Both the position numbers and the translations under genes were made by a program. The notes under the pieces were generated by a model. It did no database searches and was not told where the DNA came from. It worked only from the letters and a program-made list of their open reading frames with translations. From Schlesneria sp. DSM 10557 (GTDB lineage Bacteria; Planctomycetota; Planctomycetia; Planctomycetales; Planctomycetaceae), in contig NZ_CP124747.1 in NCBI RefSeq assembly GCF_041860085.1, forward strand, positions 4,030,001 to 4,094,000: DNA of 64,000 bases. The letters are read 5' to 3'. Within the stretch, counting starts at the first letter, position 1, and each line of letters starts with the position of its first letter. Below are positions 1 through 64,000 of this stretch, piece by piece.

Positions 1-107
1 AATGCGCGCAGCACCTTGTTCCCATATTTCGCACGATTCCGCGAGGCCCCCACAATGGCGTGCGGACTGCCCGACAGGAATCGCTGTATCTGCTTGTCCG
101 TACTCAT
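1..107 (-). CDS. CoA-binding domain protein (YccU-like), N-terminal part only
   Basis: The window edge cuts this gene, leaving about 35 residues from its start. The translation begins MSTDKQIQRFLSGSPHAIVG and continues ASRNRAKYGNKVLRA. The pattern of a hydrophobic strand, then VGAS, then R.KYGNKV is typical of the Rossmann-type CoA-binding domain of the YccU/YbgA-like family, whose members are usually about 130-150 residues long. An in-frame ATG lies 18 bases upstream at 125. I prefer 107 because a GAGAG-type ribosome site sits about 8 bases before it. The gene runs out of the window to the left, divergent from the chorismate-lyase-like gene. Its exact role is unknown. Confidence 0.7.
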   Translation of the reverse strand, partial: MSTDKQIQRFLSGSPHAIVGASRNRAKYGNKVLRA

Positions 108-413
108 CGAATTCTCTCTGCTCATGACGCCTGATGACCGCCTGACGTGCCGGGACATCTCGCCCCAGCGAATCGCGTCGCTCCACCATACTTCGCCGGC
201 GGGCATGCGGGAATCGAAGCGCCCCACCGCCCGACATCCTCAGCGCACCCCAATTGCCGACGGTCAGGAAATCAGCACCCAATTGACCCCTTAAAAAGGC
301 CTGCCAGCGTGGGCGGGTGACAGGTGTCACTTGTGCTGTCGGAGGGACACGGGCAAAATCCATCCATGCGCTGAGTGTCGAGACGAGTCACAATCCTCGG
401 ATATAGCTGAACG
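108..413. other. Divergent intergenic region, no gene seen
   Basis: This space separates the start of the CoA-binding protein (minus) from the start of the chorismate-lyase-like gene (plus), so it should hold both promoters. The small reading frames here resemble no protein I recognise. A TAAAAAGG run near 292-299 is the only AT-rich spot that could belong to a promoter. I see no convincing hairpin or repeat. Confidence 0.4.
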
Positions 414-950
414 ATGAATCCACATGACGAACTGAACTCGCTGACGAACATTTTCCCTGGTTCGGACAAGCTCTTTCTTCGAGTTGAACACACTCCTGCG
501 GCACTCACGCCCGAGCCCTACAAGTCCATGCTGGCGCATGACCACCACATGACGATCGCCATGGAGACCTACCATAATTGTACGGTCGACGTGCGCGTCC
601 TCGACAGCAAACTGGATGGCGACGAATACTCACGAAAAATTCTGTTGCTGAAGCAGGGAACCGAGACCGTGGTCCAGTTCGGTGTCATCCGGTTTCACTT
701 CGAGTACGTCACCCGGGCGGTCCGCGACCAGATCATCGAGGGCAAGATTCCCCTCGGCCGCGTCCTGATCAACCACAACGTCCTGCGGCACATCGACCTG
801 GGCGCCATTCTGAAAATCACCGCAGGGGAGGAACTGGCCAACTACTTCAAAATGCCGGTCGGAGGGGTCACCTACGGCCGACTGGCAACAATCTTCTGCA
901 ACCGACAACCCGCCATCGATCTGCTGGAAATCTCGTCGCCCCTCGCCTGA
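414..950 (+). CDS. Chorismate pyruvate-lyase-like protein (DUF98 family)
   Basis: A 178-residue soluble protein. The middle section has the signature of the DUF98 / UbiC-like chorismate lyase fold: a YSRKILLL strand, then QFGVIRFHFEYVTRAVRDQI, then a PLGRVL motif near residues 117-122 followed by the isoleucine- and glutamate-rich end. Members of this family, such as mycobacterial Rv2949c, remove pyruvate from chorismate to give 4-hydroxybenzoate. Many bacterial homologues are untested and may act on other substrates. The length is normal for the family. The gene stands alone: the next gene downstream (DUF6671) is on the other strand and ends convergently beyond two hairpin repeats. The start at 414 is the only ATG giving a complete domain. 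The family assignment is fairly firm; the reaction is inferred. Confidence 0.68.
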   Translation: MNPHDELNSLTNIFPGSDKLFLRVEHTPAALTPEPYKSMLAHDHHMTIAMETYHNCTVDVRVLDSKLDGDEYSRKILLLKQGTETVVQFGVIRFHFEYVTRAVRDQIIEGKIPLGRVLINHNVLRHIDLGAILKITAGEELANYFKMPVGGVTYGRLATIFCNRQPAIDLLEISSPLA

Positions 951-1127
951 GCCACGCCTCAAAGCCCCCAGGCCGGGTCCGCAGCAGTTCGAGCCGTTCC
1001 ACACAACTCAACATCCAGCGTGCAGGTCTCAGGATCCCGTCAGCATTCAGTCAACATCGAGCGAGAAGAGCAACTCGATCACAAACAACTGACAAGCGAA
1101 GACAACCACCCCCGACCCAAACAAAAA

Positions 1128-1252
1128 AGCTCTCCACCGAACCCGCTTCGGTGGAGAGCAACGACTGAGCCGCTAAGCCCCCCAACCAACCCCCGGACAA
1201 AAAGCTCTCCACCAAACCCGTTTCGCTGGAGAGCAACGACTGAGCCGCTAAG
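1128..1252 (+). repeat. Two copies of the 75-bp-period hairpin repeat
   Basis: Copies lie at 1128-1177 and 1203-1252, exactly 75 bases apart start to start. Each 50-base core begins AGCTCTCCACC, folds back on itself as a near-perfect stem (CTCTCCACCGAA with TTCGGTGGAGAG) over a short CCCGC-type loop, and ends with the tail CGACTGAGCCGCTAAG. The second copy carries a few changes in the stem. The pair sits between two convergent genes, so it could work as a two-way terminator, but it has no clear T-run. The same element recurs near 12.9, 13.3-13.7 and 37.1 kb. Confidence 0.85.
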
Positions 1253-1290
1253 GCAGGACTGGCGAGGAGGGGCTTCGACAGGCGTTGTCT

Positions 1291-2145
1291 TTATGGATTG
1301 CACCAACCGCAGTGCAACTGCGGAGCACTCACAAGTCCATCCCGTCGCGGAATTTCTACCGTATGATTGCACAGGACGCACCCGAATTCTTCGTGCTCAA
1401 TCATGTCCGTCGGTTGGTCGCAATACTCGCATCGCAAACCTTTTTCGGCGTTTACCAACCCCCAGCCGGGGGCGCGGCAGGCGGGACAACGTGTCGCCAG
1501 TCGCTGTGCCAGTTGGCGAGCAAGCTCGGCAATTTCGGACATGCGAGTCGGATTTACATGTGCACGCATGTCGGTCTCGACCCAGACCAAACCGTCCGAC
1601 GATTGCATTCCTGAGTGAAAAAATGCACGTTCGAGTTCCTCTGGAGTATCAATACCATTGAAGATGAAGTCCCTGGATTTCATCCGGTTTGGCCGAACGA
1701 TCAGGGCGTGTGACGGGAATTGCGTTTCGGCGGCAAACGTCTGCAATGCTTCGAAAGAATCGATGGTCTTAGCCCGGTAGTTTGTCTTTTCGCACAAGCG
1801 GCTCACATGAAGGTGAAAGTTCCGCTCGCGGTCGATGAAATATAGGACCTCACGTCCGGCCGGAATGAAGGGAATGTAGGGATGCGGGCCGAAACTCCCT
1901 TCACTCGCGATTCCGAACTTGGCGTTCAGCAGGTTCAATCCCCATTCGCATTTCCGGCGGGCACAGTCGAGCGCACTTCCCCGTCTTTTAACTTCTCCCG
2001 AAAACGTACCCAGCGCATCGGTGTCAATTGGATACTCGGCCACCGCCGCCCCAAGGATCTCTTGGAATCCAGGGGCGACGGCGATGGACTTTGCGTGTTT
2101 GGTCGTCATCAAAACGCATTTGCCAGTGTAGGGGGATGACTCCAT
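1291..2145 (-). CDS. DUF6671 family protein with C-terminal zinc ribbons, last gene of the dab operon
   Basis: About 284 residues. The N-terminal domain reads TGKCVLMTTKHAKSIAVAPG, then a DTDALGTFSGEVKRRGSALD segment and an ASEGSFGPHPYIPFIPA segment, the hallmark of the DUF6671 family. The C-terminal 70 residues carry four CxxC pairs (CPAC, CEYC, CVLC, CGWC), enough for two zinc sites. I chose the ATG at 2145 because it overlaps the dabA stop in a TAATG arrangement, indicating translational coupling; a longer frame starting at 2229 would overlap dabA by 85 bases and adds no family-like sequence. The function of DUF6671 is not known to me. Its tight coupling to dabA suggests a part in inorganic carbon uptake or its control, which is inference. 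Confidence 0.75.
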   Translation of the reverse strand: MESSPYTGKCVLMTTKHAKSIAVAPGFQEILGAAVAEYPIDTDALGTFSGEVKRRGSALDCARRKCEWGLNLLNAKFGIASEGSFGPHPYIPFIPAGREVLYFIDRERNFHLHVSRLCEKTNYRAKTIDSFEALQTFAAETQFPSHALIVRPNRMKSRDFIFNGIDTPEELERAFFHSGMQSSDGLVWVETDMRAHVNPTRMSEIAELARQLAQRLATRCPACRAPGWGLVNAEKGLRCEYCDQPTDMIEHEEFGCVLCNHTVEIPRRDGLVSAPQLHCGWCNP

Positions 2146-4382
2146 TAGCATGTGCTTGCCCACTTGAGGTCTCGCTGAAGCAGGTGAGCCTGATTGTTGG
2201 ATGGGTCGATGCAGGCCAGCGTGACCCATCCATTACCGAAGAGTGTCTTCAGGACATCCTGCGTCTGAATGGCCTGATCCAGCATCGCGCGAGATGCGTA
2301 GACGACGGTCAGCAGTCGCAGGGGTTCGTGGTATGGCTCGCCGTCGGCGGCATAGACCGATTGCAGCGGCAGCCCGTGCATCAGGTCACTGGCGTTACCT
2401 TGCATTACGCCGAGTTTTCCAGTGACGTTTTGCGTAACCTTGCTTCCACCACCGTAGGCGACGTTGTCCAGCGTCGAGAACAGATACTGGCTGTTGATCC
2501 ATTGCGCTACCACCATGGGTGCGGTCAGGATGCTGGTCAGGAACTTGCCAGTCGTGTCGGTCTTCCAGTCGTAGGAGTGGAGAAAACAGCGGCCTTCGAG
2601 GTTGACGGATTTCGTCAGTCCCCTTGGGCCGACGATGAAAGCGGCGTTTCGCGCCAGGCCCCATTCTGGCCGCACTTCCGCCCAGTCACAGCTCCGCCGC
2701 TGGGTCTCCTGTACAGCCTTATCGTCCTGCAACATGTGCAGGCCGAAGGTCGCCGTGCGGGCTTTCGCATTCGCGATTCTGGCCTTGGAAAGATCTCTTC
2801 GAAGGCTGTTCATCATTCCTTGCTGCTGCTCTGACATGCCGCGCGGCTCGTAGAGTTCGACATGATCCGTGGTCGTATCGTGTTCGGCAGCCACGAACAA
2901 CGTATCGGACGGTATTGCGAGTCCCCGATCCGAAAGGATGGAACGCACTGGTAGACTGTTCAAGATCGCAGCAAGGATACGGGCGTTGCCACCGCCATGA
3001 TTGCCACCACAGGCACCGCAATCCAGTGCGGAAGCGTAGGCATTATTGCTTGTGCTGCTACCATGTCCGCAGAGAACCACCAAAGGTGCCAGGTTCTCAG
3101 TCAGGCCCATCATCCGCAGCGCGGATTCTCCGAAATCGGCCTGCTCGGAAAGTTCAATACTTTGCAGCGAGGGCTCGCTCGGAATCGGTGGCATGACGGT
3201 TACCTGGGTCGTTTCCGCCCATCCTGAGATGAGCGACGGCGCAAAGGTCCGCCCCAGCATCTGCATTCCGAGCCAAGGCCCCACCATTTCGACAAGCGCG
3301 AAGGGTGTCGCGAAGTTATACTTCAGCCATTGGTAGATGGATTTTGGCATTCTCAGCAATAACCGTCCCTGGTCGTGACGCCGGACGCAGGATGCATCGG
3401 AATCAACCGCATGGTCACAGACCAGATGTCGCGGTTTGAGCAGGACCGGACACGAATCATGCGGTTGGTCGTCATCGAGCCCCTTCACCTGGACAGGCAC
3501 GCCAAAAAATCCGGCAAATCCAAGAGTGTCATAGTTCCCTTGCGCTTCCAGCGCTCGCCGAAACGGCTCGGATCGCACGTCGATGCAGAATACCAACTGG
3601 ACATCGGCCCGCGATGATTGAGGTGAGGCGACAGCCGCCGACTGCTCCAGCAACTTATTGAGCAGTCCCTTGCGGAACTGTGATTCCCTGTCGGGCAGTT
3701 CTGACAGGAATGCAGGCGGCGGCGTATTGGCCGATTCCGAAAGGCTGGCCTCTGGCCACAGCAGGCGAGTGAGAACCAGACGCACTGCGACATAGTCCAC
3801 CATAGTCGCCGGTCGTTTGGCTTGTTCTGCGGGACTTTGCCAGTTTTCTTTCCATTTCACGTAGCCCGACCAGCCCGGCAACGCCGCAAGTGCCTGCCGA
3901 ATAAATTCTTCTTTCTGGTCCTCGATAATCTCCATTTGGTCGAGACATGCGACGATCGCATCTTCTGGTTTATCCGGCAATGCTGCCAGCACGATGTTGT
4001 CAGCGTGAGACCGGTTCAGCCTTGCGTCGTACAGCGCAAGGTTTGCGAACGCCCGGTAAAGACCACCTTCGCGTCCCGGCATACCGATCGTCGATTGACC
4101 TTCGTCAAAGTACACGGAACACCATTTGATCAATTCCCTGTTGACCGCTTCGCGCCCGGTGCTGGCATCGCTGATTGCCGCGCGTTGCCGTTCCACTTCG
4201 AGTACTGCCAGCTCGAAAGGCAGATGTTCGAGGCCCTGCAAGGGGTTGACGGCGATGAAGGTCTTGAGCGGCCAGACCGGGGCGACAATATTTGCGGCGC
4301 TCGCAACCAATTCTTTAATCGAAATCATTTCGATGGAGATGACAGGGGTCTTTCGTTTCTGAGACCTGTTGACAACGTTCAT
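2145..4382 (-). CDS. dabA: DabA, inorganic carbon transporter subunit (DUF2309 / UPF0753)
   Basis: 745 residues, a normal size for DabA, which with DabB forms an energy-coupled CO2/bicarbonate uptake complex. DabA is a beta-carbonic-anhydrase-like zinc protein bound to the membrane subunit. Expected zinc-site residues are present: a Cys and Asp in FCIDVRSEPFRRALE (about residues 267-269), a His in LCGHGSS (about 440) and a Cys in LDCGACGGNHGG (about 457). The N-terminal segment VAPVWPLKTFIAVNPLQGLE is also typical. An AGGAG ribosome site lies in the 11-base gap after dabB, so the two are co-transcribed. The stop codon overlaps the DUF6671 start. In heterotrophs such systems supply bicarbonate for biosynthesis at low CO2; that role here is inferred. 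Confidence 0.93.
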   Translation of the reverse strand: MNVVNRSQKRKTPVISIEMISIKELVASAANIVAPVWPLKTFIAVNPLQGLEHLPFELAVLEVERQRAAISDASTGREAVNRELIKWCSVYFDEGQSTIGMPGREGGLYRAFANLALYDARLNRSHADNIVLAALPDKPEDAIVACLDQMEIIEDQKEEFIRQALAALPGWSGYVKWKENWQSPAEQAKRPATMVDYVAVRLVLTRLLWPEASLSESANTPPPAFLSELPDRESQFRKGLLNKLLEQSAAVASPQSSRADVQLVFCIDVRSEPFRRALEAQGNYDTLGFAGFFGVPVQVKGLDDDQPHDSCPVLLKPRHLVCDHAVDSDASCVRRHDQGRLLLRMPKSIYQWLKYNFATPFALVEMVGPWLGMQMLGRTFAPSLISGWAETTQVTVMPPIPSEPSLQSIELSEQADFGESALRMMGLTENLAPLVVLCGHGSSTSNNAYASALDCGACGGNHGGGNARILAAILNSLPVRSILSDRGLAIPSDTLFVAAEHDTTTDHVELYEPRGMSEQQQGMMNSLRRDLSKARIANAKARTATFGLHMLQDDKAVQETQRRSCDWAEVRPEWGLARNAAFIVGPRGLTKSVNLEGRCFLHSYDWKTDTTGKFLTSILTAPMVVAQWINSQYLFSTLDNVAYGGGSKVTQNVTGKLGVMQGNASDLMHGLPLQSVYAADGEPYHEPLRLLTVVYASRAMLDQAIQTQDVLKTLFGNGWVTLACIDPSNNQAHLLQRDLKWASTC

Positions 4383-4393
4383 AGACTCTCCTT

Positions 4394-5740
4394 TCAGGAT
4401 TGGTAGGCGGTTCGGGATGAGGTAACGGTCTGTGGGTGGGGCTGGCTGGCGTTCAGTGCTTTCATATACAGCCTCTTCCAGGTGGCTCGGGACTGAAGCC
4501 TGGCTGGGAGGTTAAGAATCATGGCCATCCACAGCACGACGATCGTGGCAATGCCTGCGAAGTAGACGGCATCCATCGGCTGTGGCTGAATGGTGTGAAG
4601 CGAATTGAGGGCAGTTTCCACCAAACGGATACTGAGGCCGTACATCCCACCTGCTCCAGCCCCAACCAGGAAGGTGCCGAGCACACGAGAGACCGCCAGC
4701 GATTCGCCAAGCAAACCGACAGCCAGTTGCGTGGCGGCCATGAAGGCCAGAGCAATCATCAGGCTTGAGGTGTCGACGAAGCGGAGGTCAGCCCCGCTCG
4801 TGAGGGTGAACGCGAAGGCCCCACAAAGACCCGCCGGGCAGGCCATCAGAATCCGAGCGAAAGAGGGTTCTGTCGCGATGCCTGCGCGCTTTTCCTGCAC
4901 CACCGAACCCGCGCTGAGGAAGAGATAGGCCTTAAAGAGGCCGTGCCAGCAGAGATGCGAAATCGCCGGTGCGAAGAGCCCCATTCCACACTGCAGAAGC
5001 ATAAACCCCATCTGCCCCATCGTGGAACAAGCCAGCATTCGCTTGATGTCAGTCTGGAGTAGCTTCCAGAAGGTACCGATTACCGCCGTGATGAGGCCGA
5101 CAAGGAATAACCCATGCAGAATTACAGACTGTGTCGCAAAGAGAGGCGCGAAGCGAACCAGGAGGAATCCGCCCCCGTTGACAAGGCCCGCGTGCATCAG
5201 GGCGGAGACAGGCGTTGGAGAGTTCAGTGACGAAGTCAGCCAGCGATGAAAGGGCCAGGCGGCGGATTGGGTCAGTGCGGCAATCGCAATCAGGATCAGA
5301 GCCACACGATGCATCGTTGTCCATTCATCAGTGGCCTGAACGATGCTGGCGATGGAAGCGGTCCCTGCGTTTTCCGCCAACAGCCAGAAAGCCACGCCCA
5401 GAACCACGGACCCAAAGCCAAATGTCTTGAGGGCCAGCAGGCCAGAATTTCGGGCGGCACGCCAGTGATCCTTGTGAATCATGAGCCTGACCAGCAGCAA
5501 GTTGCTCATTGCCCAACCCGCAAGCAGCACCAAGAGGTGGTCAGCGAAGACGATCGCCATCACGCTTGTGGCAAGCAGCAAGACATCGCGTCGATGCCGG
5601 CGCTGGTTTTTGTCACCGGCCAGATAGCGACTCGAGTAAGCGAGCACATTGATGACGACGAACAGGATCAACCCCGCCATCACCCAAGACAGGCTGTCAG
5701 GCCGGAAGAGCTCAAAATGATCAAACTGAAACAAGGGCAT
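4394..5740 (-). CDS. dabB: DabB, membrane proton-conducting subunit (NADH dehydrogenase / Mrp antiporter family)
   Basis: 448 residues, almost entirely hydrophobic helices. It belongs to the proton_antipo_M family shared with NuoL and MrpA. Recognisable family segments are QSAAWPFHRWLTSSLNSPTP followed by VSALMHAGLVNGGGFLLVRF, and a later ACSTMGQMGFMLLQCG stretch with a lysine-bearing DIKRM just before it. In Dab complexes this subunit couples cation movement to CO2 hydration by DabA. It is shorter than NuoL, as expected of DabB. An AAAGGAG ribosome site lies 7 bases before the ATG. It is the first gene of the operon, divergent from the LysR gene. The call rests on the neighbouring dabA; alone it could be called an NADH dehydrogenase subunit. 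Confidence 0.9.
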   Translation of the reverse strand: MPLFQFDHFELFRPDSLSWVMAGLILFVVINVLAYSSRYLAGDKNQRRHRRDVLLLATSVMAIVFADHLLVLLAGWAMSNLLLVRLMIHKDHWRAARNSGLLALKTFGFGSVVLGVAFWLLAENAGTASIASIVQATDEWTTMHRVALILIAIAALTQSAAWPFHRWLTSSLNSPTPVSALMHAGLVNGGGFLLVRFAPLFATQSVILHGLFLVGLITAVIGTFWKLLQTDIKRMLACSTMGQMGFMLLQCGMGLFAPAISHLCWHGLFKAYLFLSAGSVVQEKRAGIATEPSFARILMACPAGLCGAFAFTLTSGADLRFVDTSSLMIALAFMAATQLAVGLLGESLAVSRVLGTFLVGAGAGGMYGLSIRLVETALNSLHTIQPQPMDAVYFAGIATIVVLWMAMILNLPARLQSRATWKRLYMKALNASQPHPQTVTSSRTAYQS

Positions 5741-5820
5741 CGAAACTCCTTTCTGGAAAGTGTTGCGTTTACACGACTATCGTGATTGACAGTTTAGCCG
5801 CCTCAGATTAATTTGAAAAA

Positions 5821-5834
5821 TTGATAGTTCTCAA
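5821..5834. promoter_or_regulatory. Candidate LysR operator between dabB and the regulator gene
   Basis: A perfect short dyad, TTGA-N6-TCAA, lies in the 126-base divergent region, 33 bases before the LysR start. LysR-type regulators commonly bind T-N11-A dyads of this kind and control both the divergent target and their own gene. The surrounding region is clearly AT-richer than the genes. The site is a prediction. Confidence 0.45.
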
Positions 5835-5866
5835 CACTTCGATGATCTTTTCAAATAGGTCGAAGC

Positions 5867-6724
5867 ATGCCGTTCTTCGTCGATACCATCCAGCTCAAGA
5901 GTTTTATTGCGATTGCCGAAACGGGGACGTATGGGCAAGCCGCCGCGACGGTCAACCGGACGCAATCTGCTCTCAGCCTGCAAATCAAAAAGCTGGAGGA
6001 GCAACTTGGCTGCGAGCTATTCGACCGAACAAACCGCCGAGTGGTGCTGACGCAACAAGGAGAGATTTTCCTCGGCTACGCCAAGCGAATGATGCAACTT
6101 CAGTGGGAAGCGTTCAGTCGCCTCCGGGAGCCGGATGTCGAAGGAGAGATTCGATTCGGAACGCCAGAGGATTTCGCGACGCACTATCTTCCAGATGTGC
6201 TCGCGAGCTTCAGGCAGCATCATCCGCGCGTGCAGTTGAATGTCGCTTGCGACTTGACTCTCAACCTGATCGACGGCTTCCATCGCGGGGAGTTCGATGT
6301 CATTCTCGCCAAACGGGATCCACAGCGAGTCAAAGGGGGAACAAAGGTCTGGCGGGAACCGCTGGTCTGGGCTGCCGCCGATGGCTATCAACCAGAGGAA
6401 CGCCTATCGCTAGTGCTTTCCCCACAGCCCTGCATCTACCGCGCTCGCGCGCTGGCAGCACTCGACCGGGCGAAACGGAGCTGGCACATCAGTTTCACCA
6501 GCCCGAGTCTGGCGGGGACGATCGCGGCGGTGAAAGCGGGGCTTGGTATAACCGTGCTGCCCGCGCACATGATTCCTGCCGGTATCCACCCGATTCGCAA
6601 AGAAGCGAAACTGCCTCAATTGGCAGACTCTGAAGTGGCGTTGATGAAAAAGGACGAACTTTCGAAAGTCGCAGAGATCTTTTCCGACCACGTCGTGCAG
6701 AGCTTAGAGAACATCAGAACATAG
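5867..6724 (+). CDS. LysR-family transcriptional regulator of the dab operon
   Basis: 285 residues. The N-terminal winged helix-turn-helix is clear: residues 7-66 read as a LysR HTH, with LKSFIAIAETGTYGQAAATV and then SALSLQIKKLEEQLGCELFD. The rest is a LysR substrate-binding domain, including GEIRFGTPEDFA and a C-terminal VKAGLGITVLP segment. The gene is divergent from dabB with a short shared promoter region holding a T-N11-A dyad. In carbon-fixing bacteria, similarly placed LysR proteins (CbbR/CcmR-like) respond to carbon supply; a comparable role here is inferred from position. The ATG at 5867 gives a standard N-terminus. Confidence 0.88.
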   Translation: MPFFVDTIQLKSFIAIAETGTYGQAAATVNRTQSALSLQIKKLEEQLGCELFDRTNRRVVLTQQGEIFLGYAKRMMQLQWEAFSRLREPDVEGEIRFGTPEDFATHYLPDVLASFRQHHPRVQLNVACDLTLNLIDGFHRGEFDVILAKRDPQRVKGGTKVWREPLVWAAADGYQPEERLSLVLSPQPCIYRARALAALDRAKRSWHISFTSPSLAGTIAAVKAGLGITVLPAHMIPAGIHPIRKEAKLPQLADSEVALMKKDELSKVAEIFSDHVVQSLENIRT

Positions 6725-6898
6725 CGACTGGAAGTGGGTTTTCCCGCAAACCTGGCGACGGGATTTGAGCTCAGGAATTCTGGTCCTGACCGAGAGTTAT
6801 GGCGCATCGTCGGAGGAAGGGTTGGGGTGACAGAAGACCGTTAGAACGTTTTTCTGGCGGGGATTGCGAGCTGAGACATCAGCCTGCGGCGAAGGATG

Positions 6899-8656
6899 TC
6901 ACCGATCGAGAAATTCAGGGGACGGTGGGACGCTCAGGTTCAGCTCGCCATCCTGAAAAGGCCCGTCGCCACCAAGTGCGGCCTGGTAGTCTGCCATAGA
7001 CCGGTAGAACTCGGCCAGGGCATCGACCTCGGCAAAAGAGGCTTCTGCGGCCACCAGTTCGCGAATGTTGAGGATCACAATCGTTCCTTGTCCCTGTGTG
7101 AAGCGCTCACGCTCACCACTTTCTACCTTCCGGGCCACCGCGACGTTTTCCCGCGCTTTCTTCAGCAGTTCGTAGGAACGTTCCAGGGCCGAGGCGGCGT
7201 CCTGAAGTTCGGCCACGATGCGGTCCCGCTGAAACTTCTCCTGAAAGCTAAGCTGAGTAAGTGCAGCTTCGGCCGTCATGGCACGCCCTTTTGCCTCCCT
7301 GCGTTGCAGCGGCAGGTCGAATTGCAGCGAGGCGATGTACGTGGCACGATCCAGCTCCGTGCCGGTGACGAGCGGCGTCTTCGAGAAGTTTGAGGCGTAC
7401 CCGATATCCTGGGCCCCTTCCAAGCCGAGGTTTAAGCCTGGGAGCATCTGATTTCTCGCCAATTCCAGATCCACGGCGGTCCGTTCACGCTGAAGGCGCA
7501 AGCGTGCGAGTTCCGGACGCTGTTGAAGAGCGACGGGGATATCCAGGGCAACACTCGAAGGGTCGAAGGGATCCGGCTCTGGCAGGTTCCTCGGCAGGCG
7601 TGTCGCCTGCGGAATCAGGGGTTCTCCCTCTGGATTGCGGAGATAGAGTGACAATGCAATGGATGTCTGCTGCCAGGCTCGCTCCGCTGTGATCAGCCGG
7701 GCCTGCCGCTCTACAATCACCCGCTGGTTGTCTGTTCGCTCAATCTCGGCGAGCGCACCGCGCTCGACCAGTTCCGCAAGCTGTTTGTTACGGTCCTCAG
7801 CGATCTTCAGCACGGATTGGGCAATCAGATAACGTCGGCCGGCGGCCACCCAGGTCCAGTATGCTCGGGATGCGGCGCGAATGAAGTCGAGCCGCTGCGC
7901 GGCGATGACGGGGTCCGCCAAAGCCCGAGTGAGGGCGGCCTGCCGGGCCGTTGCCCGCCGCTTGTCAATGGGGCGGCCGGCCAGGAGTGGTATGAGCACA
8001 CCAGCGCGGAACTCGCCCCCGTCGCCGGTTTTGCGATCTCCGTAATAAATGGGAAAGCTGCCGTCGGATTGCCGATAGCCTGTGTAATAGGACAGACCGT
8101 TCCAGGCTGTGTTCTGATCCACGCCGACAGTCATCCGTTGACTGTCGTAAGTGCCGACCTGCCAGAATTCACGGGCCCGCAGATTCAGGTCGAACGCACC
8201 CTGAGCGGCAAGCAACTGGCCGGACGTGATTCCCTGCTCCTCAACCGCGGCAAGCAGCAGGGGATAATGGGTCTCGACTGAAGCCACAACCTCGCCGAGG
8301 TCGAGTTGGTCCTCAGCCAATTCATCTTCAGCGTGAATCGGCGGCGAGAGGAATTCGTAGCTCGTCTTCTGCAGTTCCAAAATATCCGTGTTGTCGTCGT
8401 CCGTTGCAGAGGATTCCTCCTCGGTCTCACTGAACGCGACAAGCTGAGCGGAGTGCTCGAGAGAATCGGCCTCTGGATCAAGGGGACCCGCAGAATCCAG
8501 ACTCTCCGTTTGGCCAGATTGCTTCTTTGATGTGACCCCAGAACCAGTTCCAGTACCCCGATCAGCACCCGCTTTTGAAGGTACGCTCGCACACCCACTC
8601 GCGATTGTCAGCAGCAAGCAGCCACAGACGATCGGCATCCTTGCCTGTGGTTTCAT
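6899..8656 (-). CDS. TolC-family outer-membrane lipoprotein, export operon
   Basis: 585 residues. The N-terminus is a lipoprotein signal (CLLLTIASGCASVP, Cys near residue 22). The body has the two-fold repeated long-helix pattern of outer membrane efflux proteins: a first repeat with SYYTGYRQSDG, AGVLIPLLAGRPIDKRRATA and long helices to about residue 330, and a second with MLPGLNLGLEG, ASLQFDLPLQRREAKGR and helices to the end. It overlaps the upstream adaptor gene by four bases (ATGA), so it is translated with it. It would form the outer-membrane duct of the three-part exporter encoded with the next two genes. The N-terminal 100 residues are acidic and of low complexity, longer than usual for TolC proteins. 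Confidence 0.85.
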   Translation of the reverse strand: MKPQARMPIVCGCLLLTIASGCASVPSKAGADRGTGTGSGVTSKKQSGQTESLDSAGPLDPEADSLEHSAQLVAFSETEEESSATDDDNTDILELQKTSYEFLSPPIHAEDELAEDQLDLGEVVASVETHYPLLLAAVEEQGITSGQLLAAQGAFDLNLRAREFWQVGTYDSQRMTVGVDQNTAWNGLSYYTGYRQSDGSFPIYYGDRKTGDGGEFRAGVLIPLLAGRPIDKRRATARQAALTRALADPVIAAQRLDFIRAASRAYWTWVAAGRRYLIAQSVLKIAEDRNKQLAELVERGALAEIERTDNQRVIVERQARLITAERAWQQTSIALSLYLRNPEGEPLIPQATRLPRNLPEPDPFDPSSVALDIPVALQQRPELARLRLQRERTAVDLELARNQMLPGLNLGLEGAQDIGYASNFSKTPLVTGTELDRATYIASLQFDLPLQRREAKGRAMTAEAALTQLSFQEKFQRDRIVAELQDAASALERSYELLKKARENVAVARKVESGERERFTQGQGTIVILNIRELVAAEASFAEVDALAEFYRSMADYQAALGGDGPFQDGELNLSVPPSPEFLDR

Positions 8657-10080
8657 TTCAACTCCTTGCGCTTAACCGGACCAAGCGGCTGACCGCTCTT
8701 CGCCTCTTTCGATTCACGAACCGGGGGAAAACCGTTGAGTTGCCGCCAAAACTCCCATCCAAGGGAAACTCTCTCCAGCAGGACCCAACCTTGCGCACGC
8801 CCCCCCTGACGGAGATACTGGTTGTTTGGCCAAGGCTGATCGTCAGGGTCTGGCTCGACGAGGATACGGAAGCGTCCCTTGTCATCCGCTGTGGAATCGA
8901 CCAGATAAACGCGCCCACCGAATGTGCCCACGGCGACGGAAGGCCAGCCAACGAACTGGGCGGCGGGCCATCCTTCGAACTGCAGCCGGACCCGGTCCTT
9001 TTCGTGCACCAAGGGCAAGTCGTTGCCGTCAATATGGAGCTCGGTGACGATACCGGGATAGCCTTTTCGGGTCAATTGCAATCCTTCCTCGGACACATCG
9101 TCGGAATCGACCTCTGCCTTGATATCCGGGACCAGTACCGCCAGCCTTTCCCCAGGGCGGACCAGAATGCCTCCCTGCTCGGAGTTCGCCAGAAGTCGCA
9201 GCACCACGCCGTCGACGGGGGCATCGACATACTGGGCGCGTTGACGCGCGATCCGCACTTCAATCTGGGCCTTGTCCCGCTTGACGGAAGCAACCTCGGC
9301 TTCAGCAGAGCGTTGCGATGCCGTTTCGAGATTGATCATCGCGGCTGTGTCCGAATCAACCTTTCCGAGATTGTCGGTCGCAGCCTTTTCTCCCGCCTTG
9401 GCGACTTTGACTCGCGCTTCGGATTGCCGAAGCTTGGCTTTTGCCGTTTCGAGTACCTGCTTTGCAACCTCAACGTCGCGCTGCGATACAAGGCTTCCCT
9501 GCTTACTCTTGAACAGTTCCTGCTGGCGCTGAAAGTTCGGCTCCGCCGCATCCAGGGCTGCTCTTGCCTCCAGCTGCTCCTGCTCGGAAGCCTGCACCCG
9601 CGCCTGTTCCTGGCGCAGGATGCTTGATTGAACGTCGATGGCAAGCTGGCGTGAATTCTTCAAGTTGCTGATGCGGGATTCAATGTCGCGCACGCGCCCC
9701 TCGGCGGCGCGGAGGCGGTCCAGGATCGCCCGCTCCTCATCCAGCAGGCGCAACTCCAGGTTCGGGTCGTTATCGACCATCTCCACAATACGCTCGCCCG
9801 ACTTTACGCGTTGCCCTTCAACGATATACCACTTCTTGATACGTCCCTCGATGGGGGACACCACGAACTGCGGGCGCTGGACCGGGTTGAATGCGATCGC
9901 CCGGCCAGTGCCGTGGACGGTCTGAGTCCAGGGCACGAGAGTCAGTGCAAAAGGGAGAGCCAGCAGGCAGAGCAGCACAATCTGCGATAGCCGCCGTGCC
10001 ATTCGCGGAGGGCGAGCGAGCTGAAGAGCGGGCAAGGCCAGCCTATCACTTCGGACGTACTGTTTCGTTGCAACGACCAT
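8653..10080 (-). CDS. HlyD-family periplasmic adaptor (membrane fusion protein)
   Basis: About 475 residues. One membrane segment near residues 29-49 (IVLLCLLALPFALTLVPW) is followed by a biotinyl-lipoyl-like half domain (VVSPIEGRIKKWYIVEGQRV), a long coiled-coil hairpin of roughly 200 residues rich in Glu, Gln, Ala and Arg, and the returning half (YVDAPVDGVVLRLL) plus a beta-barrel region. This is the architecture of type 1 secretion and efflux adaptors. I favour the ATG at 10080, which has a GGAAAG ribosome site 5 bases before it; a GTG at 10092 directly abuts the ABC gene stop and is possible. It links the ABC protein to the TolC-like protein. Confidence 0.85.
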   Translation of the reverse strand: MVVATKQYVRSDRLALPALQLARPPRMARRLSQIVLLCLLALPFALTLVPWTQTVHGTGRAIAFNPVQRPQFVVSPIEGRIKKWYIVEGQRVKSGERIVEMVDNDPNLELRLLDEERAILDRLRAAEGRVRDIESRISNLKNSRQLAIDVQSSILRQEQARVQASEQEQLEARAALDAAEPNFQRQQELFKSKQGSLVSQRDVEVAKQVLETAKAKLRQSEARVKVAKAGEKAATDNLGKVDSDTAAMINLETASQRSAEAEVASVKRDKAQIEVRIARQRAQYVDAPVDGVVLRLLANSEQGGILVRPGERLAVLVPDIKAEVDSDDVSEEGLQLTRKGYPGIVTELHIDGNDLPLVHEKDRVRLQFEGWPAAQFVGWPSVAVGTFGGRVYLVDSTADDKGRFRILVEPDPDDQPWPNNQYLRQGGRAQGWVLLERVSLGWEFWRQLNGFPPVRESKEAKSGQPLGPVKRKELK

Positions 10081-10092
10081 AGAACTTTCCAC

Positions 10093-12303
10093 TTAAACGT
10101 TGGTCACGTGTTGATGGCTGGAATCGGCGCGGGCGTGGCTCGGCCGGTCCGCTCGCATGAGGGACACCTGGCGCCCGCAGAGCCGCGCAACGTCTTGACT
10201 GTGAGTGACGACCAGGAGCGTCCAGCGCGCTTCGGGGCCAAGGATGCCAGGCAAGACTTCCTGGCGAACATCCTGGTCCATATCGTCGAGCACTTCATCG
10301 AGCACCAGCAACCGCGGGCTGCCGGCAATCGCCCGTGCGAGCATGAGCCGTTCCGCCTGGCCCAGGGACAGGGGCGCCCCACCGGTTCCCAATGCGGTGT
10401 TCAGCCCGCCGGGCAGGTCGAGAACATCTTCCAGCAGTCGCACTGCCCCCAGCGCCCTGCGCACATCCGCGAGTGACAAATGCTCTCGGCCCATGCGGAC
10501 ATTGTCGAAGATGCTCCCTTCGAAGATCTCGATTCCTTTCACGACCGCAATATGTTCGCGCAGCGACTCAAGGCGAAGGTCCCGCAGGTCCGTCTCGTCA
10601 ATTTCGATGTGGCCATGGTTGGGCTGCCGCAGACCGAAAAGCAGGTCGACCAGCGTGCTCTTGCCGGCGCCATTCGGGCCCAGTAAGGCAACTCGCTCTC
10701 CCGCGTCGATACGAAGGTTCAATCGATCAAGTACCGTCCGATGGCCCTCGCCATAGGCGAAGGTGACGTTGTGAACCCGGATCGCTGCCCCCTGGCTCCG
10801 GGCGCGGTGAGACACACCTCCATCACGTTCCAGGGGCAGATCAGTCAAATGACCGAGTTTGTCAACCGCCGCCAGCAGGTCGTAGTAGCTCTCCAGATGT
10901 TTGCCAAGCTTGGTAAATGAACTGACAACCGATGCGACCACGATTTCCGCCGCGACGAGCTGGCCAAGGGTCAACTGTCCATTGATCACCAGATAGCCGC
11001 CGAGGCCGAGCAACGCGGTGCTGGCGAGCACCTGGAGGCCAAGGGCGAAGACAACTTGGCGCAGGACAATACGGTAGTGGCTTTGCCGGGCCAGAAGGTA
11101 TTGCCGCGTCAAAACGTCGGCCCGCTCGCGGGCGAAGTTTGGCCCGCCGTTGAATTTGAATGCAACAGGATGCCTCGCCATTTCCTCGACCCATCCTGCG
11201 ACCACGTATTTTGCTCGCGACTCGCGGATACTGCTGGCAACGGCCCCACGGCCTAAGACGAAGACGAGAAATACCAGACTGGCGATGAGTGCAAGGTCGA
11301 ACCCCAGCAGGATCTGGTGGTAAAAGGCCAGAAGGGCAAGTCCAATCGCCATTTGCAAGACAACACTCACGCCATCGAGCAGCAATGACGCGCTGGCTTT
11401 CTGGACGGTGAGCACGTCGAAAAAACGATTGACCAGTTCGGGGCCGTGGTGTTTATCAAATGCCTTCACGTCGATGCGAGGCAGACGGTGCGACAGGTCT
11501 CCGACAACGCGAACGAAAATGCGCTGTTGCAAATACTCCACGACGATTGACTGCAAAACCCGTAAGAGCGCAGCCAGGCAGAGACTGATCAGCAATGCCA
11601 CGCAGAGGACCAGCAACTGCTGCACCAGTGTCGCCAGCGCGGTCGTGTTCACCACCGCCATCGCCGTAATGGGAACAGCCAGGCTGAGGACACCGACGCC
11701 GAGCGCATACACGATCACCATCCAGATGTCGCCGGCTTCGGGCCGAAGTAACCCGAGAAGTCGACGCAGTGGGGGTGGTCCGTGATGTTCCTCGTCATGG
11801 GAATGGCCAAGCTCACCAGCGGCCGATGCCTCGGCGAGAGGAGCAGCAGGTTGCGCCGTCATCCACTCAACAACGACATCGGCGTCGGACGCCCCGATAC
11901 GTTCCGCAATCCTCTCCGCATCGAGCCATTTATTGTCGTCTTCCGGTGCGGTGGAGAGCAGAGACCCTTTTCCACCGCTCGAATCCGTGAGCAGATGCCA
12001 TCGAGCCGTGCCCGTCGGCGTAACCGCAAAAATGGCCAGAGGAGACTCCGGCTCAACGCTGGCTAAGGCCTCGCGGACAGAAAGCTGTCTGGTCAAGGTT
12101 TGTAAGCCGACCGCTTCGGCAGCCTGGGCAAGTCGCAACCGTGCGGCCCGCGCCACTGTAGGCGGAATATCCGCTTCCGCCCTGCGAAGCGCCTTGCCAG
12201 CCTGGGTCGGATCGAACGCGAGTCCGGAAGCCTCAGTCAGGTACTTGAGAACGACCAGGCTCTCCGGCACCGGGTCATCAATTCGCGAATCCGTCTCGTT
12301 CAT
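10093..12303 (-). CDS. ABC exporter, permease fused to ATPase, with an N-terminal extension
   Basis: 736 residues. Residues 1-165 form a soluble domain whose LRLAQAAEAVGLQTL and AIFAVTPTGTARWHLL segments resemble a degenerate C39-like domain; no cysteine is placed to act as a protease. A transmembrane domain covers about 195-480. The ATPase domain has Walker A GPNGAGKST (about 544), Walker B LLVLDEVLDDMD (about 668) and an H-loop. The signature motif reads LSLGQ rather than LSGGQ, a known tolerated variant. With the HlyD and TolC-like genes it makes a type 1 secretion or efflux complex. No substrate gene is obvious nearby. The N-terminal domain probably recognises the cargo, by analogy with other type 1 transporters. 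Confidence 0.87.
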   Translation of the reverse strand: MNETDSRIDDPVPESLVVLKYLTEASGLAFDPTQAGKALRRAEADIPPTVARAARLRLAQAAEAVGLQTLTRQLSVREALASVEPESPLAIFAVTPTGTARWHLLTDSSGGKGSLLSTAPEDDNKWLDAERIAERIGASDADVVVEWMTAQPAAPLAEASAAGELGHSHDEEHHGPPPLRRLLGLLRPEAGDIWMVIVYALGVGVLSLAVPITAMAVVNTTALATLVQQLLVLCVALLISLCLAALLRVLQSIVVEYLQQRIFVRVVGDLSHRLPRIDVKAFDKHHGPELVNRFFDVLTVQKASASLLLDGVSVVLQMAIGLALLAFYHQILLGFDLALIASLVFLVFVLGRGAVASSIRESRAKYVVAGWVEEMARHPVAFKFNGGPNFARERADVLTRQYLLARQSHYRIVLRQVVFALGLQVLASTALLGLGGYLVINGQLTLGQLVAAEIVVASVVSSFTKLGKHLESYYDLLAAVDKLGHLTDLPLERDGGVSHRARSQGAAIRVHNVTFAYGEGHRTVLDRLNLRIDAGERVALLGPNGAGKSTLVDLLFGLRQPNHGHIEIDETDLRDLRLESLREHIAVVKGIEIFEGSIFDNVRMGREHLSLADVRRALGAVRLLEDVLDLPGGLNTALGTGGAPLSLGQAERLMLARAIAGSPRLLVLDEVLDDMDQDVRQEVLPGILGPEARWTLLVVTHSQDVARLCGRQVSLMRADRPSHARADSSHQHVTNV

Positions 12304-12469
12304 GCGCGTCTGGCCCTTGATCCGGGTTCCGGGCGGGCGAAATACGACACCACCCGCCCTCCTCGCCGAATACTGAATTCTTCGTTAGAATTCTAGGGAC
12401 GGATTCAAAACCCTGCTACTGCAATAAATGCTCTGGTGAGCATATTTGGATTCAAGGACGATTGGGCCT

Positions 12470-12870
12470 GTTCGATGTCAGATTGGATTGACAGTCGGCT
12501 GGTCGTCGATGCCTTGTAGAGGGCGGTCCAGCGAGAACTGCCGCCCACCGCAGGCCCGGTGGCGCACTCGGACCCCGGGTGGAGCACTCGGACTGCAGGT
12601 GTGCAATATGCCAGCGAACACGACCAGATTCTTCGGAGACGAAATCAGATCACCGACTCGATGAGCCGCCGAAGCAATCGCGGGGATAACGGACCGATGG
12701 AGCACTACTTCGCCACGTTGAACAAAGTACTCGCCCACCGCGAACGGTATCAGACTCATTCAGATGCTCGTTAAAGCCTCTTTGAATCCATCAAAGCGTT
12801 TTACAACTGTGTCAGAAGGCACTCGACGATCGGGTCTCTCCCATCTGTCAAGTTCGAGCAGACCATTTAA
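12470..12870 (+). pseudogene. IS3-family transposase (orfB integrase core), C-terminal remnant
   Basis: Reading one frame through in-frame stops recovers the end of an IS3 OrfB/rve domain: DSRLVVDAL, then a damaged stretch, then GVQYASEHDQI, SMSRRSNRGDN, EHYFATLNKVL, and after a TAA at 12772-12774 the helix SLFESIKAFYNCVRRHSTIG, ending at 12870. The order matches the HSDRG..YTS, MSR.GN..DN and H..LG landmarks of IS3 OrfB. There is at least one stop near 12518 and a small internal duplication around 12562-12597 (a GCACTCGGAC motif twice). The start, orfA and both terminal repeats are missing, so this is dead. Confidence 0.72.
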
Positions 12871-12893
12871 TCCTAACCTCGCACCCCCATTTC

Positions 12894-13307
12894 ATGGCCA
12901 AGTCCGCTGCTTCCACCGAACTCGTTTCGGTGGAAGCAGCGACTGAAAAGCTAAAGCAACCACCACCAACCCCGACGTTCGAGCTGGAAGTCGTCGATCT
13001 GCGACTTCCGGACAAAATCCATTCGGGAGGCCGGCTGGAGTTCGAAGTCGAACTTGAGTTTGCAAAGGATATGGAATGGGGATCTTTGCTGACGATTGAG
13101 TTTCTTGCCCCGTTCGATCGGACCGAGGGGCGCCGATCGTTCGGCGGCGTGACGAGACCCTGGTGCCGAAAGTACGGGCCTGTCGCGACACTGGAACTCG
13201 ACGCCCCAACGCAAAAAGGAAAGTATCTCGTTGAACTTCAGGCAACCTCATCTGAGTTCGAACCACCAACCCAGCTCCTTGGGCGGGGAGTTATTCTCGT
13301 TGAATAA
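12894..13307 (+). CDS. Small unknown protein, possible Ig-like domain, N-terminus derived from a repeat
   Basis: 137 residues as translated from the ATG at 12894. The first 20 or so residues are simply the hairpin repeat at 12904-12955 read as protein, so they are unlikely to be ancestral. The rest (from about residue 25) alternates hydrophobic strands: FELEVVDLRLPDKI, GGRLEFEVELEF, LLTIEFLAPF, YGPVATLELDAP and GKYLVELQATSSEF. That looks like a beta-sandwich, but I do not recognise a family. The gene is bracketed by hairpin repeats whose tails both face it (12904-12955 and the array from 13333). It may be a surviving 3' fragment of a longer gene or a small mobile cargo gene. The function is unknown. 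Confidence 0.5.
   Translation: MAKSAASTELVSVEAATEKLKQPPPTPTFELEVVDLRLPDKIHSGGRLEFEVELEFAKDMEWGSLLTIEFLAPFDRTEGRRSFGGVTRPWCRKYGPVATLELDAPTQKGKYLVELQATSSEFEPPTQLLGRGVILVE
12904..12955 (+). repeat. Diverged single copy of the hairpin repeat
   Basis: This copy reads GCTTCCACCGAA, loop, TTCGGTGGAAGC, and then a tail GCGACTGAAAAGCTAAAG. The stem is a perfect 12-base inverted repeat; the tail has drifted from the consensus CGACTGAGCCGCTAAG. It lies immediately before the sequence of the small unknown gene and is read through by its open frame. Confidence 0.78.
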
Positions 13308-13332
13308 AGACAAACACAGACATTGCGAACCT

Positions 13333-13706
13333 TAGCGGCTCAGTCGTTGCTCCCTACCGACACAGGGTCGGTGGAGAGCGGAGTTGCTCAGGGCGTACCG
13401 AAATCTTTAGCAGCTCAGTCGTGGCTCCCTACCGGCGCAGGGTCGGTGGAGAGCGGAGTTGCTCAGGGCGTACCGACATCTTAGCAGCTCAGTCATGGCT
13501 CCCTACCGGCGCAGGGTCGGTGGAGAGCGGAGTTGCTCAGGGCGTACCGAAATCTTTAGCAGCTCAGTCGTGGCTCCCTACCGGCGCAGGGTCGGTGGAG
13601 AGCGGAGTTGCTCAGGGTGTACCGACATCTTTAGGGGCCAAGTCGTGGCTCACGACCGACGCAAGGTTGTGGAGAGCGGATTTGCTTGGGGTGGGGGATA
13701 CGGCGA
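13333..13706 (-). repeat. Tandem array of five hairpin repeats, period 74-75 bases
   Basis: Units start at 13333, 13408, 13482, 13557 and 13632. The first four are nearly identical; the fifth is diverged. Read on the minus strand each unit contains the same core as the copies at 1.1 kb: CTCTCCACCGACCC, loop, a GTCGG- or CCGG-type return arm, then CACGACTGAGCTGCTAA. A spacer of about 25-28 bases completes the period. Two open frames cross the array and encode a repeated VAPYRRRVGGERSCSG peptide, but these are a product of the repeat and not a recognisable protein. This is not a CRISPR: the whole 75-base unit is conserved and there are no variable spacers. Confidence 0.88.
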
Positions 13707-14792
13707 AGAAGCTCCTTTCTTCGGCGGAATTATTGGTCCCTGTTGTTCAAGGACCAAGTCTCGTCCAAACGTTTGGCTGTTTGGGCTCGCTGGGATCCTG
13801 CTTCTTGCTGACACTGCCCGTGTTCAAACATCTTCTGCTGGGACGAGACAATCGAAGAAAGAAATAGTTCAGATCGCAGAGCTTCATCATCCATCGCATG
13901 TCATCAGAAATCATCTGCGAGGCACAGGTAGTACGAACGCGGCACGGATGATCGAGACGTAAGCGGGACGTGTTGCGAGTGATCTTGCGAAGCTCGGGAC
14001 GCGACCGACGGTCTGGTTGTGGCGTGACTCGGTCGCGCCCGGGAAAGTCATGAGTTTGAGTCGTCCAGCCGGTGTGAGATTGTTGTCTCAGACGGTCAAT
14101 GTCGCTGCGGCCAGGAACCGCGGAATCCTGCATCAGACGGGAGAAAAAGGAATCGTCGCCCGCGTCGGATGGCGACAGGAGGTCATCAGGAAGTGCTGAT
14201 GAGAGCGGGATTTACAGTCCGTCTCGGCGGGGATGGAGCACGACCGAAGACAGCGGCAAGACGCGCTGCGACGAATTCGAGGTCATCGATCTTGACGTCA
14301 CGGGCTGGCCAATTGGCCAGTCCGTGGCCAGCCGCTGGCCAGTCCCATGTCTTTGGAGGATCAGGTGTTAAGTAATTTGGACGGGACTGGCCCGGCTGGC
14401 CAGGGATTTCTGGCGAGCCTCCCCCTGGGGCCGACTCAGGAAACGTGACGTTTCGGTACAAGCGGTTACTTCAGAACCGCATAACGAATCAACGGCACTA
14501 TCGTTATTTGACAATTCGGGAGAAGTCGTGCCCCCACCTCTGCTGAAGAGGGGGGGGCACGCAGGCGATTCGTACCAAGAGCGGCTCCGTCGATCGGCTG
14601 CTCGCAGCTTTGATTGCTACACCTTCCTCCGAAGAATGTGGGGGAGTGAAAAGCTTCACCAGAAGCCTGGTATTCTCGCAGCGGTTCTCAGAAAGCGTGA
14701 CACTGATCGGCAAAGTGGTCGTCCGCAATCCGCCTGTCCGACTGCCGACTCGGATGTGGTTGCCGCGCGGAGGTACTTCCGTCGCACCAACA
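13707..14792. other. Long non-coding stretch with two palindromic spots
   Basis: No frame here gives a protein I recognise. Two structures stand out. At 14305-14320 there is a perfect 16-base palindrome CTGGCCAATTGGCCAG, followed within 110 bases by further TGGCCA-type half sites. At 14528-14560 there is a strong hairpin with 14-base arms, one mismatch and a GCTGA loop, GTGCCCCC pairing with GGGGGCAC; it has no T-run. The region sits downstream of the ExbD gene (minus strand), so the hairpin may end that transcript. Otherwise it looks like decayed accessory DNA. Confidence 0.5.
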
Positions 14793-15242
14793 TTAAAGTT
14801 GAGATTTGGAAACGACAAAGTTAATGGACTGGAAGCGGACTGCGCGACACATGTCATAGACATGGATCACATCTCCCAGGGGGACTTCTGCAGCGACATC
14901 CAGATTCACGGGAATCTCGGTCGATGCCCGCGCGAGATCTTTGAGTTTCGCATCCAGCCCGTCCATTTCACGAAACTCCTGTCCTTCCAGAAACGTCACC
15001 GTCTCCGTTTCCACGCGTGTCAGTCGGATCGAGACTTCACCCAGCGGTTTCTCGGTCGGTTCCTTCTCGGTGGCACTGATCGCTCCGGCGGCAAAGTCCG
15101 TCGTTAGCAGTAGCTCTTTCATATGCCCCGTTGAGGCACAGATGAAAAAGATGAGGAGCTGAAAGACCACGTCAATCAGTGGAGTCATGGCCGTCTGCAT
15201 ATCCACCTGGGACGCTCGTTGTCGCGATGTGGGAATACGCAT
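14793..15242 (-). CDS. ExbD/TolR-family biopolymer transport protein, without a partner gene
   Basis: 149 residues with the ExbD layout: a short cytoplasmic start, one membrane helix near residues 18-38 (MTPLIDVVFQLLIFFICAST) carrying the essential Asp in the PLIDVVF motif, and a periplasmic domain ending in the VYDMCRAVRFQSINFVV region. ExbD works with ExbB (MotA-like) to pass proton-motive force to outer-membrane events. No exbB or tonB gene adjoins it: upstream are 426 bases of non-coding DNA and a cyclase gene on the other strand. It may pair with an ExbB encoded elsewhere. Its true substrate cannot be told from context. Confidence 0.85.
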   Translation of the reverse strand: MRIPTSRQRASQVDMQTAMTPLIDVVFQLLIFFICASTGHMKELLLTTDFAAGAISATEKEPTEKPLGEVSIRLTRVETETVTFLEGQEFREMDGLDAKLKDLARASTEIPVNLDVAAEVPLGDVIHVYDMCRAVRFQSINFVVSKSQL

Positions 15243-15668
15243 GCTCAGTGACTCAGAGATTCTCAGAAACCAGACACTCCACTGAGGTTAACGATTTTTC
15301 GGGGATCTCCATAGAGGGACACGATCTACCGGCGAGCCACGCCCTCGACCAGTTCAAATTCCCTACTCCACCCATTTCTCGCAAGCGAGAGACAATGTGT
15401 CCTCTGCGCACAGGAACGTTGGCCAATTCGCCGTCTGCCGGGAAAGTTGGTTGAGAAGAGATGAAGGCCGGGACGGCAGGTCACCGAAATCAACCACAGC
15501 AGCAGTGACTTGATCGTCAGCGACTTGATCCGCTGGCTCCGAAGCTGACGTCAGGTCTCAGTGAGAGGTAGAATCAACAGCCTTTGCGCAAGAGTCGCAA
15601 CCTTCCAGCGGGACTGCTGCGAGGTCGCTAGTCGGGTTCGTCCATTTGGTGTTCGTTCGTGTCCAAGA
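15243..15668. other. Divergent intergenic region between exbD-like and cyclase genes
   Basis: Should contain the promoters of both flanking genes. I see no protein-like frame and no strong hairpin. The open frame of the cyclase extends back to a GTG at 15561, but those extra 36 residues are rich in Arg and Cys and do not look like part of the FHA domain. Confidence 0.4.
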
Positions 15669-17453
15669 GTGAAGATCGTGGTGCTCGAGCTTGTTGCACA
15701 GGGTTCAGAGACGGAGCAGCACTGGCGGAAACGGCTGGAGCCGGGTCAGCGTTACTGCATCGGTCGCCATCCCGAGTGTGAATTGAGCGTCAAATGGGAC
15801 CCGCAAATCTCGCGGCAGCATGTCCAGATTGATGTGCATCCTGACCATCTTCAGCTTTCACGCGTCGAAACGGCCAGAAATCCGCTGTTTTTCGCGGGGG
15901 AAGCGGTAGGAACCTGTCGCGTCGAAGTCGGTCAACACTTCGTGGTCGGTTCGACCTCGTTCCATGTCACACAACCTGAAACCGAAGTGGGGATCGTCGC
16001 AGCACCGTTCGAAGAAGTGGCATTCAAACGGGCGGAGCTGCGGAAAATCCGCTACCAGGACCCGGAAAACCGGATCGAGGTCTTAACTCATCTCCCAGAA
16101 GTGATCTCGGGTGCTCGCGACGATAGCGAGCTGTACTACCGCCTGGCGAACCTGCTGCTGAAGGGGGTGGTCCATGCAGAAGCGGTCGCGATCGTAACAA
16201 CTTCGGGGACAGAAGAAGTGCAGATGCTGCACTGGGATCGGCGACACGAAACCGCGGGCCCGTTTCGTCCCAGTCGTCGTCTGGTAACGGAGGCGATTGA
16301 GCGGCGTCAGTCGAGCGTGCTGCACATCTGGGAAACGGATTCGCCTGTCCCCAGCGACAAGACGCTGACGCAGGAATTCGACTGGGCCTATTGCACACCG
16401 GTACCGGGACTCGCCATGGAACCGGCAGGACTATATGTCGCCGGTCGGATGGGAAAGACCTTCGTTCCCGGAACGACGCTGTCGGACGCCCTGCAACTGG
16501 AGGCAGATGTCAAATTCACCGAGCTCGTGGCCGAGATCATCAGTTCGGTCATTCGTGCCCGACGGCTGGAACGGCAGAAGGCGGGACTGCGGCAGTTCTT
16601 CGCCCCCCCGATTCTGGCGGCACTGGGGGACGAACTGGATACGACGCTGCTGGAACCCAGCGAGTGCGATGTCACGGTGATGTTTTGCGACCTCCGGGGG
16701 TTCAGTCAGCGACTGGAGAACGAAGCGGGCGACCTGATTGGCTTGCTGGAACGAGTCAGCCGGGCTCTGGGTGTGATGACTCATCACATTCTCGAGAATG
16801 GGGGTGTCACCGGGGACTTTCAGGGTGACGCCGCACTGGGATTCTGGGGTTGGCCGTTCCCTTCGCCGGACGCGGCCGTTCATGCGTGCCGCGCTGCACT
16901 GGGAATTCGGGCCGCTTTCGCCAAAGCGGCCGCAACCCGGAATCATCCCCTCGCCGACTTTGAAATGGGAATCGGGATCGCTCACGGCCGGGCAGTCGCA
17001 GGCAAGATTGGAACGGCAGAGCAGGTCAAGGTGACCGTGTTCGGCCCCGTCGTGAATCTGGCAAGTCGATTGGAGTCGATGACCAAACAGTTACGCGTCC
17101 CGATTCTGCTGGATGAGGGAGCGGCAAAAATGGTGCGAGATCGCCTGAAGCCGACTGAAGGAAGGCTGCGGCGGCTGGCTCAGATTCTGCCTTACGGGAT
17201 GGAGACACCGGTGACCGTCAGTGAACTATTGCCACCGGTGAGCGACTTCCCGGAACTGACGGACGCGCACCTGGAGAGCTACGAGGCCGGAGTCGCGGGT
17301 TTCATTGCCGGAAACTGGGACGAAGCCTATCGACACCTGCACGCTATGCCGGCGAGCGATCGTGCACAGGATTTTCTGATGCAGCAGATCGTGCTCAACA
17401 ATCGCACGGCACCTCGAAACTGGGATGGAATCGTACGACTTCCCAGTAAGTGA
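15669..17453 (+). CDS. FHA domain - GAF-like domain - class III adenylate/guanylate cyclase
   Basis: About 594 residues from the GTG at 15669. Residues 1-110 are an FHA domain that binds phosphothreonine (YCIGRHPECELSV, then ISRQHVQI). A GAF-like sensory region follows (about 150-320, YYRLANLLLKGVVHAEAVAI). The C-terminal class III cyclase domain has the first metal Asp in VTVMFCDLRGFSQRL, the second in GDFQGDAALGFWG, and the later MGIGIAHG and VFGPVVNLASRLESMTKQL segments. It therefore probably makes cyclic AMP or GMP in response to a phosphorylated partner, such as a Ser/Thr kinase target. I chose 15669 because the FHA strand starts there; a GTG at 15561 is also open. It ends 68 bases before the retron RNA on the same strand. 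Confidence 0.88.
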   Translation: MKIVVLELVAQGSETEQHWRKRLEPGQRYCIGRHPECELSVKWDPQISRQHVQIDVHPDHLQLSRVETARNPLFFAGEAVGTCRVEVGQHFVVGSTSFHVTQPETEVGIVAAPFEEVAFKRAELRKIRYQDPENRIEVLTHLPEVISGARDDSELYYRLANLLLKGVVHAEAVAIVTTSGTEEVQMLHWDRRHETAGPFRPSRRLVTEAIERRQSSVLHIWETDSPVPSDKTLTQEFDWAYCTPVPGLAMEPAGLYVAGRMGKTFVPGTTLSDALQLEADVKFTELVAEIISSVIRARRLERQKAGLRQFFAPPILAALGDELDTTLLEPSECDVTVMFCDLRGFSQRLENEAGDLIGLLERVSRALGVMTHHILENGGVTGDFQGDAALGFWGWPFPSPDAAVHACRAALGIRAAFAKAAATRNHPLADFEMGIGIAHGRAVAGKIGTAEQVKVTVFGPVVNLASRLESMTKQLRVPILLDEGAAKMVRDRLKPTEGRLRRLAQILPYGMETPVTVSELLPPVSDFPELTDAHLESYEAGVAGFIAGNWDEAYRHLHAMPASDRAQDFLMQQIVLNNRTAPRNWDGIVRLPSK

Positions 17454-17520
17454 TCTCGACCGACCAGATGATTGGTCGTTAAACATTGACCGGTTTAGCC
17501 AGTCGGCTAGGATATCGGTT

Positions 17521-17697
17521 CTGGCCTGTGGGTCGCACAAGTTAAGTTTGGCCTTCCCTACCGGGATGAGTCAGACGCTGCGGGGTTACCCCGCGGTCGC
17601 AACAATGTTCCACATTCGAGCTGTGAAGAGTCGGCATCGGCAGTCTTAGCCGCAGCGACTCTTCGCCACGGGATCGGTTGTGCGGCCCGCAGGTCAG
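17521..17697 (+). ncRNA. Predicted retron non-coding RNA (msr-msd)
   Basis: The segment is closed by two arms, 17521-17540 and 17678-17697, that pair over all 20 positions (17 Watson-Crick pairs and three G-U pairs), like retron a1/a2. Inside, in order: a small hairpin at 17555-17566 (TCCC/GGGA), a strong hairpin at 17578-17596 (8 pairs, TTA loop), and a long hairpin at 17625-17664 with a perfect 9-base outer stem GAAGAGTCG/CGACTCTTC and an inner CGGC/GCCG stem. The first two would be msr stems and the third the msd stem. The first base after the a1 arm, 17541, is a G, where retrons place the branching guanosine. The reverse transcriptase gene follows 113 bases after the second arm on the same strand. 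The fold was made by eye. Confidence 0.78.
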
Positions 17698-17810
17698 TAA
17701 TGTTGCTTCGCAGGCAGTGGCCATACCCCGTTGCGTGCGGCGAACGGCAGGAAAGTTCAGCCAGTCAGGGTCGATTGGTTGGCGGTAACGGCTGCTTGGG
17801 AAATCGCTAC

Positions 17811-19190
17811 ATGGGCTTATTCAGTTGGCTGCTACAATGGTTTCGACGACGCCCCGAGCCTTCACCCTCCCAGCTCCAACCTTCGCAGAGTTTACCCGCC
17901 TCGGATTTCAGCGCGACTCAAATCGCTGTTTCCGACAATTGTCAGCAAAAGAGTCTTTCGGCCGCTGCGGTCGTGACGGAAGAACCTCGGCCTCGGAAGC
18001 GGTTGCCAAAATCGGCTCGCATTCGCCTGACACCTAATCGAAGAATCGTCGTCACAGCAGCGGAACGTCGAGCGATTCCCTTCATCGAAGCGAGCGGCGT
18101 TCCCCCTTACCGGTATGCTCGTTACGGGTCGCGAACGGATCACTATCTCGACCTCAGCCAGGACGGCAGCGACGAACGGCTGCAGATTTTTGGGCTGCCT
18201 GTCTTTCACACTCCTGAACAACTGGCCGAATGGATTGGAATTCCCCTCAACCGGGTTGCGTGGCTCATTCATCGCTTTTCCAATGGTCGACCTGAATCCC
18301 AGGCAGCCGCTCACTATCACTTCCACTGGGTCAAAAAACGGGCGGGTGGCTGGCGGCTGATTGAATCACCGAAGGGCTTGCTGAAGCAAGTACAGACAAA
18401 GATCCTGCATGAGCTTCTCGATCACGTCCCCGCCCATGCCAACTCACATGGCTTTACGAAGTCCCGTTCGATTCTGACGAACGCTCGTCCACATACCGGC
18501 CAGGCCGTGGTCCTGAAGTTCGATCTGTCCAACTTCTACACCACGGTCAGCTTCGCCCGCGTCGTGGCCATCTTCCGCAGCCTTGGCTATTCGCGTGAAG
18601 TGGCAATCTGGCTTGGCTCACTCGTGACGTCGGCCGTCCCGGGCAATTTGAAGTTTCAGGAACAAGGACCGTACGCGCTGGTACCTTACCTGCGCCGCCA
18701 CCTCCCTCAGGGTGCCCCCACATCGCCGGCTCTCGCCAACCTTTCCGCATTTGGTCTCGACATTCGGCTGTCGGGCCTGGCCAAGTCGTACGGAGCAAAC
18801 TACACCCGCTACGCGGACGACCTGACGTTCTCGGGCCCGAAAGAGTTCAACTTCGCGCTTTCGACGATCATCCCGCTTGTCCAGCAGATTGTGCGGCAGG
18901 AACGGTTCCAGACGAATGCGAAGAAGCGGCAGATTCTCAGGTCTCACCAGCGGCAAACCGTAGCCGGGGTCGTCGTCAATCAGCGACCTAACGTCGCCCG
19001 ATGCGACTTCGATCAACTCAAGGCGATTTTGACTAACTGCGTCCGACTTGGCCCATCAACGCAGAACCGCGTCGGAGCCACTGACTTTTATCAGCACCTT
19101 CGCGGACGTATCGCCCACATTCAGATGCTGAATCCGCTACGGGGCGAACGACTCACGCAGTTATTCCTGGCGATCGATTGGACCAGGTAA
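17811..19190 (+). CDS. Retron-type reverse transcriptase
   Basis: About 459 residues. The RT domain spans roughly 140-450: HGFTKSRSILTNARPHTGQ, KFDLSNFYTTV with the first catalytic Asp (about 237), LPQGAPTSPALANL, NYTRYADDLTFSG with the YADD catalytic pair (334-337), and VAGVVVNQRPNVAR, the place of the retron VTG motif. These match retron RTs better than group II intron or DGR enzymes: no maturase or HNH domain is present. It would make a branched RNA-DNA hybrid (msDNA) from the RNA just upstream. The first 100 residues are an extension starting MGLFSWLLQWFRRR, hydrophobic then basic and proline-rich; some myxobacterial retron RTs also have long N-termini. I prefer the ATG at 17811; the frame is open back to 17700 but that part overlaps the RNA region. 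No separate effector gene is visible. Confidence 0.9.
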   Translation: MGLFSWLLQWFRRRPEPSPSQLQPSQSLPASDFSATQIAVSDNCQQKSLSAAAVVTEEPRPRKRLPKSARIRLTPNRRIVVTAAERRAIPFIEASGVPPYRYARYGSRTDHYLDLSQDGSDERLQIFGLPVFHTPEQLAEWIGIPLNRVAWLIHRFSNGRPESQAAAHYHFHWVKKRAGGWRLIESPKGLLKQVQTKILHELLDHVPAHANSHGFTKSRSILTNARPHTGQAVVLKFDLSNFYTTVSFARVVAIFRSLGYSREVAIWLGSLVTSAVPGNLKFQEQGPYALVPYLRRHLPQGAPTSPALANLSAFGLDIRLSGLAKSYGANYTRYADDLTFSGPKEFNFALSTIIPLVQQIVRQERFQTNAKKRQILRSHQRQTVAGVVVNQRPNVARCDFDQLKAILTNCVRLGPSTQNRVGATDFYQHLRGRIAHIQMLNPLRGERLTQLFLAIDWTR

Positions 19191-19208
19191 GTCACGCAAC
19201 GCGATCAC

Positions 19209-19232
19209 CGTTCCCGGGTCAATCCGGGAGCG
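19209..19232. terminator. Hairpin between the convergent RT and hslU genes
   Basis: A 9-base stem CGTTCCCGG/CCGGGAGCG with a GTCAAT loop sits in the 87-base gap between the ends of the RT gene (plus) and hslU (minus). There is no T-run. Its position suggests a two-way transcription end. Confidence 0.55.
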
Positions 19233-19277
19233 GCGCACGGTTCATTCCTTCGACCGGGTACGTGGCGGTGTCTCGTG

Positions 19278-20642
19278 TTAGAGGATGAACTTGCTCAGGT
19301 CTTCGTCCTGACTGATCTGTTCCAATTGCTTCGCGACAAAATCACGATCAATGGAAATTTGCGTTCCCTGGGAATCAGGCCCCTGGAAGCTGATTTCTTC
19401 CAGAAGGCGTTCCATGATGGTGTGCAGGCGCCGGGCACCGATGTTCTGGGTTGATTGATTCACCCGCCACGCAATTTCGGCGATCTCGGCCAATCCATCT
19501 GCGGTAAACGAAACATGGATACCGTCTACCTCAAGTAACTGCTGGTACTGGCGGGTAACCGAAGCAGAGGGTTCCGTCAAAATTCTCAGGAAGTCTGACT
19601 TGGTCAGTTCATCGAGTTCGACGCGAATCGGAAACCGGCCCTGCAGTTCGGGCATCAGGTCGGCAGGCCGGGACGAATGGAACGCCCCTGCGGCGATGAA
19701 CAGAATGTGATCCGTCTTAAGAGCGCCATACCGTGTATTGACGGTGGCACCTTCCACGATAGGAAGCAAATCCCGCTGGACCCCCTGCCGGCTGACATCG
19801 GTCCCACTCTGCCCCCCTTCGCTGGAGGTACAGATCTTGTCAATCTCGTCGAGGAAGACAATGCCGCTCTGTTCTGCCAGTCTGAGGGCTTCGTCATGGA
19901 TGGCATCTTTATCCAGCAGCAACTCGGTTTCCTGCTCCATCAGAAGGCGGCGTGCTTCCACGACCGTCACCTTTCGATTCTTCGACTGTCGCGGCATCAC
20001 CCGTTCGAACAGTTGCTGGAAATCGACATCCATCTGCTCGAGCCCCATGTTGGAAAACATCTGGACCGGAGCCTTGCGCTGTGGCACTGATAACTCAACC
20101 TGGCGTTCATCCAAGGTCCCGGCATTCAGCATCTGGCGAAATTTTTCTCGCGTCCGTTCATGCCGAGCCGCATGCTCGTCAGCCGACACTGACTCTTTTT
20201 CATCATCTCGGGGCAGAGGCCGCGGTTCATGAGGAACAAGCAGATCGAGCAACCGTTCTTCGACATTCTTACTGGCTTCGTTTTCGACCTCGCCCCGACG
20301 GCGTACCTTCACCAAGTTGATCGACGCGTCGACAAGTTCACGGATCATGCTTTCGACATCACGACCGACGTAGCCGACTTCCGTGAAGCGGGTCGCTTCG
20401 ACTTTGACGAAAGGAGAGCCGATCAATGTGGCCAGGCGACGCGTGATTTCGGTTTTTCCGACACCTGTCGGACCAATCATGATGATGTTCTTCGGCGTAA
20501 TCTCGCGCCGGATTTCGTCCGGGAGCTGCTGCCAGCGCCAGCGATTGCGTAACGCAATGGCCACGGACCGCTTGGCTTTATCCTGCCCGACAATGTGCTG
20601 GTCCAACTCGGCAACGATCTGCCGTGGTGTCATGTCTCGCAT
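19278..20642 (-). CDS. hslU: HslU, ATPase subunit of the HslUV (ClpYQ) protease
   Basis: 454 residues, the usual HslU size. It opens MTPRQIVAELDQHIVGQDKA, has Walker A GPTGVGKT (about 56-63) and Walker B IVFLDEIDKI (about 270), an intermediate domain in between rich in charged residues, and the conserved C-terminal tail DLSKFIL that activates HslV. HslU is a hexameric AAA+ unfoldase that feeds proteins to the HslV chamber in the cytoplasm. It follows hslV on the same strand with a 123-base gap. The likely start is the first ATG or the one three codons later. Confidence 0.96.
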   Translation of the reverse strand: MRDMTPRQIVAELDQHIVGQDKAKRSVAIALRNRWRWQQLPDEIRREITPKNIIMIGPTGVGKTEITRRLATLIGSPFVKVEATRFTEVGYVGRDVESMIRELVDASINLVKVRRRGEVENEASKNVEERLLDLLVPHEPRPLPRDDEKESVSADEHAARHERTREKFRQMLNAGTLDERQVELSVPQRKAPVQMFSNMGLEQMDVDFQQLFERVMPRQSKNRKVTVVEARRLLMEQETELLLDKDAIHDEALRLAEQSGIVFLDEIDKICTSSEGGQSGTDVSRQGVQRDLLPIVEGATVNTRYGALKTDHILFIAAGAFHSSRPADLMPELQGRFPIRVELDELTKSDFLRILTEPSASVTRQYQQLLEVDGIHVSFTADGLAEIAEIAWRVNQSTQNIGARRLHTIMERLLEEISFQGPDSQGTQISIDRDFVAKQLEQISQDEDLSKFIL

Positions 20643-20765
20643 TGGTCTATTCCTTCCCCGTCCCTGAACTGGCGATCCATCGTCGCCACGACGAGACTTT
20701 TGTTCGTCATCTGAATCCTGTCGCAGTAAGCATTCAGTGGTACAGCGACTGCGGACGTCCCTGAA

Positions 20766-21350
20766 TCAGGATTGAGTTTGAGGAGTTCCAAATTCTTCGA
20801 CGACAATGTTGTCGTTGGTGTAGATGTCGATCTCGGAAGCGATCTTGAGCGATTCGCGAACAATCTCTGCGGCGGTAAGTGAAGAATGCCGGATCAAACC
20901 TCGGGCAGCAGCAACGGCATAGTTTCCACCTGAACCGATTCCCAGGATTCCATCGGCAGGCTGAACGACGTCCCCTTGTCCTGTCACGAGCAGGCTGTGA
21001 TCAGCATCAACGACGATCATCATCGCTTCCAGCTTTCGCAGGACTCGATCGGTCCTCCAGTCGCGTGCCAGTTCCGTGGCTGCCCGCGGAAGATTACCGG
21101 GGAAGTTTTTGGCTTTGGCCTCAAATCGTTCGAGCAGTGAGAAGGCGTCCGCAGTTGATCCCGCAAACCCGATCAGCATTTTCTTATCAAGAATCCAGCG
21201 CACCTTACGTGTGTCTGACTTCAGAATGGCATTTCCATAGGTAACTTGTCCGTCACCACCCAAAGCGACTTGTCCACGATGCCGAACAGCCAGAATTGTC
21301 GTGGAATGCGTTTCGACCTTTGAAGGTCGAGAATTTGTGCGGGCGTTCAT
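20766..21350 (-). CDS. hslV: HslV, peptidase subunit of the HslUV protease
   Basis: 194 residues. After a 16-residue leader comes the sequence TTILAVRHRGQVALGGDGQV, where the first Thr becomes the N-terminal nucleophile once the leader is removed, as in all HslV proteins. KVRWILDKKMLIGFAGSTADAF and GILGIGSGGNYAVAAARGL are also characteristic. HslV forms a double hexamer, the bacterial cousin of the proteasome beta ring. It is translated just before hslU. A 10-base-stem hairpin lies upstream (21441-21480). Confidence 0.96.
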   Translation of the reverse strand: MNARTNSRPSKVETHSTTILAVRHRGQVALGGDGQVTYGNAILKSDTRKVRWILDKKMLIGFAGSTADAFSLLERFEAKAKNFPGNLPRAATELARDWRTDRVLRKLEAMMIVVDADHSLLVTGQGDVVQPADGILGIGSGGNYAVAAARGLIRHSSLTAAEIVRESLKIASEIDIYTNDNIVVEEFGTPQTQS

Positions 21351-21440
21351 GGTCAGCAGAACCAGTTCAGTTAGATATCAAGGAGGCTCCGCCGGACGCG
21401 GACCTGTCGTGCCGCCACCGTCAGCCAGATCGCGGGTCTT

Positions 21441-21480
21441 AACCTGCCCGCGCGGAAGGGTTTTATTTCTCGGGCAGGTT
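21441..21480. terminator. Hairpin between the esterase and hslV genes
   Basis: Perfect 10-base arms AACCTGCCCG and CGGGCAGGTT enclose a 20-base loop. It lies in the 186-base gap between the esterase stop and the hslV start on the minus strand. It may end the esterase transcript or lie in the hslV leader; no clear T-run follows on the minus strand. Confidence 0.5.
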
Positions 21481-21536
21481 GTCCCGCAGGTCTCCTTTCG
21501 CGGGAACGAACGTGAGTCGGGCAGGTGGCAGTCGTA

Positions 21537-22286
21537 TTATAGCGATGTCCTGCCATCGCCGATGGCTTCTCGCAGGAAAGTCCCGATCCGATCCAGAACG
21601 ACATGCGGAATTTCATGTCCACCGGCGAAGGGAAGAAACTCGACATCTGCCCCGCCGTGATTTAACAGGTCACGCAAAGTTCCTGCGGCAGCAAACGGAA
21701 GAATCGGGTCGTTGGTTCCGTGAGACTGGAGTACCCGAAGCGCTTTGTGCCCTGCCACACGCTCGTTCCAGGTATCTTCGTTCAGCAACGTGCCGGACAA
21801 GATCACCAGACCGGCCGGGTTTTCGTCGAGATGCAAAGTGACATCCGTCGCCAGCATCGCTCCTTGCGAAAAACCTCCTAGCAGAAAATGACTGAGGGGA
21901 ACGTTCACTCGCTCGGACCATTCTCGAATCAGGCCCAGCATCATCTCTCGAGCCACCGGAAGTTCATCAGGACAGTCCTTCCGCAGATCACGGAATGTCC
22001 CGAGTGCTGCCGCCATTTGCAGTCGCCGCATATCGATGGGCCACCAGGCACGACCGTCTGGCATCCCCAGTTCTTCCAGACTGAGTGGCGCTTCGGGGAA
22101 GATAAACTGGACAGAACTGGCCATCCGCGGCTGTCGCAACAACATCTGACCGAGCGGAACCAGGTCTGTGCCGGGTGCACCGTACCCGTGACACAACACG
22201 ACCACCGCGCGGGGAGTCGCTCCTGCTGGAAGGCTGTCTGCCACGTGACATTTCAAGCCGTTGAGATTCTCTTGGCGAAGTTGCAT
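21537..22286 (-). CDS. Alpha/beta hydrolase, phospholipase/carboxylesterase family
   Basis: 249 residues, no signal peptide. The fold and the catalytic triad of the cytoplasmic carboxylesterase (Abhydrolase_2) family can be read: oxyanion region LCHGYGAPGTDL (about 31-42), nucleophile Ser in GGFSQGAML (about 140), Asp in GTNDPILPF (about 192) and His in FAGGHEIP (about 224). The aromatic motif RAWWPID after the first third is usual in this family. Substrates are probably short esters; nothing narrows this further. The gene lies 84 bases after trpD and 186 bases before hslV on the same strand. Confidence 0.88.
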   Translation of the reverse strand: MQLRQENLNGLKCHVADSLPAGATPRAVVVLCHGYGAPGTDLVPLGQMLLRQPRMASSVQFIFPEAPLSLEELGMPDGRAWWPIDMRRLQMAAALGTFRDLRKDCPDELPVAREMMLGLIREWSERVNVPLSHFLLGGFSQGAMLATDVTLHLDENPAGLVILSGTLLNEDTWNERVAGHKALRVLQSHGTNDPILPFAAAGTLRDLLNHGGADVEFLPFAGGHEIPHVVLDRIGTFLREAIGDGRTSL

Positions 22287-22370
22287 GGCGGTTTCAGTCT
22301 ACTGAATTGAGAGGTGAATCTGTCTGTCGTTCACGTTCTTGTGGAGTTCCTGGGGAAGTCCACGAATGAT

Positions 22371-23390
22371 TCAGCGGTTCGTCCATTGTGTCAATCGCTC
22401 GCAGAGGTCTCTGGCCGCCCCGGAATCGACGACGTCTTTTGCGAGAATGACGGCGGCCTGGATCGAAGCCGTTTTTCCCGCAGCCAGAAGTGCGGCTCCC
22501 GCATTCGCCACGACCATGTCATACGCCGGTCCTCGCTCACCTGCAAACACGCGACGGATCACATCCGCGCTTTCTGCCGCATTGTCGACGCGTAGAGCCT
22601 CTACATGACATTCCGGCAACCCCAGCGTCTCCGCCGTCCATAAGTGCGAGATCACTTCCGTCGCCGTGACTTCGAACACCGTCGTGGAACCCCACAGGCT
22701 GACCTCATCCAGTTCATTGTTCCCGCAGACGACGAGGGCGCGCTGCGTCCCCAGCTTGAATAGCGCCTGAGCCAGTTTTTCGGCAAAGCTTTTCTTGGTC
22801 GCGCCCAGCAACTGATACGAAGCCCTCGCCGGGTTGGTGAGCGGCCCCAGCAGGTTAAAGATCGTGCGGAATCCGAGTTGCTTCCGTACGGGCCCCACGT
22901 GCTTCATGGCACTATGCAGGAGCGGTGCAAAGCAGAATCCGATGCCGACTTCATCAATACAACGACCAACCTGCTGGGCAGACAATTGCAGATTGACCCC
23001 CAGAGCCTCCAGCACATCGGCCGATCCGGATTTACTGGTCGCTCCCCGGTTCCCGTGCTTGGCCACCGGTTGCCCCGCGGCAGCTGCTACGAGCGCTGCG
23101 GCCGTGCTGATATTGAACGTCGAGAGTTGGTCGCCCCCCGTTCCGCAAGTGTCCAGCAGCCCTTCCGCCTGACAGTGAATTGTTGTCGAGCGTTCTCGCA
23201 TGGCCAGCGCGGCACCGACAAGCTCACCGACGGATTCCCCCCGCAAGCGAAGTGCGGTCAGAAACGCGGCAACCTCCGCCTCGGAACATTCACCATCCAT
23301 GATGGCGTCGACTGCGGCCTTCATCAGTTCCGCAGGAAGCGGTCGTCCGTCGAGTAATTCGGCGAAAGCCGGCTGGAGAGCATCGTGCAT
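22371..23390 (-). CDS. trpD: Anthranilate phosphoribosyltransferase
   Basis: 339 residues, standard for TrpD, which joins anthranilate to phosphoribosyl pyrophosphate in tryptophan synthesis. The diagnostic PRPP-binding loop DTCGTGGDQLSTFNIST is at about residues 81-97, followed by AKHGNRGATSKSGSADVLEA and, later, RTIFNLLGPLTNPA and ELDEVSLWG. The N-terminal helical domain contains MDGECSEAEVAAFLTALRLR. No other trp gene adjoins it, so tryptophan genes are scattered here. The ATG at 23390 fits the family start. Confidence 0.96.
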   Translation of the reverse strand: MHDALQPAFAELLDGRPLPAELMKAAVDAIMDGECSEAEVAAFLTALRLRGESVGELVGAALAMRERSTTIHCQAEGLLDTCGTGGDQLSTFNISTAAALVAAAAGQPVAKHGNRGATSKSGSADVLEALGVNLQLSAQQVGRCIDEVGIGFCFAPLLHSAMKHVGPVRKQLGFRTIFNLLGPLTNPARASYQLLGATKKSFAEKLAQALFKLGTQRALVVCGNNELDEVSLWGSTTVFEVTATEVISHLWTAETLGLPECHVEALRVDNAAESADVIRRVFAGERGPAYDMVVANAGAALLAAGKTASIQAAVILAKDVVDSGAARDLCERLTQWTNR

Positions 23391-23896
23391 TATTCGTGTT
23401 GTTCCAAGGTTCTTTGAGAGATCAATCTGAACATTCTCGCCACGTCGGCTGCCTGCCCCCGCCGTTTCGGCAAGCTCTGAACGAGGAATGCTGAGTATAT
23501 CCGCGGGAGATTTCGCGTGCGCGAATCTCCCGTTTGCGATGCGTAAAAAAACGGCGGTGGTCAGCCCACCTGCAGGTGATCGACGACAAGAGAGATGGCT
23601 CGTGACCGTGATCCGTTATTTTCCTGAAGTGTCTTGAGATCCGGTTCGACACTCACCCCCAAATTGCAGCCTGCCAACGTCGTTCGGCTTCGCCACAGCT
23701 GCCAGGAAATGAGGCTACCCATTGCACAGGAACGACAGGAAGTCGAGCGATCCCGGTACCGGTTCAGATTGAGTCAGTGCGGCCTGGATTTGGACGGATC
23801 GGAGATGCGATGGCGTGACATTCATTTCGAAACAGTGAACCGACCCTCTCAGCGTACGAGTGTCGGTTCGTCTCCATTTCGGCACCAGTTTCAGTA
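23391..23896. other. Intergenic region between trpD and the Gfo/Idh oxidoreductase
   Basis: Both neighbours are on the minus strand, so this holds the end of the oxidoreductase transcript and the trpD promoter. The main structure is the hairpin at 23504-23532. No frame in the rest looks like a protein. Confidence 0.4.
23504..23532 (-). terminator. Strong hairpin, likely end of the oxidoreductase transcript
   Basis: Arms CGGGAGAT-T-TCGCG and CGCGAATCTCCCG pair over 13 bases with one bulge and a two-base loop, giving a very stable stem. It is about 365 bases past the oxidoreductase stop and 114 bases before the trpD start. No T-run is present on the minus strand, so a regulatory role is also possible. 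Confidence 0.5.
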
Positions 23897-25312
23897 TCAG
23901 ACGCTGATATTGATTTCGTAGCCCTTTCGCTGCTCACGCGTGATCCACTTGGCGGCATCTTTGTCGTTGATGATCTGTTCCGTCTTGGGATCCCATTCGA
24001 TCTTTCGGCCAAGTCGAATGGCGATATTCGCCAGATGGCATGTCGTCATCGCCCGGTGATGCGAATAGACATCACTGACCGGCAAGCCACGATCCTGCAC
24101 GCAATCGAAGAAGTTTGCCATGTGAGCGTTGCGTCCCCCCTTGGGATCTTTTCCTTTGTAAAGATCTCGCAAGAGAGTCTCGGGAAGCGGATTCTTGGCC
24201 AGTTCCTCGACGGGTGCCCCGGTCAACTTACCCCGATTGACGAAGATCCGGCCTTCGGTTCCTTCAATGAGGACGCCATTATCCCCTTCGCTGGTGATCA
24301 GCATCTCGGCACCGTTCTCGAATCTGGCGGTGACATCGAACTTCGTCGCGACGTTATACCGGTCGGAAACTGTCGGCATCCCATTTTCGAAGGGAACAGG
24401 ATGTTCCGCCGTTCCTTCGACAGAGATCGGGCCACTGTTATCCATCCCCAACGCCCACATCCCGACGTCCACATGGTGAGCCCCCCAGTCCGTCATCTTT
24501 CCACCGGAATACTCGTACCACCAGCGGAATTCATAATGAGTGCGAGATTCCGGGTAGTGCTTGTTGTTTCCGAATCCCCCCTGGCGATATTCGGTCAGCG
24601 GTGCCTGCCCCAGCCACATCTCCCAGTTGAGCTGTGGAGGGATGTCGGCGACCGGAATCGCGCTGCTGACTTCAGCGCGATTAATCCCGCAGGTCACTTT
24701 CTTGATCTTACCCAGCCGACCACTGCGGGCGATGGCGACGGCCTTCAAGAATTGGTTTTGAACCTTGCCGTCGTTCGCAGACATTTCCGAACGCTGCTGC
24801 GTCCCCACCTGAAACACACGTTTCGTTTCATTCAGAACCTTGATGATCTGCTTGCCTTCAAGGATCGTCAGTGTCAGTGGCTTTTCGCAGTAGACGTCTT
24901 TACCGGCCTGCATCGCTTCAATGGCAATTTTGGAGTGCCAGTGGTCCGTCGTCACGATTGTCACGACATCGATATCTTTGCGATCCAGCAGTTTGCGGTA
25001 GTCTTCATACATCTCGGGGTCGCCAGAAATCCCCTTCTTGCTTTGAATATCCCGGACTCGATTGCGTGCTTTTTCCACATGCTCGCGATCAACGTCACAG
25101 ACGGCGACGCAATCCGAGAATTCCATTGCATTCGGGCCGACAGCGTTCCAGCGATCTCCCGTCCCCACACACCCTAGAACAGGCCGGCTGTTCACCGTCT
25201 GGCGGCCGAGGGCGAGGTTACTTGTAGACGTGAACCAGTAGGGTAGCGTCGCACCCGCCAGCGCGGCGGTTGAAGACTTCAGAAAATCGCGACGATCGGA
25301 TCGGTAGCTCAT
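23897..25312 (-). CDS. Tat-exported Gfo/Idh/MocA-family oxidoreductase
   Basis: About 471 residues from the ATG at 25312, which starts MSYRSDRRDFLKSSTAALAG, a twin-arginine signal. The NAD(P)-binding Rossmann part follows (LGCVGTGDRWNAVGPNAMEF, CVAVCDVDREHVEKA), then the family motif DVYCEKPLTLTI containing the EKP triad near residue 145. The C-terminal half has the substrate-domain sequence EFRWWYEYSGGKMTDWGAHHVDVGMWALG typical of planctomycete members, which are very numerous and thought to act on sugars or inositols outside the cytoplasm. The frame is open upstream to 25408, but the Tat motif fixes the start. The substrate is unknown. Confidence 0.92.
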   Translation of the reverse strand: MSYRSDRRDFLKSSTAALAGATLPYWFTSTSNLALGRQTVNSRPVLGCVGTGDRWNAVGPNAMEFSDCVAVCDVDREHVEKARNRVRDIQSKKGISGDPEMYEDYRKLLDRKDIDVVTIVTTDHWHSKIAIEAMQAGKDVYCEKPLTLTILEGKQIIKVLNETKRVFQVGTQQRSEMSANDGKVQNQFLKAVAIARSGRLGKIKKVTCGINRAEVSSAIPVADIPPQLNWEMWLGQAPLTEYRQGGFGNNKHYPESRTHYEFRWWYEYSGGKMTDWGAHHVDVGMWALGMDNSGPISVEGTAEHPVPFENGMPTVSDRYNVATKFDVTARFENGAEMLITSEGDNGVLIEGTEGRIFVNRGKLTGAPVEELAKNPLPETLLRDLYKGKDPKGGRNAHMANFFDCVQDRGLPVSDVYSHHRAMTTCHLANIAIRLGRKIEWDPKTEQIINDKDAAKWITREQRKGYEINISV

Positions 25313-25440
25313 CGATGATATTCCTCGCACGAGATCTGGGAGCGAAACAGAGTGATCGGAAGCGACAACCACTCTAGCGGAGCATGTGAACGGATGAAAC
25401 CCGATCACGCCCCGAAGTGATTCTGGACCAATCCCCGACT

Positions 25441-25791
25441 TCAGGCCACGGGCTCGATATAGCAGCCCAAGGGAAAGGAGGCAGGCTTGGACGCGTAAAT
25501 ATCAGTCCCGAATCCGATGATCTGATCACGCTTCAGTTCAGCAACTTCCATCGCCCCGGTCCAGACCGCCGCCCGGCCCTTGGAGTCAATCTCGAGAGCC
25601 AGTCGGTAAGCCTCTTCTACGGTGTGTCCACAGATACGGCTCAGCGCATCGATCACGTAGGCGAACGTGTGCAGATCATCATCCTCAACGATCACCGAAT
25701 ATTGGGGCTGGCGCCGGGTCCGGGTGACGGGTGCGGGTTTCGCCGTCGACACGATCGTTTCTTCCACAACAATTTCTTCAAGCTCAGTCAT
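25441..25791 (-). CDS. clpS: ClpS-like adaptor of the Clp protease
   Basis: About 116 residues. After a variable N-terminus, YSVIVEDDDLHTFAYVIDAL, a glycine-bearing ICGHTVEEAYRLALEID and GRAAVWTGAMEVAELKRDQI correspond to the ClpS core, in which the acidic loop and the later helix bind N-degron substrates and ClpA. The usual NDD in the loop reads EDD here, a common variant in planctomycete ClpS homologues. The frame is open back to a TTG at 25812, but the ATG at 25791 gives a more natural start. It lies between the oxidoreductase and the giant coiled-coil gene on the minus strand. Confidence 0.82.
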   Translation of the reverse strand: MTELEEIVVEETIVSTAKPAPVTRTRRQPQYSVIVEDDDLHTFAYVIDALSRICGHTVEEAYRLALEIDSKGRAAVWTGAMEVAELKRDQIIGFGTDIYASKPASFPLGCYIEPVA

Positions 25792-25838
25792 CGCTCTGTT
25801 CCATCTCGGCAAGTCACCTGGGGAAAGGCAGGTTCAGA

Positions 25839-28800
25839 CTACTCTTCGCTTCCTGTTCCCAACCGTTCGTAGTAACCACGCACCAGATCTCGATAGCGAG
25901 TCGGCACGGGGTCGCGATCGACGGGGACCAGTGATTCAGGCGATTCCTGCCTGGCTATTTGATCGGCCAGCCGCTGCTGGAGTTCGATCATGGGCTGATG
26001 CACAGAGGAGCGCACAAAATCCCAATTGGGTGTGGTCGTGTGCCGTTTGAATTCGGCTCGGGCACTCCGTGCACGATCACGAACTTTCTGAACTTCAGAC
26101 TGAAGTCGGGGATCGCCGATCATCGATTCGACATCGCGCAGTCGCTCATTGAATTCCGTGAAGTCACCACCCGTGAGCGGTCCGCCCCCCTGGCTGTTCC
26201 CGCCACTGCCTCCACCTTCAGAGTTTTCTCCCCCCTCTTGCGAATTCCCCGGAGCGGGACGTGGACTTCCTGATGGTTTCTGTGACCGCGAATTGGCGGA
26301 AGATTGCCGCAGCGAAGGACGTTGACTGTCAGATCCCTTCGGATCAGGTTGCTCACCAGCAGGCCTTCCCCCGCCCTGTCCACCCGGTCGCGACTCCCCT
26401 TCACCACTTCCTTGACCTTCTCCCGCTTCACCCTGTGGGCTCTGACTATCACCGCTACTGGCAGCGGGCTGCGCACCGGACTCACCCGGACTCTCTCCTA
26501 CTCCCTGAGCCCCTTCGCCAGCAGGCTGCTGGCCTTCTCCCGGTTCCGTCCCTTCGCCGGGTTTTGCGTCCGCTCCCGCCCCCTTGCCGCCGTCCGGTCC
26601 CCTTTGCCCCGCTGACTCATTCGTCTTCTCGTTCCCATCGTTGTTGCCATCAGCGGTCGAAGACTTGCCCGACGAACCAGCCTCTTGTGACTTGCTGGTA
26701 TTAGCTCGAATTTCTTCCTCAAGCTGTTGCGAGAGAGCGGCCAGTTCTCTGCGGGCGCGCTTCAGCGAATCGATCTCATTTCCAAGGACCGATTCAGCCG
26801 CCTTTTCGATCCCCTTCTTCAGTTGATCGATCCCCGCCTGAGCCTGCATTTCGGCCTTCGCTGCTTCAGGCAGGATTCCCTGCTTTAGCAGTTGCTGCGT
26901 GGCTGAGAGCGCCTGGTCCAGTTTCGATTCGCGGGTCGAGCGGAGCATGTCATACAACTGCCTGGATAACAGCGGCTCAGATGTTTCGGACTCCTCGACA
27001 ACTTGTTTGGCGTGATCCACAATCTCGTTTGCACGGAGCTGCTGTTGCTGAAACTCGGCCTGTAACTGAGACCGCTGCTGCGACTGTCGCAGAGTCCGGC
27101 TCGAGTCATCCGACAACTGAGCCAATTCTTGCGCAAGCTCTTTCTCGCGTTCGGCCAATTGTCGAACTTCTTCACGCATCGAACGCATGGCGTCAGCAAA
27201 CTGAGCCGCTGTCTGCTTGCGAAAATCTTCCTGCATTTGTTTCAGTTCACGCTCGGCCCGCGTCCCGGCATTGAGAGCCTGAGAGAGCTGCCCCTCACGC
27301 AGTTTTTCGGCCGTTTCGACCATCCGCTGGCGAGTCTGTTCCAATTGCTGTTTGGTTTCAGCGACGGTCTCCTGCTGGTTTGAGTGATTCAGCTTGTTTC
27401 GCAGTTCGTCTGTGTCATGCAGGATCTGCTGCTGCTCTTCGCGCAATCGCTTGAGTCGTCGTTCGATTTCCTCTCGATCCGCATCAGTCTTGGCCTGTCG
27501 CGCCTGGGCATCGAGGTCTTTCAACTGCTGGTTAAGTTCTTCCTGGCGCCGAGCCATTTCCTTCAGTCGGTCCAGAATCGCCAAGGCTTCGCGATTGACG
27601 TTGCTTTCCTGTTGCTTTGCAGTTTTTTCCGATTCGTAGCGGTCTTTGGACTGCTTCAACTCCAGATCAAGGCGTTCTTTTTCTTCGTTCTGTTGACCAC
27701 TTCCTTTGGCCTTGGACTGCATCAGCAGATGTTCTTTGGCGCGCAGCTTAAGCAGCCCCTGGTAGGCGAGTTGTTCCGCGGCGGTCGCGGGAGTCAACGG
27801 TTGAACATTCTGCGAAGTCACCGCACGTTCCAGTTCGCCGCTCGCCTTTTCCATTCCATCGGAAATGGTCGAAAAAATCGGCTGCAATTGCGGCTGCGTC
27901 ATTCGCTCGCGAAGTGCCTGCAGTTTGCGTGCGGCCTGCAACTGACCTTCGTGCAAGGTTTGAACTTCCTGTTCCAGCTTCGGCGACCATGTGGGATCGG
28001 GAGTCCTGACGGCTTTCCAGGTGCCCACAATGATCTGCTTCTGAAGCTCCAGGAGTTTCCCGAGCGATTCGGGAGGCTTTTGAGAGTTCTGCATCTCTCC
28101 CGCCCCCTGCTGATCAACCTGGCGGTAAATCTCGTCGAAGGCCCGAACTTCTGCGAAGAAGACGTCACCACTCGTGCGACGTCGCTGACCATCCGGTCCG
28201 AAATCATCCGCGTACAGGTAGTACGTCATCAACTCGTCAGGCTGCACCCGAAAGTCTTCCAGCCGCTGAAGAGATGAAAGTTTATGCTGCTGACCGCCGC
28301 TGAGTTCACGTCCCAGCGGCAGCGTGACCGGTTCGCGTCCCGGCATCTGCACCACTAAACCGACTTCGAGCAGGCCAAAGTCGTCGATCGCGGTTGCATC
28401 CAGAGCAACTTCTTCTAACGGCGAGACTTTGACATCTTTCCCGGGAAAAACCAGTTTGAGATCCGGCGCGCGATTCGGAACGACATCAATCCGAAACTCT
28501 TCGGGATCGCGGTTTTTTCGGCCCACATCGTCGGTCAGTTCCAGCTTCAGCCGCAGCCGGCCTTCCGGAATGAAACTGCAACGATAGGATTGCGGCCGAT
28601 CAGGATCGGCCTCGAGAGTCAATGTTGTTCCATCTGCCGAAACAAGCCGCGCACTGACAAGACTCTTATTCACGTGGCATGTAATCGAGATCCGTGTCCC
28701 CTCTACGACCGAGGCGTCGAAGGCATCCTCGAGTCTGTTCGCGGGAAGCTGCGTATAGCTGGGATACTCGAAACTCAGATCCGATCGAACGAGCGCAGGC

Positions 28801-29621
28801 AAATCGTAGACAGTGATGCGGTAGTCTTTCGTCTGATTGCCATCAAAGTCGATCCGATAAGTAATATCCTCTTTAACGACCGGCAGACGACTCGCAAAAA
28901 CGGGGTCGTCAAGACTCTTTGCGAGCGCGAGTCTTGTTTCATTCCCATCCTCACCGTTCCAGATGACGTGCACATCGGCGGGAGGCGTCCCCTGAAAGCG
29001 TGCCAGTACCAGTAAACTGCTTCCCCGCTCCAGTTCGGCATCACCCGGTTCGACGGTCACCGGCAGTTCCCCTGCCACGTTCTCGACGGCACGGTCACTG
29101 CTGGAAATCGCTGCCGCGGACCTGTTCGCCCCCTGCGTTGCCATCAAGCCGACGATGACGAACGCCGCCATTGCTGCGGTCTGATTGAGGATGGCTCGGC
29201 GCATCTGCCGGGGCGGCACCGCCTCGGTCCAGTCGTTCATCCGAGCATGGTGCACCGCTTCCGAGATCACCTGACGCTGCAGCACATTCAGTCGGCCCGT
29301 TTGCACTTCCGGGAACTGCTCCAGAGCGGCCAGCAGGCGAGAGTTCAGTTCTGGAAAGGCCTGTTCAATGTTGCGAGCGACTTCGACTTTCGACGTCCCT
29401 AGGTAGCGTGACTGAATCCACACCACCGTCGCGACAAGCAGAGCTGCAAAAAACCAGACTGATCCCGGAACGAACGGACGCCCGGCAATCGCCCAAAGCG
29501 CAACAAGAACTGCGAATGCAGCCCAGGACCAGGTGAGTCGCCGCCACATCCATAATCGGCCAAGGCGCAGTGCGACCTTCGACAACTGCTGACGAAGTTG
29601 GATTTCCAGCATGCGACTCAC
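25839..29621 (-). CDS. Giant membrane coiled-coil protein, DUF4175-like
   Basis: 1260 residues. Three membrane segments lie in the first 170 residues (about 30-45, 53-69 and 150-165), the last followed by an exported domain of beta strands (about 190-500, DYRITVYDLPALVRSDLSFE). Then come long Gln/Glu/Leu/Arg-rich coiled coils (about 530-1010), a low-complexity stretch rich in Gly, Ser, Glu and Pro (about 1020-1180), and a more ordered end (FTEFNERLRDVESMIGDPRL). This order matches the DUF4175-type proteins found widely in planctomycetes. They are thought to be envelope proteins, but their role is not established. The gene is the first of a minus-strand run and starts opposite truB. Confidence 0.82.
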   Translation of the reverse strand: MSRMLEIQLRQQLSKVALRLGRLWMWRRLTWSWAAFAVLVALWAIAGRPFVPGSVWFFAALLVATVVWIQSRYLGTSKVEVARNIEQAFPELNSRLLAALEQFPEVQTGRLNVLQRQVISEAVHHARMNDWTEAVPPRQMRRAILNQTAAMAAFVIVGLMATQGANRSAAAISSSDRAVENVAGELPVTVEPGDAELERGSSLLVLARFQGTPPADVHVIWNGEDGNETRLALAKSLDDPVFASRLPVVKEDITYRIDFDGNQTKDYRITVYDLPALVRSDLSFEYPSYTQLPANRLEDAFDASVVEGTRISITCHVNKSLVSARLVSADGTTLTLEADPDRPQSYRCSFIPEGRLRLKLELTDDVGRKNRDPEEFRIDVVPNRAPDLKLVFPGKDVKVSPLEEVALDATAIDDFGLLEVGLVVQMPGREPVTLPLGRELSGGQQHKLSSLQRLEDFRVQPDELMTYYLYADDFGPDGQRRRTSGDVFFAEVRAFDEIYRQVDQQGAGEMQNSQKPPESLGKLLELQKQIIVGTWKAVRTPDPTWSPKLEQEVQTLHEGQLQAARKLQALRERMTQPQLQPIFSTISDGMEKASGELERAVTSQNVQPLTPATAAEQLAYQGLLKLRAKEHLLMQSKAKGSGQQNEEKERLDLELKQSKDRYESEKTAKQQESNVNREALAILDRLKEMARRQEELNQQLKDLDAQARQAKTDADREEIERRLKRLREEQQQILHDTDELRNKLNHSNQQETVAETKQQLEQTRQRMVETAEKLREGQLSQALNAGTRAERELKQMQEDFRKQTAAQFADAMRSMREEVRQLAEREKELAQELAQLSDDSSRTLRQSQQRSQLQAEFQQQQLRANEIVDHAKQVVEESETSEPLLSRQLYDMLRSTRESKLDQALSATQQLLKQGILPEAAKAEMQAQAGIDQLKKGIEKAAESVLGNEIDSLKRARRELAALSQQLEEEIRANTSKSQEAGSSGKSSTADGNNDGNEKTNESAGQRGPDGGKGAGADAKPGEGTEPGEGQQPAGEGAQGVGESPGESGAQPAASSGDSQSPQGEAGEGQGSGEGESRPGGQGGGRPAGEQPDPKGSDSQRPSLRQSSANSRSQKPSGSPRPAPGNSQEGGENSEGGGSGGNSQGGGPLTGGDFTEFNERLRDVESMIGDPRLQSEVQKVRDRARSARAEFKRHTTTPNWDFVRSSVHQPMIELQQRLADQIARQESPESLVPVDRDPVPTRYRDLVRGYYERLGTGSEE

Positions 29622-30068
29622 TTCCAGCCAGATTCTGAGATTTCATGAGCGGAACCACACAGTCAGGATATCGCTTGATTTCCCGGTCGTCATCCCCGAC
29701 TTTGAGCCACGCGGCCTGAAATTAAGATTCTCTGCCGACCGGAATTGCACTCCTCAACTCACTACGCAACGGGTCGAAGAACTTGCCAGGTCCCGTGTCA
29801 CGTCCGTCCCCATACGCACCCCGCCTTGATGGAGAATTGTCTTCCGCGAAGCGGCTGCGCAGCGACTCGAATGAAACAGTTCGATTCTGCAAACCGCTCC
29901 TCAATCCGAGCTCTTCTCCTGCGGGAACGCGTGTACAGACTTGCGCTATGCACGCGATTGTTGAGTCGCTGTGGTTGGGCAAATCGGCTCGGTTCAATAA
30001 TATCCCGACTTCACTTTGTGTTTGGGTCTGGCGGTCGTTGCCATCCCCGTCCTGTTTGAAAAGACCAG
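29622..30068. other. Divergent intergenic region upstream of truB
   Basis: Holds the promoters for the coiled-coil gene (minus) and truB (plus). No protein-like frame and no striking repeat or hairpin was seen. Confidence 0.4.
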
Positions 30069-30989
30069 ATGAACTATTGCGGCGTACTCAACATTGACAA
30101 GCCAGAGGGGCTGACTTCCCGCGAGATTGTGAACCATGTCGATCGACTGGTCAGGCCCGCGAAGGTCGGACATGCAGGAACGCTCGACCCCCTGGCGACG
30201 GGCGTTCTCGTGGTCTGTGTCGGACACGCAACTCGCTTGGTGACCCTTGCCCAGGAAGGGCGTAAGCGCTATCTGGCGCGATTTGAGCTCGGCAAAACCA
30301 GCGACACCGATGATATCACTGGAACGGTCGACGCCGGGGGCGAATGGACTCATCTCACTGAAGATGACATTACCCGTCTGCTACCCTTGTTCACAGGCCG
30401 GATCGCGCAAGTTCCCCCGCAGTTCTCGGCCGTTCATGTGAAGGGAGAACGGGCGTATCACCTGGCACGTCGTGGGGAAACAGTCGAAATCGAAGCCCGG
30501 CCCGTCGACGTCTATTCTCTCCGGCTGACGGAATTTCAATTGCCGGGGATCGAGTTGGAGATTGAGTGCGGCAGCGGAACGTATGTCCGATCGATCGGCC
30601 GCGATCTGGGTCATCGCCTTGGCTGTGGTGCGGTGATGACGAAGTTACGTCGCACGGCCGTCGGCCCTTTCGAAGTCAGTGACGCCATCACACTGGACTC
30701 TCTGACACCCGAAACGATCGCAGCCAGCCTTCAGCCTGCACTCAGAATCGCTCAGCACTTGCCTCAACGTGTGCTCAGCCCGCAGGAGACCGTGTCTGTT
30801 CGGCGAGGCCAGGCGATCCGACTGGGAATCCCCCTCTCGGTATTTGAAGAGGGGGGACCGCCTCAGACGAGTGAACCACCCTGCGTTCCACGCGCTGCAC
30901 TGGTCGATGCAGATGAAGTGTTGATCGGGATCGGCGAAGTTGACTTTACCACCAGCCGCCTGCATCCACGCATCATTTTCCCGAACTGA
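30069..30989 (+). CDS. truB: tRNA pseudouridine-55 synthase
   Basis: 306 residues. It opens GVLNIDKPEGLTSREIVNHV, then has the catalytic motif VGHAGTLDPLATGVLVV with the nucleophile Asp near residue 40, followed by KRYLARFELGKTSDTDD and the PPQFSAVHVKGERAYHLAR and YSLRLTEFQLP segments, and then VRSIGRDLG. TruB converts uridine 55 in the T-loop of tRNAs to pseudouridine. The C-terminal 70 residues have no full PUA domain, which is common in TruB of this length. The gene stands alone on the plus strand, converging with the secreted protein gene at 31087. Confidence 0.96.
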   Translation: MNYCGVLNIDKPEGLTSREIVNHVDRLVRPAKVGHAGTLDPLATGVLVVCVGHATRLVTLAQEGRKRYLARFELGKTSDTDDITGTVDAGGEWTHLTEDDITRLLPLFTGRIAQVPPQFSAVHVKGERAYHLARRGETVEIEARPVDVYSLRLTEFQLPGIELEIECGSGTYVRSIGRDLGHRLGCGAVMTKLRRTAVGPFEVSDAITLDSLTPETIAASLQPALRIAQHLPQRVLSPQETVSVRRGQAIRLGIPLSVFEEGGPPQTSEPPCVPRAALVDADEVLIGIGEVDFTTSRLHPRIIFPN

Positions 30990-31086
30990 CGCATCGTTCT
31001 CATCAGCCGTTCGTGCAGAGCGGCATTCTCGTCAGTCCACACACGAGCAGCACACCGCGGGCAAAGTCGCTTGCGTCGCGGAACGA

Positions 31087-32862
31087 CTACTGTTGATTTG
31101 CAGGCTGAATCGCGGAGGCGGGCTCGTCAGCCAATAGATCAACAGGCAGAGGCAACTGATGGGGTGCCGCACTACCGCAACCATTCTCCTGCGACAACAG
31201 CGGAGGAGCAATCGGACCGACCTGGACCTCACTGCGGACGACGGGAATCTCGAACGATTCGTCATCAGCGACCGAGAAGTTCTGCTGGAGGATCCGCGGA
31301 ATGGAAACTCGCCGGGCGGTCCATTTGGGGATCTCGTACCGGGACGTCGCCTTGGGTTGGCCTGCCTGGGACGCCGGAGGCTGATCAAGTCCTGCAGCAG
31401 CCACCTTCGAGAAACTTCCGGACAGTTTGTCGGAATCAATGGTCGTCTGCGGAGCGTTCGAAGAACCAAGCAATGAGGGGGTCAGTGCCAGAGCAGGAAG
31501 TCCCGTTTCACTGGTTGCCTGAGTCGACGTTTTCGCTGTTTCTGCGAACGTCAGCTTCGGCTTTGACGCCGCTTCGCTGATACTCTTGGGCTCCGTTTCG
31601 AGCTTCGGAGTCACTTTCAGGCGGGACTCGGAATTCTGACTCGTCTCTGCACGAGGGACTTTTGCTTCCCGCAGCAGGGGTGGCGTCTGAATCGTTTCTT
31701 CTGCACCCTGATGCTTTGGCGAGATTCGTTCCCGGTAAAGAATCAGTGCATTCAGCGAGTGGAACAACGGACCACAATCAATCTGGGCATCGCGCTGGAG
31801 GATCAGTTCACGTGACAGCGTCCAGACGGCGTTACGCACCCAGGGCTCATTGAGTCGTTCTTTGGGCAGGCTTGCAGAAAGGAACTCCATCGTGTGCCCG
31901 GTGGTGTTAAACCGCTTGTTCACGTCCGGGGTATAACCAGGTCCTTTGTAGGATTCGCTGGAGAAACTGCCGTCCGAATTCTGCAGCGACCGGGCGATTT
32001 CAATGTGCTGCTTGATTCGCTGATCGGCCTGCAACCAAACCCCACGCAACCGTCCGCCATTCTGCAGGTACTTGTCGCGAGCGCGGGTCAAGGCGTAGAG
32101 CCGATGATTCCCACCACAAGGAGCCCCTACGACGGGTTGACTGGTTTCAATCTGGACCAGTCGTTCGATGCTCCAGGGTTCATTGTGCTGGTTGTACCAG
32201 GTGGCGTCGGGCTTCAGAAAATGTTGCAGTGCCCACAACACCCAGGTCACTTCTTCGTTGGTGTTGACTTCCTTCATCGTATTGTTGACCAGATCATTCA
32301 GCGTGACGGTCTTGCCCTGCACGCGAAATTCGTGGTCAAGTGGCAGATTCGAATGAGACAACAGCGCCAGAAACTGCGAGGGATGTCCTTCGAAGGCGTA
32401 GATGCGGGTATAGGGATGAAACTTGGCCCCATGACTGGTCAGCAACATCCATGGCTGGTTGTCGAACTGAGGTTCCGTCGTCGACAGCCACTGGATGGCG
32501 TTGACTTTCTTGTCACCGAGTCGCAATACGGTGTCATGGCGCAGCGCCAGAATGCAGTGAAAAATCTGCCAGGGAGAATGCGAATTTGCGACCAGGGTCC
32601 GCTTGCTCGTGATTTCAATTGCACGATCAATCAATTGGACAAACTGATCTGACTGCGGCCCGGCGACGGTTGCTTCTGCCACGATTCGCTGAATCTCGGC
32701 AGGTGAATCCGCACGCGTGCTGAGGACACTGTTTTCAACCTGGGCTTCCGCCTCAACTACAGCGAGCAGGACCATGGCCACGCCGAAGGTGAGCACAGAC
32801 CGGACAAAACAGAGATCACAGCGATTATGCACAGTTCCTCCCATGAATCTCTCACTCTTCAT
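31087..32862 (-). CDS. Secreted planctomycete protein of unknown function, possible alpha/alpha-barrel
   Basis: 591 residues. An N-terminal hydrophobic segment (VLTFGVAMVLLAVVEAEAQ, about 23-41) acts as a signal peptide. Residues 45-370 are ordered and helical, with recurring short motifs such as SWQI- and W-rich turns, SLQNSDGSFSSESYKGPG and TGHTMEFLSASLP, which recall the repeats of terpene-cyclase-like toroids. Residues 380-591 are low complexity, rich in Ser, Thr, Lys, Glu and Pro. I recall close relatives only as hypothetical proteins in planctomycetes and cannot assign a reaction. The start may be at residue 7 (ATG at 32844). Confidence 0.7.
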   Translation of the reverse strand: MKSERFMGGTVHNRCDLCFVRSVLTFGVAMVLLAVVEAEAQVENSVLSTRADSPAEIQRIVAEATVAGPQSDQFVQLIDRAIEITSKRTLVANSHSPWQIFHCILALRHDTVLRLGDKKVNAIQWLSTTEPQFDNQPWMLLTSHGAKFHPYTRIYAFEGHPSQFLALLSHSNLPLDHEFRVQGKTVTLNDLVNNTMKEVNTNEEVTWVLWALQHFLKPDATWYNQHNEPWSIERLVQIETSQPVVGAPCGGNHRLYALTRARDKYLQNGGRLRGVWLQADQRIKQHIEIARSLQNSDGSFSSESYKGPGYTPDVNKRFNTTGHTMEFLSASLPKERLNEPWVRNAVWTLSRELILQRDAQIDCGPLFHSLNALILYRERISPKHQGAEETIQTPPLLREAKVPRAETSQNSESRLKVTPKLETEPKSISEAASKPKLTFAETAKTSTQATSETGLPALALTPSLLGSSNAPQTTIDSDKLSGSFSKVAAAGLDQPPASQAGQPKATSRYEIPKWTARRVSIPRILQQNFSVADDESFEIPVVRSEVQVGPIAPPLLSQENGCGSAAPHQLPLPVDLLADEPASAIQPANQQ

Positions 32863-33131
32863 CTGCAGTTACGTCTTCGGCCAGCGAGCGCAATCAGGAT
32901 GAGTCGTTCCGTCCATTGAACCACGTTCTGCCCGTCCATCCGTGCTGAACCGGCAGTAATGGCGAATCGATTCCTGTGCGCTCACGAGCGCGGCCTGAGG
33001 CGTGCAGTGATCTTCGGCACTTGCGTAACCGGCTGACCACCTGTCAACATGCACGAGGATGAGCCTCCGTAATCGTCATAGCTTGACATTCCCGCCTGGC
33101 GGGGCCGGTCAAGTCCGATGACACCTATCAG

Positions 33132-35018
33132 ATGAAGACGATGCAGACAACCACGAATATCTCCGCCTACAAATTTGCTCCACTGTCTAACCTGAAGCCT
33201 CTGCGTGAACATCTGATCCAGATTTGCGCTGCCGGTAAGCTGAAAGGAACCATCCTGCTCAGCACCGAGGGCATCAATCTGTTTGTCGCGGGCAACCGAA
33301 GTGCAATCAACACATTGATTTGTGAATTGCGGCAGGTGCCGGGACTGGAAGATGTTGAGCCAAAAGTGAGTGAGAGTGCGGAACAGCCGTTTCGACGAAT
33401 GCTGGTGAAAATCAAGAAGGAGATTATCGCCTTCGGCGTCGAAGGGATCGACCCCGCACGCGCCCCCGCTCCCAAGCTCCCCCCTCGCGAGTTGAAACAA
33501 TGGCTGGATGAAGGACGCCCGCTGACACTGATTGACACGCGCAATGACTACGAAGTGCAGTTGGGGACCTTTCAGCACGCGATGCCGCTGAACATTGACC
33601 ATTTTCGCCAATTTCCCGAAGCCGTCCGACAGCTTCCGGCAGAAATGAAGAAACAGCCCATTGTCATGTTCTGCACAGGGGGCATTCGCTGTGAAAAAGC
33701 GGGCCCGTTCATGCAGCGTGAAGGGTTCGAGCAGATCTTTCAATTGGATGGGGGAATCCTGAAGTACTTCGAGGAATGCGGCGGGGCTCACTACGACGGA
33801 GAGTGCTTTGTCTTCGATCAGCGAGTTGGTGTCGACCCGAGTTTGCACGAGTCCGAATCGGCACAATGCTTTGTCTGCCAGTCTCCGCTGACGCCCGAAG
33901 AACAGGAAGACCCGCGCTTCGTCGAAGGCCTTTCCTGTCCTTACTGTTACAAAACCACAGAGGAACAGCGAGCGGCAACTCTCGCCGAGCGCCACACCAC
34001 GCTCCAGCAGGTCGTGAATCCCCTTCCCGGAAGTCAGCCATACGTCAACGAAAGGCCTTTGAACGTTCCGGCCGAGTATGATGGCGTTGCACTGCTCGAC
34101 TTCCTCTGCGGTATTCTCAGTCACATTCCTCGGGAAGACTGGAAACAGGCGTGCGACGAGGGCCGCATCCGAAAACGGATTCATCCCCCATCACGCAGTC
34201 CAGGCCGACGCCCACAGCCTACGGAAGACTCTCCCACAATCGCCGCATCCCACGATGAACTCGTTCGTGCGGGTCAACGATATCTGCACATCATTCCGGG
34301 TACTCAAGAACCCGACGTCAACGTCCAGATCCGGATTCTCTACGAAGACGAAGCGATCATCGTCGTCCACAAACCAGCCCCCCTGCCGACACACCCGTCC
34401 GGCAGATTCAGCCGCAACACGTTGCAGTCGATCCTTTGTCAGGTCTATTTCCCCCAAAGCCCCCGTCCCTCGCACCGTCTTGATGCGAACACGTCAGGCG
34501 TGGTGGTCTTTGCCCGCACACGGCATTTCGCCAAACTCGTTCAACGGCAGTTCGAACAGACCGGCCCCGATGCCGTCTGCAAGCGGTACCTCGCACGAGT
34601 CCACGGCATCCCTTCGCAGGATGAGTTCGAATGCACCAGTCCCATCAGTGCGGATGCCGGGCAACTGGGATCACGTCACATCGACGACGAGCATGGCCTG
34701 GCGGCCCGAACCGGATTTAAAGTGCTCGAGCGTTTCCCGGATGGAACTTCCCTGCTGGAAGCCATCCCTTACACAGGTCGAACAAACCAGATTCGCGTGC
34801 ATTTATGGCATCTCGGCCATCCCATCTGTGGAGATGCCACTTACCGCGTCGGGCATCAATTGGGAGACACACAAACCGTTTCGCTGGATGCTCCCCCGTT
34901 GTGCCTGCTTGCCCAGCGGATCGAATTCAAGCACCCCTTGACCGGTGAGCGAGTCCACTTCGAAACGGATCTTCCTCCCTGGACCGCCTCCGACTTTGTC
35001 ATCGATTCAACGAAATGA
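33132..35018 (+). CDS. Fusion of TrhO (rhodanese, tRNA hydroxylation) with an RluA-type pseudouridine synthase
   Basis: 628 residues. Residues 1-320 match the UPF0176/TrhO family: a ferredoxin-like start (KLKGTILLSTEGINLFVAG), then a rhodanese domain with MFCTGGIRCEKA, catalytic Cys181, and a Cys-rich end (CFVCQSPLTP, CPYCYKT). TrhO introduces the hydroxyl group of 5-hydroxyuridine at tRNA position 34. Residues 325-620 match RluA-type pseudouridine synthases: HRLDANTSGVVVFAR with catalytic Asp451, then RTNQIRVHLWHLGHPICGD. Two separate RNA-modifying enzymes are therefore in one chain, in one unbroken frame. Fusion suggests both act on the same RNA, probably a tRNA. It is followed by a strong terminator at 35112. 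Confidence 0.9.
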   Translation: MKTMQTTTNISAYKFAPLSNLKPLREHLIQICAAGKLKGTILLSTEGINLFVAGNRSAINTLICELRQVPGLEDVEPKVSESAEQPFRRMLVKIKKEIIAFGVEGIDPARAPAPKLPPRELKQWLDEGRPLTLIDTRNDYEVQLGTFQHAMPLNIDHFRQFPEAVRQLPAEMKKQPIVMFCTGGIRCEKAGPFMQREGFEQIFQLDGGILKYFEECGGAHYDGECFVFDQRVGVDPSLHESESAQCFVCQSPLTPEEQEDPRFVEGLSCPYCYKTTEEQRAATLAERHTTLQQVVNPLPGSQPYVNERPLNVPAEYDGVALLDFLCGILSHIPREDWKQACDEGRIRKRIHPPSRSPGRRPQPTEDSPTIAASHDELVRAGQRYLHIIPGTQEPDVNVQIRILYEDEAIIVVHKPAPLPTHPSGRFSRNTLQSILCQVYFPQSPRPSHRLDANTSGVVVFARTRHFAKLVQRQFEQTGPDAVCKRYLARVHGIPSQDEFECTSPISADAGQLGSRHIDDEHGLAARTGFKVLERFPDGTSLLEAIPYTGRTNQIRVHLWHLGHPICGDATYRVGHQLGDTQTVSLDAPPLCLLAQRIEFKHPLTGERVHFETDLPPWTASDFVIDSTK

Positions 35019-35111
35019 GCTCCCCGATAACAGCCGGCCGCATCCAGTCTCCCGGACAACCTGGATGCCACCCATCATCGGACGAACATTCCATCGCCTG
35101 AAAATGGCTAA

Positions 35112-35146
35112 CACGGCGCGACTGATCCAGTCGCGCCGTGCTTTTA
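35112..35146. terminator. Intrinsic terminator between the TrhO-RluA fusion and the HtrA gene
   Basis: A perfect 13-base stem (35112-35124 with 35128-35140, CACGGCGCGACTG and its complement) has a 3-base loop and is followed on the plus strand by CTTTTAT. This ends the fusion gene transcript. The AAAATGG before the stem gives a weak T-run on the minus strand, so it may serve the convergent HtrA gene as well. Confidence 0.88.
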
Positions 35147-35213
35147 TCAAGTCACTGTCACCTGCCCTGCTGATCGAATCGCCATCCATCGGCTCAATCG
35201 AATCTGCGAAGGA

Positions 35214-36632
35214 TCAGTTTCCAGCGGACGCAGTTCGGGGATTCGGCGAGATCGGCAGATATCCGAATCGGGTTTCCTGTCCCCGCACGAGGTAAAACTT
35301 CATCTGGCTCTGTCCATCCGGGCCGGGGGTCTGCGTCATCATCTGATTCATGATCCAGGTGATGTTGTCGACGCTCATGGTTTCCCACTTGTCGAGTCCG
35401 ACCAGGACGTCACCCTTCTGGATCCCATTAACAGCAGCAGGGCTTTCGGGCTTCACTTCAAGAACCCGCATTCCCCCTCGATACTTGGTCTTCGACAAGT
35501 GACTTCGCACTTCGTTCGAGGGCAACAGCGTCAGCCGCAATCCCAACTGCGACCAGAAGCGATCGGAATCATCATTGTTGGCCCGCGATACGACCTGGAT
35601 ATCGTTCGAGACTGAGGACCTGCCGCCGGCGTAGCTGGCCAGAGCGAGTGTCGTTTTGACTTCCCGATCATTCCGCTTGACGGTGATTTCAATTTTGTCT
35701 CCGACCGGACGATGAAGCATCGCTCGCTCGAAATCCGCCGCGTCGACAACATCAAGATTACCCGCCTTGACAATCACATCCCCCGATCGCAGCCCCGCCA
35801 ATGCAGCGGGACTGTCAGGGTGAGCACCGTCAACCCGCAACATCCGTGTCGCACCCGACTTGATGTCCTTGCCGATCAAGCCATGGAAATTACCATCCAG
35901 ATTCTCCACGCTCATCATCTTCGCAATGATGACTCGTGCGTCGTCGATCGGAATGGCGAAACCAATTTTTTGAGCATTGGCGCGGATCGCGACATTGATG
36001 CCGATCACTTCGCCATCCATGTTGATCAGCGGGCCGCCACTGTTGCCAGGATTGATCGCCGCATCGGTCTGAATCAAGTTCCGATACGATACGGTATCGT
36101 TGGCTTCAACATCGCGCCCCAGAGCACTGATGTAGCCGAGTGTGACGGTCCCGTCGTAGCCAAAGGCGTTGCCGATGGCAATGACTTTTTCGCAGTACAT
36201 CAAATCCGATGATGTTCCACAGGGCATCACCTTAAACGGTTTGGCGCCATCGACTTTAATGATGGCCAGGTCATGTTCGCGATCATAGCGAACCTTGCGA
36301 GCGACGTAGCTCGAACGGACCCGGTTTTCATCTTCGAATTCGACACGAATGGTGTCGACGTCGGCGATGACGTGGTAATTCGTGACCATATAGCCACGCT
36401 CATCCACAACGATCCCGGTACCCATCCCATTGATCTTGCGCGTCTTTTCAGAGGTAAATACGCTATTGGAAGGGTTCGCCGATTTCTCAGTATGGATGTT
36501 TCCGACCGACGGAAGTGTCCGCCGGGCGGCCAGTACTTCTGGCGTAACCCGTTCCGATGCACAGACCACCGTTGATCCTGCCAGCAGGATCAAGGCACTC
36601 CATAACTTACATGAAAATATGCTTCGTATCAT
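35214..36632 (-). CDS. HtrA/DegP-type periplasmic serine protease with two PDZ domains
   Basis: About 472 residues from the ATG at 36632, which begins a signal peptide (MIRSIFSCKLWSALILLAGS). The trypsin-like domain has all three catalytic residues: His in TNYHVIADVD, Asp in REHDLAIIK and Ser in INPGNSGGPL. Two PDZ domains follow (GLRSGDVIVKAGNLDVVDAA and GIQKGDVLVGLDKW). Such enzymes degrade or refold damaged envelope proteins. An upstream open frame runs to 36911, but those 93 residues are not family-like. The gene is convergent with the TrhO-RluA fusion and separated from it by the terminator at 35112. Confidence 0.92.
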   Translation of the reverse strand: MIRSIFSCKLWSALILLAGSTVVCASERVTPEVLAARRTLPSVGNIHTEKSANPSNSVFTSEKTRKINGMGTGIVVDERGYMVTNYHVIADVDTIRVEFEDENRVRSSYVARKVRYDREHDLAIIKVDGAKPFKVMPCGTSSDLMYCEKVIAIGNAFGYDGTVTLGYISALGRDVEANDTVSYRNLIQTDAAINPGNSGGPLINMDGEVIGINVAIRANAQKIGFAIPIDDARVIIAKMMSVENLDGNFHGLIGKDIKSGATRMLRVDGAHPDSPAALAGLRSGDVIVKAGNLDVVDAADFERAMLHRPVGDKIEITVKRNDREVKTTLALASYAGGRSSVSNDIQVVSRANNDDSDRFWSQLGLRLTLLPSNEVRSHLSKTKYRGGMRVLEVKPESPAAVNGIQKGDVLVGLDKWETMSVDNITWIMNQMMTQTPGPDGQSQMKFYLVRGQETRFGYLPISPNPRTASAGN

Positions 36633-37140
36633 GGAAGGTCTACTCGTGGGCGCTGAGGTTGGACAATAGGTGTTAATCAATGCGTCTGCCACAATCCCTC
36701 GCTGCGTCGGAGGACGATCCTTCATCTCCGTGCTTGTCCATCGACGGACAGGCGGGAATCGCTTGAAAGCGGGGGAGTGCGAGACGAACAGATTGCCTAG
36801 TCGAACGAAGTAGAAGACAGGAAAACTCTGCCTCCCCAACGCCACGGAGTTCCTCCTTTTGGACTTCGACGGACCAGTTCGCTCAAGAACACAGAGCTCA
36901 CCCTGCTGCATGAGAGCCGCAGACCAGAGTGCCCGGCAGAAATGGCCGCAATCACCTCAAAATCTCCCGTCCGACTCAAGCGACCCCACCCCTCCGTTGC
37001 CCGGCAGACAACCCAATCCCCTGCCAAACCGAATTTCACATGTTCAAACCAGCAGTAGATTTCTGTCCAGACGGCTCGCACTTCCAATGCCAGCCCGAAG
37101 CGAAAACAACGACCATCCAACAAACGAGCCCTCCGCCAAG
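36633..37140. other. Intergenic region upstream of the HtrA gene, left edge of the Rhs island
   Basis: No recognisable gene. It should contain the HtrA promoter on the minus strand. The right end leads into a single hairpin repeat and then the truncated Rhs gene, so the boundary of the accessory island lies here. Confidence 0.4.
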
Positions 37141-37189
37141 AGCTCTCCTCCGACCCCGTGTCGGTGGAAGCAACGACTGAGCCGCTAAG
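37141..37189 (+). repeat. Single hairpin repeat abutting the truncated Rhs gene
   Basis: The 49-base copy starts AGCTCTCCTCCGACC, returns as GTCGGTGGAAGC and ends with the conserved tail CGACTGAGCCGCTAAG. The TAA in that tail (37186-37188) is an in-frame stop for the Rhs reading frame that begins immediately after it, so the element caps the broken 5' end of the Rhs gene. Confidence 0.85.
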
Positions 37190-37248
37190 AGCGATCAAGT
37201 GCGGTTGTCGTCAATGACGTTGAACTGGCGTATAATGATTTTGGCCAG

Positions 37249-39378
37249 GTGGTTTCCGATGCCCAGTCTCACAGCCTGAGCGTTTCCGGGACGACACCCA
37301 AGGTGCAGTATTCCTACGCGAATGGATCCGCGAACACGATTCGTCCGACGACGTTGACTTACCCGAATGGCCGCGCCATCACCATTGGGTATGGCACCTC
37401 AGGAGGGATCAACGATGCGGCCAGTCGGGTTGATGCCTTGATCGATGGGGCGACGACACTGGTGAATTATGCGTATCTCGGTTTAGGCACGACCGTGCAG
37501 ACCACGTATCCCCAACCCTCGCTGCAGTACACGCTGCTGGGTTCCTCCAGTGGAACCAGTCCTGCGGGCGATATCTACTGGGGGCTGGACCAGTTTGGCC
37601 GGATTATCGACTCCCGCTGGTACCGCACCACGACGAATGCGGACATCGACCGCATTAAGTATGGTTACGACCGCGCCAGCAACCGGATCTGGCGGCAGAA
37701 TCCCGTCGCCACGGCAAACAGTGCCCAGTACGACGAACTCTATACCAACGACGGACTGCAGCGACTGAAGGACATGCAGCGGGGAACACTCAACGGCACC
37801 AACACGGCCATTCCGTCACCCACCTTCGCGCAATGCTGGACACTCGATCCGACGGGAAACTGGCGCGGCTTCAATGAATCGACCAGCGGTTCGAGCTGGA
37901 CATTAACTCAGGCGCGGACCTCCAACACCGTCAACGAGATCACCGCCATCTCGACGCCGGTGGGACTCGCATGGGCCGTACCTGCATATGATGCGGCAGG
38001 GAATATGACGACGATGCCTCGGCAGGCGACCCCCTGGACCAGCCAGTCCGCCACCTACGATGCCTGGAATCGCCTGATCTCCGTCAAGGCCGGCGCGACG
38101 GACATCCAGCAAAACCAGTACGATGCGCGAAACTTCCGAACGGTAATTCTCAATTACACCAGCGGCGTCCTGTCCGAAACCCGGCACTCCTATTTCACCA
38201 GCAACTGGCGCTGCATCGAAGAGCGAGTCGGCGCGTCGACCAGTGCCGAACGCCAGTTCATCTGGGGTGCGCGCTACATCGACGATCTCGTCCTGCGCGA
38301 GCGGGACACTACCGGAGCCGGAGCGCTCAACGAGCGATTCTACGCTCTCCAGGACGCCAACTGGAACATGAGTGCCATCACCACCGCAGGAGCACTCGTC
38401 GGCGAGCGATTCGCCTACAACCCATACGGCAGAACCCTCTTCATGTCCTCCGCCTACGTTACCCGCTCCATCTCGGCCTTCACCTGGGAGACGACGTTCT
38501 GCGGATACCGGTATGACTCGGGTGCGCAACTGTTCTCTGTTCGCTTCCGGGCGTACCATGCGGTTCTAGGAAGCTGGCTGCAGCGGGACCCGCTCGGATT
38601 GAAAGCCGGTAGTAACCTTTACAGATATGTGCGGAATTCTCCCTTTTCGCAAACTGACCCATTGGGCCTTCAAGACAACTTCCTCACAGACGTGAATTCC
38701 GTTTTTAAGGATGCCGTACCGAACTTTATTGATCAACTCGATTCGGGTATAGATTTGCCTTTTGGCGCAGTGTTAAGCGGCCACCTGACAGAATTTAGCA
38801 CAGAGCAATTCTTTTCTGACTTCTGGAAGAAGGTTGGCGAAAAGATGCTCGATGCTCAACCCGATCCGGCTGCCCTTTGGGTCCCACCGATGGATTTTAC
38901 GAGTCAATTCCAAAGCCTGCTGCAGTCAACCGCCTTTGCCGCAGTTCAAGAACAAGCAAACTTCAAAGTTGATGTTAACAATCTCTCTCCACAGGGATGG
39001 ATGGCGATTGTTCTTGGCAGCGTTGGATGCGCGTCGGTACTTCAAGAAACGCACGGACTAGGGAATTTGTTTCCGCACTTGTCGCAGACCATTCCTTTGT
39101 CGGTGCCACCTAAACTACTTCCGCCTAATGTCACAATTACGGCGAAGCCAACTTTTATTTATAATACCCCCGAATATGCAAGAAATAACCCTGGTGCGTA
39201 TCCGAATTTCAGTCTTTCTGGATCATTTGAGTTCACCCTTAAACTCCCTAAGGGCAACCTCTCGCTTTCGCTACCATGGGGTACAGCTCCCTTGACTTTG
39301 GACAATTGGTCGCAACTTAACAAAGTGTTTAAACTTCCCTTGGAAGAAGCCAAAGTCAATCTAAATTTCAAGTTCTAA
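37249..39378 (+). CDS. Rhs-family protein, 5'-truncated: core repeats and variable C-terminal tip
   Basis: 709 residues from a GTG at 37249; homologous sequence (VVVNDVELAYNDFGQVVSDA) extends back to about 37190, where a hairpin repeat begins. YD-type repeats cover about residues 20-400 (YGYDRASNRIW, AAGNMTTMPRQ, YDAWNRLISVKAG). The Rhs core end is clear: GYRYDSGAQLFSVRFRAYHA, QRDPLGLKAGSNLYRYVRNS and PFSQTDPLGLQ (to about 478). The last 230 residues are a different, AT-richer tip of unknown kind, as in polymorphic toxin Rhs proteins. Normal Rhs proteins are well over 1000 residues with a secretion signal, so this copy has lost its N-terminal half and is probably not secreted alone. Whether the tip is toxic is not known. 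Confidence 0.85.
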   Translation: MVSDAQSHSLSVSGTTPKVQYSYANGSANTIRPTTLTYPNGRAITIGYGTSGGINDAASRVDALIDGATTLVNYAYLGLGTTVQTTYPQPSLQYTLLGSSSGTSPAGDIYWGLDQFGRIIDSRWYRTTTNADIDRIKYGYDRASNRIWRQNPVATANSAQYDELYTNDGLQRLKDMQRGTLNGTNTAIPSPTFAQCWTLDPTGNWRGFNESTSGSSWTLTQARTSNTVNEITAISTPVGLAWAVPAYDAAGNMTTMPRQATPWTSQSATYDAWNRLISVKAGATDIQQNQYDARNFRTVILNYTSGVLSETRHSYFTSNWRCIEERVGASTSAERQFIWGARYIDDLVLRERDTTGAGALNERFYALQDANWNMSAITTAGALVGERFAYNPYGRTLFMSSAYVTRSISAFTWETTFCGYRYDSGAQLFSVRFRAYHAVLGSWLQRDPLGLKAGSNLYRYVRNSPFSQTDPLGLQDNFLTDVNSVFKDAVPNFIDQLDSGIDLPFGAVLSGHLTEFSTEQFFSDFWKKVGEKMLDAQPDPAALWVPPMDFTSQFQSLLQSTAFAAVQEQANFKVDVNNLSPQGWMAIVLGSVGCASVLQETHGLGNLFPHLSQTIPLSVPPKLLPPNVTITAKPTFIYNTPEYARNNPGAYPNFSLSGSFEFTLKLPKGNLSLSLPWGTAPLTLDNWSQLNKVFKLPLEEAKVNLNFKF

Positions 39379-39435
39379 CTCACTGCCACTCCATCGCCAG
39401 TCAATACGTCAACACCTCTTTTGAAGGATATGAAG

Positions 39436-41040
39436 ATGTGTCGCTCAGTTCGCTGCTTTCTAGCGCAAATCATTGTCGTCGCACTAATGGCGAGGTCCAC
39501 CGTCGGTGAAGAAACGCTAGTTGGTAAAACAGTGTTGCCACGTATTGGCTGTAAGGTGTTGTCTGGAGGCGAAGTGAGCTCGGCAGAGCATTTTTCCCTG
39601 CCGTTTACAGTGCTTGCTCAGAACAAGCACACGTTAACAACCGACGAAGGCATGGTTAATATTGACGATGTTGTTACAATCGAGGAAGCACTTGAGTATT
39701 ACAAGTCTGTGATCGAGTCCGATTCGCGAAGCGCCGAGGCGTTCCGGTGTCGCGCATTCGTTTTCTGCCACAATCAGAAATACGAACGTGCGCTCGATGA
39801 TATCGTGAAAGCCCAAAAGCTGGAGCCAACAAATGCAACCTATGTAAAGAATCACGGCGATATCCTATATTTTATGAAGAAGCCTGACGAGGCGCTGGAG
39901 CGATACCGTAAAGCCATTAATCTGCGTCCAGATTACTTTCACGCCTACATCAATTGTGGAGCGATGCTGGTTAGGCAAAGTAGGCATAATGAAGCGGCGG
40001 AGTTTCTATTTAAGGCCGTTGAGCTTAAGCCAAGCTCGCCCGAGGCATGGATGTTTCTTGGGCTCAGCCATGGAAAATTAGGGCGAAGCGACAGAGGTAT
40101 CGCAGAGATGTCTCGCGCAATTGCATTGAAGGATAGTCCGGAATGTCGCTATTGCCGTTGCCATTTGTATCTGAAGAACGAAAGTTATGAAGAATTACTT
40201 TCCGATACGGAGCACCTGATACGAAGGAAGGCGGAGTTGGATTTTGCATATACTGCACGAGCGCGGGGACTGTTCCACCTTGGGCGATCCAAGGAGGCAC
40301 TGAATCAGTTGGACGATGCCATTTCTCAGGGGTTGACGGACTCCATGGCCCTAGGCGAAAGGGCCAAGCTGTGGGCTTCTCTCGGAGAGTATGAGAAGCA
40401 GCTTCAGGATTTGACGTTGTGGGCTGAAGAAAGGCCGCAAGAAGCTCGTGCACATATGGCGCTCTCACAGTTCCTGTCTACAACGACTTGTGACGCGAAA
40501 AGAGACGGAGGCCTTGCATATAAGCACGCGAATCTGGCGATAAACCTGTCTGAGGGTGTCAACTTGATTCCTAACGATATCCTGGCGGCAGCAAAAGCGG
40601 AATTGCAAGAGTTTGATGAAGCCGAACGGCTTCAGAAGAAAGCGATCAGGGCGACCAAAGAACAATTCATCCGCCTGTTGGAGGGACGTTGTGAACTGAT
40701 CGATAGAATTTCTGCTGAAGTTGATGCGTCTGAGGCTGGTCGTGATGAATGGACTCGCACGTTTGAGAAGGTGGAGGCCGCATGTCGATTGTCAGAATGG
40801 AGAAATCCGGGGCAGATCGATCGTCTGTCCATACTGGCGGCGGAGATGGGAGATGCGGAAAATGCAAAGAAGCTGCAACATTTGCGACACAAGGCAATTG
40901 AAGACTCGGTACTCAAGGATATGGAAGCGCTACGCGTGAAGTATGAAAATCACATGCCTGCGCGAATTGACACTGGGAACTTTATTGATGGGAGCGGTCG
41001 GCTGGAAGCTATGTTGGATGTGCTGTTGTTATCGCGTTAA
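39436..41040 (+). CDS. Secreted TPR-repeat protein next to the Rhs gene
   Basis: About 534 residues. The signal peptide is CRSVRCFLAQIIVVALMARS. A short SH3-like module of a kind I recall from planctomycete TPR proteins follows (LVGKTVLPRIGCKVLSGGEV to NIDDVVTIEEALEYYKSVI), then at least five TPR units, for example SAEAFRCRAFVFCHNQKYER, YVKNHGDILYFMKKPDEALE, YFHAYINCGAMLVRQSRHNE and AWMFLGLSHGKLGRSDRGIA. The end is helical and charged. I chose the ATG at 39436: GAAGGA lies 7 bases before it, too close to the ATG at 39430 and preceded only by a TTG at 39421. It starts 57 bases after the Rhs stop with the same AT-richer composition. It could be a partner or immunity protein; that is inference. 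Confidence 0.8.
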   Translation: MCRSVRCFLAQIIVVALMARSTVGEETLVGKTVLPRIGCKVLSGGEVSSAEHFSLPFTVLAQNKHTLTTDEGMVNIDDVVTIEEALEYYKSVIESDSRSAEAFRCRAFVFCHNQKYERALDDIVKAQKLEPTNATYVKNHGDILYFMKKPDEALERYRKAINLRPDYFHAYINCGAMLVRQSRHNEAAEFLFKAVELKPSSPEAWMFLGLSHGKLGRSDRGIAEMSRAIALKDSPECRYCRCHLYLKNESYEELLSDTEHLIRRKAELDFAYTARARGLFHLGRSKEALNQLDDAISQGLTDSMALGERAKLWASLGEYEKQLQDLTLWAEERPQEARAHMALSQFLSTTTCDAKRDGGLAYKHANLAINLSEGVNLIPNDILAAAKAELQEFDEAERLQKKAIRATKEQFIRLLEGRCELIDRISAEVDASEAGRDEWTRTFEKVEAACRLSEWRNPGQIDRLSILAAEMGDAENAKKLQHLRHKAIEDSVLKDMEALRVKYENHMPARIDTGNFIDGSGRLEAMLDVLLLSR

Positions 41041-41127
41041 TCAAACAAACGAAAGCTGCTGATTAAGCTAATGCGGCGATGGTGATCCGGTCACGCGGAC
41101 AGTGCATCGATGAGGATCGGCTTGAGT

Positions 41128-41157
41128 GAGTACGGAAACTCAGGCGGGATCAATGAT
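41128..41157 (+). pseudogene. Left part of a decayed Rhs duplicate
   Basis: 30 bases match the functional-looking Rhs gene near 37387-37416 at about 25 of 30 positions (the stretch encoding GTSGGINDA). The match stops where the RAYT element begins. Confidence 0.6.
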
Positions 41158-41168
41158 TTCGCGACGCA

Positions 41169-41188
41169 GGGTGGCCCGACCGCCTGTT
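41169..41188 (+). repeat. Left inverted end of the RAYT element (REP-like)
   Basis: These 20 bases start GGGTGGCCCGACC and are the exact reverse complement of 41877-41896. The next bases (AAGGCGGT) can also fold back on the ACCGCC inside the repeat, giving the small hairpin expected of a REP sequence. Confidence 0.85.
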
Positions 41189-41276
41189 CAAGGCGGTTGG
41201 ATCGCGGAGCGACATGATGTGATACCATGAGGGTTCCCTTTTTTGGATCACCGCACGCAGTTTTCCTCTGTACACC

Positions 41277-41826
41277 ATGGTTGAAAGACGCGTTTTCGAC
41301 ACTGAGCAGCAGATCCGCTTCGCGACGTTCTCGTGCGACAAGAGGCGCAAGCACCTACAACATGATCAAGCGAAGAAAATCGTCATTGGCACCGTGGGGA
41401 ATCGGCGGGCACAGCAGCAGGGGCTTCGCCTGGGATTTGTGATTATGCCGGATCACGTCCATGCTCTCATCTGGTTCCCGGAAACGTGTCAATTGAGCCC
41501 GTTCATGAACAAGTGGAAGGAACTGACTTCGAAATCATTAAAAACCGTCTTGCCCCAGCATTTCCAGGACGACTGGTCCCAGATTGACTCCACCGAACCA
41601 AGCTGGCAGGCATGCGACTGCGGATTCAACAATGGGTCGCGGGCCAAGGTGGAAGAAAAACTGGACGACATGCACATAAATGCCGTTCGGGCCGGGGTTG
41701 GTGGAACAAGCCAGGGACTGGTCGTGGAGTTCGGCTCGCTGGTCCTTTGAGCAGAAATCTGTTGGTTTACCGATTCGGTGGCCGCCTGGTTTGGAAGCGG
41801 ATGAGGAATTCACCACGGATCTGTAA
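41277..41826 (+). pseudogene. REP-associated tyrosine transposase (IS200-like Y1 family), frameshifted
   Basis: The N-terminal two thirds read as a good RAYT: FATFSCDKRRKHLQHDQAKK, then GFVIMPDHVHALIWFP with the HxH metal motif. The catalytic region reads KVEEKLDDMHINAVRAG. Relatives have KLDYMH.NPVRAGLV, so the catalytic tyrosine is replaced by Asp (codon 41667-41669, GAC where TAC is expected). A run of four Gs at 41694-41697 carries an extra base: shifting frame there restores LVEQARDWSWSSARWSFEQK and a natural stop at 41824-41826. Without the shift the frame ends early at 41750. Both changes would inactivate it. Confidence 0.85.
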
Positions 41827-41876
41827 TGGCCAGCCGACGATACAGCATATTGTGCCTCCCGCACCCCACCACCCTT

Positions 41877-41896
41877 AACAGGCGGTCGGGCCACCC
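41877..41896 (-). repeat. Right inverted end of the RAYT element
   Basis: Exact reverse complement of 41169-41188 over 20 bases. The Rhs-like sequence resumes two bases further on. Confidence 0.85.
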
Positions 41897-41897
41897 A

Positions 41898-42010
41898 GCG
41901 ACCACAGTGGTGCGTCATGCGTATCACGGTTTAGGCACCCCCGTGCAGATCACTTACACTCAACCCTCACTGCAGTACACGCTGCTTGGCTCCTCCTGTG
42001 GAACGAGTGA
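41898..42010 (+). pseudogene. Right part of the decayed Rhs duplicate
   Basis: This stretch matches the Rhs gene from about 37449 to 37560 at most positions, including GCGTATCACGGTTTAGGCAC against GCGTATCTCGGTTTAGGCAC, and the CTGCAGTACACGCTGCT run is identical. It encodes the remains of YLGLGTTVQTTYPQPSLQYT. The match fades after 42010. Confidence 0.8.
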
Positions 42011-42795
42011 ACCTGATCGCGCGCCGACACGCTCGGGATTAGAGCGTGATTTGCTGTCGTGACATTACAATGGACTCCGCACGAAATCAGCGGCAGGATG
42101 CCGCCGCCACGACCGTTTTTGACGCTCGTGCCATTGGCTCGATGTCACCTGCTGATGACTTTCACTCGTGTAGATAGACTAATCGACACGAGTCCTCAAT
42201 CCGCATTCCCCTAATAACATGCTGTCAGTGTTGATTTACATGCCTGGGATTGGCAGACTCCACCCCGTCAGATGTCCTTGCCTAGTTGCAAGCCAACCCC
42301 CGAATCGAAATTCACAGGCTCGGACGATGTCGTGCGGCCACGTTCGCGCTGCTTCTCAGTCTTCGGAAACATCGCCAAAGCATTGAAAGGCAAGTCGCAT
42401 GCTTGCGCTGTGTCCTTGGCACTGAGCACTTGCAGTATCTGGGCATTGTCCGAGACTCGCAGGTGCGAGACGACTTGCTCGACTTTTTGTGGAGCAAGGT
42501 GGGGCCCGATTCAACCCATCTGGATGCGACTGTTAGGACTCTCGATCGTTCCTTTCGCTGACTGCAGCCGATCAACCTGGATTTTGACGGGCCAGTAATG
42601 TCGCGTCGCATTAACAGTCATCGTCATGCGCTGCCTCATGAAATCCACGTTCCGTAGCCCCTCGTCGGCAACGATCTGATAACCATCGGGAGGCGACGGC
42701 TCCCCGACCGTCGAACAGGTAATGCGTCGAGAAAATCGTTATCCTTGTCGGGCAGATGGAACGAGTATTTTTTCGCCCCCCTTCTGGAGAAAAGT
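42011..42795. other. Non-coding tail of the Rhs island
   Basis: I recognise no gene; the small frames here give no family-like sequence. One hairpin with perfect 8-base arms ACTCGTGT/ACACGAGT lies at 42164-42193 with a 14-base loop. The last 50 bases hold the leader of the DUF1080 gene. Confidence 0.4.
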
Positions 42796-43542
42796 ATGTT
42801 GCTGCGCTTTGCTCTGCAGTCCGTCGCTGTGGCCATCTGCCTGATTGGTGTTCAGGTCCTTGCTGCGGATGCCCCTCCCGAAAAAGAAGGAATGGCGACG
42901 TGCTTTAACGGCAAAGATTTGAGCGGCTGGGATGGGGACCCGCGACTGTGGAGTGTGAAGGACGGCGTGATCCGGGGCGAGACGACGCCAGAGAACGCGG
43001 CGGACGGAAACACCTTCCTGATCTGGAAAGAAGGTCGCACAAAGGACCTCGAACTGCGACTGTCGTTTCGCTGTAACGCCACCAACAATTCCGGCATTCA
43101 ATACCGATCCCGTCATATCACCACCTCTGATGCACGGAACAAGTGGGTGGTCAGGGGTTACCAGCATGAACTGCGTAACGAAGTGACGTTCCCCAATGTG
43201 GCTGGATTTATTTATGACGAGGGTGGCAAACGGGGCCGTATCAGCCTTGTGGGTGAACAGGTCAAGTGGGACCAGAATGGCAAGCAGGTCCTTCGCTCCG
43301 ATCTGATCGATCAAGCCACTTTCGAAAAACTGTTCAAGCTGGACGATTGGAATGATGTTGTGATCATCGCCAAAGGCCCGCTCATTCGGCACTACCTCAA
43401 CAACAAGCTGATCATGGAATGTGAGGACCGAGATCCTCAAAATTCCTTTTCGGACGGCATCCTGGCACTGCAACTCCATGCCGGGAAGCCAATGTGGGCC
43501 GAGTTCAAAAACATCCGAATCGCAGAAATCAAAGCGGAATAG
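42796..43542 (+). CDS. Secreted DUF1080 protein (3-keto-disaccharide hydrolase-like)
   Basis: 248 residues from the ATG at 42796, with GGAG about 6 bases before it. A signal peptide (LLRFALQSVAVAICLIGVQV) is followed by the DUF1080 jelly-roll: CFNGKDLSGWDGDPRLWSVK, VIRGETTPENAADGNTFLIW, ATNNSGIQYRSRHI, NDVVIIAKGPLIRHYLNNKL and GILALQLHAGKPMWAEFKNI. This family is very abundant in planctomycetes. Some members hydrolyse 3-keto-glycosides, but most are untested. The frame is open to a GTG at 42745, which would place 17 unlikely residues before the signal. It converges with the DUF1549 gene, 27 bases away. Confidence 0.9.
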   Translation: MLLRFALQSVAVAICLIGVQVLAADAPPEKEGMATCFNGKDLSGWDGDPRLWSVKDGVIRGETTPENAADGNTFLIWKEGRTKDLELRLSFRCNATNNSGIQYRSRHITTSDARNKWVVRGYQHELRNEVTFPNVAGFIYDEGGKRGRISLVGEQVKWDQNGKQVLRSDLIDQATFEKLFKLDDWNDVVIIAKGPLIRHYLNNKLIMECEDRDPQNSFSDGILALQLHAGKPMWAEFKNIRIAEIKAE

Positions 43543-43569
43543 CTGCCGCTTCGTACGACCGGTCCTGTG

Positions 43570-45699
43570 TCAGTGGATCGACGCAAACTCGTTGGAGTTG
43601 AGAAGAGCCCAGAACAGATCCTGATAAGCCGCAGCGGGACTGACGGCACCATTGGCGGACTTGCCCGCAGTGGTCGCAGCGTCCCGCAGCAGTTTCTTCA
43701 TCGAGCTCAATTCATTGGGCTCGGGCAAGCGGGAAAGGGTCGCCAGACACAGCGATCGAATCTTCTCGGTCTCAGACGATCGTTGCCGGACCACCTCCCC
43801 CAGGAAGCTGCCGGCGGACAGATCCAGAGCCTTTTCGATCAGCGGCCCATTCATCAGCGAAAGTGCATTGCCGATGGATCCGTCGAACGTCATCGCCTCA
43901 TCATTCTCGTCCGTGTTGTACGACACCACAAACTGACGCAGCCACTGTTGCCGGTTCTGCTCTGCATGCACCCAGTCGACCGCCCCCACCTGGTGCGCTT
44001 TCGTCGCAGTCAGGAAGGAATCATAAGTTTGTTCGGCCGTCATCGATCGGACATACATCCGGCTGAACGCGGGGATGTCACCCAACGACGGATCATCCGA
44101 CCGATTGGATTCCGAGAATCGGCTGCTCAACTGATACGGCTCGGATCGACAGATCCAGCGAACGAGTTGCTTGATGTCGTATCCGTTGCGAATGAACTCG
44201 GCCGACAGGACTTCCAGCAGTTCGGGATGGCTGGCGACCTGATGCGGACCCAGGTTGTCTAATTCTCGCGTGAAGCCGATCCCGAAGAAGTGATCCCACA
44301 TCCGATTGACGAAAGCCGCCGCCAGATCCGGCTGCTCTCCTGTCGTCATCAATCGTGCCAGTTCTCTGCGGCGATTCGTCTCGGCCCCTGGATCTACGTC
44401 GGTCCCATTAAAGCGGGGATAAGCGACGCGCATCAGCCCGGTTCGGGTTTCGAAATAGGTGGGCCCACCCGCATCGCGTGTCACCAGTTCGGTGAAAGCC
44501 GCCAGTTGTCGGCCGGTCTGCTGGTCCCGACGAATCCGGCGCACGCTGGCGGTCTGCTGGAAGAAACTGTTCAGCTCCCAGAACTCGACCTGCTTCGTTT
44601 CATTGAAGGGATGGTTGTGGCACTGGTTGCAATGGAGCTGCCGCCCGAGGAACAGCTTGGAGCAGACCGCGGTCGCAGGTGTTGCCGCATTATTCAGGTG
44701 AGCGATGAGAAAATTCGTGGCTCCATTTTCCGAATTGTTCCCTTCGGCCGAGATCAGATCAGCCACAATCTGATTCCACGGCCGATTCTCGGCAAAACTC
44801 ATCCGCAGAAACTTGGCGAATGCTTCGCGATTGACCAGCGGGTTGGAGGCCCGCCCGATCAGCAGGTTTGACCATTTGGTGGTGAAGTTCCGAACGTAGG
44901 CTGAATCTTCCAGTAGGATTTCAATGAGTGACTCTCGTTTGTCGTCACTCTTATCTGCGAGGAAAGTCTGACTTTCCGTGACGGTTGGGACACGGCCCGC
45001 CAGATCCAGGTAGATCCGGCGCAGCCATTCTGCGTCGTCGGCTCGGAGCGAGGGCTGCACCCCGATCTCTGTCCAACGCGATGCGATATCTTCGTTGATC
45101 CGGGCGACAATGGCCCGAGTTGACATGGGAGGCTGAGCGACCACAGACTCGGTGGCGTTCGGTGCAGCAGGAGTGGCGTTTTCCGGGACCTCAACGCGGG
45201 GTGCCGGACTGATGTTCCCCACCGTGACGGGAGCTTTGGGCGAGCGTCGGATTCGGTCGCGAACCGTCCCGGATTGTAACCGGTCCGTACCCCGATCTTC
45301 TGGTGCCACCTGGGTGACTTCCGCTGGAGGTTGAGTTCCGGGAAGCCGCCAGAGTCCCCATGTGACGACACCCAGGCAAACGACGACCGCTGCCATCATC
45401 CATGCCCCGCGACGATGCGTCTTCGCAGGAGTGACAGCCCGAGCGTTTGGTGGGGGCTGGACAGGACCGGCGTAAACAGGCAGCTCCTCCGAGGAAAGTG
45501 GTTCAGGTGAACCGGCCCCGGCCGCATCCCAGTACAGGGTGCCATGCAGGTCCATATATGTAAGGTAAGTCCAGCGGGCTTCGGGGGACGACAGGACGAG
45601 TTCTTCCAGTCGCGCAGCGTCGGCCTGGGTCAGGCGGTCCTCACACAGCAGTTCAAGCAGCACTTCCAGTTCGTTGGGATTGTGACGTGGATGAGTCAT
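43570..45699 (-). CDS. Membrane DUF1549/DUF1553 protein with an anti-sigma-like N-terminus
   Basis: 709 residues. Residues 1-60 are a cytoplasmic helical start (ELEVLLELLCEDRLTQADAA, LVLSSPEARWTYLTYMDLHG) like that of planctomycete anti-sigma/FecR-type proteins. One membrane helix lies at about 98-115 (GAWMMAAVVVCLGVVTWGLW). Then come DUF1549 (IVARINEDIASRWTEIGVQP, WLRRIYLDLAGRVPT), a heme-type LHCNQCHNHPFNE motif (about 370) and DUF1553 (ELARLMTTGEQPDLAAAFVN, LGPHQVASHPELLEVLSAEF). The start codon overlaps the ECF sigma stop (ATGA), so the two are co-translated. The arrangement suggests a sigma factor held by an envelope protein that senses something outside; this is inference from order and layout. 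Confidence 0.88.
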   Translation of the reverse strand: MTHPRHNPNELEVLLELLCEDRLTQADAARLEELVLSSPEARWTYLTYMDLHGTLYWDAAGAGSPEPLSSEELPVYAGPVQPPPNARAVTPAKTHRRGAWMMAAVVVCLGVVTWGLWRLPGTQPPAEVTQVAPEDRGTDRLQSGTVRDRIRRSPKAPVTVGNISPAPRVEVPENATPAAPNATESVVAQPPMSTRAIVARINEDIASRWTEIGVQPSLRADDAEWLRRIYLDLAGRVPTVTESQTFLADKSDDKRESLIEILLEDSAYVRNFTTKWSNLLIGRASNPLVNREAFAKFLRMSFAENRPWNQIVADLISAEGNNSENGATNFLIAHLNNAATPATAVCSKLFLGRQLHCNQCHNHPFNETKQVEFWELNSFFQQTASVRRIRRDQQTGRQLAAFTELVTRDAGGPTYFETRTGLMRVAYPRFNGTDVDPGAETNRRRELARLMTTGEQPDLAAAFVNRMWDHFFGIGFTRELDNLGPHQVASHPELLEVLSAEFIRNGYDIKQLVRWICRSEPYQLSSRFSESNRSDDPSLGDIPAFSRMYVRSMTAEQTYDSFLTATKAHQVGAVDWVHAEQNRQQWLRQFVVSYNTDENDEAMTFDGSIGNALSLMNGPLIEKALDLSAGSFLGEVVRQRSSETEKIRSLCLATLSRLPEPNELSSMKKLLRDAATTAGKSANGAVSPAAAYQDLFWALLNSNEFASIH

Positions 45700-46247
45700 G
45701 ACGCCCCCTCTGCCGCGAACTTCTGCTGAATGCAGTCGAGTAGCGATCGACGAATGCGGCCCAGTGACTGATACACGGAATTGGCTGGTCGGCCGATCTG
45801 CTCAGCCAGGTGCTTACCACGTTCTCCCGGAGCATACCGCTGCTGGATCAATTCACGATCCTTGGGGCGTAATCGGTTCAAGCAGTCGACCAGCGCCGCT
45901 CGACGCGACTCGAGTTCTTCTGATCGTTCGAGACTCGCCTCGGCCACTGACTGAAGAAATTCGTCACTAAAGACCAGTTTTTCCCGACGTTTTCGCGTCC
46001 GAAACTTCATCACTTCAAAATTGGCGATCTGACTGACCCAGGCCAGAAAGTTTGTGCCCGGTTGATACTTGGCACTCTTACTCCAGATCACCACGTTCGT
46101 CTCCTGCAGGATCTCTTCGGCGTCCAGAGGATTCGAGACCTGAGACAGGATATAGAGGAACAGCCGCCGCTGATGGTGAGTGAACAGCTGGACAAACTCA
46201 CCACTGGGGGCAGAGGACTGAGTCTCGGTAGTGGCGTCTTCTGTCAC
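45696..46247 (-). CDS. ECF-type RNA polymerase sigma factor
   Basis: 183 residues, starting with GTG. Sigma region 2 reads LFTHHQRRLFLYILSQVSNP and LDAEEILQETNVVIWSKSAK, with FLAWVSQIANFEVMKFRTRK after it. Region 4 reads LRPKDRELIQQRYAPGERGK, HLAEQIGRPANSVYQSLGRI. This matches the ECF class abundant in planctomycetes (the Rhodopirellula/Verrucomicrobium type). It precedes and overlaps the membrane DUF1549 gene, its likely anti-sigma partner. Its targets are unknown. Confidence 0.92.
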   Translation of the reverse strand: MTEDATTETQSSAPSGEFVQLFTHHQRRLFLYILSQVSNPLDAEEILQETNVVIWSKSAKYQPGTNFLAWVSQIANFEVMKFRTRKRREKLVFSDEFLQSVAEASLERSEELESRRAALVDCLNRLRPKDRELIQQRYAPGERGKHLAEQIGRPANSVYQSLGRIRRSLLDCIQQKFAAEGAS

Positions 46248-46498
46248 GATTTCACCGGAACACTAGTGAAAAATTCCCGCCACGCCCTGACAACACCGAC
46301 GGCGAGCTCCACGGCCGCAGTGGTCGTCGCCTCAGAGTTCAACAATCGTCTGTCATACAAGAAACAGACGAGGCCTCGTCTGGAAAATTTGTCCGGGACG
46401 CATTCCCCGAATGAGGACCTCAGTCTGTTCCTACTCCCGGCACTCAAGAGAAAGAGAAGAAGAGCCGCTTCGTCTTTCCCTTGTCGCCAGGATTCTTG

Positions 46499-47803
46499 TT
46501 ATCCGATCAGTTCCTGGATGGCGGTACCGCCGTTTGCCAGCTTCATCGGGCGACCATTCTTGGACTTGTGAACCGTATCGAGCGGAATCCCCAAGGCATG
46601 GGCTACGGTCGCCCAGACGTCACCGGGCTGGTACGACTTGCTGCTAGCGACAGAGATGCCGTCTGCGTCGGTTTCACCCACAGCCAGTCCCCCCTTGAGT
46701 CCACCACCACCGATCATGACTGACCAGCTATTGGCCCAGTGGTCACGACCGACGTCCTGGTTGATGCGAGGAGTTCGTGCGAACTCACCCATCCAGACCA
46801 GCACCACGTCATTCAACATGCCACGTTGCTTGAGGTCTGCGGTCAGTGCGGCAATCCCGGCATCCAGTGCAGGAAGTCGCTGCGTCTTCAAGGTCTCGAA
46901 GACGTTCGCATGCAGGTCCCAGCCACCAAAATCGACTTCGACGAACGGAACCCCGGCCTCGACAAGTCGTCGTGCCATCAGCAGGCTGCGACCGAACTGT
47001 CCGCCGCCTCCCATGGCACCTCCACGTGCGGGGGCTCCCGTGTAGGCGTCGAGAACTTCCTTCTTTTCCTGATCAATCTTGAAGGCATCCATTTGCTGCG
47101 ACTTCATCAGGTTGACCGCCTTGACGTAAACGTCCTTGTGCGCCTGCCCTGATTCCCCTCGCTGCGACTGAATGAAGTTATCCTCGACCGTATTCAGCAT
47201 CCGCAGGCGCTGTTCGAGCCTGTCCAGTCCCAATCCACCCAGTCCCGCGTTATCGATCTGCCCGCTGGTGTTAACCAGGAACGGCGAATGGGTCATCCCC
47301 AGATAGCCGGGGCTGGAACCACCACCGCCGATGGAAATGAAGGCGGGAATTTCGAGGTCTTTCCGCTTCGTTCCCAGTTCGTAGCTGACGACCGACCCGA
47401 ACGCAGGATGAATCACCGTCGGAGTGGGTACGTAGGACGTGTGCATATAGTACCGACCCCGGCCGTGATCAGCTTCGCGGGTACTCATGGCACGAATGAC
47501 CGACAGATTGTCCATCACCTCAGCCGTTTTCGACATATGCTCACTGATCTGCAAGCCGCCGCTGGTGCTGATCGGCTTGAATTCGCCGCCATTTTTGGAA
47601 TTGGGCTTCAGGTCCCAGATGTCGATCGATGGTGGACCACCGCTCATCCACATCAGGATGCAGGCCTTCTGGCGTTTCTTCAGATCCGCCGCGTTTGCCT
47701 TCACGTGCGAAATGAAATTCATCGCCGGCAAGACGGAAGCGCCCGCTGCCAGGTGCCCCAGAAAATGACGTCGCGACATGCCCGAGGGTGTATTCAGATT
47801 CAT
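46499..47803 (-). CDS. Tat-exported DUF1501 protein
   Basis: 434 residues. The N-terminus is a twin-arginine signal ([20 protein letters not shown]). The body is a DUF1501 domain with the sulfatase-like alkaline phosphatase fold: [100 protein letters not shown]. In planctomycetes DUF1501 genes nearly always follow a DUF1549/DUF1553 gene, as here (57-base gap). The two proteins are thought to act together outside the cytoplasm; the reaction is unknown. The start could also be the ATG eight codons later. Confidence 0.9.
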
Positions 47804-47860
47804 AACGCGTTCCGATGTGAAAAGGGAGACTCGAGAAGAAGTGGAAATGGCCGACGCACA

Positions 47861-49534
47861 TCAGTGATTGATGATGAACTCGTTCGAATTGAGCAGTGCC
47901 CAGAACAGATCCTGATAGACCGTCAGGGGATCCTGGTTACTGTTCAAAAAGCGTTGGGCGGCTGCAATCTCGGCCTTATTCGGCATCCGGCTGAGGGCAG
48001 ACAGATAAAGCCGCTGGATCTTGTGATTGTCGGTCCCCTTGCCTGTCAGCAACTGATGCAGATAACTGCCCGGTTTCACACTGACGGCGTCCTGGACCAG
48101 AGGTCCATTCATCATCATCAGCGCTTGAGGAATCGTGCCGTCGAAGGAAGTGGCTTCGTCCCCTTCATCGGTTCCGAAGGTCTGCACGAACGACTGCAGC
48201 CACGCATGTCGCTGAACCTCGGCCTGTTCCCAGCCCGACCGTCCGGATTTGTGAGCATTCGTGGCGACGATCAGCGAGTCATAAAGCTGCTCTGCCGTCA
48301 TTGGCTTCACATAGACATGAGTAAAGAGGGCCGCTTCGCCAATGGCAGGGTTATCCTGGGCGTTCTTCTTCGTCGTCCGACTTGTCAGGTTGTAGGCTTC
48401 GCTGTTCGCGATCCAGCGGATCGCCTGCTTGCAGTTGTATCCACTCTTCACAAATTCATCCGCAAGCCGGTCGAACAGTTCGGGGTGGGTCACCGGAATA
48501 TGCGACCCGATATCGTCGATCGGGTTGGTAAAGCCATAGCCGAAGAAGTGAGCCCACAAGCGATTGATGTAGGCCAGAGCAATCATCGGGCGATCCCCAA
48601 CCGTCATCAGTTTGGCCAGTTCGCGGCGCCGATCGGTGGTGCTGTCGGGATTGATGTCGACACCGAAATAAGATGGATAAGCCACCTTCATCAGGCCGCT
48701 CCGTTTTTCAAAATAGACAGGCCCGGAAAAGTCGCGTTCGACAATTTCCGAGAAGTCGTCGACCATCTGTCCCGTCTTCTGATCGAACCTGCGGTGATCG
48801 ACCTTGGCGGTCTGACGGAAGAAACTGTTGAACTGCCAGAACTGATCCTGCTTCCAATCGTTGAAGGGATGGTCATGGCACTGAGTGCACTGAACCTGCA
48901 TCCCCATGAACAGCCGGGTCGTCTTGGCGGTCATCTGGATGCCATCATCCTGATCCTGCATCTGGGCGAGCAGAAAATTCGCTGCCCCGTTCTCTTCATA
49001 GTGACCTTCCGCGGTCACCAGATCACTGACGATCTCATTCCAGGGACGATTCTTGCCGAACGCCTCACGAAAGAACTTCTGCATCCCGGTTCGGCTCACA
49101 CGGCGTGGCGTCTGCTGTCCGATGCACAGATTAGTCCAGATGGTGGTCCAGTTGCGGGTATATCCCGGATCATCCAGCAACCGGTCGATCAGTTGGGCCC
49201 GCTTGGCCTTGTCTTTGTCTGCCAGAAACTTTTCGACGTCTTCGACAGCGGGAATGTGCCCGACAATGTCGAGGTAAACGCGTCGAATCCATTCCGCATC
49301 ATCCGCCACCGGAGAAGGTTCGACCTCGTTGTCTTTCCACGTCTCGCGGATCAGGCGATTGATTTCCTGCACCACGATGTCTGCACCGCGCGTCCTGATC
49401 GGCTCTTCCGCCGCAGCAACCTGCAGCACCGACGAATCTGCCACGAGTGGCAACAACAGGACAAGCCCCGCCATTGCACGAACGCAACGTCGGATCGAGG
49501 GCTGGCCGTTCAATTTCGTCGTCGACAACATCAT
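47861..49534 (-). CDS. Secreted DUF1549/DUF1553 protein with heme-type CxxCH motif
   Basis: About 557 residues from the ATG at 49534, which has AGGAG about 9 bases before it; the open frame runs on to 49630 without family-like sequence. A signal peptide (VRAMAGLVLLLPLVADSSVL) leads to DUF1549 (ADIVVQEINRLIRETWKDNE, WIRRVYLDIVGHIPAVEDVE), the motif VQCTQCHDHPFNDWKQDQFW (CxxCH near residue 245) and DUF1553 (ELAKLMTVGDRPMIALAYIN, SGYNCKQAIRWIANSEAYNL). It is a paralogue of the 43570 protein but lacks its anti-sigma-like start and has an ordinary signal. It pairs with the DUF1501 gene just downstream. Confidence 0.9.
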   Translation of the reverse strand: MMLSTTKLNGQPSIRRCVRAMAGLVLLLPLVADSSVLQVAAAEEPIRTRGADIVVQEINRLIRETWKDNEVEPSPVADDAEWIRRVYLDIVGHIPAVEDVEKFLADKDKAKRAQLIDRLLDDPGYTRNWTTIWTNLCIGQQTPRRVSRTGMQKFFREAFGKNRPWNEIVSDLVTAEGHYEENGAANFLLAQMQDQDDGIQMTAKTTRLFMGMQVQCTQCHDHPFNDWKQDQFWQFNSFFRQTAKVDHRRFDQKTGQMVDDFSEIVERDFSGPVYFEKRSGLMKVAYPSYFGVDINPDSTTDRRRELAKLMTVGDRPMIALAYINRLWAHFFGYGFTNPIDDIGSHIPVTHPELFDRLADEFVKSGYNCKQAIRWIANSEAYNLTSRTTKKNAQDNPAIGEAALFTHVYVKPMTAEQLYDSLIVATNAHKSGRSGWEQAEVQRHAWLQSFVQTFGTDEGDEATSFDGTIPQALMMMNGPLVQDAVSVKPGSYLHQLLTGKGTDNHKIQRLYLSALSRMPNKAEIAAAQRFLNSNQDPLTVYQDLFWALLNSNEFIINH

Positions 49535-49951
49535 GGCCTGCAACTCCTGTCTAATTCCGGGCATGGAAGAGGGTGGGTCACAAAGTACCCCCGGGACCGC
49601 GCTGCAACTGCAACGCAGCTTTTCCATCAATATAACAACACGAACGAAGAAAACGTTCGTCCAGATCTCTTTTGTCGAATCCGCCGGATCCGCAACATGC
49701 TTCTGTGTAGAGCATTAAGATGAAACCGCTCCTTCCGCTCGCCCCCTCAAATCCGTGGTTTCCCTGAACCGGTTTGCATCCCCTTTTTATGGATAACAAG
49801 CCCAGCTAATGAGGCGAACATGGGTTGACAGTCGATTTCGGATTGGTATCTTACCCCCGTTCGAAGCGACCGTGAACGATTCACGGGTGCCGCGCCGGGG
49901 CGATTATTGACGCCCTGCCCGCGATCGCGGCAAGTCTGAAGGATTCTTCCA
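49535..49951. other. Divergent region between the DUF1549 gene and csrA
   Basis: Contains the promoters of both flanking genes. The stretch at 49620-49660 is AT-richer than the surroundings and may be the minus-strand promoter. No protein-like frame is seen. Confidence 0.4.
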
Positions 49952-50137
49952 ATGCTCGTGCTCACCCGTAAACTCGACCAGGTGATCAAGCTCGGCGACG
50001 ACATTACGATCAAGGTTGTGAGAATGTCGAATGGATCTGTGCAACTGGGAGTAGAAGCTCCTCGCAGTCTGAAAATTATGCGAGCCGAATGCCTTGAGCG
50101 GAGTCTGGCCCATTCGCCAGAACAGAAGGTCGCCTGA
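49952..50137 (+). CDS. csrA: CsrA, global RNA-binding regulator
   Basis: 61 residues. MLVLTRKLDQVIKLGDDITI, then KVVRMSNGSVQLGVEAPRSL, is a textbook CsrA. The family binds GGA motifs in the leaders of mRNAs and changes their translation or stability. AAGGA lies 8 bases before the ATG. The invariant Arg of the RNA-binding C-terminal region (usually in the AP..V.V.R segment) reads APRSLKIMRAE here, in keeping with planctomycete CsrA. It stands about 100 bases before the P-type ATPase gene on the same strand and may be co-transcribed with it. Confidence 0.95.
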   Translation: MLVLTRKLDQVIKLGDDITIKVVRMSNGSVQLGVEAPRSLKIMRAECLERSLAHSPEQKVA

Positions 50138-50237
50138 CCCCGAAGCGCCGTAAGCCGCTTCCGCTGCATGACGACATGCCGAATCGGGCATGATATGCTG
50201 CCCTGCCAACAACCCAACTATGGCATGGCAGCGCACA

Positions 50238-52178
50238 ATGACCACCCCCCCCCGCCCCGACGACAGTCACCGGTACGACATCGCGATCGCTGTTCTGGCA
50301 GCAATCTCCATCCTGGTGCACCTCGCGATCCGGTTTGGAGTCGGCACCGCACCCACCGCCGGTCCGCTGCCGATCATGGACTGGCCGCTGGTGATCGCTT
50401 TGGTTGTGGGAGGTCTTCCGCTGGTCATCGGACTGCTGGGGAATCTGGTGCGCGGCCAATTCGGGTCGGATCTCCTGGCAGGACTTTCGATCATGACCTC
50501 GCTGCTGCTGGGAGAATACCTGGCAGGAACGATCGTTGTGTTGATGTTGTCCGGGGGCGAAGCCCTTGAGGCCTGGGCCATTCGCAGTGCTTCGTCCGTC
50601 CTGGATGCACTGGCCCGGCGCATGCCTACAAAGGCTCACCGCAAGGAAGCAGACGCCATCGTCGACATCGCCGTCGATCAGGTTTCGGTCGGAGACGTCC
50701 TGGTTCTGTTTCCGCATGAAATCTGTCCCGTGGACGGAGTCGTACTGGAAGGTCGAGGTTCGATGGACGAATCGTTCCTCACCGGCGAGCCCTACCTGAT
50801 GCCCAAATCTGCGGGCTCGACAGTGATGTCGGGGGCCTTGAACGGCGAATCGGCCCTGACCATTCGTTCGCACAAACTGGCTGTCGATTCCCGCTACGCG
50901 CAAATTATGAAAGTCATGCAGGTCGCCGACGAAAACCGTCCTCGTATGCGGCGAATCGGCGATCGTCTGGGAGCCTTTTATACTCCACTGGCGATTGCCA
51001 TTGCGGCCGTCGCCTGGTGGCTTAGTGGCGAGGTCACTCGCTTTCTGGCCGTGCTTGTGATTGCGACGCCGTGTCCATTGTTGATTGCCATCCCCGTCGC
51101 GATCATCGGCTCGATTTCTCTGGCGGCACGTCGCGGGATCATCATTCGCGACCCGTCGGTTCTGGAACGAATCGACACCTGTCGCGTCGCCATCTTCGAC
51201 AAGACGGGTACGCTGACATACGGTCGCCCCGCTCTGACCGAAGTCATCTGCGGCGAAGGAACAACAGAGCAAGAAGCCCTGGCATTCATCGGCAGTATCG
51301 AGCGTTATTCCAAGCATCCGCTCGCCTCGGCCATTACGGCTCGGGCTCATGACAAAGGTGCTGCCACGCTGGAAGTGACTCAGGTCCACGAACCTCCCGG
51401 ACAGGGACTTGTCGGGACCGTTGGCGGCCGACAGATCCGCGTCACCAGTCGCGGCAAACTCACAAAAGAAGCTTCGGACGAGCGCGTGGCCCGCATTCTC
51501 GAACAGCTTCCGCCGCAGGTCGCCGGCATGGAATGTATCGGGCTGATCGATGAAACAATCCCTGTCACTTTTCGCTTTCGGGATCAACCGCGGATGGAAG
51601 GAGCCCCCTTCATCAAGCACTTGAGTCCCAAGCACCGTTTCCACAAAGTAATGATCGTCTCCGGTGACCGTGAATCGGAAGTCCGTTATCTGGCAGGTCT
51701 GATCGGCATTTCGGAGGTTCACTTCAGTCAAACTCCCGAGCAGAAGCTGGCTCTGGTCCGTAACGAGACCAAACAAGCCAACACGGTTTTTGTCGGTGAC
51801 GGAATCAATGACGCACCGGCACTGACTTCGGCCACCGTCGGGATTGCGATGGGGGGAGCATCCGACATTACCTCTGAAGCCGCTCATGCCGTGATCCTCG
51901 ACAGCTCACTCAGTAAGGTTGATGAACTGCTGCATATCGGCCAGCAGTTACGCCAGATTGTTCTACAGAGTTCACTCGGCGGCATGCTGCTGAGCATCGG
52001 AGGAATGATCCTGGCGGCATTCGGACTGCTGTCGCCTGTCGGCGGCGCAATTGCCCAGGAAGTCATCGATCTGCTCGCAGTACTGAATGCCTTGCGGGCG
52101 GCTCGTACTCCCCGGCAGCTCACGGACTTCAATACACCATCAACGGCGCGAGAGGCCGCTGCGTCTTCCCCTCGATGA
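50238..52178 (+). CDS. P1B-type heavy-metal ATPase without a metal-binding N-terminal domain
   Basis: About 646 residues. Membrane helices start immediately (ILVHLAIRFGV, VIALVVGGLPLVIGLLGNLV); there is no HMA domain or metal-binding Cys or His tail. The actuator domain has SFLTGEPYLMPK, the ion-path helix has ATPCPLLIAIPVAI (a CPL motif), the phosphorylation site is DKTGTLTYG, the nucleotide domain has SKHPLAS and the hinge GDGINDAPALTS. The CPL motif suggests a metal pump for an ion such as Zn, Cd or Co, or another cation, but the specificity is not certain. The ATG at 50238 is my choice; ATGs at 50190 and 50220 are open too and none has a clear ribosome site. Confidence 0.88.
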   Translation: MTTPPRPDDSHRYDIAIAVLAAISILVHLAIRFGVGTAPTAGPLPIMDWPLVIALVVGGLPLVIGLLGNLVRGQFGSDLLAGLSIMTSLLLGEYLAGTIVVLMLSGGEALEAWAIRSASSVLDALARRMPTKAHRKEADAIVDIAVDQVSVGDVLVLFPHEICPVDGVVLEGRGSMDESFLTGEPYLMPKSAGSTVMSGALNGESALTIRSHKLAVDSRYAQIMKVMQVADENRPRMRRIGDRLGAFYTPLAIAIAAVAWWLSGEVTRFLAVLVIATPCPLLIAIPVAIIGSISLAARRGIIIRDPSVLERIDTCRVAIFDKTGTLTYGRPALTEVICGEGTTEQEALAFIGSIERYSKHPLASAITARAHDKGAATLEVTQVHEPPGQGLVGTVGGRQIRVTSRGKLTKEASDERVARILEQLPPQVAGMECIGLIDETIPVTFRFRDQPRMEGAPFIKHLSPKHRFHKVMIVSGDRESEVRYLAGLIGISEVHFSQTPEQKLALVRNETKQANTVFVGDGINDAPALTSATVGIAMGGASDITSEAAHAVILDSSLSKVDELLHIGQQLRQIVLQSSLGGMLLSIGGMILAAFGLLSPVGGAIAQEVIDLLAVLNALRAARTPRQLTDFNTPSTAREAAASSPR

Positions 52179-52204
52179 TGCACTGATGAGGCCCTGATGA
52201 CGAC

Positions 52205-54160
52205 TTACTTCGTGACAGGCAGATAATCCTGGAAGCGAGCAGGAAGTTTGTCTCCCAGCTCCTTCCAGACCACGGGGGTCAATGGAAGTGCGAAATTCAC
52301 GGGCCAATTGAATTCTTCCTTCAACTTTGCTGCAAGTAACCGAGGTCCCTCAAAGCCCCGAGTCACGCTCAGACCCTGGACCTGATTTTTCTCCTGACGA
52401 ATTTCCGTGTCGAGTAAGAATTCATTGCTTTCCATTCGATCTTCGAAGAGTTGTTTAGCAGCCATCAGCGATTGATTCTCTGGAATCACAAAGCCGACGA
52501 CATCGACGATTCGATGGTCATACTCGTGTTGATTCGGGGGCGCACGGTTCGCTAATTGGCGATACGCGAGATCGGTGGGCCTCAGCGCCTCGTCAGAAAG
52601 TTGCTGATGATTCTTGAGTGCCGACTCGAATCGAGTGGCCAGGAAATAACGGTGATCTTCATGGTCACGGACAGACCACAGGATCCGTCCACGAAAGTTG
52701 CTATTCGAAGTGCGGTCGAACGGCTCAGCCAGATAGGCTTGAACGAGCGCTTCGAGCATATTCTTCGTCTTGGGTTTATTCAGGTTGTACCCGTAGTACA
52801 CAGCAGCATCACGGAAAGGAAAAGGCCCTCTTGGATCCACGGCCTGGAACATGATCTCGCTCAACATGGGATCAAGGGGCCAGCCTAAGGCGCCCGAGAT
52901 CCACCCGAACATCTCATTGGGTGTCTGCTTCGATCGCCGGACGCCGCGTCGAAAAAGTCTCAGCAGCTCACGGTCACTCATTTCAAGGCTTTCCTTCTGC
53001 TGATAAACCTCATCCAGCTTCCGGCCCGCGTCCTCATCGTCGGCAAAGTAGTTTTCGAAATCCGGGGCAACCCATGTAGTCGCGTTGAAGGCAAAGCTTT
53101 CCCCCACTTCCGGACGGGTGTACGTCGGGCGGGCGCGGACCGGGATTCCCCCCGGCAGATATCGTCCAAATTCACGGAGACGACATTCCCGCAGGATGCG
53201 AGGCGATAACAGAAAGTTGAAATCCAGCTTCGCAAAAATGTGCTGCTCCAGCCGAGTCACAAACTCATGTCGAGCCTTTTCCCCCTGAAGCAACACAACC
53301 GCCGTTTCATAGCCGTCGACGACTCGAGTGACGAAGTCAATCACAAGCGTCTCTTGACCGCGCATCAGCTTGTCAGTCTGTTCCCGTAGAATCTGCGCGG
53401 CGTGAGGATGACTGGCCGAGAGATCAGTTCGATGAAAGGCAACGATCCACTTCCCGATGTGATCGAACCGCTGCATCTCAGGTGGCATCGTCTCGAACAG
53501 ACCCCGATAGGTGTCGATCGCTGCGCAGACGGTTCCTTCATCAAGATCTTCATGCGAGTCGAGCAACTGAAGTAACAGCCTGCGAGTCTCCTCGGCATCA
53601 CCGTATGTCTTCATCCCCCAAATGATGCGAGACTGGTCGGTCACTCCCCATTCCTGATACTGCTGCATCAGCGTGCGAACGAGGTTGGGCGATCTTTTCA
53701 GCACGACCGTCGGGCCATGGTAGAACGCCGTATGAGCAAGCTCGTGCTCTGACAGATCGCTGGCGTGATACAACAATTCGATCGCGCGAGGATCCTGCGG
53801 ATCTCTATTCCAGACGAACTCATTGCCCAGCGCTCCCAGCAGCCGAGTCTTGTCTCGCTGACAGTTCCGCAATCCCCTGCGAATCAGCGCCAGACGCTGA
53901 TCAACGTCAATCGGCCACTTGCGAGCCCCTTGCAGACACGCTGCAAGTTCTTCTCCCGCAGTCTTGTCGTCCGGAAAGAATGTCTTGCTGTCAGGTGGCT
54001 CGTAGCGGTCTGTCCGGTTCCAGGCGAAAGGTGGTTTGATCAGCCCCGGTACTTCGTCAGGCGCAGAACGAATTTCACCGACCAGCACCGTCTGCATCAG
54101 CATCAGGAAGGCGAGAAGGCAGTAACCCCCAGGGCGTCTGTTGGCGGTGATGTTTCTCAT
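52205..54160 (-). CDS. Secreted protein of unknown function with an internal duplication
   Basis: 651 residues. A signal peptide (GGYCLLAFLMLMQTVLVGEI) starts it. Two parts resemble each other: FAWNRTDRYEPPDSKTFFPD to ALGNEFVWNRDPQDPRAIEL (about residues 46-130) and FAFNATTWVAPDFENYFADD to ALGWPLDPMLSEIMFQAVDP (about 355-440). Both share the order F-A-W/F-N, then acidic DD, a Glu/Leu-rich helix, RR-G-RR and an ALG...DP end. I do not recognise the family. The gene converges with the ATPase gene and is followed on the same strand by the glucan synthase, whose start lies far to the right; there is no evident operon. Confidence 0.78.
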   Translation of the reverse strand: MRNITANRRPGGYCLLAFLMLMQTVLVGEIRSAPDEVPGLIKPPFAWNRTDRYEPPDSKTFFPDDKTAGEELAACLQGARKWPIDVDQRLALIRRGLRNCQRDKTRLLGALGNEFVWNRDPQDPRAIELLYHASDLSEHELAHTAFYHGPTVVLKRSPNLVRTLMQQYQEWGVTDQSRIIWGMKTYGDAEETRRLLLQLLDSHEDLDEGTVCAAIDTYRGLFETMPPEMQRFDHIGKWIVAFHRTDLSASHPHAAQILREQTDKLMRGQETLVIDFVTRVVDGYETAVVLLQGEKARHEFVTRLEQHIFAKLDFNFLLSPRILRECRLREFGRYLPGGIPVRARPTYTRPEVGESFAFNATTWVAPDFENYFADDEDAGRKLDEVYQQKESLEMSDRELLRLFRRGVRRSKQTPNEMFGWISGALGWPLDPMLSEIMFQAVDPRGPFPFRDAAVYYGYNLNKPKTKNMLEALVQAYLAEPFDRTSNSNFRGRILWSVRDHEDHRYFLATRFESALKNHQQLSDEALRPTDLAYRQLANRAPPNQHEYDHRIVDVVGFVIPENQSLMAAKQLFEDRMESNEFLLDTEIRQEKNQVQGLSVTRGFEGPRLLAAKLKEEFNWPVNFALPLTPVVWKELGDKLPARFQDYLPVTK

Positions 54161-54252
54161 CCTGCCCCCTCCATTTCGGCTGATGGCGTAACTCCCTGAT
54201 ACAGCCGCAACCGACCCGCAACGGTCGCGGCTGTCATTCGTCCCCCGTTATT

Positions 54253-57200
54253 CTAACCCAGTTCCACCTCCACCACATGATTCTGCCGGTCATCTTGCAA
54301 CGGAATCAGACGATCTTCGCGATCCACTCCATCGACGGTGACGCGTTTGACATTACGGCTCGGCTCGGGTTGAAGAACGGTGATGTGATAGAACGTCTCG
54401 CGATAACGGTAATGAATGACGATCGACTTCCACTCGACATTCAGGCAGGGAGCCAGCCGCAGTTTGTCCACTTCAAGACGGAGACCCAGCAGCGATTCGG
54501 TAATCAGGCGATACATCCATCCCGCCGAACCGGTGTACCACGTCCATCCACCGCGACCGGTGTGAGGCGACACGGCATACACATCGGCAGCAACGACATA
54601 AGGTTCGACCTTGTAGATCGCGATCTGCTGGGGTGTTGTCCCATGATTAATGGGATTGATCATCGAGAAAAGTTCCCAGGCGCGTCGATGATCTCCAAGG
54701 GCCGCAAAGGCCATCACCGTCCAGATGGCGGCGTGCGTATACTGTCCCCCGTTCTCGCGAACGCCCGGGACATAGCCCTTGATATAACCCGGATCCAGAG
54801 CCGACTTGTCGAACGGAGGATCGAACAACTGGATCAACCCACTTTCGCGGCGGACCAGCCGTCGATAAACAGCTTCCATCCCCATGCGAGATCGTTCAGG
54901 ATCCCCCGCACCTGACAGGATCGACCAGCTCTGCGGCAGCGAATCGATCTGGCATTCCGCATTCGTGGCGGAACCGAGCGGTTCGCCATTGTCAAAGTAA
55001 GCACGGCGGTACCACTCACCGTCCCACGCATTCTTTTCCACGTTTTCTTTCAGCCGGGCCGCTTCCACCTCGCAGCGATCGGCAAAATTCAGATCCCCCC
55101 GCATTCGAGCGATCTGCGAAAATTCCACCAGAATTTCGTAGAGGAAGAACGCCAGCCAGACGCTTTCTCCTTTCCCTTTCTCTCCCACCAGATTCATGCC
55201 GTCGTTCCAGTCACCGCACCCGATCAGGGGCAGCCCATGGACACCAAACGACAGCCCGTTGACGATGGCCCGAACGCAGTGTTCATAAAGCGATGCTGCC
55301 TCTGCGGAATGGGTGGGGAGGTCGTAGTAGGCTTCTTCGTCATGGTTAACGGGGCGACCTTCAATGAAGGGAACAATTTCATCCAGCACTCCCGTATCGC
55401 CTGTCCCCAGCACATAACGGCAGGTGACCAGCGGAAGCCATAGGAAGTCGTCGGAAAAGTGCGTTCGCACCCCGCGGCCCTGCGGAGGATGCCACCAGTG
55501 CTGGACATCCCCTTCCACGAACTGGCGCGATGCACACACCAGCAGGTGCTCGCGAATGAGCCGAGGCTCGGAATGCAGCAGCGCCGCAACATCCTGCAGC
55601 TGATCACGAAATCCGAAAGCGCCGCCAGACTGGTAGTAACCGCTGCGAGCCCAGAACCGGGCGGACAGTGTCTGGTACAACAGCCAGCCATTGGCCATCA
55701 GGTTGAGGGATGGATCGGGGGTTTGAACATGCACGGCTCCCAGAGCCCGGTTCCAGAATCCCCAGACACCTTCGAGGGTCTGCTGCGCAGGTTCCAGACC
55801 GCGGAACCGCTGAACGAGTGTCCGAACGTCCTCGATATCGCGACCGACACCGAGCGTAAAGACGATCTCCCGCTCGCGGTTATCGGGAAGATCAAACGTG
55901 ACCTGCATCGCTCCACAAGGATCAAATCCGGCTCCGACCTTTCCGGACAGTCTCATGCGCGACAAGGCGTCGGGCCTGGAGACGCTGCCGTTTCGCCCCA
56001 GAAATTCGGCCCGATCCCCCGTGACACTGCGCATCGGATCGCTGACATCCATGAACGCAATCCGTTCCGAGAATTCGATGCTGTAGGGATTTCTCGCCAG
56101 TAACGCTCCGCACTTCGGATCGATTTCCGTCACGACGTGCATCTGGGTTCTCGAACGCATTTCCCCCAGAACCCATTCGCAATAGGCCGTCGCTGACAGG
56201 CGGCGAGACCGTCCGGAGACATTCTTGATTTTCAGCATGGCAAACTTGATGGGTGCATCCGTTGCCACATAGACCCAAAGTTCGGAAGCAATGCCACTGT
56301 CGGCGTATTCATAGACGCTATACCCGAACCCATGACGACAGAGATAGGGTTGGCTGCCACGCGCAGGTTGCGGGGTGGGAGACCAGTACTGCCCGCTCTC
56401 TTCATCACGAATATAGAACGCCTCGCCAGTCGAATCCGAGACGGGGTCATTGTTCCACGGAGTCACGCGATACTCGTGTGCGTTCACGCACCACGTGTAC
56501 GCCCCCCCGCTTTCTGTGATCACTGTCCCGAAGTGCGGATTGGCAAGCACATTCACCCACGGAGCGGGAGTCGACTGATTCGCTTCCACACGAATGACAT
56601 ACTCATGCCCGTCGGCAGTGAATCCCCCGTAACCGTTGAAGTACAAGAGATCGCGACGCGGAGGCGAGGCAAATGACGGTGCTTCCTGTCGACGAGGTCG
56701 TGTCGGAACAAGTTCGGCCACTTTCACGTCGGTTCGAGCTCGCCGCTCGATCTGATCAGCCAGTGCCCCTTCGGAATCAACGATGATGGCACGCGCGACT
56801 GTCTGCAGCAGGATTCGATCCTCGTCAGACATCTGCTCACCTCGCCGGACGAAGATGCCGCCCGGCCGGTCCATCATATGCGCCCCGATCCCTGACGAGA
56901 TAACCCCGATGATCAAATCCTGCAGGACCTGACGGTAACCTGATGAGTCCTCGTTCCAGATCACCAGATCGACGATCAATCCTTTCAGACGCCAGTAGGC
57001 GTGAGCCTGTACAAGTTGCCGTACCAGCTCAATTTTCTCGGGATTGGAGATCTTCAGCAGCACAATCGGCAGGTCGCCTGAAATACCGTGCCCCCACAGA
57101 CCTGATTGTCCGCGTTGATTCTTGGCGAGAATCAATGGATTCGCACGACGCAGGTTCGATGCAAACACAACCGAACTGGCCAGGCGACCATACAGTTGCG

Positions 57201-60200
57201 CGTCGGCCTCTGTCGCATTCAGCTGGCGAAGCACAACCTGACCGTGGGTCCACGCCATATCGAAGACACGATCCGCCAGATGACGGTCATGATACTTGTC
57301 GATCAGCGACATCGCCGTTTCGCGTGATTCGGCCATCCCGATCACCAGGTCAACAATCGTCGCTTCATCGGGTGCAAGCGTCACCCGACGACGGATGGCG
57401 ACGATCGGATCGAGCACCGAACCATCGCTGTTGGTCAGGTTCGCAGCCCGTTCGAGTGCCTCGGGATTCGCCGGTGTCCGGTTACGACCGATGAACTTCA
57501 AGCGGTCCGTCTCGTATGTCGGTTCTCCTTCGACCGGCCCCCGCACGTCCAGCAGGTGGATCATCCAGGGTGGATTCTCGCTACGGGACCGGGGACGGCG
57601 AGTACAGAGGATCGCCTGCCGTGAAGTCAGAATTTCTGTCTGCACGAACAGATTCGAGAACGCCGGATGCGTAGCCTCGGAGTTTGGGGCCGCCAGTACC
57701 ACTTCCGCGTAACTGGTAAACTCAATCGTCCGCGGCACCTTCGACCGGTTCACAATCGTGGTTCGTCGAATTTCGATGTCATCTTCCGGAGAAACCGCGA
57801 TCTCCGTGTGCAGCTTGATCTGGCTATCGCGACGACGGAATTCAGCACGCGCCTGTGAGAATATCGCTTCGTACCGTTTCGTTGGCTGCAGTGTTGGCTG
57901 ATGAGAAGTGGACCAGACTTCACCGCTGCTTACATCACGCAGGTAGCAGAAAACTCCCGTGTTGTCGCGAGTTGCATCTTCTCTCCAGCGGTTGACCGTC
58001 AGCCCTTTCCAATGGCTGTATCCTCCACCACTGTTCGTCACCATCACATGATACCGGCCGTTGGAGAGCAGGTGAACTTCCGGCGCGGGCGTGTTGGGTG
58101 TCGTAAAGACGCGAATCAAAGCGGCACGGTCGGTCGAGGGGAGGCTTTCCGTAGCCGCCTCGTTGGCGTGCGGATAAAGGGGTGCGGCGTGAGGAATGCG
58201 TTCCTGAAGCAGCAGATCGGCGGCCTGGAACTCGGGGTCGCTGTCGAAGCGTCGTTGCATTGGTCGATTGAGCAGCACGTACGCAAACGACAGGAAGGCC
58301 ATTCCCTGATGATGCGCCATATACGACTGCACCACGGCGTGTGTCTGTCCCCGGGAAAGGCGTGACGGGGTGTAGTCGACGGCTTCATGAAACCCATACG
58401 CCCCTTCGAATCCTTTCGCCTTCATGACCTCCAGATTGATGCAGGCCTTCCGCGGGGAGACCATCAGTGCCATCGCAGTGGCGTACGGAGCGATGACCAG
58501 ATCGTCAGCAAGTCCCCGCTTGTAGCCCAGCCCTGGAACACCGAACGCCCGGTACTGGTAATTCATGTTGGCATCGGTGGCATTGTACCCCGATTCCGAA
58601 ACGCCCCACGGAACACCGCGCTGCCTTCCGTACTGAATCTGGCGGTCAATCACTGTCTGGTATGTCTGATCAAGCAGCGTGTCGTCATAAGTAGGCATCA
58701 CCAGCAGCGGCATCAGATACTCGAACATCGATCCGCTCCACGACAGCAGCGTCAACTGCCCGTGCGATCGGGTGAGCGAACGCCCCAGCGCGAACCAGTG
58801 CTCCTGCGACAGTCGGCCTTGGGCGATGGCCACAAAGCTTGCCAGCCGTGCTTCCGACGCGAGAAGATCGTAGAAGCTGCCGTCGCGCCGGAGTTCACTG
58901 ACATTGAAACCGATCGCGAGCAATCGACGACGAGAATCGTAAAGGAAGTCATACTCGATATCGGCGAACTCGGCACATTGCTCGGACAGTTCCTCAATCT
59001 GATGTACGCGTTCACACGCCGTGTGAGTCGACTGTAAGACCAGTTCTCGAAGATGTTCCAGCCATTTCCGCTCTGCAGGTGCCAGAACAGGGCCCGTTTT
59101 CTCGACGCTCAGGATCCTGTCAATTCCGGGTAGCACTTGATGATCAAACTCACAGACCTCTCGTAGAGACGGAATTCGATTCAGCCGGTCGACGATCTCC
59201 TGAAGTTCCCTGGACATCGAAGCCGGCTCATGGCTGCCACTCCGATGGACTTCCGGCGGAATCGCTGCGTGCGCCAACCACAACGCAACCGATGACAAGT
59301 CGTCAAGAACTCCACGGCATTGCTGGTTCAGATCCTTCAGAATCTCACGCACAGCGTCCGATTCCCGATTCTGACCCCATTCCACAATGGCAGCCGAAGC
59401 GGTTTGCATCTGTTGCAGCCATTGCTGGGTTTCCGGCAGAGTCGATGGACGTGTCTGAGCATCCGCTCCGCGTCGCAGAAGCTGCAGTACACTCTCGAGA
59501 GTGGGCAAGTTGTCAGGTGGTTTTGGTCTCGAGGAAATCATTCCCGAGCCCCCCTTCGCTGACGACCCGTTCAAAGAAATCGGCGACCCGTCCCCAGCTT
59601 CTTGTGGTCTATTCTTTTTCGCCTCGATTCGCCCCTGAAATGGCTCTTTGGCCGCCACCTCAATCAGACGGTGAGTGACTGCCAACGAGTTAAGGAAACC
59701 TGTCGAGATCAGCCGATCGGTGATCAGTTCCTTCAATCCGCGCCGCAGGATCAACAGGTGCCCGGCAAGGTTTCCGCTGTCGACAGCCGATACATATTTC
59801 GGAAAGAGGGGAGTAAGCGACTGGGTGTCATACCAGTTCAGGAAGTGACCATGAAATCGCTCGAGCGACTCCATCGTTTTCAGAGTATTCCCGGTCCGCT
59901 CCAGCAAGCGACCGGCAGAAATATATCCGAAGTCATACGCGGCCAGGTTTGCCAGCAGTGACATCCCGATGTTGGTCGGTGACGTCCGATGAGCCACCAC
60001 CGGCGCGGGATACTCCTGAAAATTATCGGGGGGCAACCAGTTATCTTCCGGCCCCACAAACGTCTCGAAGAACTTCCACGTCTTCCGCGTCAACTGATGC
60101 AGAAACAGCTTCTGGTCTTCATCCAGCGTTTCAGAGCGTCGAGGAATCTGCTGACTGATTTTCCAGGCGATGTAAGGCGCAGCCGCCCAGAGCATGAGGA

Positions 60201-63183
60201 TCGGGAGCGCCACCCACAACGAGACAGGCTGAACAAACGCCAGCCCCAGTGCGATCACCAAAGCAAACGCCGGGGAAAACCACATTCGCCGGAAGCTCGA
60301 TTCGAGATCATCGGTCAACTCACTTTCCGCATCGCTGGCCGTCTTCCATTCCAGCATCTTCCGCCGAGTCCACAAAGTGCGGACACCGGTCCTGATGATG
60401 GCATCCGCGCAGATGAAAGCATCATACGGCAGGAAAATGAAAATCAGTGCTGCCCTCGCCAGGCTCATTCCGATCGACTTGACGGCGGGGCGCAAGGTCG
60501 ATGCCTGAGGGGACTCCGCTGCTTTCCGAACCAGAGCGACGAGCGACACGCAAACGGACGGAATCACAATGATTCCCAGCACCGTCGCCGTCCACAACAG
60601 GGCGTGCGGATGCACCAGCCAGCCGAGGACCAGAACCAGCGTCAGAGCCAGGGGAACCACGCTTCGTCGAAGGTTGTCGAAGATCTTCCACCGGGACAAC
60701 AGGCTGATGGGGTTGTCCCGTCCTGGAATCAACCAGCCGGCAATCTGCCAGTCGCCTCGAACCCAGCGATGCCTTCGACTGACATCCGTCTCGAATTTCA
60801 GCGGAAAGCTTTCGAATACGGAGATGTCGCTGGCAAGGCCTGATCGGGCATAGCACCCTTCCAGCAGGTCGTGGCTGAGGATGCGATTCTCGGGGAACCT
60901 GCCATCCATCGTGCGTGAGAACGCATCGACATCATAGATCCCCTTGCCGATAAACGATCCTTCTCCGAAAACGTCCTGATAGACATCAGATATCGCCTGA
61001 GTATAAGGATCGATCCCCGGCTCTCCCCCGAACAACTTGAGATACCAGGAAGGTCTCGTCTTCTCAAAACTGATCGCCACCCCCGGTTGCAGAATTCCAT
61101 ACCCTTCAACGACGCGGTTTCGCCTGGAATCGATCAGAGCCTGGTTGAGCGGATGGGCCATGGTGCCGATCAATTGCCGAGCGGCATCTCGTGGCAACAG
61201 CGTGTCCGTGTCCAGCGTGATCACGTACTTCATCTTTGGAAGAGACTTGACGTCCCCCACGATGACGGAAAACGCCTCCGTCGCACCTGTCAGTAAGAGC
61301 TGATTGAGGTCTCCGAGTTTGCCTCGCTTTCGCTCGTATCCCATCCAGACCTTTTCTTGCTCGTTCCAGCGACGTGGTCGGTGAAAGAGGAAAAAAGTTC
61401 CGCTGAAGGTCAGTGATTCACTACTGTTCATACCGGGTTCGACTGCCCCCCGGTACTTCCGATTGAGTTCCTCGATTCCTGCTGCCGCAGCCGCGATCAG
61501 CTCTTCATCCCCCGGCATCACTTCTTGGTCGGCATCTCTCAGATCCGTCAGCAGGCAGAACCTGAGGTTCGGATCCCGATTCGCCAGATAGCGAACTTCG
61601 AGTCCCTCAATCAGCCGCTTCACCGACTCTTTCGAAACCAGCATCGTCGGAATCGCGACCATCGCACGGTCGCTGTCGGGGATCCCCGCCGAGAAATCCA
61701 TCCGCGGCAATCGGTGGGGGCGAATCAGCATCGTCGTCAGCCAGTTCACCAGCCCAACCCCCAGATGGCTGCCGCTCAGTGTGAGCAGCGCTGCCAGGAA
61801 CCAGAACCAGTAGGGATTGGTGCCAACAGCGGGCGACAGATTCAATACCAGCGCGGCCACCGCAACCGAAATCAATCCGATCGAGCCAAGGTAATTCGTC
61901 AGCGGGAAGTAACTCGCCACTCTCTTCACGCGCGAGAACAGCGTCCCCTTCATACGGCATGCCGCTTCGAGATCGTGCAAACCTTTTCCAACGAGGTAGT
62001 ACCCGACATGCGATTTCCGATTCGTATGGCCATGCGCCAGTTCGCTGCGTCGGGCCAGCTGAATGGCTTGAAGGGCCACCTCTTTTTCCGAGAGATGGCT
62101 ATACTTGGCGACTTCTTCCACGACATGGCGATACTGGTCGCGTGTGTTGAAATCCATCCGGGCATAAACGCGCGCGGGATCCTGCCGGAGTGCCACTTCG
62201 ACGACACTCAGCCGCTCGACAAAGTCACGCCAGTCAATCGCCTCGAGTTCCCGCAGACTGTTGATGCTGTTGCCAATTGAAACCTGATCGACGGCCTGCT
62301 GATGTCCCTCCGTCTGCACCATCTGTTCGATCGTCTGTCCGTTCTCGGACAATCGCTGCTCGACCCAGGTGAGCGGGAATGCCAGCGACGGACTTTGCCC
62401 TCTTAACCGGCGAGCCAGTTCGGCGACGAATGCACTGGAAAGGACCGGGTTAGGCCGGGCCATATCGGCCAGACAGAGAACCAGATCCTTGGGAGTCGTC
62501 TCAACGCAGTGGATAAAGCGGTCTGCCCACAGCGTCGCAGCATCCCGGTCGATGCGTCCTGTGGCAATGCGGGCCGCCACACGGCGCAGATTCTCGATCA
62601 GCGCCTGTCGCATCATGATGGGGACGGCCCAGAGTTCGCCCAGCTTCAGGGGACGCTCGCGCTGGTACGCGGCCACGAATGTCCGCAAGCTTTCCGCATC
62701 GATGCGACCATCCACATGGGAAATCAGCTCCAGCGCCAGATCGTAGACGCAAGGATAACCTGCCGACGGACCGTTCAAAAGCCGCGGCAAGTCCCGGCTG
62801 TACTGACGTGGCAGATGCCGCCGCGCCGTGCGAATTTGTTCCTCAATAAGGTAGTAATTGTCCAGCAGCCATTCGCCAGCGGGGACGTTGTGGCGGTCGT
62901 TCTGCACAGCTTCGAGAAGCAGCTTATACGTTTGCTTCAGAATATTCTGATTGTCGGTCAAACGCAGCAACAGCCGGTCTGGACCCGGGTTTGGGTCAAT
63001 CTCGTGCCACGCCGCGAGGGCTTCAGCGTGTTCTTCGAGTTGAGCCAGACTGAAGAGATCCGAGCGAAGCGGCAGATCATTCCCAAATTCGCGGAAAAGA
63101 CCATCAACTCCGATTCTCGCCTTGAGGCGATCAATCCCTTTACGAATCGTTTTGCTACGTAACTTCAAGGGCATGCTGTCCAT
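54253..63183 (-). CDS. ndvB: Cyclic beta-1,2-glucan synthase (NdvB/ChvB-like), giant multidomain enzyme
   Basis: About 2976 residues. A helical start leads to membrane segments at about 430-510, then the GT84 glycosyltransferase domain with DTDTLLPR (near 660) and RRHRWVRGDW (near 810), more membrane helices, and a glycoamylase domain (PWGVSESGYNATDANMNYQY, near 1530). Two GH94-type sandwich domains follow (NGRYHVMVTNSGGGYSHWKG, near 1715; NGYGGFTADG, near 2190), and the GH94 catalytic barrel with GCGDWNDGMNLVGEKGKGES (near 2660). This is the order of NdvB/ChvB, which builds, trims and closes beta-1,2-glucan rings in the inner membrane. The start may be the ATG at 63174. A terminator-like hairpin lies just before it. 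In planctomycetes its product and role are not established to my knowledge. Confidence 0.9.
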   Translation of the reverse strand: MDSMPLKLRSKTIRKGIDRLKARIGVDGLFREFGNDLPLRSDLFSLAQLEEHAEALAAWHEIDPNPGPDRLLLRLTDNQNILKQTYKLLLEAVQNDRHNVPAGEWLLDNYYLIEEQIRTARRHLPRQYSRDLPRLLNGPSAGYPCVYDLALELISHVDGRIDAESLRTFVAAYQRERPLKLGELWAVPIMMRQALIENLRRVAARIATGRIDRDAATLWADRFIHCVETTPKDLVLCLADMARPNPVLSSAFVAELARRLRGQSPSLAFPLTWVEQRLSENGQTIEQMVQTEGHQQAVDQVSIGNSINSLRELEAIDWRDFVERLSVVEVALRQDPARVYARMDFNTRDQYRHVVEEVAKYSHLSEKEVALQAIQLARRSELAHGHTNRKSHVGYYLVGKGLHDLEAACRMKGTLFSRVKRVASYFPLTNYLGSIGLISVAVAALVLNLSPAVGTNPYWFWFLAALLTLSGSHLGVGLVNWLTTMLIRPHRLPRMDFSAGIPDSDRAMVAIPTMLVSKESVKRLIEGLEVRYLANRDPNLRFCLLTDLRDADQEVMPGDEELIAAAAAGIEELNRKYRGAVEPGMNSSESLTFSGTFFLFHRPRRWNEQEKVWMGYERKRGKLGDLNQLLLTGATEAFSVIVGDVKSLPKMKYVITLDTDTLLPRDAARQLIGTMAHPLNQALIDSRRNRVVEGYGILQPGVAISFEKTRPSWYLKLFGGEPGIDPYTQAISDVYQDVFGEGSFIGKGIYDVDAFSRTMDGRFPENRILSHDLLEGCYARSGLASDISVFESFPLKFETDVSRRHRWVRGDWQIAGWLIPGRDNPISLLSRWKIFDNLRRSVVPLALTLVLVLGWLVHPHALLWTATVLGIIVIPSVCVSLVALVRKAAESPQASTLRPAVKSIGMSLARAALIFIFLPYDAFICADAIIRTGVRTLWTRRKMLEWKTASDAESELTDDLESSFRRMWFSPAFALVIALGLAFVQPVSLWVALPILMLWAAAPYIAWKISQQIPRRSETLDEDQKLFLHQLTRKTWKFFETFVGPEDNWLPPDNFQEYPAPVVAHRTSPTNIGMSLLANLAAYDFGYISAGRLLERTGNTLKTMESLERFHGHFLNWYDTQSLTPLFPKYVSAVDSGNLAGHLLILRRGLKELITDRLISTGFLNSLAVTHRLIEVAAKEPFQGRIEAKKNRPQEAGDGSPISLNGSSAKGGSGMISSRPKPPDNLPTLESVLQLLRRGADAQTRPSTLPETQQWLQQMQTASAAIVEWGQNRESDAVREILKDLNQQCRGVLDDLSSVALWLAHAAIPPEVHRSGSHEPASMSRELQEIVDRLNRIPSLREVCEFDHQVLPGIDRILSVEKTGPVLAPAERKWLEHLRELVLQSTHTACERVHQIEELSEQCAEFADIEYDFLYDSRRRLLAIGFNVSELRRDGSFYDLLASEARLASFVAIAQGRLSQEHWFALGRSLTRSHGQLTLLSWSGSMFEYLMPLLVMPTYDDTLLDQTYQTVIDRQIQYGRQRGVPWGVSESGYNATDANMNYQYRAFGVPGLGYKRGLADDLVIAPYATAMALMVSPRKACINLEVMKAKGFEGAYGFHEAVDYTPSRLSRGQTHAVVQSYMAHHQGMAFLSFAYVLLNRPMQRRFDSDPEFQAADLLLQERIPHAAPLYPHANEAATESLPSTDRAALIRVFTTPNTPAPEVHLLSNGRYHVMVTNSGGGYSHWKGLTVNRWREDATRDNTGVFCYLRDVSSGEVWSTSHQPTLQPTKRYEAIFSQARAEFRRRDSQIKLHTEIAVSPEDDIEIRRTTIVNRSKVPRTIEFTSYAEVVLAAPNSEATHPAFSNLFVQTEILTSRQAILCTRRPRSRSENPPWMIHLLDVRGPVEGEPTYETDRLKFIGRNRTPANPEALERAANLTNSDGSVLDPIVAIRRRVTLAPDEATIVDLVIGMAESRETAMSLIDKYHDRHLADRVFDMAWTHGQVVLRQLNATEADAQLYGRLASSVVFASNLRRANPLILAKNQRGQSGLWGHGISGDLPIVLLKISNPEKIELVRQLVQAHAYWRLKGLIVDLVIWNEDSSGYRQVLQDLIIGVISSGIGAHMMDRPGGIFVRRGEQMSDEDRILLQTVARAIIVDSEGALADQIERRARTDVKVAELVPTRPRRQEAPSFASPPRRDLLYFNGYGGFTADGHEYVIRVEANQSTPAPWVNVLANPHFGTVITESGGAYTWCVNAHEYRVTPWNNDPVSDSTGEAFYIRDEESGQYWSPTPQPARGSQPYLCRHGFGYSVYEYADSGIASELWVYVATDAPIKFAMLKIKNVSGRSRRLSATAYCEWVLGEMRSRTQMHVVTEIDPKCGALLARNPYSIEFSERIAFMDVSDPMRSVTGDRAEFLGRNGSVSRPDALSRMRLSGKVGAGFDPCGAMQVTFDLPDNREREIVFTLGVGRDIEDVRTLVQRFRGLEPAQQTLEGVWGFWNRALGAVHVQTPDPSLNLMANGWLLYQTLSARFWARSGYYQSGGAFGFRDQLQDVAALLHSEPRLIREHLLVCASRQFVEGDVQHWWHPPQGRGVRTHFSDDFLWLPLVTCRYVLGTGDTGVLDEIVPFIEGRPVNHDEEAYYDLPTHSAEAASLYEHCVRAIVNGLSFGVHGLPLIGCGDWNDGMNLVGEKGKGESVWLAFFLYEILVEFSQIARMRGDLNFADRCEVEAARLKENVEKNAWDGEWYRRAYFDNGEPLGSATNAECQIDSLPQSWSILSGAGDPERSRMGMEAVYRRLVRRESGLIQLFDPPFDKSALDPGYIKGYVPGVRENGGQYTHAAIWTVMAFAALGDHRRAWELFSMINPINHGTTPQQIAIYKVEPYVVAADVYAVSPHTGRGGWTWYTGSAGWMYRLITESLLGLRLEVDKLRLAPCLNVEWKSIVIHYRYRETFYHITVLQPEPSRNVKRVTVDGVDREDRLIPLQDDRQNHVVEVELG

Positions 63184-63187
63184 CCAA

Positions 63188-63239
63188 AGAAAAAGGCCGA
63201 CGCAATCCAACCCCGCTCCAGAGGTCTACCGCGTCGGCC
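63188..63239 (-). terminator. Terminator-like hairpin directly in front of the glucan synthase start
   Basis: On the minus strand GGCCGACGC (63231-63239) pairs with GCGTCGGCC (63195-63203) across a 27-base loop and is followed by TTTTTCTTT. This has the form of an intrinsic terminator, but it ends only about 5-14 bases before the start codon, and no gene of the minus strand lies upstream in the window. A leader attenuator or a small RNA terminator are both possible. Confidence 0.68.
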
Positions 63240-63240
63240 C

Positions 63241-63930
63241 ACTATTCACCTCGCCTACCGTTCAGGTCTGCTACTGAAATTAGTCTTCCGATGTTGTGAT
63301 CTGAGCAGAGTTTCCGCTCCCGCTGCCAGATCCTGACAGAAGTTCTCATAGCGGAAATTCACCCAAATCTCAATCACCAACGCGTTTCGCGGGTCCATGC
63401 AATCGGAGTACCACATCCATGTGCGATCACGATTTACGTCAAATTACATCAATTTCCTGTGACGGCCTGATGCTGAATCGACATTGAAATGAAGCCCCGG
63501 AGGACCAGGCTGGTCGATGAGCCGCCATTCTCACTACGTTGATCTGTTCCCTCTCACAGGCCGTGCACGCGGACTCTTGCGACAGCCCGCGTCACGCGTT
63601 GACGGGGATTGCCAAGCAGCTCTACATTTCCAAAGTGGATGATTGCGACTTCAGATCGACTCGTCCGCAAACCGAAGTATCCCGTGTTAAAAGTGTGGTT
63701 AACGGGTGACGGTGAAGCCACTTCTTTCCGTCGCCCAGAATCACAGGGAACGAGATTACGTCGACTCTACCGATTCAGGGGTTGCGGAGTGAGTCTGCAT
63801 CTGTAGAATCTAGCGTTTCGACGAACCGAGTTCTGTTACTGCGGTCCAACACGTCCGCGGCCTGAACTTCATTGCGAGCAACCTCGTGATGAGCGTTTCG
63901 GCCATAATGTCCCGTGAAAGAGCCTGAGTC
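63241..63930. other. Leader/promoter region of the glucan synthase and of the final gene
   Basis: No recognisable coding frame. If the hairpin at 63188-63239 is an attenuator, its promoter and leader lie here. Confidence 0.35.
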
Positions 63931-64000
63931 ATGCCTTTGTCGCGAACTACCCTCGAAAGACAACTTGCAGCCGCCAACGCGGATTTGGCAACTTTCTCCA
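63931..64000 (+). CDS. Small helical protein, N-terminal part only
   Basis: The frame begins MPLSRTTLERQLAAANADLA and is cut by the window end after 23 residues. The regular spacing of Leu and charged residues suggests a helix. I recall similar short starts (L.R..LE.QL..A...L) in small planctomycete proteins of unknown function, but the evidence is thin. Confidence 0.4.
   Translation, partial: MPLSRTTLERQLAAANADLATFS

Follow-up and report, generated by a model that had tools for sequence, protein, structure and literature searches.

At present, retrons are mostly regarded as effector-carrying cassettes for phage defence. The best solved relative of the reverse transcriptase (RT) analyzed here is that of retron Ec86 (Eco1; PDB 7v9x and 7v9u), which matches it at E 4e-28 with 28-29% identity and a TM-score of 0.81-0.83 on the target. 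The Ec86 complex was solved with its effector, as the title of 7v9x indicates, and the Ec86 chain of about 320-330 amino acids lacks the N-terminal helix and linker of the present RT. The Rfam family RF00170 (Retron msr RNA) describes the same functional kind of RNA as the one reported here; it finds an Ec78/St85-type locus (L198) at 80 bits but misses our RNA. Two PADLOC models, RT_other and RT_outgroup, score best with our RT but cover the RT only, and their type names reportedly go back to Mestre et al. 2020. We found neither this RNA, nor a core inherited distribution, nor an N-terminal helix followed by a linker described for these types. A planctomycete retron and this RNA were likewise absent from the titles and abstract openings among the literature matches listed; the tables of Mestre 2020 may include the RTs.

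We know of no clear effector for the myxobacterial retrons (Mx162 type). These retrons are vertically inherited according to PMC8867640, which cites Rice and Lampson 1995; they resemble the planctomycete retron in this respect but belong to a different phylum. Other retrons without an obvious effector are described in PMC12548924 (Bth1) and PMC8867640.

The window, a 64,000-nucleotide stretch of the 7.07-Mb genome of Schlesneria sp. DSM 10557, contains a structured RNA followed by an RT gene (Table 1). Our analysis leads us to conclude that this locus is a real retron. Its kind is known and its variant is new: the retron is core and inherited, no linked effector was found, and it has once been naturally split. 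An earlier reading of the DNA made without database searches, which we refer to as the sequence-only reading, anticipated neither the near-universal inheritance nor the lack of an effector, and the N-terminal helix, promoter and split form are likewise additions to it.

Table 1. Features of the retron locus and of one recurrent neighbor; positions are those of the window unless a genome and contig are given
Feature	Position	Strand	Remarks
Sigma-70-like promoter	17486-17513	+	TTGACC 17486-17491, 16-nt spacer, TAGGAT 17508-17513
a1 arm of closing helix	17521-17540	+	Partner is 17678-17697
Predicted branching guanosine	17541	+	First base past a1; G in 71/71 sequences
msr hairpin 1	17546-17576	+	Variable sequence, compensated within genus
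msr hairpin 2	17577-17597	+	GGGG-N-UACCCC; invariant columns in 71-sequence alignment
Predicted msd hairpin	about 17623-17666	+	Stretch likely copied into DNA
Conserved linker before a2	17667-17677	+	Several invariant or near-invariant columns
a2 arm of closing helix	17678-17697	+	Partner is 17521-17540
a1/a2 helix, double compensatory change			14/19 counted pairs, 71 sequences; this helix partly guided locus choice
Retron reverse transcriptase, 459 aa	17811-19190	+	Motifs, profiles, structure, tree
N-terminal hydrophobic helix, residues 2-11, putative membrane anchor	17814-17843	+	AF2, counts over N-termini
Disordered linker from helix to RT domain, residues 17-52	17859-17966	+	pLDDT under 50
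NAxxH motif (region X)	18480-18494	+	N 80/81, H 81/81 orthologues
LPQGAP motif	18702-18719	+	Q and G 81/81
YADD catalytic box	18810-18821	+	81/81 orthologues, 20/20 distant RTs
VAG form of VTG (region Y)	18960-18968	+	G 81/81; middle T 62/81, A 16/81
~240-aa membrane protein	G044:C102:49645-50376 (neighbor of L054); G000:C1:5152811-5153455		No Pfam match

Fold and covariation of the retron RNA

The RNA, which spans positions 17519-17699, folds as the sequence-only reading had described. Its 20-base closing helix pairs at 20/20 positions and includes three G-U pairs (17524-17694, 17529-17689, and 17533-17685). The two msr-like hairpins and the single long msd-like hairpin lie inside this helix, as that reading had stated, and the guanosine that it had located directly after the helix is invariant among the aligned relatives. 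Folding of 17515-17703 yields a minimum free energy of -98 kcal/mol (z -6.8), and none of 200 shuffles was as low. By analogy with known retrons, G17541 is predicted to serve as the branching, or priming, guanosine; PMC6868368 assigns the priming G of known retrons to an AGC. The conserved linker that precedes a2 is presumed to be the start of the template. By one scoring of inverted-repeat strength, the retron block ranks first of 106 600-nt blocks at 47.5 with others at 46.5 and 43. Inverted repeats of comparable strength thus exist elsewhere in the window, and the case rests on comparison with relatives rather than on a single fold.

For this comparison, we assembled 81 core loci (the window and 80 fetched loci, L040-L119) whose RTs are orthologues at a cut of 300 bits or more, together with 20 distant loci (L120-L139), including L130, an additional RT of the same family. 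An inverted-repeat scan in which a1 had to end in AA and a2 to begin with TT placed 71 of the 81 core loci in an alignment designated A1, in which the AA before G17541 is thus invariant by selection. Paired bases occupy 94.1% of cells in A1, compared with 80.5% in shuffles and less than 45% when the alignment is slid, but the pairing of helix 1 is inflated because this helix was used in picking loci. Double changes are found in 23 of 33 pairs, amounting to 330 double-change cells versus 94 in shuffles. Helices 2 and 3 of A1 played no part in locus selection, and helix 3, the msd hairpin, exhibits double changes in all six of its pairs.

An alignment of the whole structure within the genus (14 sequences) gave a similar picture: 94.3% of cells pair and 73 carry double changes versus 23, although the count of further pair types was matched by 20 of 500 shuffles. 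Double changes in this alignment affect 5 of 12 pairs of msr hairpin 1 (helix 2; 89.8% of cells paired) and 10 of 21 pairs of the msd hairpin (helix 6). The sequence-only reading had proposed selection on pairing and had named beforehand an absence of covariation in homologues as evidence against itself; compensatory change is instead strong, both in the 71 relatives and within the genus.

A model of the RNA (R1) added four loci (L056, L080, L082, and L099), which brings the RNA directly upstream of the RT to 75 of 81 core loci. Four of the remaining six (L059, L063, L097, and L113) have fewer than 100 bases before the RT or have lost the RT start at a contig end, and the other two (L073 and L074) belong to genus g16, which is discussed below. 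R1 detects 18 of the 20 distant loci at E under 1e-4. Antisense matches to R1 reach 42 bits, so weak R1 matches (24-47 bits) prove little by themselves; we rejected them as sole proof of homology elsewhere and relied on a reciprocal model, R2. The input of this model consisted of the RNAs of 19 distant loci plus that of Burkholderia, 20 in all, and none of the 71 A1 sequences. R2 finds the window RNA at 55 bits and matches 9 of the 11 core loci given to it; L073 has no RNA, and L105 was missed. Across 392 genomes of the phylum, R2 matches at least 25 (families f1, f5, and f41); this count is a minimum, since some genomes detected by R1, G006 and G092 among them, dropped out under strict filtering. 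Among plasmid loci, R2 finds Dietzia (44 bits) and none of the six other plasmid RT loci. Related RNAs are present in other planctomycete families, Burkholderia, and Dietzia. The deepest signature of the retron RNA is msr hairpin 2, a like hairpin being found in the other planctomycete families and Burkholderia. The same RNA architecture was observed upstream of plasmid RTs at L191:3502-3667 (Burkholderia pyrrocinia) and L192:2857-3018 (Dietzia).

The search with retron covariance models that the sequence-only reading had proposed did not recover the RNA. RF00170 misses the window RNA, and its sole match among nine related or comparison loci is the positive control L198, the relatives of the window being missed as well. 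A scan of 16800-19300 against Rfam at E up to 10 returned zero matches.

The promoter-like site of the window ends 5 nt before 17519. Of 74 loci, comprising the 71 of A1 and three moved RNAs of g16, 55 carry a TTGAC[CG]-16-TA[CG]GAT-like site whose -10 hexamer stops 4-7 nt short of the nominal a1 start. The mean promoter score of 8.18 exceeds the 5.73 of base-shuffled sequences (30 rounds, at most 5.89), a rough control because the shuffles keep base content only.

The reverse transcriptase and its N-terminus

The RT gene starts with ATG at 17811, 113 nt past the closing helix, and ends with a stop codon at 19188-19190. This start was chosen over that of the longest open reading frame (17700) because orthologues share an MGLF-form start. 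The distance of 113 bases, the YADD and LPQGAP boxes and the VAG motif had all been noted from the sequence and are present. The RT contains the motifs of retron RTs (YADD-type box, NAxxH, and VTG), the last of which is VAG in the window. The motif definitions are those of PMC6868368, where each occurs in 14 of 16 validated retrons. The N of NAxxH is retained in 8 and the H in all 20 of the distant RTs. In 13 pairs of relatives, dN/dS of the RT ranges from 0.04 to 0.19, with dS >1 in three of the pairs, which points to purifying selection on an enzyme whose catalytic motifs are intact.

PADLOC scores the window RT highest with RT_other (413 bits), RT_outgroup (391 bits), and RT_XIII (350 bits). 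RT_other reaches 509 bits with L122 from another planctomycete family, 478 bits with Burkholderia, and 494 bits with Dietzia. Applied to seven plasmid RTs, PADLOC returned types I-C, III-A (twice), V, and I-A, as well as RT_other for Burkholderia and Dietzia; I-C, I-A, and V are what we take to be the expected types of the plasmid retrons annotated Ec67, Ec78, and Se72, respectively. Matches to the NCBIfam retron families Ec67, TIR, and St85 (184, 181, and 175 bits) fall below the cut-offs of 450, 600, and 235, and NCBIfam alone would accordingly not call this RT a retron. A tree of 31 rows places the RT among retron RTs and separates it with 100/100 support from three group II-like RTs encoded by the source genome, its inner placement being unsure because of several long branches. 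The first 18 PDB hits in a Foldseek search are all retron RTs, and the AF2 model of the RT has a mean pLDDT of 89.6. Both tree and structure thus answer in favor of a retron the question of clade that the sequence-only reading had raised. The source genome encodes at least ten other group II-like RT open reading frames or pieces (L164-L170), several of which share both score and a 475-aa open frame and are thus near-identical copies.

At the N-terminus, AF2 predicts a helix at residues 2-11, with a mean pLDDT of 79 over residues 1-10. Among 77 N-termini (L053 and L095 being read from an inner Met), G2 is found in 58, L3 in 57, F4 in 43, and L7 in 48. A segment of transmembrane grade (mean hydropathy over 1.6) occurs in 3 of 81 RTs (L082, whose start codon was not identified, L105, and L112). 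The amphipathic moment, a weak test, falls below 0.05 against shuffles in 27 of 77 N-termini. Distant RTs carry a different N-terminal stretch, and no Pfam domain fused to the window RT was found. The modeled helix and flexible linker suggest that the RT is probably held at the membrane.

Distribution, inheritance and genomic neighbors

Of 170 family genomes, 106 have an RT match of 300 bits or more. By R1, 109 of the 170 contain the RNA, as do 87 of the 130 of high quality; 106 of the RNA matches score 60 bits or more, and the three weak ones (G015, G045, and G063; 29-42 bits) have RT matches of distant grade. The RNA is present in 104 of the 106 RT genomes. The two exceptions with RT only (G042 and G065) are explained by contig ends, as are the genomes with RNA only (G035 and G037). 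In 97 of the 104 genomes with both, the RNA lies directly upstream of the RT; the other seven have the RT at a contig end (G043, G059, G071, and G103) or the RNA elsewhere (G051, G052, and G053). A conserved RNA upstream of orthologous RTs, on which the sequence-only reading had staked its proposal, is thus the rule.

The retron pair occurs in 42 of the 58 genera of the family and is absent from 16 whole genera (53 genomes). Within the 42 positive genera, RT or RNA was found in 108 of 117 genomes; five of the nine lacking genomes are less than 90% complete, and G100, G101, G114, and G163 are not. In an RT tree of 101 rows, 13 of 14 multi-member genera form single branches, the exception being g5. 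Five retron-lacking rows of a MutL tree (25 rows) constitute one side of a fully supported branch with two placed elsewhere, and a tree of a neighboring membrane protein (68 rows) needs five changes. These comparisons indicate that the retron pair is near-universal in its clade and vertically inherited. In genus g47, one genome (L111, G099) has the retron and two congeners lack it, which may reflect transfer, loss, or a misbinned contig. Locus L143 (G061:C274:3931-4083 and 4250-4402, minus strand) has two tandem RNA copies upstream of one RT.

In all three species of genus g16, RNA and RT lie apart, which makes this a naturally split retron. The g16 RNA is situated between a sulfotransferase-family gene (Pfam on L140) and a gene of ~510 aa without Pfam match. 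The 8-14 kb fetched around these RNAs (L140-L142) contain zero RT matches, and the sole RT match of each g16 genome is on another contig. Conversely, the RNA was not found at the two g16 RT loci fetched (L073 and L074; that of G053 was not included). The moved RNAs score 100-112 bits with R1 and keep the overall fold, their msd stem differing with compensation, and a promoter-like site is present.

In the window, the retron is flanked by an FHA-cyclase gene on one side and, on the other, by an AAA+ gene and then a proteasome-like gene (Pfam); the latter two are named hslU and hslV from sequence. This site differs from the M50/membrane-protein locus described below. The gene directly upstream (15561-17453) encodes an FHA domain and a class III nucleotide cyclase with a PycC-like (Pycsar-cyclase) score of 52 bits. 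We sought this cyclase in 10 congeners and found it in nine, in all of which the RT is on another contig, so its PycC-like score does not make it an effector. No hslU match was present within 1.5 kb beyond the cyclase in any of the nine, and the edges of the moved unit are consequently unreadable at this would-be empty site.

Elsewhere in the family, the next gene downstream encodes a ~240-aa membrane protein without Pfam match in 46 of 101 genomes, representing 19 genera, and gene clustering with Pfam checks revealed an M50 protease at 24 loci (13 genera) and MutL at 13 loci (10 genera). The membrane protein, which has the conserved stretch MPDQELFAIIHPGP, occurs in 147 of 170 family genomes. 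It was rejected as a dedicated effector, being found in retron-lacking genomes and unlinked in the window genome, although it might be a partner all the same. M50 protease and MutL were rejected as dedicated partners on the ground that both occur at retron-lacking loci. In 7 of 12 loci from retron-lacking genomes (one of the 12, L162, is where a contig ends), the M50 and membrane-protein genes are adjacent and divergent, ~210-330 bp apart, with no RT between them, which identifies these as empty sites of the same retron locus. The search for a dedicated effector, adjoining or fused, found none: the three most recurrent neighbors, which constitute the dedicated-partner test (rarer families, in at most seven genera, lie outside it), also occur without the retron. 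No gene family recurs in more than 5 of the 20 distant loci. We consider it very likely that no effector is encoded in cis in this clade.

Mechanism and possible roles

By analogy with known retrons, the locus very likely makes msDNA. The RT would bind the msr and prime on the 2'-OH of G17541, start copying just upstream of a2, continue across the msd hairpin, and stop before the msr. The resulting branched RNA-DNA (msDNA), very roughly 65-80 nt in size, would remain attached to the RT, and the N-terminal helix and flexible linker may hold this RT-msDNA particle at the membrane. A retron with msDNA, a membrane-held RT, and most likely a standing role is, taken as a whole, very probably the best explanation of the locus. 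Because the pair is near-universal and vertical, lies among housekeeping genes, and has no dedicated neighbor that we could find, its role would most likely be a standing cellular or surveillance one, with a partner, if any, encoded elsewhere, and not that of a mobile defence cassette. Taken singly, the claim that this role differs from a classical toxin-guard cassette is one that we advance with reserve. It is tempting to speculate, more tentatively still, that this is a domesticated, membrane-tethered core retron. Its msDNA would then perform a standing task in the cell, such as that of a nucleic-acid sensor or scaffold held at the membrane, rather than take part in toxin-guard phage defence, and the pair would be needed enough to persist even where RNA and RT have come to occupy separate loci.

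It is quite possible, however, that this is an ordinary anti-phage retron whose effector lies elsewhere, or in which the N-terminal part of the RT acts on the membrane when the msDNA is disturbed. Several of the best-matching solved retrons, such as Eco2 and Eco8, are described as defence systems in PMC12405507 and PMC12887533, the PADLOC models are those of defence systems, and an N-terminal helix or transmembrane segment would fit a membrane-acting output. An ordinary defence retron fits less well with inheritance that is near-universal and vertical instead of sporadic and with neighbors that are largely housekeeping genes (M50 protease, MutL, the membrane protein and, at the window, the AAA+/proteasome-like pair). 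Moreover, the N-terminal part consists of a short helix and a disordered linker with no known effector domain.

The remaining explanations deny that the locus is a retron at all. Since it immediately precedes the RT in 97 of 104 genomes, the RNA might regulate the RT gene in cis as a leader instead of serving as a template. This is very unlikely given that in g16 both parts persist at separate loci, the RNA having a promoter-like site and structure of its own, and that the architecture is that of an msr-msd RNA. The window does contain other strong inverted repeats, but a palindromic mobile repeat or terminator that came to lie near the RT by chance can be practically dismissed: the RNA occurs at a single site in its own genome (the two R1 matches there are opposite strands of that site), covaries family-wide around an invariant internal hairpin, and accompanies the RT in 104 of 106 genomes. 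Hardly more credible is a group II intron fragment, or a DGR or DRT-type system, as suggested by the many group II-like RT open reading frames of the genome and by weak NCBIfam matches to group II, Drt2, and Drt3a. The group II match reaches 41 bits versus a 300-bit cut-off, and the Rfam scan of 16800-19300 (E up to 10) gave no match to an intron RNA. The tree separates the RT from the three group II-like RTs of its own genome, retron structures outrank those of group II, DRT, and DGR enzymes, and the NAxxH and VTG/VAG motifs are present.

An inherited retron for which no linked effector was found, and with a probable tether, offers a natural case for an msDNA role outside toxin guarding. The planctomycete retron also represents a conserved RNA family with a testable structure, and it predicts msDNA in cultured planctomycetes. 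The naturally split RNA and RT of g16 may be of practical use for retron tools that supply the RNA in trans. At one distant locus (L137:3974-4121), the RNA is not upstream of the local RT and lies on the opposite strand, possibly a second uncoupling.
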